From: Pseudomonadota bacterium
GTDB taxonomy: Bacteria > Pseudomonadota > Gammaproteobacteria > Burkholderiales > Eutrophovitaceae
DNA: 37,223 nt
NCBI GenBank assembly: GCA_027624715.1
Contig: JAQBTV010000011.1
Span: forward strand, 1-37,223
Direction of reading: 5' to 3'
Shown here piece by piece: positions 1 through 37,223 of this stretch. Numbering within the stretch: position 1 is the first letter of the stretch; each line of letters starts with the position of its first letter. The notes below the pieces were generated by a model. The model was not told the DNA's origin, did no database searches, and saw only the letters and a program-made list of their open reading frames with translations. The translations under genes and the position numbers were made by a program.

Positions 1-511
1 ATTGCGTATAATGTATATTATGTCAAGTACAGTATTTTTACGCCGCAGGGAGATAAGCGGTCGACTACTTCATGTCACCTCCTCAAGGATTATTTAGTTT
101 CGAACCAATTGACGATATAGATATATATTCTCAAACACATTAATCCGTATTAGTACGATCTCCTGGTTTCTGATACATAAAAAACAATCCAACCTAAAAC
201 CTGACTGCTGAAATATACAAAAGGTACCCTCTTACATCCATCCTATATTGTTACTTTCCCATTTCCTCCCCTAGTGATTGCGCCTCCCCCTATTTCGGCC
301 ATTGTGAAACTCGGAGTAAACACAACTGAACTATTATTAGAAACACCATATAAATATATCGACACAAAACCGAAACTTTATCTGCGAAACATTGTCGCAG
401 ATCTCGTATAGCAAATACTGTCCTGACCATTGCCCATTTGAGCAGAGTTTTTTACCATCTTTTCTGACGAACACAAAGACGTTTATAACTTACAATATGA
501 TGGAGTTAGAA
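1..511. other. AT-rich stretch without a supported gene
   Basis: No convincing gene is seen before the SDR gene. Plus frame 1 is open from the window edge to a TAG at 118-120 (39 codons), but its translation has no recognisable character and this length is expected by chance. A strong minus-strand Shine-Dalgarno (AGGAGGT near 77-84) precedes an ATG that meets a stop after two codons, so it starts no gene. No tRNA, terminator or repeat is evident. Confidence 0.5.
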
Positions 512-1261
512 GTGAATAGGCAGCCGACTGAAACAAGGGCTGAACATATACTCGTTTTTGGGGCTTCTGGAACCATTGGGGCTGCGCTGATCACCCAGCT
601 CAGCAAAACATGCCCTACGGCACACATTCACGGCATATCACGCCAAGCTTTAAGTGGAAACACAAATCTCGCTAACGTAACGTTTTACACTTGCGATTAT
701 GGCTCAGAACACTCACTCGCCAAATTTTCTCAAATGTACAGCGAACAGCATTCTTGTGTTGATCAATTACTAATCGCTTCGGGCGTCTTAACTGCCGTTT
801 TAGATGAACCAGAAAAAAGCGTCAAACAAATCACTGAGGCGGAACTTCTCGAAAACTTTAGAATCAACGCAATCATCCCAGCGCTTATCTTTAAATATTT
901 TTTTGACCTCCTGAATCGAGCTCCTGCGCCTCGCTTTGGCACTCTGTCTGCTCGAATAGGTAGTATTTCAGATAACCGTCTCGGCGGCTGGTACTCCTAT
1001 CGGATGGCAAAATCAGCACTTAATATGTTTATTAAAACAGCATCCCTCGAACTGAAACGCAAAAACAAACAAAGCATTGTCGTGGGTTTGCATCCAGGCA
1101 CTGTCAAAACAAAATTTTCTGAGCGATTCATTAACAATATCACTAAGAACTGTTTTACCTCGGAAGTTGCAGCATCTCAGTTAATTGAAGTATTCACCGA
1201 GCTTACACCTTCTCAATCGGGAGGTTGTTTTGCTTGGGACGGGACAGAAATTCAACCGTAA
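512..1261 (+). CDS. SDR family oxidoreductase (CsgA/C-factor-like)
   Basis: This is a cytoplasmic short-chain dehydrogenase/reductase with an NAD(P)-binding Rossmann fold; the substrate is unknown. The dinucleotide loop GASGTIG follows an LVF strand near the N terminus. A Ser in SARIGSIS and a Y-x3-K (YRMAK) form the catalytic set. The HPGTVKT segment and the C-terminal FAWDGTEI are typical of the CsgA-like branch. The frame is open from a TTG at 392, but the first 35-40 residues do not look like SDR sequence. I prefer the GTG at 512, which has GGAG six bases upstream; ATG at 497 or 500 is the alternative. A photolyase gene follows 272 bases downstream on the same strand. Confidence 0.75.
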   Translation: MNRQPTETRAEHILVFGASGTIGAALITQLSKTCPTAHIHGISRQALSGNTNLANVTFYTCDYGSEHSLAKFSQMYSEQHSCVDQLLIASGVLTAVLDEPEKSVKQITEAELLENFRINAIIPALIFKYFFDLLNRAPAPRFGTLSARIGSISDNRLGGWYSYRMAKSALNMFIKTASLELKRKNKQSIVVGLHPGTVKTKFSERFINNITKNCFTSEVAASQLIEVFTELTPSQSGGCFAWDGTEIQP

Positions 1262-1533
1262 TGTCTCAAGGCGAGTGAGATCTACCTCATCAAATGAGTT
1301 CAGCCTGCCACAGAGGTGATCCCCTCGCATCTTTTTCAGAAAGCAGAAAAGGTTTATCTCCTTGTGGCGATTCCATAGCAAAATCTGGATCATTTAACAG
1401 GATACAAACCTCCTGGGGTATTTGCGTAGTAGTTCATTTTTTCATAGAGCATCTAAACACGCCCTAGGGCACTCATTACTGTATTATATTTGATCATTCC
1501 CTAATGACCCAACTGAGTCGCATCATAAATTAG

Positions 1534-2946
1534 ATGACCGCAAATAGATCTATCGTTTGGTTCAGGAATGACCTGAGACTGTCCGATAACCCTGCGCTCA
1601 GTGCTGCGGTTCTTACTGGTACGATCTTGCCTATTTTCGTGCACGATGAGACTCATTCTGGAGACTTAAAGCCAGGTTCGGCGAGCCGTGTTTGGCTACA
1701 TCACTCTCTTCAGTCCCTGAATAAGAGCCTCAAGGGTCAATTAGCAGTATTTTGTGGTGACCCAATAGAACTGATACCCAAATTAATTGCTCGATATCAA
1801 ATTACGCACGTCTCTTGGAATCGCCAGTACGAGCCTTGGGCAATCAAGAGAGACACGCGCCTCAAGACATCACTGAAAGATTTGGGAGTCATGGTTAACT
1901 CGCATAACGGATCGCTGCTTTGGGAGCCGTGGGATATTCATAAGACTGATAAAACTCCCTACCGTGTGTTCACTCCTTTTTTTCGAACAGGATGCCTCAA
2001 TGCAGCAGAGCCAAGAAAACCTTTGGCTAAACCCTTAAAAATTAGCTTTATAGAGCATCAAGAACCAACTTCCGTTGACACAATCAACCTCATGCCATCA
2101 ATCCCATGGCACGAATCCCTATTAGAGCATTGGGAGATTGGCGAAAACGGCGCGCGAAAACGTCTCACAACATTTATAGCTACAGGAATCAAGAACTATA
2201 AAGATGGTCGAAACTTTCCAGCTGAGACTCATGTTTCATCTCTTTCTCCACACCTTCATTTTGGGGAGATATCACCAAATCAAGCATGGTATGGCGTTCG
2301 TGATCTGCCTATGAACGAGAACATCGACCATTTTTGCAGTGAGCTAGGGTGGCGGGAGTTTTCCTATAATTTACTGTTTCACAATCCAGATCTTTCAACA
2401 ATAAACTTGCAGAAAAAATTTGATAAATTTCCATGGAGTACAGATACGAATCATTTGACTGCTTGGCAACGAGGCCAAACTGGCATTCCATTTGTTGATG
2501 CTGGGATGCGTCAGTTGTGGGCAACTGGGACAATGCACAATAGAGTTCGGATGGTAGTTGGCTCCTTCCTCGTCAAAAACCTCCTATTGGATTGGCGACA
2601 TGGCGAGAGGTGGTTTTGGGACTGCCTATTTGATGCTGATTTAGCAAACAACAGTGCGAGCTGGCAGTGGATTGCAGGCTGCGGGGCTGATGCGGCGCCC
2701 TACTTTCGAATATTTAACCCTGTCACACAAGGCCAAAAATTTGATCCCAGCGGGGCATATATCCGCCAATACCTTCCAGAAATAGCGAAGTTACCCAATA
2801 AATACTTGTGTAATCCATGGGAAGCTCCGTCAGACATCTTAAGCTTAGCGGAAGTGACTCTTGGCATCACTTATCCTAAGCCGATCATTAGTTTATCGAA
2901 CTCAAGATCATTAGCATTACAGGCTTTTGCATCAACGAAAGAATAG
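1534..2946 (+). CDS. phrB: Deoxyribodipyrimidine photolyase (class I CPD)
   Basis: It repairs UV-induced cyclobutane pyrimidine dimers in DNA using light, with FAD as catalytic cofactor and an antenna chromophore bound by the N-terminal domain. The 470 residues match the usual length of about 470. The N terminus has the photolyase hallmark WFRNDLRLSDNPAL. The C-terminal FAD domain shows ELGWREFSYNLL, then FVDAGMRQLWATGTMHNRVRM, DWRHGERWFWD, and the NNSASWQWIAGCGADAAPY stretch that lines the flavin and lesion pocket. The start is the first ATG of the frame. The DUF411 gene begins 32 bases after the stop, so the two may be cotranscribed. Confidence 0.96.
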   Translation: MTANRSIVWFRNDLRLSDNPALSAAVLTGTILPIFVHDETHSGDLKPGSASRVWLHHSLQSLNKSLKGQLAVFCGDPIELIPKLIARYQITHVSWNRQYEPWAIKRDTRLKTSLKDLGVMVNSHNGSLLWEPWDIHKTDKTPYRVFTPFFRTGCLNAAEPRKPLAKPLKISFIEHQEPTSVDTINLMPSIPWHESLLEHWEIGENGARKRLTTFIATGIKNYKDGRNFPAETHVSSLSPHLHFGEISPNQAWYGVRDLPMNENIDHFCSELGWREFSYNLLFHNPDLSTINLQKKFDKFPWSTDTNHLTAWQRGQTGIPFVDAGMRQLWATGTMHNRVRMVVGSFLVKNLLLDWRHGERWFWDCLFDADLANNSASWQWIAGCGADAAPYFRIFNPVTQGQKFDPSGAYIRQYLPEIAKLPNKYLCNPWEAPSDILSLAEVTLGITYPKPIISLSNSRSLALQAFASTKE

Positions 2947-2978
2947 TTACTATTTAAATAATTAAAGGAAAAGTAAGA

Positions 2979-3440
2979 ATGTTAAGAAGAGATGTTTTGC
3001 GATTTTTTGCCCTATGTTTACTACAATTTTCATCAGGAGTGGCCTCAGCAAAAGATGAAACACGCATTGAAGTGTGGAAGAGCCCCTCATGTGGATGTTG
3101 CAAAGATTGGATAACGCACCTTAAAGCTAATGGATTCAAGGTGGATCATTATGATACGGGTAACAATCGTATTCGATCGCAAGTGGGTATGCCACAAAAA
3201 TATGGCTCATGTCATACCGCAATTGTCGAGGGTTATGTCATTGAGGGGCACGTACCCGCTGATGACATCCGAAAACTTCTTGCACTCAAACCAAAAGCAC
3301 TCGGCTTGTCGGTTCCAGGGATGCCTGTGGGCGCTCCTGGTATGGATGCGCCCGAGTACCAAGGCCGTCAAGACCCTTTCGATGTGTTACTGATTGTTGG
3401 TGAAGGGCATACGGTGTTCAGCAGTTACCACAAAAACTAA
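2979..3440 (+). CDS. DUF411 family exported metal-binding protein
   Basis: This is a periplasmic DUF411 (COG3019) protein of 153 residues, a family usually linked to copper or other metal handling; the biochemical role is not established. Residues 1-24 form a signal peptide. Its RR-D-V-L-R start resembles a twin-arginine motif, though Sec export is also possible. The mature part has the family CxCC motif (SCGCCKDW, Cys38, Cys40, Cys41), then GSCHTA (Cys78, His79), EGHVPADDI and the GMPVGAPGM segment, all potential metal ligands. AAGGAAAAG upstream of the ATG acts as ribosome-binding site. It lies 32 bases after the photolyase gene. Confidence 0.85.
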   Translation: MLRRDVLRFFALCLLQFSSGVASAKDETRIEVWKSPSCGCCKDWITHLKANGFKVDHYDTGNNRIRSQVGMPQKYGSCHTAIVEGYVIEGHVPADDIRKLLALKPKALGLSVPGMPVGAPGMDAPEYQGRQDPFDVLLIVGEGHTVFSSYHKN

Positions 3441-3626
3441 CGCGCTCCACCTAGGATATCCCCTTAGGGCAAACTATGCTCTAGTAATTTTCTGGCTTCC
3501 AGAATCTGAAGATCGATCATCTGCCCCTCAAGCAAGCGAATCATGTCTGCTTGAGCCGCATCGCCTAGAGGTTCCCTCTAATTAATACCTCCCCAATACA
3601 AGACACAAAATCAATAAATATATCGA

Positions 3627-4406
3627 CTATTTAATTAGATTGGCTTTGTAAAAGCACAGTATCGCGGCCGCGCTGCCAACGTTCAGTGATTCAACATTAT
3701 TCGCTAAAGGGATAGATACAATGTCGTCCACCTTATCTAACAATATATCGCTTAAGCCAGTCCCTTCACTGCCTATAAGCAAGAGCAATGGGCCAGAAAA
3801 ATTAATACGCTCAATAGCCTCTCCCCTTAAGGAGGAGCTTCCAATAGATCGTCCAGGAAATTCACTAATGACCGAACTTAGGTCTGAATCCTCAATAATA
3901 GCGAGACGAAATTGAGCACCCATTCCTCCGCGTAAAGATTTGGGTGAATACGCATCAACCGTACCTGCAGACAAATAAACGGTATCTACCGAGAAAGCAG
4001 CAGCGGAACGCAAAATAGAACCTAGATTACCTGGATCTTGAATACCATCTATTGCTAGCGCAAACTTCACCTCTTTAATTGAAAGTGACTTTTGTTTCAA
4101 TCGACCTATCGCAACAATGCCTTGCGAAGACTTTGTCGTTGATAACTTTTTAAAGATGTGGGATTCAACTAGAGTTATTGTAACCTCCTCCGAAGCCTCT
4201 TGAATAAGCAAACTTATTTCTTTGCTTGTGATAGGGTCTTCAACAAAAACTTGAAGCTTCTCTAGATAATTGTATCGGACACATTCCTCAACCAAATGAA
4301 TTCCATCCAACACTAAAAATCCTGCATCACGCCGAGCCGATCGAGATTTAATCAACCTTTGGACACGTTGTATCGATTTATTTTGAGAAGATCGAATTAA
4401 TTCCAT
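3627..4406 (-). CDS. TrmH/SpoU family RNA 2'-O-methyltransferase
   Basis: This is a SPOUT-class AdoMet-dependent methyltransferase acting on rRNA or tRNA ribose; the exact target is not predictable. The N-terminal 100 residues form an RNA-binding SpoU_sub_bind-like domain (FLVLDGIHLVEE). The C-terminal trefoil-knot domain shows motif 1 (GNLGSILRSAAAF, Asn127 and Arg133), motif 2 (IGSEGTGLS, 211-219) and motif 3 (SIPLANNVESLNVGSAAA, 231-248). The 259 residues are normal for the family. It converges with the DUF411 gene and is monocistronic here. RlmB or another TrmH-like subgroup is possible. Confidence 0.88.
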   Translation of the reverse strand: MELIRSSQNKSIQRVQRLIKSRSARRDAGFLVLDGIHLVEECVRYNYLEKLQVFVEDPITSKEISLLIQEASEEVTITLVESHIFKKLSTTKSSQGIVAIGRLKQKSLSIKEVKFALAIDGIQDPGNLGSILRSAAAFSVDTVYLSAGTVDAYSPKSLRGGMGAQFRLAIIEDSDLSSVISEFPGRSIGSSSLRGEAIERINFSGPLLLLIGSEGTGLSDILLDKVDDIVSIPLANNVESLNVGSAAAILCFYKANLIK

Positions 4407-4629
4407 CGTTTTAGGTAATCATCCATTATTTTTTTTATTTACACATGGAATCGCGGCGAATCGATCTATAGTAGAAGATTATAGACTCATCTAGAAGTAG
4501 TGGTGCCCAGTATGATTACATTTAGATTTGGCTTAGTAACGACCTTACTTATGGCTCTGATCCACACCACAACCAACAAGAAAAATACAGACATTAATTA
4601 TCGCAAATATGTTCTTCAACTACATCCTA

Positions 4630-5208
4630 TCAATCTGATTGAACTGATTTAAATGTCTCCCCATTAGCATAGGCACGCGCTCCTGGATGCATAGGAATTG
4701 GCGCATTGGCGGAAATGTCAGCAAGACCAAAAGCATCACCGTCACCCACATTGTCGTGCATTAATGCAGAGGTTACGAGCCAAGCGTGCTCTATCGGAAA
4801 CGCAGCAGATGCAATCAAAAAGAACCCCTCGTTTTGCAATAAAGTCCTTATCATTCCTGGATTAAAACCTTTGAATTGCGACATACCACGATATAAATTA
4901 ATCGCATCTGTAACACTCATCACGGCAAGCATCGCTTGACCTGTTGTAATCAAACTGCCGACCCTTTGAGCATCTCTTGCTCTAGCGACTCGAGCCCGAG
5001 CATCAGGTAGCGTTGTCGCAAGCGAATCGGCTATTCGATCAGCTAATGAATCAGTTTTAAGATCCGTTCTGTAGGAATGTATCAAAAGATAGCGTTGACG
5101 CATCACTTTCCACTGACGATATGGCGTGTGCGCAACAGACTTCTGTCCAAAAACAAGAAATGGGCACAAGATTAGCGATATTAAAAATTTTCTTTTATTC
5201 ATCTTCAA
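4630..5208 (-). CDS. Small exported TAXI-like periplasmic protein
   Basis: This 192-residue protein has a Lys/Arg-rich start and a hydrophobic stretch (ISLILCPFLVFG) ending near SVAHT, so it is probably periplasmic. The mature part resembles pieces of TAXI-type solute receptors of TRAP transporters. An N-terminal segment has SLITTGQAMLAVMSVTDA, like the family's 'tGqaDlaivqsd' region. The C-terminal IEHAWLVTSALMHD and IPMHPGARAYANGE resemble the family's terminal PLHPGA motif. TAXI receptors are usually around 320 residues, so about 100 central residues are missing. No TRAP membrane subunit is nearby. It lies 64 bases downstream of the formamidase gene, with a terminator between them. The family assignment is an inference from motifs. 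Confidence 0.55.
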   Translation of the reverse strand: MKMNKRKFLISLILCPFLVFGQKSVAHTPYRQWKVMRQRYLLIHSYRTDLKTDSLADRIADSLATTLPDARARVARARDAQRVGSLITTGQAMLAVMSVTDAINLYRGMSQFKGFNPGMIRTLLQNEGFFLIASAAFPIEHAWLVTSALMHDNVGDGDAFGLADISANAPIPMHPGARAYANGETFKSVQSD

Positions 5209-5212
5209 ACCA

Positions 5213-5245
5213 ATAAAAAATAGGGTGGAATCAAACCACCCTATT
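5213..5245 (-). terminator. Rho-independent terminator after the formamidase gene
   Basis: A perfect 10-bp stem (5219-5228 with 5236-5245, AATAGGGTGG/CCACCCTATT) with a 7-base loop is followed on the minus strand by a run of T (TTTTTATTG). It lies 28 bases past the formamidase stop and just ahead of the TAXI-like start, so it should end or attenuate transcription between the two genes. Confidence 0.85.
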
Positions 5246-5272
5246 AATCACATCATAATAAAATTGTTAAGT

Positions 5273-6520
5273 TTAATCAAAAATCTCTAGTGGACAAATA
5301 GTTGATACGGCATAGTTCGGAAGATCGACTAAGTTACCAATTCTGAGGTCACAGGCAACACTCGTGATCACGTACGCCTGCTCCCTCGTAAATCCTTTTT
5401 GAGTGACTAACCAATTGATCATTTCAACTAAAGAAGCACGCGCCGCAGCGGTCAAATCCTCTGATAAATTCGATAAAGGAGTTAATTTTTTGGAATCAAG
5501 ATAACTAGTGTAAGGCAACTCGACGCCGGCTTCCTTAATGGGATAACCAATCGTTGCGTAAAACTTATCTGGTTCTAACGCTTTTATTTGAGATCCTCCT
5601 TCGAAATGTGGCCCAGACTTCATTATCGATGCCATACCTTTTCTAATCTCAGTTCTAACGGTTACCTCAGCACCGATCTCAATAGCGGTTCCAGCAACTT
5701 CACCGTCACCTTGAGCATAATGAACATCCCCTACAAACAAGCCGCATCCATCGACGTAGCATGGTAGTAGCAGGGTTGTTCCGACAACCATTTGCTTGAT
5801 GTCCATATTGCCCCCGTTCTCTCGGGGTGGAATCGTTCGCAAACACTCAGTACTGTGTGTACCCTCTGGACCACACACAGCAGCAGGTCTAGCACCAGTG
5901 GGTTGAGGTGGTAAGGCAATTCCTCCAGCGGCGCCCAAAGCATTCTCACGGGCCAGCCAGGCTGCAACTTCAGGCTCTCCAGGTAAGGTACCGACGGTGC
6001 CCATAAATCCATTCATTGGTATTCGGACCCCAGGCAGTTGGTCTGATACTGCTTCCATGCGATTTATTTTCCAGTTTGCAACGAATGGTTCTTTATACAT
6101 GTCCCTCAAAAATCCGAATCCCGGGACAATAGTTGTGTATCCATACTCATCAGGCTCAATATCAATTAAGGTAACGGCAAGAACATCACCCCTCTTCGCA
6201 CCTTCAATATAGACGGGTCCCGTAATCGGATGCACCAAATTCAAATCAATAGCCAAAACATCCTTTGGTTCAGAATTTATCGTTAAATCAGAGTCCAACG
6301 CATCTCTAGTCTCGTACCTGATTAACTGACCAGGCTTCGCGTACGCAATTGCTGGAATCGCATAATGGTAGCGATTCATACAGTTCGGGTCATCAACACA
6401 ATGATCCCCCTGCTTGTTTACCTCAACAATCGATTGAGTCTTTACATCTGTTGTATCCGCTTGAACAGCCATAGAAGCTACGGCCAAGACAAATGGCAAA
6501 ATTACTTTAATTTTCCTCAT
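5273..6520 (-). CDS. Exported acetamidase/formamidase family protein
   Basis: This FmdA/AmdA-type amidohydrolase (acetamidase/formamidase family) would release ammonia from formamide, acetamide or a related short amide. Residues 1-21 form a signal peptide ending at VQA, so the enzyme appears to act in the periplasm, whereas the characterised formamidases are cytoplasmic. Family segments seen are YAIPAIAYAKPGQ, GPVYIEGAKRGDVLAV, the RENGGNMDIKQM stretch, GDVHYAQGDGEVAGTA and the C-terminal DLRIGNLVDLPNYAVS. The 415 residues fit the family. GAGGGAAAT precedes the ATG, and a good sigma-70 promoter lies about 80 bases upstream. The true substrate is unknown. Confidence 0.85.
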   Translation of the reverse strand: MRKIKVILPFVLAVASMAVQADTTDVKTQSIVEVNKQGDHCVDDPNCMNRYHYAIPAIAYAKPGQLIRYETRDALDSDLTINSEPKDVLAIDLNLVHPITGPVYIEGAKRGDVLAVTLIDIEPDEYGYTTIVPGFGFLRDMYKEPFVANWKINRMEAVSDQLPGVRIPMNGFMGTVGTLPGEPEVAAWLARENALGAAGGIALPPQPTGARPAAVCGPEGTHSTECLRTIPPRENGGNMDIKQMVVGTTLLLPCYVDGCGLFVGDVHYAQGDGEVAGTAIEIGAEVTVRTEIRKGMASIMKSGPHFEGGSQIKALEPDKFYATIGYPIKEAGVELPYTSYLDSKKLTPLSNLSEDLTAAARASLVEMINWLVTQKGFTREQAYVITSVACDLRIGNLVDLPNYAVSTICPLEIFD

Positions 6521-6598
6521 ATTTCCCTCGCTTCAAAATAAAATAAATTTACGTTACACATCGTCACGATTTCCCTGACCGAGATGACTACTCAATGA

Positions 6599-6627
6599 AA
6601 TATGATCCTGTAACGCTTGAATGTCAA
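6599..6627 (-). promoter_or_regulatory. Predicted sigma-70 promoter of the formamidase gene
   Basis: On the minus strand a perfect -35 TTGACA (6627-6622) is followed, after exactly 17 bases, by CATATT (6604-6599), a 4/6 match to the -10 consensus. Transcription would start near 6592, leaving a leader of about 70 bases. That leader contains an 11-base palindrome, ATCGT-G-ACGAT (6560-6570), whose role is unknown. Confidence 0.6.
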
Positions 6628-6660
6628 ATAACTAGGATTGGACTGTGAAAGTATGTTAGC

Positions 6661-6748
6661 TGGTGCCCAGGGCCGGAATCGAACCGGCACGCCTTTTAGG
6701 GGCCCGGGATTTTAAGTCCCGTGCGTCTACCAATTTCGCCACCCGGGC
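6661..6748 (-). tRNA. leuZ: tRNA-Leu (anticodon UAA)
   Basis: The minus strand folds into an 88-base class II tRNA with a long variable arm. The acceptor GCCCGGG pairs with CCTGGGC, the T-loop is GTTCGATTC, and the anticodon loop ACTTAAAAT gives anticodon UAA. CCA is encoded (6663-6661). It is the last gene of a Gly-Cys-Leu cluster after pgsA, the same order as glyW-cysT-leuZ of E. coli. Confidence 0.96.
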
Positions 6749-6781
6749 GCACCACTACTACAAAACGCCATCACGCTGAAA

Positions 6782-6855
6782 TGGAGGCGGGAGTCGGAAT
6801 CGAACCGGCGTCCACGGCTTTGCAGGCCGCTGCATAACCACTCTGCCATCCCGCC
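6782..6855 (-). tRNA. cysT: tRNA-Cys (anticodon GCA)
   Basis: The gene is 74 bases with encoded CCA. The acceptor GGCGGGA pairs with TCCCGCC, with U as discriminator base, which is the expected identity base for CysRS. The anticodon loop CCTGCAAAG gives GCA. It lies 33 bases upstream of tRNA-Leu and 127 bases downstream of tRNA-Gly on the same transcript. Confidence 0.96.
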
Positions 6856-6982
6856 TATGTTCTCAGTAGCGTACCAACAAACTCTTATTGAATACGCTCA
6901 TTATGAGGCGTTAAAACCAAAAAGGGAAAACGGTATCCGTGGCACTAGGGCCACAATCATATCCATTTTCCCGATTGGGTCT

Positions 6983-7058
6983 TGGAGCGGGAAACGAGGC
7001 TCGAACTCGCGACCTCAACCTTGGCAAGGTTGCGCTCTACCAACTGAGCTATTCCCGC
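6983..7058 (-). tRNA. glyW: tRNA-Gly (anticodon GCC)
   Basis: The gene is 76 bases with encoded CCA. The acceptor GCGGGAA pairs with TTCCCGC, the D-arm is AGCTCAGTTGGTAGAGC, and the anticodon loop CTTGCCAAG gives GCC. It is the first gene of the tRNA cluster that follows pgsA, and a promoter is predicted just upstream. Confidence 0.96.
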
Positions 7059-7075
7059 TTTAATAAGAGGCGATG

Positions 7076-7104
7076 ATTTTAGGACCATTTGACGTTTAAT
7101 GCAA
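7076..7104 (-). promoter_or_regulatory. Predicted promoter of the tRNA-Gly-Cys-Leu cluster
   Basis: On the minus strand TTGCAT (7104-7099) and TAAAAT (7081-7076) are 17 bases apart. A GC-rich CATCGCC follows the -10, resembling the discriminator of stringently controlled stable-RNA promoters. The -10 ends 17 bases before the 5' end of tRNA-Gly. Confidence 0.55.
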
Positions 7105-7205
7105 ATTACTGACACAAGTAATTGATCTACCGAGGATTTTTTTTCTCTATAAAGTTCAAATTAAAAAAACATAAATTAATAGTTTAACCAATGGCTTATA
7201 CCAGC

Positions 7206-7778
7206 TTATTCAGAATTTGCAGCAAGGATCGATGATGCTCTTTGTATGTAGTAAAACATTGACCAAACGGTGAGCACCACCGCAACATAAACCAACACAG
7301 TGCCTAGCTCATAGGTCTGAATAAAGTATATTGGCTCATACAAAAACAGAAGGATAATCGCTACCATTTGAGCAGCCGTCTTAAGTTTTCCGATAAAGGA
7401 GACCGCAACTCCACGACTTTCTCCAATGAGCGCCATCCACTCACGAAGCGCTGAGATGGCAAGCTCCCGACCTATAATAATTGCGGCGACAAAAATGCCG
7501 ACACGATCTAACCACACCAGAATCACTAGTGCAGTCGTGACCATCAACTTATCTGCGACAGGATCAAGAAAAGCACCAAACCGTGTTGTCTGATTAAATT
7601 TTCGCGCTAGAAAGCCATCCAGCCAATCCGTGATTGCAGCAAGCGTAAAGATAAATGCAGCCGTTAAATTCTTGACTGGCGAAGACAACACCAAATCGGG
7701 TATATAGAACACGCAAATAAGCATCGGAATCAGAAAGATCCGTGCCCATGTTAATAAATTTGGTAACGATGCGCGCAT
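7206..7778 (-). CDS. pgsA: CDP-diacylglycerol-glycerol-3-phosphate 3-phosphatidyltransferase
   Basis: This inner-membrane enzyme makes phosphatidylglycerophosphate, the committed step to phosphatidylglycerol and cardiolipin. The 190-residue protein carries the CDP-alcohol phosphotransferase signature D51-x2-DG-x2-AR-x8-G-x3-D-x3-D76 (DWLDGFLAR and GAFLDPVADK) and several hydrophobic membrane segments. The frame is open much further upstream to 8015, but that part overlaps uvrC out of frame. The ATG at 7778 gives the family N terminus (RASLPNLLTWARIFLIP) and lies 7 bases after the uvrC stop. The uvrC-pgsA-tRNA order is conserved in gammaproteobacteria. Confidence 0.95.
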   Translation of the reverse strand: MRASLPNLLTWARIFLIPMLICVFYIPDLVLSSPVKNLTAAFIFTLAAITDWLDGFLARKFNQTTRFGAFLDPVADKLMVTTALVILVWLDRVGIFVAAIIIGRELAISALREWMALIGESRGVAVSFIGKLKTAAQMVAIILLFLYEPIYFIQTYELGTVLVYVAVVLTVWSMFYYIQRASSILAANSE

Positions 7779-7785
7779 GTAGTTG

Positions 7786-9612
7786 TTAATGTAACTGCCG
7801 ATAGATGTGTTCCGCAAGTTTCTTGCTGATACCGTCAACCTTAGCAATCTCCTCAATGCTAGCTGCAGCGACCTCCTTAACACCTCCAAACTGGGAAAGA
7901 AGCCTCTGTCTGCGTTTGGCACCAATACCCTCAATATCCTCAAGGCGAGATTGGGTTCGCTTCTTATCACGCCTTTTTCGATGACCTTGAATAGCGAATC
8001 GATGGGACTCATCACGAATCTGCTGTATCAAATGAAGACCGGAATCATGCGTGTGAAGTTGTATCACCTCCCCCGTTCGGGCATTGATCAGTGTCTCTTG
8101 CCCTGCTTTTCGCTCTACACCTTTACCAACACCGACCACTACAAGGTCATTCAAGCCTAATTCACTAAGAGCACTCAATGATGAAGATAATTGCCCCTTA
8201 CCCCCGTCAATCAATATGAGATCTGGAAGCTTTCCTTCTCCAGCAATAACGCGTTGATACCGACGAGATACAACCTGATTCATAGCCGCGTAGTCATCAC
8301 CCGGCGTAATGTCATCAATATTAAATCGTCTGTACTCTCCAAATTGCATTTCTCCTTGATCGTAAACAACACACGAGGCTACTGTCGCTTCTCCCATGGT
8401 ATGGCTGATATCAAAACACTCGATCCGATTCAAGCTCCCATCTAAACCTAACGCGCTCTGAAGCGCACCCAGGCGATCCATTTGAGTCTCTTTTGTTCGC
8501 AATTGTTGCTGAATCGATAATTCAACATTTCTTTCTGACATTTTTAACCACATTCGACGTTCCGATATAGGATTGTCATTAATACGAACTTTCCGCTTAA
8601 AAGACTGCTCAAAATGCTTGATAAAAACATCTTTATCAATCTTCTTGTTGAGAACGATCTCGTCAGGAACATCACCCACTTGATAATGATGCGTGAGAAA
8701 TGCTTCTAGCGAATCAATCTCATCTTGCTCGGAGGCGTTTTTTGGGTAAAACACCTTGTCGCCACGGTGTGATCCGCCACGTATCACTGTTAAGTTGATG
8801 CCAACTAATCCATCGATACTTGCCACTGTAACGATATCAACATTTCTGTTCCCACTACCAGTTACAAATTGAGTTTCTCGAACCTTAGTGAGTGCGCGTA
8901 TCCGATCACGATGTACTGCAGCGCGCTCAAACTGCATGCTCTCTGAGAAATGAAGCATTTGATTCTCTAGGGACTGAATGACCTCATTTTCTTTACCTTG
9001 AAGAAACATCGATGCATTCGTCACATCGCTTTGATAATCATCTTCTGATATTTGCTTAACGCACGGTCCCGAACAGCGCTGAATTTGATAGAGCAAACAC
9101 GGTCTCGACCGATTCGAAAATACACTATCTTCACAAGTACGCAATCGAAATACCTTTTGTAATAGATGGATACTTTCTCTCACAGCATAGGTATTTGTGA
9201 ATGGCCCGAAAAACCGATCCCTGCTAACCGTAGACCCTCTATACGAACTAAGTTTAGGGTATGCATGCTTGGTCAACAAAATGTAGGGATACGATTTATC
9301 GTCTCTGAAGATAATATTGTATTTTGGCTTTTGCGAATTAATTAAACTGTGTTCTAGCAACAAGGCTTCAGACTCTGACCGTGTTACTGTCGACTCAATG
9401 CGAATAATTTGTTTCACCATTAACTGAATTCTAGGTGACAGACCTCCTTCTTTTCGAAAGTAAGACATCACTCTTTTTTTCAGATTCACCGCTTTACCGA
9501 TATATAAAACGCAATCGTTTTGACCGATCATACGGTAGACACCCGGCAGATCTGGAAGACGTTTGGCCTCTAACAATCCACTAAAATTTGATTCACTATC
9601 CGCTCTTATCAT
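7786..9612 (-). CDS. uvrC: Excinuclease ABC subunit C
   Basis: UvrC is the nuclease of nucleotide excision repair and cuts both sides of a lesion bound by UvrB. The GIY-YIG domain is at the N terminus (PGVYRM and VLYIGKAVNLKKR). A UVR UvrB-binding motif (MQFERAAVHRDRI) follows, then the RNase H-like domain (RIECFDISHTMGEATVAS, with ILIDGGKGQ). A C-terminal helix-hairpin-helix pair (IEGIGAKRRQRLL, VDGISKKLAEHI) completes it. The ATG at 9612 overlaps the stop of the uracil-DNA glycosylase gene as ATGA and gives 608 residues, the normal length. The extra 30 residues open upstream are unlike UvrC. Confidence 0.96.
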   Translation of the reverse strand: MIRADSESNFSGLLEAKRLPDLPGVYRMIGQNDCVLYIGKAVNLKKRVMSYFRKEGGLSPRIQLMVKQIIRIESTVTRSESEALLLEHSLINSQKPKYNIIFRDDKSYPYILLTKHAYPKLSSYRGSTVSRDRFFGPFTNTYAVRESIHLLQKVFRLRTCEDSVFSNRSRPCLLYQIQRCSGPCVKQISEDDYQSDVTNASMFLQGKENEVIQSLENQMLHFSESMQFERAAVHRDRIRALTKVRETQFVTGSGNRNVDIVTVASIDGLVGINLTVIRGGSHRGDKVFYPKNASEQDEIDSLEAFLTHHYQVGDVPDEIVLNKKIDKDVFIKHFEQSFKRKVRINDNPISERRMWLKMSERNVELSIQQQLRTKETQMDRLGALQSALGLDGSLNRIECFDISHTMGEATVASCVVYDQGEMQFGEYRRFNIDDITPGDDYAAMNQVVSRRYQRVIAGEGKLPDLILIDGGKGQLSSSLSALSELGLNDLVVVGVGKGVERKAGQETLINARTGEVIQLHTHDSGLHLIQQIRDESHRFAIQGHRKRRDKKRTQSRLEDIEGIGAKRRQRLLSQFGGVKEVAAASIEEIAKVDGISKKLAEHIYRQLH

Positions 9613-10256
9613 TTTCGATCGAGTAACTCTCTCGCCTTCAAAAAAACACTTCTGAACATCTCGTGCGTTAACCGCCGAGTTTGGGTGTTGTACCTGGAGC
9701 AATGATAACTATCAATCATACGCAGATTAAAATTAAGGTCATGAATCGATTCATGACCGAACGGATACAAAGATTTCTTGAGGTTTAATGCCTTCAATAC
9801 TGCAGAATGCGCAACTGAACCCAGCGCTATGATGATCCCTCCTTTTGGGACCTGCTCTAATTCTTCCAGAAGAAAGGTATTACAATTATTTACCTCAGAC
9901 CCAATTGGCTTATTTTGGGGCGGCAAACACCGTACAGCATTCGTTATACGACAATCTTTAAGCTCAAGGTCATCCGATTTGGATTCAGATACAGAACGGG
10001 TCGAGAACCCTGAGTCATAAATCGTTTGATACAAAAGCACACCTGCATGATCTCCGGTAAAAGGACGTCCCGTTCGATTTGAGCCATGCATTCCGGGCGC
10101 AAGACCCACGATCAGCAAACGAGCATTCGGATCACCAAATGACGGGACTGGGAGTGCGAAATAGTCGGGACAATCACCCCTCACTTGATTCAAAAAACTC
10201 ACAAGCCGTGGGCACTTACGACACCCTAAACTAAACGATTTTTTTTTAATGGGCAT
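9609..10256 (-). CDS. Uracil-DNA glycosylase, family 5 (UDGb)
   Basis: It removes uracil, and in this family also hypoxanthine, from DNA to start base excision repair. The diagnostic segment GLAPGMHGSNRTGRPFTGD is present, as is the C-terminal SYHCSRYNTQTRRLT loop. Four cysteines fit the 4Fe-4S cluster of families 4 and 5: CRKC near the N terminus, then Cys in AVRCLPP and in NNCNTF. The frame is open to 10388, across the start of the divergent efp, so the real start must be later. ATG at 10256 places the CRKC cluster near the N terminus; ATG at 10310 is possible. The stop overlaps the uvrC start by four bases. Confidence 0.87.
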   Translation of the reverse strand: MPIKKKSFSLGCRKCPRLVSFLNQVRGDCPDYFALPVPSFGDPNARLLIVGLAPGMHGSNRTGRPFTGDHAGVLLYQTIYDSGFSTRSVSESKSDDLELKDCRITNAVRCLPPQNKPIGSEVNNCNTFLLEELEQVPKGGIIIALGSVAHSAVLKALNLKKSLYPFGHESIHDLNFNLRMIDSYHCSRYNTQTRRLTHEMFRSVFLKARELLDRK

Positions 10257-10274
10257 TAGCGTTTTACGACCGGT

Positions 10275-10298
10275 TACATCATTGATATGATGTAGAAT
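10275..10298 (+). promoter_or_regulatory. Inverted repeat with a candidate -10 between udg and efp
   Basis: TACATCAT (10275-10282) and ATGATGTA (10287-10294) form a perfect 8-base inverted repeat with a TGAT centre. Its right arm runs into TAGAAT (10293-10298), a plausible -10 for efp. No good -35 is seen 17 bases upstream. The site could be an operator for the divergent pair. Confidence 0.35.
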
Positions 10299-10332
10299 CT
10301 TACCTTTCATATTTAATTTGAGCGAGGGTACC

Positions 10333-10902
10333 GTGGCAAAAGTCCTTGCAACCGAAGTTCGAGTAGGAAATTTAATTGAGCTCGACAAACGAGTTTGGCG
10401 AGTTGTGAAATCGTACCATGTTCACGTTGGTGGTCGCGGCGGAGCTTTCATGCAACTCGAGCTTAAAGATGTTGAAGGCGGCACCAAAAGGAATGAACGT
10501 ATTCGAACCGATGAAAAGATAGAGCGTGCATTCGTGGAGACTCGTGAGATGCAATACCTCTATCAAGACGGCGATAATTATGTCTTCATGGATCAGGAGA
10601 GCTACGAACAGCTCAATTTACCTTCTGATTTCTTAGAAGGCCAAGCAGGCTATTTGTTACCAAACGGCGACGTTAGAGTGAATATGTATAGTGATCGACC
10701 GATCGGGATTGAATTGCCAACATCAGTAGTCTTGACTATTAGTGATACTGAACCTGGCATTAAAGGTGCCACAGCTACAGGATCTTATAAACCAGCTAAA
10801 ATGGAAACGGGTATCACAGTCGCTGTCCCCCAGTTTGTTGAAACTGGGGAAAAAATTAAGGTCAACACAGATACCGGTGAGTATATGGAGCGATCTAACT
10901 AA
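10333..10902 (+). CDS. efp: Elongation factor P
   Basis: EF-P binds the ribosome between the P and E sites and rescues stalling at consecutive prolines. The 189 residues show the three-domain pattern: an N-terminal KOW-like domain (LATEVRVGNLIELDKRVWRV), a central OB domain (MQYLYQDGDNYVFMDQESYE) and a C-terminal OB domain (DTEPGIKGATATGSYKPA, VNTDTGEYMER). The start is GTG at 10333 with GAGGG four bases upstream; the frame is open to TTG at 10318. The loop that normally carries a modified lysine (PGKGGAF) reads VGGRGGAF here, so the tip residue is Arg35. The stop overlaps the convergent nagZ stop by a few bases. Confidence 0.94.
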   Translation: MAKVLATEVRVGNLIELDKRVWRVVKSYHVHVGGRGGAFMQLELKDVEGGTKRNERIRTDEKIERAFVETREMQYLYQDGDNYVFMDQESYEQLNLPSDFLEGQAGYLLPNGDVRVNMYSDRPIGIELPTSVVLTISDTEPGIKGATATGSYKPAKMETGITVAVPQFVETGEKIKVNTDTGEYMERSN

Positions 10903-11927
10903 TCACTAATTGTAGTTAGTATTCGACCAAGTTCATTGGATGAAATTTTGTACGCTTCAGAATCAATCGCAACGCTAATAGGCATTGTGATGATTCCACG
11001 TATTTTTTTAGCAATATCTTGATCGTCTGAGAACTTTGCCTTCACCGAAGCTTCGAGTGCTGCGTCAGCAGCCTCTGGATCATTACACACGAGGACCAAG
11101 TCACATCCAGCCTCAAAAGCTTTAAAGGATCGTAAGGTCACATCACCCATTAATGCAGCTGCCCTCATAGATAAATCATCACTGAACACCAAACCCTCAA
11201 AACCAAGATCAATCCTAAGAATTTCTCGTAACCACTTGATAGAAAAACATGCTGGAAGATCATCAACGCTCGGAAACGTAACGTGAGCAGGCATAATTCC
11301 AGTGAGGTGAGGAATCAACGCATCGAAAGGTTGAATATCTTCATTAAACATCTCTGATAAATCCCTAGTGTCTATAGCCTCGTCCTGATGAGTATCCTCC
11401 GAAACACCCCCATGACCTGGGAAATGCTTACCCACTGAACCGACACCAGAAAGCCTCAAACCCTGGACCAATTCAAGTCCGAGCGCAGATATCGCCTTCG
11501 TGTCTTCATGAAAAGCTCGATCACCAATAACTGAATTGTTTTTTCGATTGATGTCGAGTACTGGAGCAAAATTCAAATCAATACCGATATGTTTTAGCTC
11601 CGAACCGAGAATGATCCCGACGTGACGTGCGATTGTACAAGCATGTTTTTGATCTTGATCCCATAAACGGCCAAGCATCTCCATTGGGGGTATTCTCGTG
11701 AATTCTTTTTGGAAACGCTGAACCCGACCACCTTCTTGATCAACACAAACAAGCAATGGATCCTCTTTTATCGCTTTTATGTCATGAACGAGTTGTTGTA
11801 ACTGCAATTTATTTTTGAAGTTACGCGCAAACAATATGACTCCAGCGCATCTAGCATGAGCTAATCGTTCACGATCCACATCAATTAATTCGAATCCGGC
11901 AACATCTAAGATCACTCGACCCGTCAT
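10899..11927 (-). CDS. nagZ: Beta-N-acetylhexosaminidase NagZ
   Basis: This cytoplasmic GH3 enzyme removes N-acetylglucosamine from anhydromuropeptides during peptidoglycan recycling. The TIM barrel shows CVDQEGGRVQRF (61-72), the catalytic histidine loop KHFPGHGG (167-174) and the nucleophile segment FSDDLSM (about 248-254). The 342 residues match single-domain NagZ. Its ATG lies two bases after the acpS stop, so it is the last gene of the lepB-to-nagZ run. It ends tail-to-tail with efp, the stops overlapping. Confidence 0.95.
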   Translation of the reverse strand: MTGRVILDVAGFELIDVDRERLAHARCAGVILFARNFKNKLQLQQLVHDIKAIKEDPLLVCVDQEGGRVQRFQKEFTRIPPMEMLGRLWDQDQKHACTIARHVGIILGSELKHIGIDLNFAPVLDINRKNNSVIGDRAFHEDTKAISALGLELVQGLRLSGVGSVGKHFPGHGGVSEDTHQDEAIDTRDLSEMFNEDIQPFDALIPHLTGIMPAHVTFPSVDDLPACFSIKWLREILRIDLGFEGLVFSDDLSMRAAALMGDVTLRSFKAFEAGCDLVLVCNDPEAADAALEASVKAKFSDDQDIAKKIRGIITMPISVAIDSEAYKISSNELGRILTTISD

Positions 11928-11929
11928 AC

Positions 11930-12313
11930 TTATCCTAACGACTCAGCTAAAGCGTAGGCGCTCAGCAGGCTCCCCTCATGACTAAAGCTCACAAAGATAG
12001 GCCCGATACGTTTTTCATTCAAGTATTGCTTCAACTTAAAATCAAAAAATAAATCTGGCTTTCCAATTTCATTACTGATGATGCTAATCGAACGCAAAGT
12101 TACTGGTTCTCTCAACCCAATACCCAAAGCCTTGGCGATAGCTTCCTTCCCAGAGAATCGCGTAGCGAGAAAGTGAATTTTTCGACTTGTAATTCGAAAC
12201 TGCAGTTTCTCCTCAGCAGTAAGCACATGATTAACAAATCGATCACCGTATTTATCGTAAATCCTCTCGACTCGCGTCATATCCAAAAGATCTAATCCAA
12301 TTCCAAAAATCAT
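11930..12313 (-). CDS. acpS: Holo-[acyl-carrier-protein] synthase
   Basis: It transfers 4'-phosphopantetheine from CoA to apo-ACP for fatty acid synthesis. The 127 residues start with GIGLDLLDMTRVER, in which Asp8 binds magnesium. FSGKEAIAKALG follows (Glu57, second metal ligand), then the VSFSHE strand near the C terminus. The ATG directly abuts the pdxJ stop, as in the usual pdxJ-acpS pair. Confidence 0.95.
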   Translation of the reverse strand: MIFGIGLDLLDMTRVERIYDKYGDRFVNHVLTAEEKLQFRITSRKIHFLATRFSGKEAIAKALGIGLREPVTLRSISIISNEIGKPDLFFDFKLKQYLNEKRIGPIFVSFSHEGSLLSAYALAESLG

Positions 12314-13054
12314 TTAGATATAAGACTTTTTAATTTCAACCAAATATCGCTGCACAACATTTTCCATTCCATATTCCAATGCATCAGCTGTTAACGCATG
12401 GCCAATAGACACTTCTTGCACGAAAGGAACCTCAGCTAAGAAATACGATAAATTATCAAGATTTAGGTCATGCCCTGCATTAACTTCAAGACCAAGCTCA
12501 GTCGCTCGAAGAGCAGATTCCCTAAACATACTGGCGACCCTAACCCTATCTTTAGAGTTAAAAGCATCAGCAAAACTTTTGGTATAAAGCTCTACTCGAT
12601 CAGCACCAAGCGCTTTGGCCAATACCATCTGCTCAGGCGATGGATCCATAAATAAACTCACCCTTATGCCTAAGTCCTTCAACTCTTTAATAATCGGCTC
12701 TAGGCGCCCTCCATCTGATCTGAGATCCCAACCATGGTCAGACGTAACAGCAGAAACATCATCTGGAACCAGCGTAGCTTGATCTGGTGAGACCGCGCGC
12801 ACAACATCCATGAGCTGATGAAAGGGATTTCCCTCAATATTGAATTCCGCCCCTTGAAACTGGCCCACCACAAGTGACAACGGTTCAACATCATAACGAC
12901 GAATATGCCGCTCGTCCGGTCTTGGATGAATAGTAATTCCAGAAGCTCCCGATTTGAGGGCCAGATAAGCAAGACGTGTGATATCTGGACGTTCAAGCAT
13001 CCGAGCATTTCGCAATAAGGCGATTTTATTAACGTTTACACTTAACTTTGTCAT
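12314..13054 (-). CDS. pdxJ: Pyridoxine 5'-phosphate synthase
   Basis: It condenses 1-deoxyxylulose 5-phosphate with 3-amino-2-oxopropyl phosphate, the last ring-forming step of vitamin B6 synthesis. Family segments are LSVNVNKIALLRNAR at the N terminus, ITIHPRPDERHI, FNIEGNPF, TLVPD, VSLFMDP, RVELYTKSFA, LEVNAGHDLN and EVSIGHALTADAL. The ATG at 13054 gives 246 residues and the standard N terminus; a TTG two codons upstream is also open. It sits 11 bases after recO and abuts acpS. Confidence 0.96.
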   Translation of the reverse strand: MTKLSVNVNKIALLRNARMLERPDITRLAYLALKSGASGITIHPRPDERHIRRYDVEPLSLVVGQFQGAEFNIEGNPFHQLMDVVRAVSPDQATLVPDDVSAVTSDHGWDLRSDGGRLEPIIKELKDLGIRVSLFMDPSPEQMVLAKALGADRVELYTKSFADAFNSKDRVRVASMFRESALRATELGLEVNAGHDLNLDNLSYFLAEVPFVQEVSIGHALTADALEYGMENVVQRYLVEIKKSYI

Positions 13055-13065
13055 AACCAAAGCAG

Positions 13066-13791
13066 CTAATTTGACTGTAGATCGATGAGTAATCGTCTCG
13101 TATACAAAGACTTATTACCCAAATGGTGACTCATCAATGAACGCATCAGTAATTTATACTGCGATAACGTGGCTGGATCATCTAAATTATCATTAGCAAT
13201 ATCTATCAGCGCTCTACCCGATAATCGTAGGTCAGTCTTTGTATCAGGGTTAATGCGAGCTGGCCCGAAACCCATTATATAAGTATAAACCTCATCTTCC
13301 TTGACCTCTTTTTGTGTTTTGACATCGTGCGTCAAGGTTAGCCCGTACCCCAGTTCAGCTAATAACACGCGCTCAAACCGACGTAGAATTTTCTCTACCT
13401 CTGATTTTTTTTCACTAAGAGCTTGAATCGTGTTTTCATAAACTTCGAATAAACGTTCGTGGGGATCATCTCGTAAGAGTAGTTTTAAGATCAACTCGTT
13501 AATATAAAAACCGCTCATCAAGGCTGTACCCTTCAAGCGAGGCAGCCCAAAACGCAGTTCAGCACCATATAAAGTCTTCAACTCTGCTCGGCCACCCCAT
13601 GACACATAAAGTGGTTGGAACGATTGAAGCGCAATGCGCAAGAGAGAGTTGGGACGCCTAGCCCCCTTTGCTACGACACCAATTCGACCATGTTGTTTAG
13701 TGAACAACTCGACGATTAGACTAGTCTCTCGATATGAATACGAGTGCAGAACAAATCCTTCCTGTTCAGTCGTTCGAGATTGATCTGACAT
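13066..13791 (-). CDS. recO: DNA repair protein RecO
   Basis: RecO works with RecF and RecR to load RecA onto single-stranded DNA at gaps. The N-terminal OB domain is visible (EGFVLHSYSYRETSLIVELFT, then GRIGVVAKGARR), followed by the helical part (MSGFYINELILKLLLRDDPHERLF). The 241 residues are normal. The zinc-finger cysteines known from some RecO proteins are not seen, as in many gammaproteobacteria. The ATG at 13791 lies 6 bases after the era stop. Confidence 0.93.
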   Translation of the reverse strand: MSDQSRTTEQEGFVLHSYSYRETSLIVELFTKQHGRIGVVAKGARRPNSLLRIALQSFQPLYVSWGGRAELKTLYGAELRFGLPRLKGTALMSGFYINELILKLLLRDDPHERLFEVYENTIQALSEKKSEVEKILRRFERVLLAELGYGLTLTHDVKTQKEVKEDEVYTYIMGFGPARINPDTKTDLRLSGRALIDIANDNLDDPATLSQYKLLMRSLMSHHLGNKSLYTRRLLIDLQSN

Positions 13792-13797
13792 CAAACT

Positions 13798-14718
13798 TCA
13801 TTCATAACCAAAATATTTAACAGATTGAGAGTCATCAACCCAACCTTTTTTTACTTTTACCCACAATTTCAAAAAAACCTTACCATTAAAAAAATGCTCC
13901 ATCTCAACACGAGCTTTTGTTCCAATAGTTTTCAATTTACCACCTTGAGCCCCGATGATCATTCCTTTATGCGCAGCCTTAGCAACAACAATTGTCGCAT
14001 TAATACATCGAAGCCCTTTGCTCATTTTAAATTCTTCAATTTCGATTGCAACTCCGTATGGAATTTCATCCCCCATTAAATGGAATAACTTTTCACGAAT
14101 AATTTCAGCAGCAAAAAATCTCTCTGGTCTATCGGTTAAGGTGTCCTCTTCATATATAGGCTGACCTATAGACAATTTTGATTGAATAGCATCAATTAAA
14201 ATATCCAATCCAATACCACGGTGCGAGCTCGTAGGGATAATATCGGCAAATGCGTAGAGCGTCTTTACAATATCGATAAATGGCAACAACTCATTTGGCG
14301 ACGACAGTTGGTCAATCTTACTGATCACGCATATTACTGGAACAGTTTTAGGGAACATCTCAATCAGTTTCAGATCATCCTTCTGAATCAATCCCACCTC
14401 TAAAACTAAGATCACCACATCAACCTCAGCAAGACTGCTGGATACTGATCGATTCATAGCTCTATTGAGCATTGATTTGTATGTCAATTGAAATCCAGGT
14501 GTATCTAGAAATCGGATCTGTGATTTTTCATCGGAATAAACGCCAAGAATTTTATGGCGTGTTGTCTGCGCCTTACTAGACACAATACTGAGTTTCATTC
14601 CCAGTAATGCATTTAACAAACTAGATTTTCCAGCATTTGGAACTCCAATCACCGCTGCAGATCCAATCAATAAAAGTGAGCTCTGTCGCTCTTCATCGGG
14701 CACTAAAATCTCACTCAC
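13798..14718 (-). CDS. era: GTPase Era
   Basis: Era is a GTPase that binds 16S rRNA near its 3' end and supports 30S subunit maturation. G1 is GVPNAGKS, G2 lies in KAQTTRHK, G3 is DTPG and G4 is SKID in place of the common NKxD. The C-terminal KH domain shows KGMIIGAQGGKLKTIG. The 306 residues are normal. The start is GTG at 14718, overlapping the rnc stop as GTGA, which suggests translational coupling. Confidence 0.95.
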   Translation of the reverse strand: MSEILVPDEERQSSLLLIGSAAVIGVPNAGKSSLLNALLGMKLSIVSSKAQTTRHKILGVYSDEKSQIRFLDTPGFQLTYKSMLNRAMNRSVSSSLAEVDVVILVLEVGLIQKDDLKLIEMFPKTVPVICVISKIDQLSSPNELLPFIDIVKTLYAFADIIPTSSHRGIGLDILIDAIQSKLSIGQPIYEEDTLTDRPERFFAAEIIREKLFHLMGDEIPYGVAIEIEEFKMSKGLRCINATIVVAKAAHKGMIIGAQGGKLKTIGTKARVEMEHFFNGKVFLKLWVKVKKGWVDDSQSVKYFGYE

Positions 14719-15398
14719 AGACTATCTCCAATAGGATTATGTGTAATTAAGTCATAAGCCAACCTAGCTGCTTCTTGCTCCGCCGATCGTCTACTGCGAC
14801 CGCCACCCGTGGTGGTCACGCTCATAGACGAAATTTGACACTCAACAACGAATTCTTGATCGTGTGCCTCACCAAGGATATTTAGAACCCGGTATTCAGG
14901 TAAGGCTGCACGTCTTGCCTGCAAATACTCCTGTAATTTTGTCTTTGGATCCTTACTGAGCAAACTAGGGTCAATATTATTTAAATAGACGGAATACAGT
15001 TCCGTGATAACACGCTCAACCGCCTCAAACCCTGAGTCTAGATAAACAGCACCGAATAAAGCCTCAACCGCGTCAGATAGAATCGAGAGCCTCTCGGTAC
15101 CGCCGGTTTTTAATTCACCAGCCCCCAACTTTAAAAACTGCCCGAGCTCAAGGTCTCTTGAGATATGCGTAAGTCCTTCCTGATTAACGAGAACAGACCT
15201 AATCCGAGTCAACTCCCCTTCGGGTAACCTCAAATAACGCTCATACAAAAATCGTCCAATAACAAGATTAAGCACTGCATCGCCCAAAAACTCTAACCGC
15301 TCATTGTTTAATGAGCCGAAGGACCTGTGTGTTAACGCCTCTTCCAAAAGACTTGGGTTTCTGAATTCATACTTGATCCTGACCTCTAGCTCATGCAT
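14715..15398 (-). CDS. rnc: Ribonuclease III
   Basis: It cuts double-stranded RNA, including rRNA precursors. The catalytic domain has the signature NERLEFLGDAVLNLV, with a second acidic cluster in LSDAVEALFGAVYLD. A double-stranded RNA-binding domain fills the C-terminal third (DPKTKLQEYLQARR to GGGRSRRSAEQEAARLA). The 227 residues match the family. It lies 35 bases after lepB and overlaps era. Confidence 0.96.
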   Translation of the reverse strand: MHELEVRIKYEFRNPSLLEEALTHRSFGSLNNERLEFLGDAVLNLVIGRFLYERYLRLPEGELTRIRSVLVNQEGLTHISRDLELGQFLKLGAGELKTGGTERLSILSDAVEALFGAVYLDSGFEAVERVITELYSVYLNNIDPSLLSKDPKTKLQEYLQARRAALPEYRVLNILGEAHDQEFVVECQISSMSVTTTGGGRSRRSAEQEAARLAYDLITHNPIGDSL

Positions 15399-15433
15399 CT
15401 ATGCCCTTTGCGAACATCTATAAAATTACTGGG

Positions 15434-16231
15434 TTATTTTAACCACGTAAATGATCTGGGAAACTCCCCAGCATTCCAAATAACCATAAAAGCTCGGCCG
15501 ATAATATATTCGTCCGGCACAAATCCCCAATAGCGACTATCTGAACTTGAATCTCGATTGTCCCCCATCATAAAGTAGTGACCGTCAGGTATTGTGCATA
15601 TAAAACCAGTATCACTAAATACACATTTATCTCGTCCGCTAAATTGCCTCACCCCTATTAAACGCACACTTGGCTCTTCAGGCGCCACCAATATCGAATG
15701 CTCTTTATCCCCAAATTTTTCTTTGAATTGCCATGCGGACATGTAAGAGCTTTTATCAGAATACTGGTAGTCTTCCATACGTGTTGTTTCTACTGCTTCA
15801 CCATTAATTGTGAGTCGCTTATCCCTGTACTCTAACCGATCGCCCGGCAACCCTACGACACGCTTAATGTAGTCCAATGTTTTATCTCGTGGATAACGAA
15901 ACACCACAATATCCCCACGCTCGACATCCCCAGTAGGGATCAGCTTCGTATTGAGAACAGGCACTCTGATGCCGTAACTAGATTTCGTAACCAAAATGTA
16001 ATCTCCAACGAGTAATGTCGGAATCATCGAACCAGAAGGAATTTTAAAAGGCTCTAGTAAAAATGACCTGAGAAAAAAAACTGCGAGAATAACCGGGAAA
16101 AAACTCTTAGAATATTCAACCCACCATGGATGTCTAGCGCCTTCTCTTTTCTTTACTAACCATAAGCGGTCGATAAGTACGACTAAGCCAGTGATCAACA
16201 GCAATGAGAGCATCAAGATTGCAAATTTCAT
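15434..16231 (-). CDS. lepB: Signal peptidase I
   Basis: This inner-membrane serine/lysine protease removes Sec and Tat signal peptides. Two N-terminal membrane segments (about residues 3-21 and 44-60) precede the catalytic serine in KIPSGSMIPTLLVGD (Ser68) and the general-base lysine in LDYIKRVVGLPGD (Lys123). The conserved GDNRDSSSDSRYWGFVP box is near the C terminus. The 265 residues are slightly short for a gammaproteobacterial LepB. It follows lepA after 25 bases. Confidence 0.95.
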   Translation of the reverse strand: MKFAILMLSLLLITGLVVLIDRLWLVKKREGARHPWWVEYSKSFFPVILAVFFLRSFLLEPFKIPSGSMIPTLLVGDYILVTKSSYGIRVPVLNTKLIPTGDVERGDIVVFRYPRDKTLDYIKRVVGLPGDRLEYRDKRLTINGEAVETTRMEDYQYSDKSSYMSAWQFKEKFGDKEHSILVAPEEPSVRLIGVRQFSGRDKCVFSDTGFICTIPDGHYFMMGDNRDSSSDSRYWGFVPDEYIIGRAFMVIWNAGEFPRSFTWLK

Positions 16232-16256
16232 TTAAATTCCTTGTCGTCTTTTAACT

Positions 16257-18044
16257 TCAATCCACCTGTAAAATAGCAAGAAACGCCTCTTGAGGGATTT
16301 CTACGGAACCAACTTGCTTCATACGGCGCTTACCTGCTTTTTGTTTTTCTAACAATTTTTTCTTACGTGAAACATCTCCGCCATAGCACTTTGCCAGAAC
16401 GTTTTTACGGAGCGCCTTGACATTCTCTCTCGCGATAATTTGAGAACCAATAGATGCTTGTACCGCGACATCAAACATCTGTCTCGGTATCAGTCCACGC
16501 ATGCGTGAAGCCAAGTCACGACCTCTGGGAAGAGAATTTGCCCGATGAACAATTAAAGAAAGAGCATCTACGCGCTCACCGTTAATTAAAATGTCTAATT
16601 TACATAGATCATCAGCCCGGTACTCTTTAAACTCATAATCAAGCGATGCGTATCCTCTAGATACTGATTTAAGCTTATCGAAAAAATCAAACACGACTTC
16701 ATTAAGCGGAAGCTCATAAGACAGCATCACCTGTCGCCCCAAGTACTGCATATTCTTCTGTATGCCACGTTTATTATTACAAAGCGTCATGACGGGCCCA
16801 ACGTAATCTTGGGGAAGTAAAATATTGGCCATAATAATCGGCTCTCGAATTTCATCTACTTTACTTAGGTCGGGCAATTTTGAGGGGTTTTCAATGTCTG
16901 AGACTGAGCCATCTTTCATAAGCACCTGATAAACCACCGTCGGCGCGGTAGTAATTAGGTTCATACCGTACTCTCGCTCAAGCCTCTCCTGCACAATATC
17001 TAGGTGGAGTAACCCTAGGAATCCGCACCGGAAACCGAAGCCCAGCGCTTGCGACGTTTCAGCTTCAAAACGTAAGCTAGAGTCATTAAGCTGAAGTTTC
17101 TCTAACGCGTCTCTTAGCGCGTCAAATTCATTAGACTCCACTGGGTATAAGCCGGCAAATACCTGAGGCTTAACTTCCTTAAATCCAGGTAGCGCCTCTT
17201 TAGCAGGATTCCTAGCCAAGGTGATCGTGTCACCTACCTTAGCCGCTTTGAGCTCCTTGACTCCAGAGATCACAAAACCCACCTCACCTGCTGATAACTT
17301 GTCACAAACGACTGATCGTGGTGTGAAATGTCCCACTTGCTCACATTGGTGGGTTGTTTTATTTGACATCAGCAAAATCTGATCTTTAGCTTTTAGCTCG
17401 CCATCAATCAATCTGATAAGCATCACAACACCGACATAATTGTCAAACCAAGAATCAACAATAAGCGCCTTAAGTGGTGCATTGGGGTCACCTTTTGGCG
17501 GCGGAACATCTCGAACTACCATATTTAAGAGGTCTAAAATCCCCTGTCCCGTCTTTGCGCTCGCAGTTAAGGCCCCGACAGCAGGTATTCCCACAATATC
17601 TTCTATCTCTTCAATCACGCGATCAGGATCAGCAGATGGAAGATCAATCTTATTAAGAACTGGGATCACATCCACACCAAGTTCAATGGCGGTATAACAG
17701 TTAGCTACCGTTTGAGCCTCTACGCCTTGGGACGCATCAACGACAAGCAACGCACCCTCACACGCCGATAATGACCTGGAGACCTCATATGAGAAATCCA
17801 CATGACCTGGCGTATCAATCAAATTAAGTTGATAAATCTCGCCATCATCAGCCTTAAAGCTCAACGTGGCAGTTTGGGCCTTAATTGTAATCCCACGCTC
17901 GCGCTCTAAGTCCATGGAATCCAGCACCTGTGACTCCATTTCACGGTCACTGAGCCCACCACATGTCTGAATGAAACGGTCAGCTAACGTGGATTTTCCG
18001 TGATCAATATGAGCGATTATTGAAAAATTTCTGATATGCCGCAT
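16257..18044 (-). CDS. lepA: Elongation factor 4 (LepA)
   Basis: LepA is a translational GTPase that acts on elongating or initiating ribosomes. The G domain begins at residue 1 ([19 protein letters not shown] for G1, RERGIT for G2, DTPGHVDF for G3, NKIDLPSAD for G4). Further segments are [22 protein letters not shown] and the C-terminal [19 protein letters not shown] typical of LepA. The 595 residues are normal. It heads the lepA-lepB-rnc-era-recO-pdxJ-acpS-nagZ run; a terminator separates it from mucD upstream. Confidence 0.97.
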
Positions 18045-18070
18045 TAAGAAAGCACAATATCGTGCCTACC

Positions 18071-18108
18071 AAAATAGAAAGGGGGAATTCTACCGGATTC
18101 CCCCTTTT
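18071..18108 (-). terminator. Rho-independent terminator after mucD
   Basis: An 11-bp perfect stem (18078-18088 with 18097-18107, AAAGGGGGAAT/ATTCCCCCTTT) has an 8-base loop. On the minus strand it is followed by TCTATTTTGG. It ends the sigma-E module 30 bases past mucD, so lepA needs its own promoter in the short stretch before 18044 or partial readthrough. Confidence 0.85.
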
Positions 18109-18137
18109 CTAGATACGTATTAACGGTGCGACACAGT

Positions 18138-19523
18138 TTACTTAGACCTCAATCTAATTGGAACATACAGTGAACTGCCATCTCTTTGAATCAATAATGC
18201 CAAGCTCCTCGCGTCCTTATATCGCTCCATTAATGATTTAAATTGAGATACCGATTCCACGTCATCGTTGTTTAAGGCAAGTACAATATCTCCGGACCGT
18301 AAGCCTGCTTGCTCACCTGCGCCAGCGACCCGATCTATCTTGATCCCACTTTTAAGCTCAAGCTGCTTGAGTTGTTGAGGATCAATATCAGAAACCATCA
18401 ACCCTAATTCCTCAATCACATTCAAAGATGCATTTTCACTCTTTTCCTTTTGAGATCCCGTCGTGATATCGGTTGGAATTTCCCCAACTGTCAGACTGAG
18501 CGTCTTAGACCTTTTCTCTCGCCACACCTCAACATCAACCTGTTTACCTGGCCGAGTTTGACCAACGATACGCGGTAAGTCATTCGAGGTCTCTACTTTG
18601 CTTCCATCGAAAGTGAGAATGATATCTGAGGTTTGTATCCCCGCCATACTTGCAGCACCGCTTTTTTCGACCCGACTGACAAGAGCTCCACGCGGTTTAT
18701 CAAGGCCAAAGGAGTCAGCTAATTCTGCAGTCACTTCCTGGATCACAACACCAATTCGACCACGCTTTACCCGACCGTCTGTTTTTAACTGGTTTGCAAC
18801 ATCCACAGCAACATCAATCGGAATCGCAAAGGAGAGTCCCATAAAACCACCCGTTCGACTATAGATTTGGGCATTAATGCCGACCACTTCACCGTCTAAG
18901 TTGAATAAAGGACCGCCCGAATTTCCAGGGTTTATCGCAACATCGGTTTGAATAAAAGGAACATAGTTCTCCTGTGGTAACGAACGCCCTTTCGCACTAA
19001 CAATACCTGCAGTAACCGTGCTCTCGAAACCAAATGGAGAGCCAATAGCCAAAACCCAATCACCGACACGGAGCTTCGCGGGATCCCCGATACTCACAAA
19101 AGGTAAATCAGAAGCCTCAATCTTGATCACAGCAACATCAGTTCGCTTATCAACACCTATTAACTTGGCCACGTATTCACGTTTATCATTTAACTTAACG
19201 GTTATATCATCTGCCGCCGCAACAACGTGTGAATTCGTTAATATGTATCCATCGTCACTTATGATGAAGCCTGAGCCGAGTGAGCGAGACTCTTTTTGAC
19301 CGCCCTCAGGTGGTGCAAATCGTCTGAAGAAATCGTAAAAAGGATCGTCCTCAGGGACAGGAATATTATTCGGTTGGTCAATCGTACTTTTAGTGCTGAT
19401 GTTTACTACTTTAACGCCCTGCTCGTCGACTAAATCAGCAAAACTTGGTAATTCAACGGCTGCAACCTTTGAAATATATAGCAGTGTTAAAAATCCGAAA
19501 ACAATTTTGAATGCAAACTTCAC
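18138..19523 (-). CDS. mucD: Periplasmic serine protease DegP/MucD
   Basis: This is a Do-family periplasmic protease and chaperone that degrades misfolded envelope proteins and dampens sigma-E signalling. A signal peptide covers about residues 1-22. The trypsin-like triad is His99 (TNSHVV), Asp129 (KRTDVAVIK) and Ser202 (NPGNSGGPLF). Two PDZ domains follow (RGRIGVVIQEVTAELADSFG and the C-terminal AGEQAGLRSGDIVLALN). The 461 residues fit MucD. The start is GTG with AAGGAG eight bases upstream. It lies 55 bases after mucB; mucC of pseudomonads is absent. Confidence 0.95.
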   Translation of the reverse strand: MKFAFKIVFGFLTLLYISKVAAVELPSFADLVDEQGVKVVNISTKSTIDQPNNIPVPEDDPFYDFFRRFAPPEGGQKESRSLGSGFIISDDGYILTNSHVVAAADDITVKLNDKREYVAKLIGVDKRTDVAVIKIEASDLPFVSIGDPAKLRVGDWVLAIGSPFGFESTVTAGIVSAKGRSLPQENYVPFIQTDVAINPGNSGGPLFNLDGEVVGINAQIYSRTGGFMGLSFAIPIDVAVDVANQLKTDGRVKRGRIGVVIQEVTAELADSFGLDKPRGALVSRVEKSGAASMAGIQTSDIILTFDGSKVETSNDLPRIVGQTRPGKQVDVEVWREKRSKTLSLTVGEIPTDITTGSQKEKSENASLNVIEELGLMVSDIDPQQLKQLELKSGIKIDRVAGAGEQAGLRSGDIVLALNNDDVESVSQFKSLMERYKDARSLALLIQRDGSSLYVPIRLRSK

Positions 19524-19578
19524 GTTACTTTCTCCTTAAGTAAATCTATTAACTACTTAATTACCTATTCAAATTTAA

Positions 19579-20589
19579 TTAATTCCTTACCAGCGAGTCT
19601 CCTACCTGCTTCAAAGTGTTTGCCGGCACATCACCAAGAACTGTCACGAATTCGTCGTTAACGACTCTCCGGTAGATATTCAGAGATCCTTCTTTAGCAA
19701 ATCCGGGACTAAACCTGCTGGTCACACTAGAATCAATAAAAACCGAGACAGTGACAAATCCATCTGAGAAGACTAAATGCACCCTCGAACCTCGCTGACC
19801 TAGCTTTTTTTCCACCTTCATAACTTGCTTGAACCCTTGAGGGGGCCTACTCACAGACCATAACGAACCGGTAGTTGAAGCCCGAAGTTGCTTTCTTGCG
19901 CCACGATCCGACCTCCAAGACAGGGCGACTTCTTCATAGGCTGACCGCGTCATTGCCTCTGTCACATGGCTTCCTATTGCGATCTCGGTAAACATGATCT
20001 GCTCTACCAATTCATTACGTTCCGTGTACATCTGTGCTTTGATTTGCAGCCCGGTATTTTGATCTATCCAAAGTTCGTGACGGTACCGTAATGCATCTCG
20101 AGGTAATAGCGAGAGGCGCGTCACAAATCGACCTGCAACTCGGTCAACGGCACCGACAAAAACAACGTAGTTTTCCTCTATCATGGACAGTTGATTTGGG
20201 GTTAAAGAGGGGAAACTTCGATCTTCAACGCCCAATTTACTTTTTACATACTTCTTGCCCGGCAAGTACACCAATATATTATCGTCGACTCTAGCTATCT
20301 CTAACGCATCACCATTTAGACGCTCTATTTTCTCTAATTCTTTAGATCCGCTGCCATGATGAGTAATACGACAAGTCTCAAAGTGATCTCCTTTTTGAAT
20401 TACAAATACGCCCGTGAAATCTAATGTCCGTCCAGCGTACGCGACTTGTTTCAAAGCAATCAAAGCATCTTGCCGACTCAATTCGACTGGTTTCGCTTCC
20501 GCATGAGTACTCGAATTAGTGGTGACATAAGTTAAGACCATGATCAACAACAATTTAAACATAAGATTAAGGCTTCTTTGTTTACTCAT
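19579..20589 (-). CDS. mucB: Sigma-E regulatory protein MucB/RseB
   Basis: This periplasmic protein protects the anti-sigma factor from site-1 cleavage and senses mislocalised lipoprotein or LPS signals. A signal peptide (FKLLLIMVLTYV) is followed by the LolA-like domain (LDFTGVFVIQKGDHFETCRI, RLNGDALEIAR, ILVYLPGKKYV) and the C-terminal RseB domain ending in DEFVTVLGDVPANTLKQVGDSL. The frame is open to 20610. The ATG at 20589 overlaps the mucA stop by 8 bases and is preferred; ATG at 20562 would still leave a signal peptide. Confidence 0.92.
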   Translation of the reverse strand: MSKQRSLNLMFKLLLIMVLTYVTTNSSTHAEAKPVELSRQDALIALKQVAYAGRTLDFTGVFVIQKGDHFETCRITHHGSGSKELEKIERLNGDALEIARVDDNILVYLPGKKYVKSKLGVEDRSFPSLTPNQLSMIEENYVVFVGAVDRVAGRFVTRLSLLPRDALRYRHELWIDQNTGLQIKAQMYTERNELVEQIMFTEIAIGSHVTEAMTRSAYEEVALSWRSDRGARKQLRASTTGSLWSVSRPPQGFKQVMKVEKKLGQRGSRVHLVFSDGFVTVSVFIDSSVTSRFSPGFAKEGSLNIYRRVVNDEFVTVLGDVPANTLKQVGDSLVRN

Positions 20590-21070
20590 CTGTCTGGTCA
20601 ACAAGCGCACTAGAATTCAAGCCCCGTGGATTGAATTGTTTATGTGCCGCCAAATATTCTGCAATCGCCTCGTCGTACACCTCTTCCAAGGCAAGCTGCT
20701 GCTCTTGCGACGCGACGTCTCTCTTTGCAATTCGCACGTCAATCGGACTGTTGTTTGAAATCCCCAACCAGCCTACAACTGCTACGGCCGCAAAAGAGGC
20801 GGCAATTTTCATCCAGGAATGTTCAGCCGGCTTCTTAATCCTACTTAATAATGGAGCCACTATGGTAGGCTCCGCATCCAAAACCTCATGAAATCGACTC
20901 TTTGACAGACCCGCCCGGCCTTCGGAGCGAATAACGTCGCCTATTACATGGTAAGCTCGCCACACTTCCCTAAAATGAGGAGATTTTTTGAGGGCTTGAT
21001 AAGTTACAGCCTCCTGTTGTTCCTCCAGTTCGCCATCCATGAGGCTTGAAATATGCTCTTCATCTACCAT
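20582..21070 (-). CDS. mucA: Anti-sigma-E factor MucA/RseA
   Basis: It is a single-pass inner-membrane protein that holds RpoE inactive. The N-terminal cytoplasmic domain starts with the family pattern EEHISSLMDGELEE and continues to RAYHVIGDVIRSE. One membrane helix spans about residues 88-106 (MKIAASFAAVAVVGWLGI), and a short periplasmic tail of about 55 residues follows, shorter than in E. coli RseA. The ATG overlaps the rpoE stop by 7 bases, so sigma and anti-sigma are probably translationally coupled. Confidence 0.93.
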   Translation of the reverse strand: MVDEEHISSLMDGELEEQQEAVTYQALKKSPHFREVWRAYHVIGDVIRSEGRAGLSKSRFHEVLDAEPTIVAPLLSRIKKPAEHSWMKIAASFAAVAVVGWLGISNNSPIDVRIAKRDVASQEQQLALEEVYDEAIAEYLAAHKQFNPRGLNSSALVDQTDE

Positions 21071-21663
21071 CGTTTACCCTCTCCAACATCTAACATGGGC
21101 TTAATCTTTCGAGATATCGCCTCACGAGCCCGGAAAATTCTAGATCGAACGGTACCAATGGGACATCCCATAACGCCCGCAATATCCTCATAACTCATAC
21201 CTTCGATTTCACGCAACATTATCGCCTCCCTCAGATCTGCCGGCAATTCGTCCATTGTTTTGTTCACAGTCTCACCGATTTGCTTCGTTATGAGTTCCGC
21301 CTCGGGTGTCGCACTATCACTGATGAATTGATCTTCGTCTAATTCATCATCATCATTTTTTTCAAATTGGCTCAACGATATAGGTCGTTTCGATGCTGCG
21401 ACAAGATGATTTTTAGCAGTATTAATGGCTATTCTGTACAACCAAGTGTAGAACGCGCTGTCACCCCGAAATTTCGCCAAAGCTCGGTAGGCCTTGATGA
21501 ACGACTCTTGCACGACATCCTCAACCTCCGATTCGGAACGAACAAACCGTGTCACTAAACGACTTACTCTACGTTGATACTTCGTAAATAGCATCTCAAA
21601 CGCGACTTTATCACCACGTTGAACCCGCAGAACCAGGCTGTTATCCTTCTCTCGCTCAGACAT
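21064..21663 (-). CDS. rpoE: RNA polymerase sigma-E factor (RpoE/AlgU)
   Basis: This ECF sigma factor drives the envelope-stress regulon. Region 2 includes VVQESFIKAYRALAKFRGD and YTWLYRIAINTAKN. Region 4 includes LREAIMLREIEGMSYEDIA and CPIGTVRSRIFRAREAI, near identical to E. coli RpoE. The frame is open to 21834, but the first 57 residues are unlike RpoE. ATG at 21663 (MSEREKDNSLVLRVQRGD) gives 199 residues, the usual length. It is divergent from nadB, as in Pseudomonas, leaving about 220 bases for promoters. Confidence 0.96.
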   Translation of the reverse strand: MSEREKDNSLVLRVQRGDKVAFEMLFTKYQRRVSRLVTRFVRSESEVEDVVQESFIKAYRALAKFRGDSAFYTWLYRIAINTAKNHLVAASKRPISLSQFEKNDDDELDEDQFISDSATPEAELITKQIGETVNKTMDELPADLREAIMLREIEGMSYEDIAGVMGCPIGTVRSRIFRAREAISRKIKPMLDVGEGKRW

Positions 21664-21773
21664 AACCTGGAGCTTACCAGATTGCTGTGTCTTGTTAGCA
21701 TTTACGAGGAGATCTAAGTGAGCATCAAGTGGTATGTCCACGATTTTACCCCTACTATTTATATATACTTGCA

Positions 21774-21802
21774 TAGGAACATCAAACAGCAGCGTGAGTT
21801 CC
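21774..21802 (-). promoter_or_regulatory. Weak candidate sigma-E promoter of rpoE
   Basis: On the minus strand GGAACTC (21802-21796) resembles the sigma-E -35 GGAACTT and is followed after 16 bases by TTCCTA (21779-21774), a poor -10. The site would leave a leader of about 105 bases before rpoE. The -35 is good; the -10 is not. Confidence 0.25.
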
Positions 21803-21884
21803 CCAACGATCGCAAAAAAAATGCTCTGACCCATTGAATTGCGTTAACCTAGCTAAACTTTATCTAATCAAATAAGTTAAACCA

Positions 21885-23465
21885 TTGATCAGTTTCGATA
21901 TAGTCATTTTAGGTAGCGGATTAGCCGGCTTAGCTACTGCACTCAGGCTCGCACCGCATCGGAGAGTCGCTGTCGTGACCAAAAGGACCATGCTCGATGG
22001 AGCTAGCAACTGGGCTCAAGGTGGTATTGCGGCGGTTGTCGACGTGTTTGACACTCATGAATCGCACGTTACAGACACCCTAGTTGCGGGATCGTACCTG
22101 AGTGACACTGATGTCACTCGATTCGTTGTTGAAAAGGGCGCTCAAGGGATTAAGTGGCTCATTGATCAAGGCGTGAATTTCACGAAAGATGAAAATACGT
22201 CCTCAGGACTCCACCTAACTATGGAGGGAGGACATAGTTTTCGGAGAATTATTCACGCGGATGATGCGACTGGGCACGCAGTCCAAGCAACGCTCGAAGA
22301 GCGGGTTCGCGCACATCCCAATATCACTATTTTAGAGAATCACGTAGGTATCGACCTGATCACAAAACGGGATTATGTCTCCGCAAAAAACCAGTGCTGC
22401 GGTATCTACGTGCTAGATGCTGATAAAGATGTCGTCGTTGCGATTCAATCACCTGCTGTGATTCTAGCTACGGGCGGTGCGGGGAAAACTTATTTGTATA
22501 CAACCAATCCAGACACATCGACTGGAGATGGTATTGCTATTGGATGGCGTGCAGGTTGCAGCGTATCCAACATGGAATTCATACAATTTCACCCAACCTG
22601 TCTGTATCACCCTGAGGCAAAATCCTTCTTGATCTCTGAAGCTATTCGCGGCGAAGGTGGATTATTATTGCTACCGAATGGTCACCGATTTATGCCTGGG
22701 TACGACAAACGAGCAGAGTTGGCTCCACGTGATATTGTCGCAAGGAGTATCGATGCAGAGATGAAAAAACATGGTGTCGATTGTGTTTATTTAGATATTT
22801 CACACAGAGGATTATCGTTCATTAAAGAGCACTTCCCAAACATTTTTAACCGCTGCTTAGAACTTGGTATAGACGCGTCCAAAGAGCCTATTCCCGTCGT
22901 ACCAGCCGCTCACTATACCTGCGGTGGAATCAATACCTCTTTAGATGGATTGACCGATATTAACGGACTTTATGCCATAGGAGAGACTGCCCATACTGGA
23001 CTTCATGGCGCAAACCGTCTTGCAAGTAATTCTCTTCTGGAGTGTTTGGTTTTTTCAGAGCAAGCGACAAAACACATACTCGCTCAAGAACAGCTCGCAT
23101 TAGAAACGGTAGCAGAATGGGATGAAAGTCGCGTCACAAATTCGGATGAAGAAGTTATTATTGCTCATAATTGGGATGAACTGAGACGTTTTATGTGGAA
23201 CTATGTGGGTATCGTGAGAACAACAAAAAGACTCGAACGTGCGGAGCGCCGACTGAAATTGCTGCAGGAAGAAATCAGAGACTACTATTCAAATTTTAGA
23301 GTTACCCGAGATGTTTTAGAGCTGAGAAATCTCGTTGTTGTATCGGAACTGATTGTACGATGCGCACTTAAACGCAAAGAAAGTCGGGGTTTACACTTCA
23401 GTACTGACTACCCTGGCATGGAAGCAACAGCTTTAAACACTACCTGCCAACCTACAAATTTATGA
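21885..23465 (+). CDS. nadB: L-aspartate oxidase
   Basis: This flavoenzyme oxidises L-aspartate to iminoaspartate, the first step of de novo NAD synthesis, with NadA as partner. The FAD-binding start is VILGSGLAGLATALRL. Other family segments are GASNWAQGGIAAV, GREGGHS-like TMEGGHSFRRIIHADDATG, EFIQFHPTCLY, SEAIRGEGGLLL, AAHYTCGGI and GLHGANRLASNSLLECLVF. The 526 residues match NadB. The start is TTG at 21885, the only initiator after an in-frame stop. It heads a plus-strand operon; ygfZ overlaps it as ATGA. Confidence 0.95.
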   Translation: MISFDIVILGSGLAGLATALRLAPHRRVAVVTKRTMLDGASNWAQGGIAAVVDVFDTHESHVTDTLVAGSYLSDTDVTRFVVEKGAQGIKWLIDQGVNFTKDENTSSGLHLTMEGGHSFRRIIHADDATGHAVQATLEERVRAHPNITILENHVGIDLITKRDYVSAKNQCCGIYVLDADKDVVVAIQSPAVILATGGAGKTYLYTTNPDTSTGDGIAIGWRAGCSVSNMEFIQFHPTCLYHPEAKSFLISEAIRGEGGLLLLPNGHRFMPGYDKRAELAPRDIVARSIDAEMKKHGVDCVYLDISHRGLSFIKEHFPNIFNRCLELGIDASKEPIPVVPAAHYTCGGINTSLDGLTDINGLYAIGETAHTGLHGANRLASNSLLECLVFSEQATKHILAQEQLALETVAEWDESRVTNSDEEVIIAHNWDELRRFMWNYVGIVRTTKRLERAERRLKLLQEEIRDYYSNFRVTRDVLELRNLVVVSELIVRCALKRKESRGLHFSTDYPGMEATALNTTCQPTNL

Positions 23466-24436
23466 TGTCACAGAAATCGAATTATAAGCAATCAAGATGG
23501 TCGAGTCTGATAGCACGTACAACTGATCAAATTAAAGAACATCGCGTTTTACCGACAGATCCCTTAAACAGCAGACCAATGATCACTCCTTTAGTGAATA
23601 TGTCTGTCGTAAGCGTCAGCGGCGGCGACGCAACTGCATTTTTAGACTCGCAACTAACAAGCGACATTAAGAATTTAACAGATAAAAAACTGCTCCGATC
23701 AGGTTACTGCAACCCCAAAGGACGTTTAATAGCAACTCCATATGTCTTCAGAAATACGGATAGTTTCAATTTGCTGCTTCCCGATAATTTAGTAGATGAG
23801 TTCGTATCAAGACTGTCTCGTTTTATCCTAAGGGCAAAAGTCAAAATTACCCTCAATGAAGGCGACGCAGCTATTGGGTTGATCGCTAAATCGAGATTGC
23901 TGCCAATTACTGAAATAGATACCATCGTAGGTGTTCAGATCATGTCACTAAATGCGACACAAGCTATTTTGGTATGCCCATTTGACTCATTAGGACTTCT
24001 GTGGGGTCACTTAACCGCTACACACTTAATCTGTAGGGAAGACCTTTGGCGACTTGAGGCTATTCGTAATGGAATCGTCAATGTAAACAATGACACAAAA
24101 GAGCACTTCCTGCCTCAGATGATCAATTTAGACAAGGGAGATGGCGTGAGTTTCACAAAAGGTTGTTATCCAGGACAAGAGATTGTTGCTCGCACTAAAT
24201 ACCTCGGTTCTGTAAAACGAAAGTTATACCAATTTAAATCAGATACACCGCTCCATGCGGGAATGACCCTTTTGAACGCGAGTGGCGCGACGTCGGGTCT
24301 TGTATGTGACACAGCTCCCGTAGGCTTCGACAATCATGGATACGAGGGGCTAGCAGTTATCCAATCGGAATACGTTAACGAACAGCACCTCACGTCGTCG
24401 AATTTATGTCAAATTGAAGTATTAAAGGCTTTTTGA
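23462..24436 (+). CDS. ygfZ: Folate-binding protein YgfZ
   Basis: YgfZ is a folate-dependent protein of the aminomethyltransferase (GcvT-like) fold that helps maintain certain Fe-S enzymes such as MiaB. The diagnostic motif KGCYPGQEIVAR is at 233-244, with the key Cys235. The N-terminal domain shows FLDSQLTSDI and GYCNPKGRLIAT. The 324 residues are normal. The start overlaps the nadB stop (ATGA), with a second ATG directly after it. It is three bases from the TANGO2-like gene. Confidence 0.92.
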   Translation: MMSQKSNYKQSRWSSLIARTTDQIKEHRVLPTDPLNSRPMITPLVNMSVVSVSGGDATAFLDSQLTSDIKNLTDKKLLRSGYCNPKGRLIATPYVFRNTDSFNLLLPDNLVDEFVSRLSRFILRAKVKITLNEGDAAIGLIAKSRLLPITEIDTIVGVQIMSLNATQAILVCPFDSLGLLWGHLTATHLICREDLWRLEAIRNGIVNVNNDTKEHFLPQMINLDKGDGVSFTKGCYPGQEIVARTKYLGSVKRKLYQFKSDTPLHAGMTLLNASGATSGLVCDTAPVGFDNHGYEGLAVIQSEYVNEQHLTSSNLCQIEVLKAF

Positions 24437-24439
24437 ACG

Positions 24440-25216
24440 ATGTGTCTTGTCTTGCTTGCGTGGAAAATGCACCCCCAATATTCCCTAATTATTGCCTCGA
24501 ATCGAGATGAGTATCATGACCGCCCCTCCGCCTCAATACATCGCTGGAGAGATTATCCAAACATCGTTGCAGGTCTAGATTTAGAACGATTAGGTACCTG
24601 GATGGGTGTCACCGAATCGGGACGTTGGGCCATAGTTACAAATTTTCGGGAACAAAAAACTACATCGAATCTCATCCAATCTCGAGGGAATCTAACAAAA
24701 AATTTTTTAACCAGTAAACAATCAGTCAAATCCTACGTTTCGTCAATAGAAAAAACAGCTGCATCCTATAATGGTTTTAATCTACTCGTAGGAGATGTGT
24801 CATCAATGAGCTACGTGACCAACAGACAGACAGCCGGGATGCCACACACACAGTCAATTGAAAAATCTGGGGTCTATGGCCTTAGCAACCATCTACTCGA
24901 TACCAATTGGCCAAAGGTAACGAACGGAAAAAAATTATTCACAAATTTAATCAATGATAATAAGATGATCCGATTCGAGGAGATTGTGACTTTGATGTCA
25001 AACGCCACTAAGGCAGGCGATGAAGCTCTCCCCAACACAGGTATTGCCTTAGATTGCGAGCGAACCTTATCTCCCATGTTCATCACTTCAACTTACTACG
25101 GGACTCGAGCCACCTCTTTACTGTTGATCAGTCCAGATGCTTCAAAAATTGAATTCTCTGAAATGACATTCGATCACAAAGGTAATCCAATTACGAATCA
25201 AACCATCGTCATTTAA
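24440..25216 (+). CDS. TANGO2-like NRDE family protein
   Basis: This belongs to the NRDE/TANGO2 family, whose eukaryotic members are implicated in haem trafficking; the bacterial role is not settled. The N terminus is MCLVLLAW with Cys2, a possible Ntn-hydrolase-type nucleophile. The name-giving motif is at 21-24 (IIASNRDEYHDRP), followed by IVAGLDLERLGTWMGV and GRWAIVTNFRE. YGLSNHLLDTNWPKV and the C-terminal SPMFITSTYYGTRATS segment also fit. The 258 residues are typical. It is the last gene of the nadB-ygfZ run. Confidence 0.88.
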   Translation: MCLVLLAWKMHPQYSLIIASNRDEYHDRPSASIHRWRDYPNIVAGLDLERLGTWMGVTESGRWAIVTNFREQKTTSNLIQSRGNLTKNFLTSKQSVKSYVSSIEKTAASYNGFNLLVGDVSSMSYVTNRQTAGMPHTQSIEKSGVYGLSNHLLDTNWPKVTNGKKLFTNLINDNKMIRFEEIVTLMSNATKAGDEALPNTGIALDCERTLSPMFITSTYYGTRATSLLLISPDASKIEFSEMTFDHKGNPITNQTIVI

Positions 25217-25247
25217 AAGTTACTTATCAAGAGCTTTCGCATTAAGC

Positions 25248-25883
25248 TTACTTTTCAACAACCCCGCTGAGAAATGGGACAAAGCTGACTTCGTCATGTT
25301 TTTTAACGTCATATCCTGATTCGAGCTTAATCACTTCGGTCAAATATTGTTTTGTTTTGCCAAGAGGAATGATGAGCCGCCCTCCCAGCGCCAAGAGTTC
25401 AATCAAGTGTTCCGGAAGCGATACAGCTCCTGCAGCAACAACAATAGCATCTAACGGGAAAAGAGTATCTAGCGCCTCCGAACCATCTGCATGCTTCAAA
25501 CGAACATTGTGACAACGCAATGAACGCAGTCGGACCCTAGCACCACTGAGTAGCTTACCAATCCTTTCGATCGAATACACTTCTTTGGCTATTCGTGACA
25601 AAACAGCAGCCTGGTATCCGCAACCGGTACCTATTTCAAGGACACGCTTTAATGGTGAGCCAGCTCGAGCAAGTTCACACGACCTTGCCACAGTCAGTGG
25701 TCTCGAAATAGTTTGTCCAAATCCGATGGGGAGCGACACGTCATCGTAAGCACGGCTTGCTAAAGCCTCCTCAACAAATACGTGCCTAGGAACCACACTT
25801 AGAGCCTGAAGAACAACCTCGTCAGCGATACCTTCGTCTCGCAAGCGATCGACCATCCGCCGCCTCGTGCGATCAGAGGTCAT
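25248..25883 (-). CDS. pcm: Protein-L-isoaspartate O-methyltransferase
   Basis: It methylates isoaspartyl residues in damaged proteins to start their repair, using AdoMet. The N terminus SDRTRRRMVDRLRDEGI and PRHVFVEEALASRAYDD precede the family segment LPIGFGQTISRPLTVA. The AdoMet motif is VLEIGTGCGYQAAVLS. The C terminus has GGRLIIPLG and FVPFLSGV. ATG at 25883 gives 211 residues, the length of the Pseudomonas enzyme; a GTG at 25919 is also open. It follows surE, the usual pair, but nlpD and rpoS do not follow. Confidence 0.94.
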   Translation of the reverse strand: MTSDRTRRRMVDRLRDEGIADEVVLQALSVVPRHVFVEEALASRAYDDVSLPIGFGQTISRPLTVARSCELARAGSPLKRVLEIGTGCGYQAAVLSRIAKEVYSIERIGKLLSGARVRLRSLRCHNVRLKHADGSEALDTLFPLDAIVVAAGAVSLPEHLIELLALGGRLIIPLGKTKQYLTEVIKLESGYDVKKHDEVSFVPFLSGVVEK

Positions 25884-25949
25884 CCCTATCCCGACCTTAT
25901 GCTCTCCAGAGATACTCACGACTTTAAAAAAACCTATATGTTGATGATG

Positions 25950-26690
25950 CTAACGACTAAGAAAATCAAATCGAGCACCAACAGACACGTCGGTTAAGTC
26001 GACTTGGAGCGGCGTAATCGAAACAAAACCTCCCTCTACCGCGTCAAAATCAGTCCCACTGCTCCGATCTTTCGCTGATCCAGCAGCACCGATCCAATAC
26101 ACAGTTTGCCCACGAGGATTTTTAGTTTGAACGACACCTTCTGCTTTGTGTCTGCGACCCAAACGGGTGATTCGCATTCCCGTAATACTGTCCGACTTAA
26201 TATCAGGAACGTTTACATTCAGTAAGAATGGAGATTGCTTCACAATATCTAGACAGCTCAACACAATGTCCCGAGCAACTTTTGCAGCTGTCGGAAAATG
26301 TTCACCATTTTTACTGGCAAGTGATACCGCAATAGCGGGCAACCCAAGCATGAACCCTTCCATCGCTGCAGCAACCGTTCCACTATAAATCGTATCCTCG
26401 GCTAAATTTGCACCGTTATTGATTCCAGAAACTACAATATCTGGAATGACATCCAATAGACCCGTAATCGCCAAATGAACACAATCTGCTGGAGTACCAT
26501 TCACTGAATAGATATTAGATTCGTGTTGATGCAAAACTAACGGTCTATCCAGAGTTAATGAGTTACTCGCTCCGCTATAGTCTTTATTGGGGGCAACAAC
26601 TACAACCTCTCCAATTTCCATCATTACTTGAATAAGAGCTTGTAATCCTGGCGCGAAAACCCCATCGTCATTACTGATGAGTATTTTCAT
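25950..26690 (-). CDS. surE: 5'/3'-nucleotidase SurE
   Basis: This metal-dependent nucleoside monophosphatase functions in stationary phase and stress survival. The active-site residues are at the start: [12 protein letters not shown] (Asp8, Asp9), [11 protein letters not shown] (Ser39) and [19 protein letters not shown] (Asn91/92). The 246 residues are normal. It is followed after a short gap by pcm; tRNA-Pro lies 78 bases upstream of its ATG on the same strand. Confidence 0.96.
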
Positions 26691-26768
26691 ATCAGCGAAA
26701 ATTGATTTTGATATTTTTTAATCATGGGAAACGATCACCTTACCGAGCTCTAATTTGGTTAATATCAA

Positions 26769-26845
26769 TGGTCGGGACGGTGAGATTCGAACTCACGACC
26801 CCCTGCACCCCATGCAGGTACGCTACCAGGCTGCGCTACGCCCCG
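26769..26845 (-). tRNA. proL: tRNA-Pro (anticodon GGG)
   Basis: The gene is 77 bases with encoded CCA. The acceptor CGGGGCG pairs with CGTCCCG through one G-U. The D-arm GCGCAGCCTGGTAGCG is typical of proline tRNA. The anticodon stem CCTGC/GCAGG encloses the loop ATGGGGT, giving GGG. It follows merR, as in Pseudomonas, and surE is next on the same strand. Confidence 0.96.
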
Positions 26846-26868
26846 ACGGTTAATAAAAAAGAGGTGAA

Positions 26869-26877
26869 ATTATATCA
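26869..26877 (-). promoter_or_regulatory. Extended -10 promoter of tRNA-Pro
   Basis: The minus strand reads TGATATAAT, a perfect -10 TATAAT (26874-26869) with the extended TG one base upstream. Its TGA is the stop codon of merR (26877-26875). No -35 is seen at 16-18 bases, as allowed for extended -10 promoters. It lies 23 bases before the tRNA 5' end. Confidence 0.5.
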
Positions 26878-27222
26878 GACAGGCTCTGAGCTCCCGCGAA
26901 GAATCAAGAGAATCTCTTCCAATTCAACTGGCTCTACTGAAGAGTAAGCGGCCGAGTCTTGAAGGGGTGTCTTCGTTACAGCGGCGTTTAACTTTGAACG
27001 CGCTCCATGAATTGTGAATCCATCTTGTCTAAGTAACTCCTTGATTCTGAGAACGAGAAGAACTTCTTTTTTTTGGTAGTAACGACGTCTAGACCGGCGA
27101 TCAATAGATTGTAACTCCGGAAACTCTTGCTCCCAGTAGCGCAACACATGTGGCTTAACGTCGCAGAGCCTACTGACCTCTCCGATAGTGAAGTAACGCT
27201 TGTCTGGTATTGAATAAACCAA
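26875..27222 (-). CDS. MerR family transcriptional regulator
   Basis: This is a short MerR-type DNA-binding protein of 115 residues; the regulon and effector are unknown. The winged helix-turn-helix is clear (YFTIGEVSRLCDVKPHVLRYWEQEFPEL cut here: FTIGEVSRL, then VLRYWE), followed by RRRYYQKKEVLLVLRIKELL and the start of a dimerisation helix. There is no effector-binding cysteine set. The gene position after ihfA and before tRNA-Pro is conserved (PA2737-type). The start is TTG at 27222 with AGGG seven bases upstream; no ATG is available near the domain start. Confidence 0.9.
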   Translation of the reverse strand: MVYSIPDKRYFTIGEVSRLCDVKPHVLRYWEQEFPELQSIDRRSRRRYYQKKEVLLVLRIKELLRQDGFTIHGARSKLNAAVTKTPLQDSAAYSSVEPVELEEILLILRGSSEPV

Positions 27223-27239
27223 AGTAAACCCTAAAACTT

Positions 27240-27548
27240 TTAACCCTCGTTCTGGTTTGTGCGACCACTCTTTTCTACACGCTGTTTGAATTTTTGACTT
27301 GGATGAAACGTAACAACACGTCTCGCAGAAATTGGAATTGCCTCTCCAGTTTTTGGATTTCGTCCTGGTCTCTGGCTTTTATCTCTCAACTGAAAATTAC
27401 CAAAACCAGAAAGCTTCACATCTTCACCCTTCTCTAGGCATGCTCTAATTTCCTCAAAAAAAACTTCTACAAAATCTTTAGCTTCAGTCTTATTCAGTCC
27501 TAATTTTTCAAAAATAAGATCTGATAATTCAGCTTTGGTCAGTGTCAT
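27240..27548 (-). CDS. ihfA: Integration host factor subunit alpha
   Basis: IHF-alpha forms a heterodimer with IHF-beta that sharply bends DNA in recombination, replication and transcription. The 102 residues show [17 protein letters not shown], the family motif [21 protein letters not shown] and the beta-arm [16 protein letters not shown]. It lies 11 bases after pheT and 17 bases before merR, in one operon. Confidence 0.96.
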
Positions 27549-27559
27549 CTAATTGATCC

Positions 27560-29923
27560 TTATATTCTGCGTGTTGCGTTGAAACGCAATTCTACTAACT
27601 GAAACACTTGCGCCACTGATTCCTCAACCTCTTCATCTGTAAGGGTTTTTTCTTCATTCTGAAACATTATAGCTAAAGCTACACTTTTATTCTGCTCAGC
27701 TATACCCTTACCTAAATAAATATCAAATAAAGTCACGTCTGAGAGGTGCCGAATATTTTCAGTCAATATACAAGAAATGATTTGTTCAACCTCCATATCA
27801 GCCGCAACCTCAAACGCTACATCCCGTCGCACTGCTGGAACTCTCGAAAAAGCCCTGTATTGGGGCACGCTCGATTCAGGCAAAGCATCAATATTCAACT
27901 CGAATGCCACCGTATTGGCATCAAGGTCATACTTTTGACTCAACTCCGGGTGCAATTCACCCAGCACACCTAGCTCTTCTCCGTTGACTACAATAGATGC
28001 TACCTTTCCCGGATGAAAGCTCTTATGACGAGTAATCCCAAAGGTTAATTGACTGGTTTTCAGTATATTCTCAAGATCACCCTTGAGATCAAAGAAATCC
28101 GCAGTTCGGCTGGTCTCAGCCCACTGTTCAGGAAGCGATGAGCCCGAGATCATACCCGCTACCTTCCTATACTGAATGATCTCGCCAGAGTCACTTCGTT
28201 CAAAACACAAACTGCTTTCAAAAATTCGAACTCGCTCGATACGATGACTTATATTTCTTTGTAATACTAACGCGAGGCTCCCCAAAAGATTCGTTCGCAT
28301 AACTGAGTATTGTTCTGCAATAGGATTAGCCAGGGGAATTACTCCATTAACCACGCTGAAATCATTTTCAAGGAGTTTATCCACAAAGCTATAAGTGATG
28401 ACCTCCTGGAAACCTTGCTGAATCAAAACTCTTTTGATGCGCTCATCCCAATCTGGCCATTCTCTAGTGGGTATCATATTTGCTTCAGAACGGGGCAACG
28501 TACTGGGAAGTTTGTTAAATCCTTCGATGCGAACAATTTCTTCAATGAGATCTTCTTCTAGTTCAATATCAAACCGATAACTAGGCGGCACAACTAAAAA
28601 GGCATCACCCTCAGCGGATACACTCATTTCTAAACGCTCTAGGATTTGTCTCATTCTCTCAACAGACACATCGATACCAATCAACCGGTGCACACGCTCT
28701 GGTCGGAACACTATCCCTCGTCGCTCGACAAAACTGGAACCTGTCTCTGTAAAGGACTCAACACTACCACCACAAATCTCAGTAATTAGATTTGCCAGCC
28801 GCCACAATGCGCGTCTGGACCCTTGCGGGTCTACTCCTCGCTCGAATCTATGAAGTGCATCTGTTGAAAAACCAAGAGAACGCCATTTCCCAGCTACCGA
28901 TTGTATCGAGAACACAGCGGCTTCTAGAAAAATATTTGTTGTCTCATCGTCTACCGCCGTAAGCTCTCCTCCCATAATTCCAGCCAGAGCTACTGGACCC
29001 GAATCATCTGAAATCATCTGCATATCTTCAGAAATCGCTAATTGCTGACCATTGAGCAACCCTAATACCTCACCAACTCGACCATACCTTACTGAGATGT
29101 TTCCTTTAAGTTTATCTCGATCAAACGCATGCATAGGTTGGCCAAGTTCAAGCATCACATAATTTGTCAAATCGACGATCGCTCTAATCCCACGAATACC
29201 AGATCGCTCTAATTTTTGCAAAATGTGTGGTGGTGTCTTAACACTAGAATTAATACCGCGTATGGTTAACCCACAATACAACGGACATGCTTTTTCATCC
29301 GCGATAGTGATGGAAAGATCTTTGTGCCCAATCGAACTTTTCTCCTCTACTTTTGGGTATTGAACAGTAACTCCACTGATCGCTTGCACCTCTCTCGCGA
29401 TTCCCATAATAGATAAACAATCACCTCTATTCGCGGTTAACTTCAACATAAACACATTGTCATTTAAGTCAAATACATCTCGAATATCTGTACCAACGGC
29501 CAGATCAGTCGCAAGCGACATCAAACCAGCATCATCATCGGATATATCTAGTTCGCGTCCTGAACACAGCATCCCTAGCGATAACTCACCTTTGAAGTTC
29601 GCACGTTTAATCACTAGGCCACTCGGCAACTGCGCATTAACCAACGCCGTTGGCACTTTCATTCCCTCCGCGGCATTAGGAGCGCCGCAGACAATTTGTA
29701 ATAGCTTAGACTCCCCGACATCGATGTCACATATTTTTAGTTTATCCGCATTAGGATGTGGCCTAATATGCGTGATACGCCCAACCACCACGCCCTTTAA
29801 ATTTTTTGCAACCGGCTCAACCGACTCAACTTCAAGACCTGCCATAGTCAAAGCATTTGATAGCTCATCAGTAGTGAACGTTGTAGAACAGACGGATCGC
29901 AACCAATTTTCTGAAAATTTCAT
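27560..29923 (-). CDS. pheT: Phenylalanine-tRNA ligase beta subunit
   Basis: This is the large subunit of the heterotetrameric PheRS; it binds tRNA and edits Tyr-tRNA-Phe. The N-terminal tRNA-binding domain (VVGRITHIRPHPNADKLKIC) is followed by B3/B4 (editing), B5 (GIDVSVERMRQILERL) and the catalytic-like core. The C-terminal FDX-ACB anticodon domain (FSRVPAVRRDVAFEV to RFNATRRI) is last. The 787 residues match the usual 795. It begins 17 bases after pheS. Confidence 0.96.
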   Translation of the reverse strand: MKFSENWLRSVCSTTFTTDELSNALTMAGLEVESVEPVAKNLKGVVVGRITHIRPHPNADKLKICDIDVGESKLLQIVCGAPNAAEGMKVPTALVNAQLPSGLVIKRANFKGELSLGMLCSGRELDISDDDAGLMSLATDLAVGTDIRDVFDLNDNVFMLKLTANRGDCLSIMGIAREVQAISGVTVQYPKVEEKSSIGHKDLSITIADEKACPLYCGLTIRGINSSVKTPPHILQKLERSGIRGIRAIVDLTNYVMLELGQPMHAFDRDKLKGNISVRYGRVGEVLGLLNGQQLAISEDMQMISDDSGPVALAGIMGGELTAVDDETTNIFLEAAVFSIQSVAGKWRSLGFSTDALHRFERGVDPQGSRRALWRLANLITEICGGSVESFTETGSSFVERRGIVFRPERVHRLIGIDVSVERMRQILERLEMSVSAEGDAFLVVPPSYRFDIELEEDLIEEIVRIEGFNKLPSTLPRSEANMIPTREWPDWDERIKRVLIQQGFQEVITYSFVDKLLENDFSVVNGVIPLANPIAEQYSVMRTNLLGSLALVLQRNISHRIERVRIFESSLCFERSDSGEIIQYRKVAGMISGSSLPEQWAETSRTADFFDLKGDLENILKTSQLTFGITRHKSFHPGKVASIVVNGEELGVLGELHPELSQKYDLDANTVAFELNIDALPESSVPQYRAFSRVPAVRRDVAFEVAADMEVEQIISCILTENIRHLSDVTLFDIYLGKGIAEQNKSVALAIMFQNEEKTLTDEEVEESVAQVFQLVELRFNATRRI

Positions 29924-29940
29924 AACAGATTGTCGCTACA

Positions 29941-30977
<1,037 letters not shown>

Positions 30978-30990
30978 CTCCACTCAACAC

Positions 30991-31350
30991 CTAGGAGACT
31001 AGACCGTGACGCGCTTGTTCTGCTATCTTTTCAAACGCAACTGGATCATGGTATGCCACATCTGCAAGCACCTTACGATCCACTTCAATTGATGCCTTCT
31101 TTAACCCATTAATCAAAGTGCTATAGGTTAATCCGCACGCACGAGCGGCAGCATTGATACGTATTATCCAAAGCGCTCTAAACTCTCGTTTCTTCGTACG
31201 TCTATCACGATACGCGTACTGGCCTGCTTTAATGACAGCCTGTTTCGCGACGCGATACACATTATTTCTTCGTCCGCGAAAGCCTTCCGCTTGATCTAAA
31301 ACTTTTTTGTGTCGCGCTTTGGCGACTACACCTCTTTTAACTCTTGGCAT
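30991..31350 (-). CDS. rplT: 50S ribosomal protein L20
   Basis: L20 is an early 23S rRNA-binding protein needed for 50S assembly, and in E. coli it also represses its own operon at the mRNA level. The 119 residues show [37 protein letters not shown] and [17 protein letters not shown]. It lies 12 bases after rpmI. Confidence 0.97.
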
Positions 31351-31362
31351 CTCGACTCTCCT

Positions 31363-31560
31363 TTAAGCGTACGGAAGCATTGCGCGAATAGCTGCTTGAT
31401 CACCAGCAGCCACGGAAACAGTACCGCGCAAATGGCGCTTCCGTTTCGTCGTCTTCTTCGTGAGGATATGCCTCAGATTAGCCTGAGTTCTCTTGATTCG
31501 ACCGGTACCACCGACCTTGAAACGCTTAGCTGCGCCTCTTTTGGTTTTCATTTTTGGCAT
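31363..31560 (-). CDS. rpmI: 50S ribosomal protein L35
   Basis: L35 is a small basic protein of the 50S subunit. The 65 residues start [19 protein letters not shown] and contain [19 protein letters not shown] precedes the ATG closely. A 110-base leader separates it from infC; it could hold the L20 autoregulatory site, but no pseudoknot was worked out here. Confidence 0.97.
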
Positions 31561-31670
31561 TTAAGCCCCCTTTTTTAAGACAGCCAGGCGCCCCTAATAC
31601 GGGTACTTGTTAAACCTGCAATCCCTTGTTTTAAAACTTCTCATCCGAGCTAATCAGCTCAAGAATCGCA

Positions 31671-32258
31671 TTATAACGATTTCTCCAACTTCTCGCCTTC
31701 AGAAGAATCCGCCTTCATTTTCTGACGCTTTTGCTTTTCCTCTGGTTTTAGCGGTGCAACCACCATGACCATCTGTCTACCTTCCATTTTTGGAAACTGC
31801 TCAACTTGCCCATGATCCTCTAGGTCACCTCTAACTCGCTGTAAGAGCTGTGCCCCAAGATTTAGGTGTGCCATTTCACGCCCCCTAAACCTCAACGTCA
31901 CCTTTGTCTTGTCACCCTCAGTTAAGAAGCGAATCAGATTCCGAAGTTTGATTTGATAATCCCCTTCATCTGTCCCAGGTCTAAACTTAATTTCCTTGAC
32001 CTGTATTTTTTTTTGCTTAGCCTTGGCATCCTGCTTCTTTTTTTGCTCGTTATATTTGAACTTTCCATAGTCCATCAAACGACATACCGGCGGCACTGCA
32101 GTCGGCGCTATCTCAACAAGATCAATTTCTGCCGCTTCCGCCTTCGCAAGTGCCTGACTAATTTCCATAACTCCGATGGGTTCTCCTTCGATACCTACCA
32201 GTCTAATTTGAGGCGCCGTAATCTCCTCATTAATTCGGGCTTCTTTTTCTCGAGCTAT
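31671..32258 (-). CDS. infC: Translation initiation factor IF-3, probable AUA start
   Basis: IF-3 binds the 30S subunit, prevents subunit joining and proofreads the start codon-anticodon pair. The first ATG of the frame (32168) would remove about 30 residues of the conserved N-terminal domain. The frame is open and IF3-like upstream ([23 protein letters not shown]) to an in-frame TAG. In this stretch the best initiator is ATA at 32258, with AGGAGG eight bases upstream. This gives 195 residues. Later segments include [35 protein letters not shown] and [14 protein letters not shown] rare start codon fits IF-3 autoregulation as known for E. coli AUU. Confidence 0.9.
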
Positions 32259-32296
32259 GGGTTGAACCTCCTAATCTAATTTAACTACAAAAAGAG

Positions 32297-34204
32297 CTAA
32301 CGCTTAGCGTCAAGCTCGGAATTCAAACGTTCGTAAAGGGTCTCCAACAACATTGGCCCTAAGTCTTCACCACCTCGGCAACGAACAGCGACTTGGCTTG
32401 CTTCTACTTCCTTATCACCCACAATCAATTGGTACGGAAGCTTCTGGAGACTGTGCCCGCGGATTTTATAGGTTATCTTTTCGTTTCTCAAGTCGGAAAT
32501 AACTCTGAACCCCCTAGAAATCAATTGTTTTGTCACATCTTGCGCATAATCTGCGTGACGATCGGCGACGTTCATCACAACGATCTGTACTGGGGATAGC
32601 CAAAGTGGCATAGCACCCGCATGATGCTCGATGAGGATCCCGATGAATCGCTCCATTGACCCAAGGATCGCTCGATGAAGCATCACAGGGGTTTTTCTAG
32701 CATTATCTTCAGACACGTACTCGGCCCCTAACCTGAGAGGCATCATAAAATCCACCTGGATAGTACCGCACTGCCAAGAGCGACCAATTGAATCTTTTAA
32801 GTGATACTCAACCTTCGGTCCGTAAAAGGCGCCCTCTCCAGGAAGCTCTTCCCAGTTCACGCCGCAAGTTTGAAGGGCAGATCGAAGAGCCGCCTCCGCA
32901 TGATCCCAAACCGAGTCATCCCCTAAGCGCTGCTCAGGCCGTAATGCTAATTTAATCGCGATATTTTTAAACTTGAAATCACTGTAAGTTTTCAATGCAA
33001 GTTTATGAAATTCAACAACTTCTTTCTCTATTTGTTGGTCTGTACAGAAAATGTGTCCATCATCCTGAGTGAACGCCCTGACGCGCATGAGACCATGCAA
33101 TGCGCCCGAGGGTTCATTACGATGACAACCACCAAACTCACCGTATCTCAGGGGCAGATCGCGATAACTACGCAAACCACTATTGAAAATTTGCACATGC
33201 CCAGGACAGTTCATCGGCTTGACGGCATATTCACGATTCTCTGAGGCCGTAAAAAACATATTGTCACGGAAATTATCCCAATGCCCAGACTTTTTCCAAA
33301 GCGACACATCCAATATTTGAGGACATTTCACTTCCTGATAGCCATTATTCTCATAGACGCGTCGCATATACTGCTCGACCTGCTGCCACAGCCTCCATCC
33401 CTTAGGGCGCCAAAACACCATGCCGGGCGCTTCCTCCTGACTATGAAAAAAATCAAGTTGTCGACCAAGTTTGCGGTGATCTCTCTTTTCGGCCTCTTCA
33501 AGTTTAAAGAGATGAGCCTCCAAATCCTCTTGTGTTCCCCAAGCGGTGCCATAAATTCGTTGGAGCATCGCATTATCAGAATTACCACGCCAATAGGCCC
33601 CAGCTACCTTTAGTAACTTAAATGCCTTGAGCTTGCCGGTAGAGGGGACATGGGGTCCGCGGCATAAATCAGTAAACTCACCCTGAGAGTACATAGAAAT
33701 CTCTTCACCTTCAGGCAAATCGCTAATAATTTCAGACTTATACGCCTCGCCAATGGACTGGAAATAATTACTCGCCTCATCTCGCTCGCGAACAGACCGC
33801 TCTATGCGCAGATCTTTTTTAGAGAGCTGCTTCATTTTTTTCTCAATAGCAACCAAGTCATCTGGAGTAAAAGCTCGATCAAAGGAGAAGTCGTAATAAA
33901 AACCATCCTCAATCACTGGACCAATGGTCACTTGCGCGCTCGGGTAAAGCTCTTTTACAGCATGCGCAAGCAAATGCGCGGTTGAGTGACGAATCACATC
34001 GACACCATCTGTGTCTGTATTCGTAATAATAGCCAGTTGTGCGTCTTTCGAAACAACATGATTTAAGTCAACCATATGGCCATCGAGGCGCCCTGCCACG
34101 GCAACCTTTCCCAAACTGGGAGCAATCGATCTTGCAATCGAACCTACCGATAAAGACTGATCAAACGTTCGAACTGAACCATCTGGTAGCTTTACATTAA
34201 TCAT
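32297..34204 (-). CDS. thrS: Threonine-tRNA ligase
   Basis: This class II synthetase charges tRNA-Thr. In order it has a TGS domain ([15 protein letters not shown]), an editing domain with HSTAH-type zinc-like histidines ([15 protein letters not shown]), the catalytic core ([36 protein letters not shown]) and the anticodon domain ([15 protein letters not shown]). ATG at 34204 has GAGG five bases upstream and gives 635 residues, near the usual 642. An extra 13 residues are open upstream. It heads the thrS-infC-rpmI-rplT operon. Confidence 0.97.
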
Positions 34205-34492
34205 TTGTACCTCAATTAAATCTAAGTCAGAACAATATACCAAACTTCACCCATAAAGCGGGAACGCGACCTGATTGAGACCATGCGCTAATGGCACTGA
34301 ACCTTCGAAAAAATTGGAGCAGGAAAAATACTAATATAATTACGGCAGGGTTGACTTTTCGTACTGCTCACGTTAGCTAAACAGAAAGACTGGAAATATT
34401 TTTGACTAGGCTGATACACTTTAGGGGAAGGTATACACAAACTTACGCGTTCTATAGGTATCCTTACAGATACTAAAAAAAGTAAGTCAACA

Positions 34493-35182
34493 TTATCTTT
34501 CAGATTGAACTTTTTCACCAAATTCCCAAATACCGACACGCTGGTCGCCATTTAAAAATGTTAATGCGCCTTGACCGTGCATCTTGTCGTCTCGCCACTC
34601 ACCAATATACTGGTCACCATTTACATATGTGTAGGTGCCTTGACCGTGCATCTTGTCGTCTCGCCACTCACCGACATACTGGTCACCATTCTCATATGTG
34701 TAGGTGCCTTGACCGTGCATCTTGTCGTCTCTGAGTTCACCGTAATACTCCTCATCATCTACAGATATGAACGTGCCTTGGCCATGCATTGTATCCTCTC
34801 GCCACTCACCGACATACTGGTCACCATTGGCAAATGTGAAGGTGCCTTGACCGTGCCTCTTGTCATCTTTGTATTCACCGACATACTCCCCCCCATCTGC
34901 AGATGTTTTAGTACCCTGACAATTATTCCAAGTCACTGCGCGATCTTCTGGGCATGGGGACAACACATCTCTTTCTATCCTACGTTCGTTATTCTTTAAA
35001 CCGGCGTTTTTCTGCTCACTCTCAAGTTCCAAGCCCTTACTTTCACCTTCCAAGCCCTTATTTTCACCTGCAAATCTGCTAAGCAAGTCTTCCCTGGAGA
35101 AAATATGAAGCTGATAGACATTTAAGCCGGCAGACAATATAAGTAAAACAACTAAAAACCAAAAGGTAGAACGACCGATCAT
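34493..35182 (-). CDS. Membrane-anchored MORN-repeat protein
   Basis: This 229-residue protein has a membrane helix at about residues 7-25 (FWFLVVLLILSAGLNVYQL) and a charged, Glu/Lys-rich linker (about 35-75) with GLEGES/GLELES repeats. Five full 23-residue MORN repeats follow, of the pattern YVGEWRDDKMHGQGTYTY-NGD, with a partial sixth at the C terminus. MORN repeats bind lipids or proteins in eukaryotes; no specific role can be given here. The catalytic domains sometimes fused to MORN repeats are absent. No clear ribosome-binding site precedes the ATG. Neighbouring genes give no functional hint. Confidence 0.85.
   Translation of the reverse strand: MIGRSTFWFLVVLLILSAGLNVYQLHIFSREDLLSRFAGENKGLEGESKGLELESEQKNAGLKNNERRIERDVLSPCPEDRAVTWNNCQGTKTSADGGEYVGEYKDDKRHGQGTFTFANGDQYVGEWREDTMHGQGTFISVDDEEYYGELRDDKMHGQGTYTYENGDQYVGEWRDDKMHGQGTYTYVNGDQYIGEWRDDKMHGQGALTFLNGDQRVGIWEFGEKVQSER
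34570..34914 (-). repeat. Five tandem 69-bp MORN-coding repeats
   Basis: Five units of 69 bases begin at 34570, 34639, 34708, 34777 and 34846. Units 1 and 2 differ at about 4 of 69 positions; the other units are more diverged. Each encodes one 23-residue MORN repeat. The near identity of the last two protein repeats points to recent duplication. Confidence 0.9.
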
Positions 35183-35384
35183 AAGGGGTTTAAGCGCATT
35201 ATTAAATTATCAAATTATACTTAAATGTCTAAGCTTTAACGCCATCTCATTAAAAAAACCGTGAATCTCTATTTTGATAGTACCCGCCTCGATTCTAGGC
35301 TAAACATTTGCAATATCACTTCGATCAAAGTGAATTATTTTATGCAAAAAAATCTGCCTACTGTTTACGCGAACCGAAATCACA

Positions 35385-36104
35385 TTAACCAACAAGATCA
35401 GGACGACAGTTCACAATCAATTCAGCAACTGATGCCGTATTTGGAAGGGAAATGATCGTATTAACCAACTCGGCAAGATCATCAGCTGAAATCATGTCCG
35501 CAAGCGCAACACTTTCTATTGAACTGGTCATATCGGTTGCAACGTATCCGGGACACAATGCTGTACACCGAACACCGTCTGCCCAGCCTCCATGTCGGGT
35601 TGCATGTGACAAAGCAACGGCAGCAAATTTTGTCATCGAATAACCAACGCCATTACCAAACACCGCCTTCCCCGCTAGCGACGCCACGTTAACCACGCGA
35701 CCAGAACCGCATTTTCTTAAATGAGGCAGCGCCAGACACGTCATAGATAGAGGCGCTTTGACGTTCACAGACCACATAAGGTCTAGCCCCTTTTCATTGA
35801 ATTCACCATCATCAACGGATACTGGCTGCATGATTCCTGCGTTATTCACTAATCCATCAATCCGACCATAACGCTCGGCAGTTGTATCTACCCAGACCTT
35901 ATGCGTTTCTTTATCTACGGCATCATACTTGCTGATCAACACACGACTGGTGTCCCAGTCTTTAACTGTATTCCTCATAGCCTCAATATCGCGAACACCA
36001 AGACTGAGCGAAAAACCAGCTTGATAGAGGTTACGAGCAATCGCTAGACCAATACCTCTGCTTGCTCCAGAGATCATTACCACACGTCCTTCAGGAGATA
36101 TCAT
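35385..36104 (-). CDS. SDR family NAD(P)-dependent oxidoreductase
   Basis: This is a classical short-chain dehydrogenase of 239 residues; its substrate is unknown. It shows the nucleotide loop SGASRGIG (12-19), NNAG (87-90), the catalytic Ser142 (NVASLAGK) and Tyr155/Lys159 (GYSMTK). The PGYVATDM segment after the active site is standard. It lies 52 bases downstream of the CmcJ/NvfI-like gene on the same strand, so the two are probably one operon and may act on the same small molecule. Confidence 0.9.
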   Translation of the reverse strand: MISPEGRVVMISGASRGIGLAIARNLYQAGFSLSLGVRDIEAMRNTVKDWDTSRVLISKYDAVDKETHKVWVDTTAERYGRIDGLVNNAGIMQPVSVDDGEFNEKGLDLMWSVNVKAPLSMTCLALPHLRKCGSGRVVNVASLAGKAVFGNGVGYSMTKFAAVALSHATRHGGWADGVRCTALCPGYVATDMTSSIESVALADMISADDLAELVNTIISLPNTASVAELIVNCRPDLVG

Positions 36105-36156
36105 CAGTATTTAACCTTTCTATAAATTGGGTGTTACATCCATGGATTCATGGACT

Positions 36157-37110
36157 TCAAAATAATGCAATGCACCGCACCTCCATACTCCATCGATCAG
36201 GCGCCTCATCGGGAGTAGACGGTTCTTTAAACGCACTGTGAAAACTGAACGTACATGGCGCTTCTGGAAATGAGGCATCAGGTTGATCACCTTTGGTTCT
36301 CGCGAGTCCACCTTCACTGTCCCATTGTTTGATGAGCAACGCCTCTGACCGATTCATCTTGGGATAAAACCACCAATTGTGGTTTGGATTGTACTTGGCG
36401 AAATAATTCTCACCAATACGGTCCTCATAGTGAACTTCAAACACAACAAGATCATCTGGATTCACACGAGACGCGTCACACAAAGCGAGAGGATTCATCT
36501 CAACAGGCTCGGGCACGATACTCCGCCATAAATTTATAATGGCGAATCGCCCCCCATTCGAAATCTGTTCCACCTCACTCGGAGGTATCAAGCTACTGCC
36601 CTCTCCGATCAACGATCGGATGGTGTCATTTTTGCCCGGAGGCTTCGATAACTGAAGAACCCGTTCCGGAGCACTCGTTAACGTGTAATCACCATGAACG
36701 GCGTGCGCTGGCCCCTGCACCTGTTGCCCGCCCGTAATCATTTTTTTTGATTTTTTTCCGACAGCTGACCGAACATTATGGTCAAACGCATACACCACCC
36801 GAGCACCCACCGACTCCTTAACTCGATCCGCACACAATGGATAATAATTATGGAGCACAACATCGTTATCAAAAAAGTTGATATTTAAACTCTCTATATC
36901 ATCATCAACTAATTGAAAACCTTGTTTCTCGAGAGTGGCCGATACCCCATTACGAGCATCATTGACAACAACCTCATGCTGTTCATAATTCACGCCCACC
37001 CACTCAGAATCAGTACCCTCCAAATTACGGCGCGTTAATACCTTTCCATTCCGGTATAACGAACTCTGCGAGTCCGCAGATATGTAGTTAAAGATGCCTT
37101 TAGTATTCAT
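36157..37110 (-). CDS. CmcJ/NvfI-like oxygenase family protein
   Basis: The 317-residue protein resembles the CmcJ/NvfI/AsaB (GA4 desaturase-like) family, some members of which are Fe(II)/2-oxoglutarate-dependent oxygenases in natural-product pathways. Segments supporting this are the N-terminal FNYISAD, AHAVHGDYT (135-143), GGRFAIINLWRSI (187-199), PLALCDASRV and the C-terminal CTFSFHSAF with SMEVRCIALF. His139-x-Asp141 and His291 could form the facial iron triad, and a late Arg (312) could bind 2-oxoglutarate. This residue assignment is my inference. The SDR gene follows, and a cut-off gene precedes it by 44 bases. Confidence 0.75.
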   Translation of the reverse strand: MNTKGIFNYISADSQSSLYRNGKVLTRRNLEGTDSEWVGVNYEQHEVVVNDARNGVSATLEKQGFQLVDDDIESLNINFFDNDVVLHNYYPLCADRVKESVGARVVYAFDHNVRSAVGKKSKKMITGGQQVQGPAHAVHGDYTLTSAPERVLQLSKPPGKNDTIRSLIGEGSSLIPPSEVEQISNGGRFAIINLWRSIVPEPVEMNPLALCDASRVNPDDLVVFEVHYEDRIGENYFAKYNPNHNWWFYPKMNRSEALLIKQWDSEGGLARTKGDQPDASFPEAPCTFSFHSAFKEPSTPDEAPDRWSMEVRCIALF

Positions 37111-37154
37111 TTCACTTCAAACCCGCAGTTCGTTATTCAAAACAATTTATTAAG

Positions 37155-37223
37155 TTAGTCTGCATCTGGCAGCGCAAATCCTTCCAGAACCGTCGTATCA
37201 ATCCACCAAGAGTTTTTCTCGAT
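37155..37223 (-). CDS. C-terminal end of a gene cut by the window edge
   Basis: Reading in from the right edge, the minus strand is open for 22 residues ending in VLEGFALPDAD and a TAA at 37157-37155. The CmcJ/NvfI-like ATG follows 44 bases later, spacing consistent with one operon. The fragment is too short to assign to a family. Confidence 0.45.
   Translation of the reverse strand: MEKNSWWIDTTVLEGFALPDAD

Follow-up and report, generated by a model that had tools for sequence, protein, structure and literature searches.

EF-P eases ribosomes past consecutive prolines. The efp gene on this contig raises the question of how an EF-P with arginine at its tip works when the rest of the protein resembles lysine-type EF-P, and whether that arginine is modified at all. 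We analysed the whole stretch of DNA carrying it (37,223 nucleotides, hereafter the window), which is contig C11 of a 1.77-Mb genome that is 97.2% complete (G000). The protein scored 229.5 bits against TIGR00038 (cut-off 185.8), all three Pfam domains (EFP_N, EFP and Elong-fact-P_C) exceeded their cut-offs, and a PF01132 profile search of the genome returned this protein as its single match. Codons 29–39 (CAT GTT CAC GTT GGT GGT CGC GGC GGA GCT TTC) specify H29 V H V G33 G R35 G G A F39, bearing out the Arg35 (CGC) tip that a first-pass annotation had read from the sequence. The span marked by that annotation, 10432–10449, covers GRGGAF, and the full GGRGGAF begins at 10429. Its treatment of GGR at the tip as an oddity did not hold up: passages in PMC4739656 give the EarP-type loop of Neisseria meningitidis as GGRSSAK, and one row of our alignment (L040) reads GGRSAAV.

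Table 1. Features of the window discussed in the text (positions from the first nucleotide of the window).
Feature	Position	Strand	Remarks
Short-chain dehydrogenase gene	392–1261	+	Left flank of lost rml cluster
Decayed rmlC 3' remnant	1293–1461	-	tblastn E 5.8e-7, 43% over 56 aa
DNA photolyase gene	1534–2946	+	Right flank of lost rml cluster
uvrC	7786–9702	-	Next neighbour upstream; longest frame, start not fixed
Uracil-DNA-glycosylase-like gene	9609–10256	-	Divergent neighbour of EF-P; start not fixed
GAGGG, probable ribosome-binding site	10324–10328	+	Read from sequence; 4 bases 5' of start
EF-P gene	10333–10902	+	GTG start, 189 aa; stop at 10900–10902 included
HVHV stretch holding the extra residue	10417–10428	+	Aligned lysine-type relatives: HV then K or T
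Tip loop GGRGGAF	10429–10449	+	Arg35 codon CGC at 10435–10437

At the tip itself the protein is not lysine-type, with Arg35 in place of lysine and Gly33 in place of the proline at −2. The first-pass annotation had overlooked a further difference, a one-residue extension of the loop before the tip. Relative to every aligned lysine-type or EarP-type row with a readable loop, the window EF-P is one residue longer ahead of the tip and unchanged in length behind it (HVHVGGRGGAF against HV-KPGKGGAF in lysine-type proteins); at this point its closest lysine-type relatives have HV-KPGK or HV-TPGK, and alignments to five PDB entries, Thermus EF-P among them, placed the same single gap before the tip. 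HVHV might be a doubled His-Val (CATGTT CACGTT), a guess from the codons: across 81 sequences the two hexamers agreed at 4 to 6 of 6 bases, which is a weak sign of repeat origin because the same amino acids force most of the matching bases. An AlphaFold2 model built from 17 rows (mean pLDDT 75.3; residues 31–40 at 84; C-terminal domain poor) placed strands at 20–31 and 38–46 on either side of residues 32–37, and we dropped it as an argument for the reach of the tip, the model being too weak.

The extended loop recurs in relatives of the window EF-P. HVHVGGRGGA was present in 23 of 23 rows of the window type from a whole-protein search, and at all 80 loci kept as the best of 541 from a pattern scan (74 continuing as AFM and 6 as AYM), an agreement that is partly by construction because one of the two scan patterns contained the motif and the best 80 were kept. 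The close relatives among these 80 belong to the Betaproteobacteria/Burkholderiales and include Nitrosospira, Nitrosovibrio and Nitrosomonas. Of 300 genomes sampled from the window's order, 33 contained the exact pattern HVHVGGxGG; they are spread over 12 of 51 families, and the tip codon is CGN in every one of them. Among 299 genomes of the phylum, the window's genome aside, the best match was a lysine-type protein from another genome of the same order (G031; 58% identity), and the best EF-P matches from outside the order reached 45–51%. By sequence, the motif marks out a clade of betaproteobacteria, Nitrosospira and Nitrosomonas among them, and in these samples it was confined to betaproteobacteria. 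The loop is under constraint, because it is near-invariant over proteins that are 65–95% identical, in genomes of 1.2–6.8 Mb. The first-pass annotation would have given up its reading if a large group of near relatives sharing this loop were already known to be unmodified or EarP-modified; such a clade exists, and the open-access literature searched contained no statement of its modification state.

EarP is largely missing where the motif is found. The first-pass annotation had reported no earP, epmA or epmB in the window, and the same now holds for the genome: EarP (PF10093) had no match there, nor in any of the 17 genomes of its family, EpmB had no match, and nothing exceeded the curated cut-off for EpmA. 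PF10093 matched 249 of the 300 genomes of the order: 2 of the 33 with the motif (G027 and G060) and 247 of the remaining 267 (Fisher p 2e-26, kinship ignored). Put the other way, EarP was absent from 31 of 33 motif genomes and from 20 of 267 without the motif, so that 20 of the 300 had neither. The exchange is visible within families. In family f6, represented by one genus, G070 and G153 have the motif without EarP and G021 and G114 have EarP without the motif; family f11 comprises six motif genomes together with G117 and G192, which have EarP; and in family f35, G173 has the motif and G050 and G094 have EarP. The two genomes with both, G027 and G060, each encode a second, separate EF-P with the EarP-type loop SGRNAS, which adjoins earP in G060 and lies on a different contig from earP in G027.

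The enzymes of lysine-type EF-P gave no better candidate. The EpmA model matched all 61 relatives searched, 0 of 61 over its cut-off, and its strong matches were frames of about 500 aa, a size from which we infer that they are lysyl-tRNA synthetases; EpmB was over its cut-off in 0 of 61. In the window's genome the lysyl-tRNA-synthetase-like match is split between C29:3566-4237 (413 aa) and C6:112861-113229 (148 aa), which may reflect either a break in the assembly or a genuinely divided gene. We also noted two unusual EF-Ps in the order. The protein of G056 (L038/L178; family f41) has the loop KSGTGGGAF, with neither arginine nor lysine at the tip; all eight sampled genomes of that family lacked both EarP and the GGR motif, the loop having been read for G056 alone. 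In G145 a very divergent second EF-P (L205, C48:42692-43234) with the loop HAGSGKFGSM occurs alongside the GGR type.

The supply of dTDP-rhamnose also seems to have been lost in the window's genome. There the epimerase gene rmlC had no match at 97.2% completeness and rmlD none over its cut-off (best E 4.4e-11, in a family with many relatives), and rmlA, rmlB and rmlD had no match within the window at 1e-5. The loss looks real because a remnant of rmlC lies at the very site where the relative G002 keeps rmlC-A-D-B. This remnant corresponds to about the last 56 residues of RmlC, in two frames with stop codons and in the same orientation as in G002, where the gene order is dehydrogenase, rmlC, rmlA, rmlD, rmlB, photolyase and DUF411; same-genus genomes keep the cluster. 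We rejected an assembly gap at the window's left edge as the reason for the missing rmlC, the flanking dehydrogenase and photolyase genes being adjacent with the remnant between them. In G001, G002 and G006 the distance between rmlC and efp is about 11 kb, which in the window would reach past its left edge, and the motif genome G011 has just a 64-residue rmlC fragment, under the cut-off, about 9 kb from efp. Across the order rmlC had no match in 15 of 31 genomes with the motif and without EarP, against 8 of 249 EarP-bearing genomes (Fisher p 3.5e-11, kinship ignored), some of the genomes being drafts in which absence is weaker evidence. It was over its cut-off in 17 of 33 motif genomes, making the loss frequent and not universal. 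Among the 61 relatives, the cut-offs for rmlC and rmlD were both exceeded in 7 of 21 genomes that have the motif and no EarP, compared with 32 of 34 genomes with EarP.

We propose, at odds only a little better than even, that the window EF-P belongs to a third lineage of arginine-tip EF-Ps, one that is EarP-independent and works unmodified through its longer loop. Arg35 would stay unmodified, and the longer loop would extend the reach of its guanidinium so that it holds the CCA end of the P-site prolyl-tRNA, doing the work done elsewhere by beta-lysine or rhamnose, as has been proposed for EfpL. Where it is present the lineage replaces the EarP/EF-P pair, which would free the cell from a need for dTDP-rhamnose in translation. 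A more historical version of the idea, to which we give somewhat less than an even chance, is that a betaproteobacterial lineage, with ammonia oxidisers among its members, swapped the EarP/rhamnose EF-P for an arginine-tip EF-P that owes its modification-free activity to the one added loop residue and derives from the lysine type independently of EfpL, and that dTDP-rhamnose was then repeatedly lost.

Published work offers precedents on both sides. Passages in PMC11611912 report that Arg33 of Escherichia coli EfpL is unmodified by mass spectrometry and propose that its loop extension compensates. According to parts of PMC4739656, EF-P with unmodified Arg32 works to some extent on the ribosome of N. 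meningitidis, also a betaproteobacterium, where its effect is weak; in E. coli it is inactive or even inhibitory. The K34R variant of E. coli EF-P retains 20% activity and P32G abolishes activity, as stated in sections of PMC6544042. Since an unmodified arginine performs poorly in a loop of 7 residues, our reading leans on the residue added before the tip. In favour of an unmodified Arg35 are the absence of EarP, the swaps within families f6, f11 and f35, the loss of rmlC with its remnant, and an extra loop residue as in EfpL. Counting against it, 17 of 33 motif genomes retain rmlC, and EfpL has two added residues together with a proline at −3, where the window loop has one and no such proline.

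The main rival, which we regard as rather unlikely, is that an enzyme with no relation to EarP, independent of dTDP-rhamnose and encoded away from efp, adds an unknown modification to Arg35. Other activated types of EF-P do extend the tip residue, bare arginine or lysine tips in 7-residue loops are described as weak in parts of PMC6544042 and PMC4739656, and HVHVGGRGGA is near-invariant in the clade, as a recognition site might be. Against this, no candidate enzyme turned up near efp, and EfpL shows, in the passages of PMC11611912 cited above, that an unmodified arginine can be a native state. The efp locus is fixed across the clade, because the uracil-DNA-glycosylase-like gene and/or uvrC lies beside efp on the opposite strand at 72 of the 73 loci where the upstream sequence extended far enough (a narrower search, for the former alone, found it at 45 of 75 loci); its downstream side is variable, with nagZ within 2.5 kb at 46 of 73. 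In the gene clusters around the best 80 of the 541 loci we saw no likely modifier gene. A modifier need not adjoin its target, however: earP lies away from the EarP-type EF-P in G027. Of the three options left by the first-pass annotation, an unmodified protein and an unknown modification both still stand, and the third, an EarP substrate, is now unlikely because the genome lacks EarP and its dTDP-rhamnose genes have been lost.

A second alternative, an improbable one, would place the window EF-P within EfpL, as a member whose loop has shortened, or on an early branch from it, the arginine and extra residue being inherited. The two proteins do share the arginine and a single added residue ahead of the tip, and the window EF-P scored higher with an EfpL model (160.2 bits, the loop included in the score) than did the lysine-type (139.1) and EarP-type (125.4) proteins scanned. 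These 160.2 bits nevertheless lie below the model's cut-off of 216, as do the 143.7 of 264.05 bits obtained with a second EfpL model; no residue is added after the tip, position −3 is valine instead of proline, and the protein has no lysine-type EF-P beside it as a paralogue, being the one EF-P in the genome.

Phylogeny bears on this kinship as well. We built a tree of 65 rows with the loop columns removed, and a second of 63 rows without the long rows L038 and L205; L196, L201, L203 and L204 (cut at the loop by tblastn), L192, and L176, L177 and L174 (repeats of L195, L200 and L184) had been left out beforehand. The motif type formed one clade (support 99/88 with 65 rows and 95/88 with 63), next to the lysine-type EF-P of G031 (100/94) and then to eight lysine types of families f76, f96 and f109 (97/92), and apart from the EarP-type and EfpL clades in the 65-row tree. 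The clade was kept in 288 of the 300 bootstrap trees examined out of 1,000; 294 of these 300 joined it to the G031 protein, 286 contained it together with that protein and the eight lysine types, and none placed it with EfpL or with the EarP type alone. AU tests did not reject a grouping with EfpL (p 0.374 for the 65-row set and 0.215 for the 63-row set), a point in favour of EfpL kinship, and gave a borderline rejection of a joint clade with the EarP type (p 0.0898 and 0.0437). We favour an origin from lysine-type EF-P on these sequence comparisons, in line with the lysine-type body that the first-pass annotation had recognized. The G031 protein itself (L036) has the loop PGKGGAF in a genome without EarP, EarP being present in seven other sampled genomes of its genus (g19), and was probably acquired by gene transfer; G031 also has a weak EpmB-like match (5e-26, under the cut-off).

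Rhamnosylation of Arg35, by a diverged EarP missed by PF10093 or by a promiscuous glycosyltransferase, is very improbable. EarP can modify a non-cognate protein, E. coli K34R EF-P, according to sections of PMC6544042; G027 and G060 hold both types of EF-P together with EarP, and rmlC is retained in the 17 motif genomes counted above. PF10093 did, however, pick up diverged EarPs in 34 of the 61 relatives, down to 83.7 bits (cut-off 25), and none in the 17 genomes of the window's family. In the window's genome rmlC gave no match and rmlD none over its cut-off, and what is left of rmlC at its former site is decayed. That the protein has degenerated into a weak EF-P, and is tolerated since a genome as small as 1.77 Mb makes little demand on polyproline rescue, is hardly credible given a loop so nearly invariant across proteins 65–95% identical in genomes of up to 6.8 Mb.

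Four known systems come closest. The window EF-P shares with the EarP-type EF-P of Pseudomonas, Neisseria and most Burkholderiales the arginine at the tip, the lack of a proline at −2 and the three domains; it differs in occurring without EarP (31 of 33 genomes), in the residue added before the tip, in forming a separate clade, and in the loss of dTDP-rhamnose genes from the window's genome and several relatives. With EfpL (YeiP), found in gammaproteobacteria and others, it has in common the tip arginine, a loop extended before the tip and no need of EarP. EfpL, in contrast, has one residue added before and one after the tip and the proline at −3, and the window protein is below the EfpL model cut-offs and is the cell's only EF-P; true EfpL occurred in 7 of 14 genomes scanned, the window's genome not among them. 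The aligned loop has 8 residues in the window EF-P and 9 in EfpL. A loop extension is said, in passages of PMC11611912, to distinguish EfpL from all other EF-Ps, and the loop wording of that definition alone would include the window EF-P. Lysine-type (PGKG) proteins are closest by sequence and in the tree (58% to the G031 EF-P, 48–51% to the next), from which the window EF-P departs by the lysine-to-arginine change, the lost proline at −2, the added residue and the lack of EpmA or EpmB over cut-off. EF-P of Thermus thermophilus (PDB 1ueb) has a tip arginine in a GRGGA loop, but no extra residue before its tip and a distant sequence (139.9 bits); EarP had no match in the control genome of Thermus composti, the sole Thermus checked. 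The window EF-P is neither of the EarP type, by the features tested, nor an EfpL, two of whose defining features it lacks, though it may work like EfpL.

The clade is a second case of arginine combined with a longer loop, here in the cell's only EF-P, and it bears on why EF-P needs a costly modification at its tip and how a cell can do without one. Cultured Nitrosospira and Nitrosomonas carry the loop, which puts the matter within immediate experimental reach. A tip arginine in a genome should be taken with caution as a sign of rhamnosylation, and, if our proposal is true, the dTDP-rhamnose pathway would be dispensable for translation wherever the swap happened.
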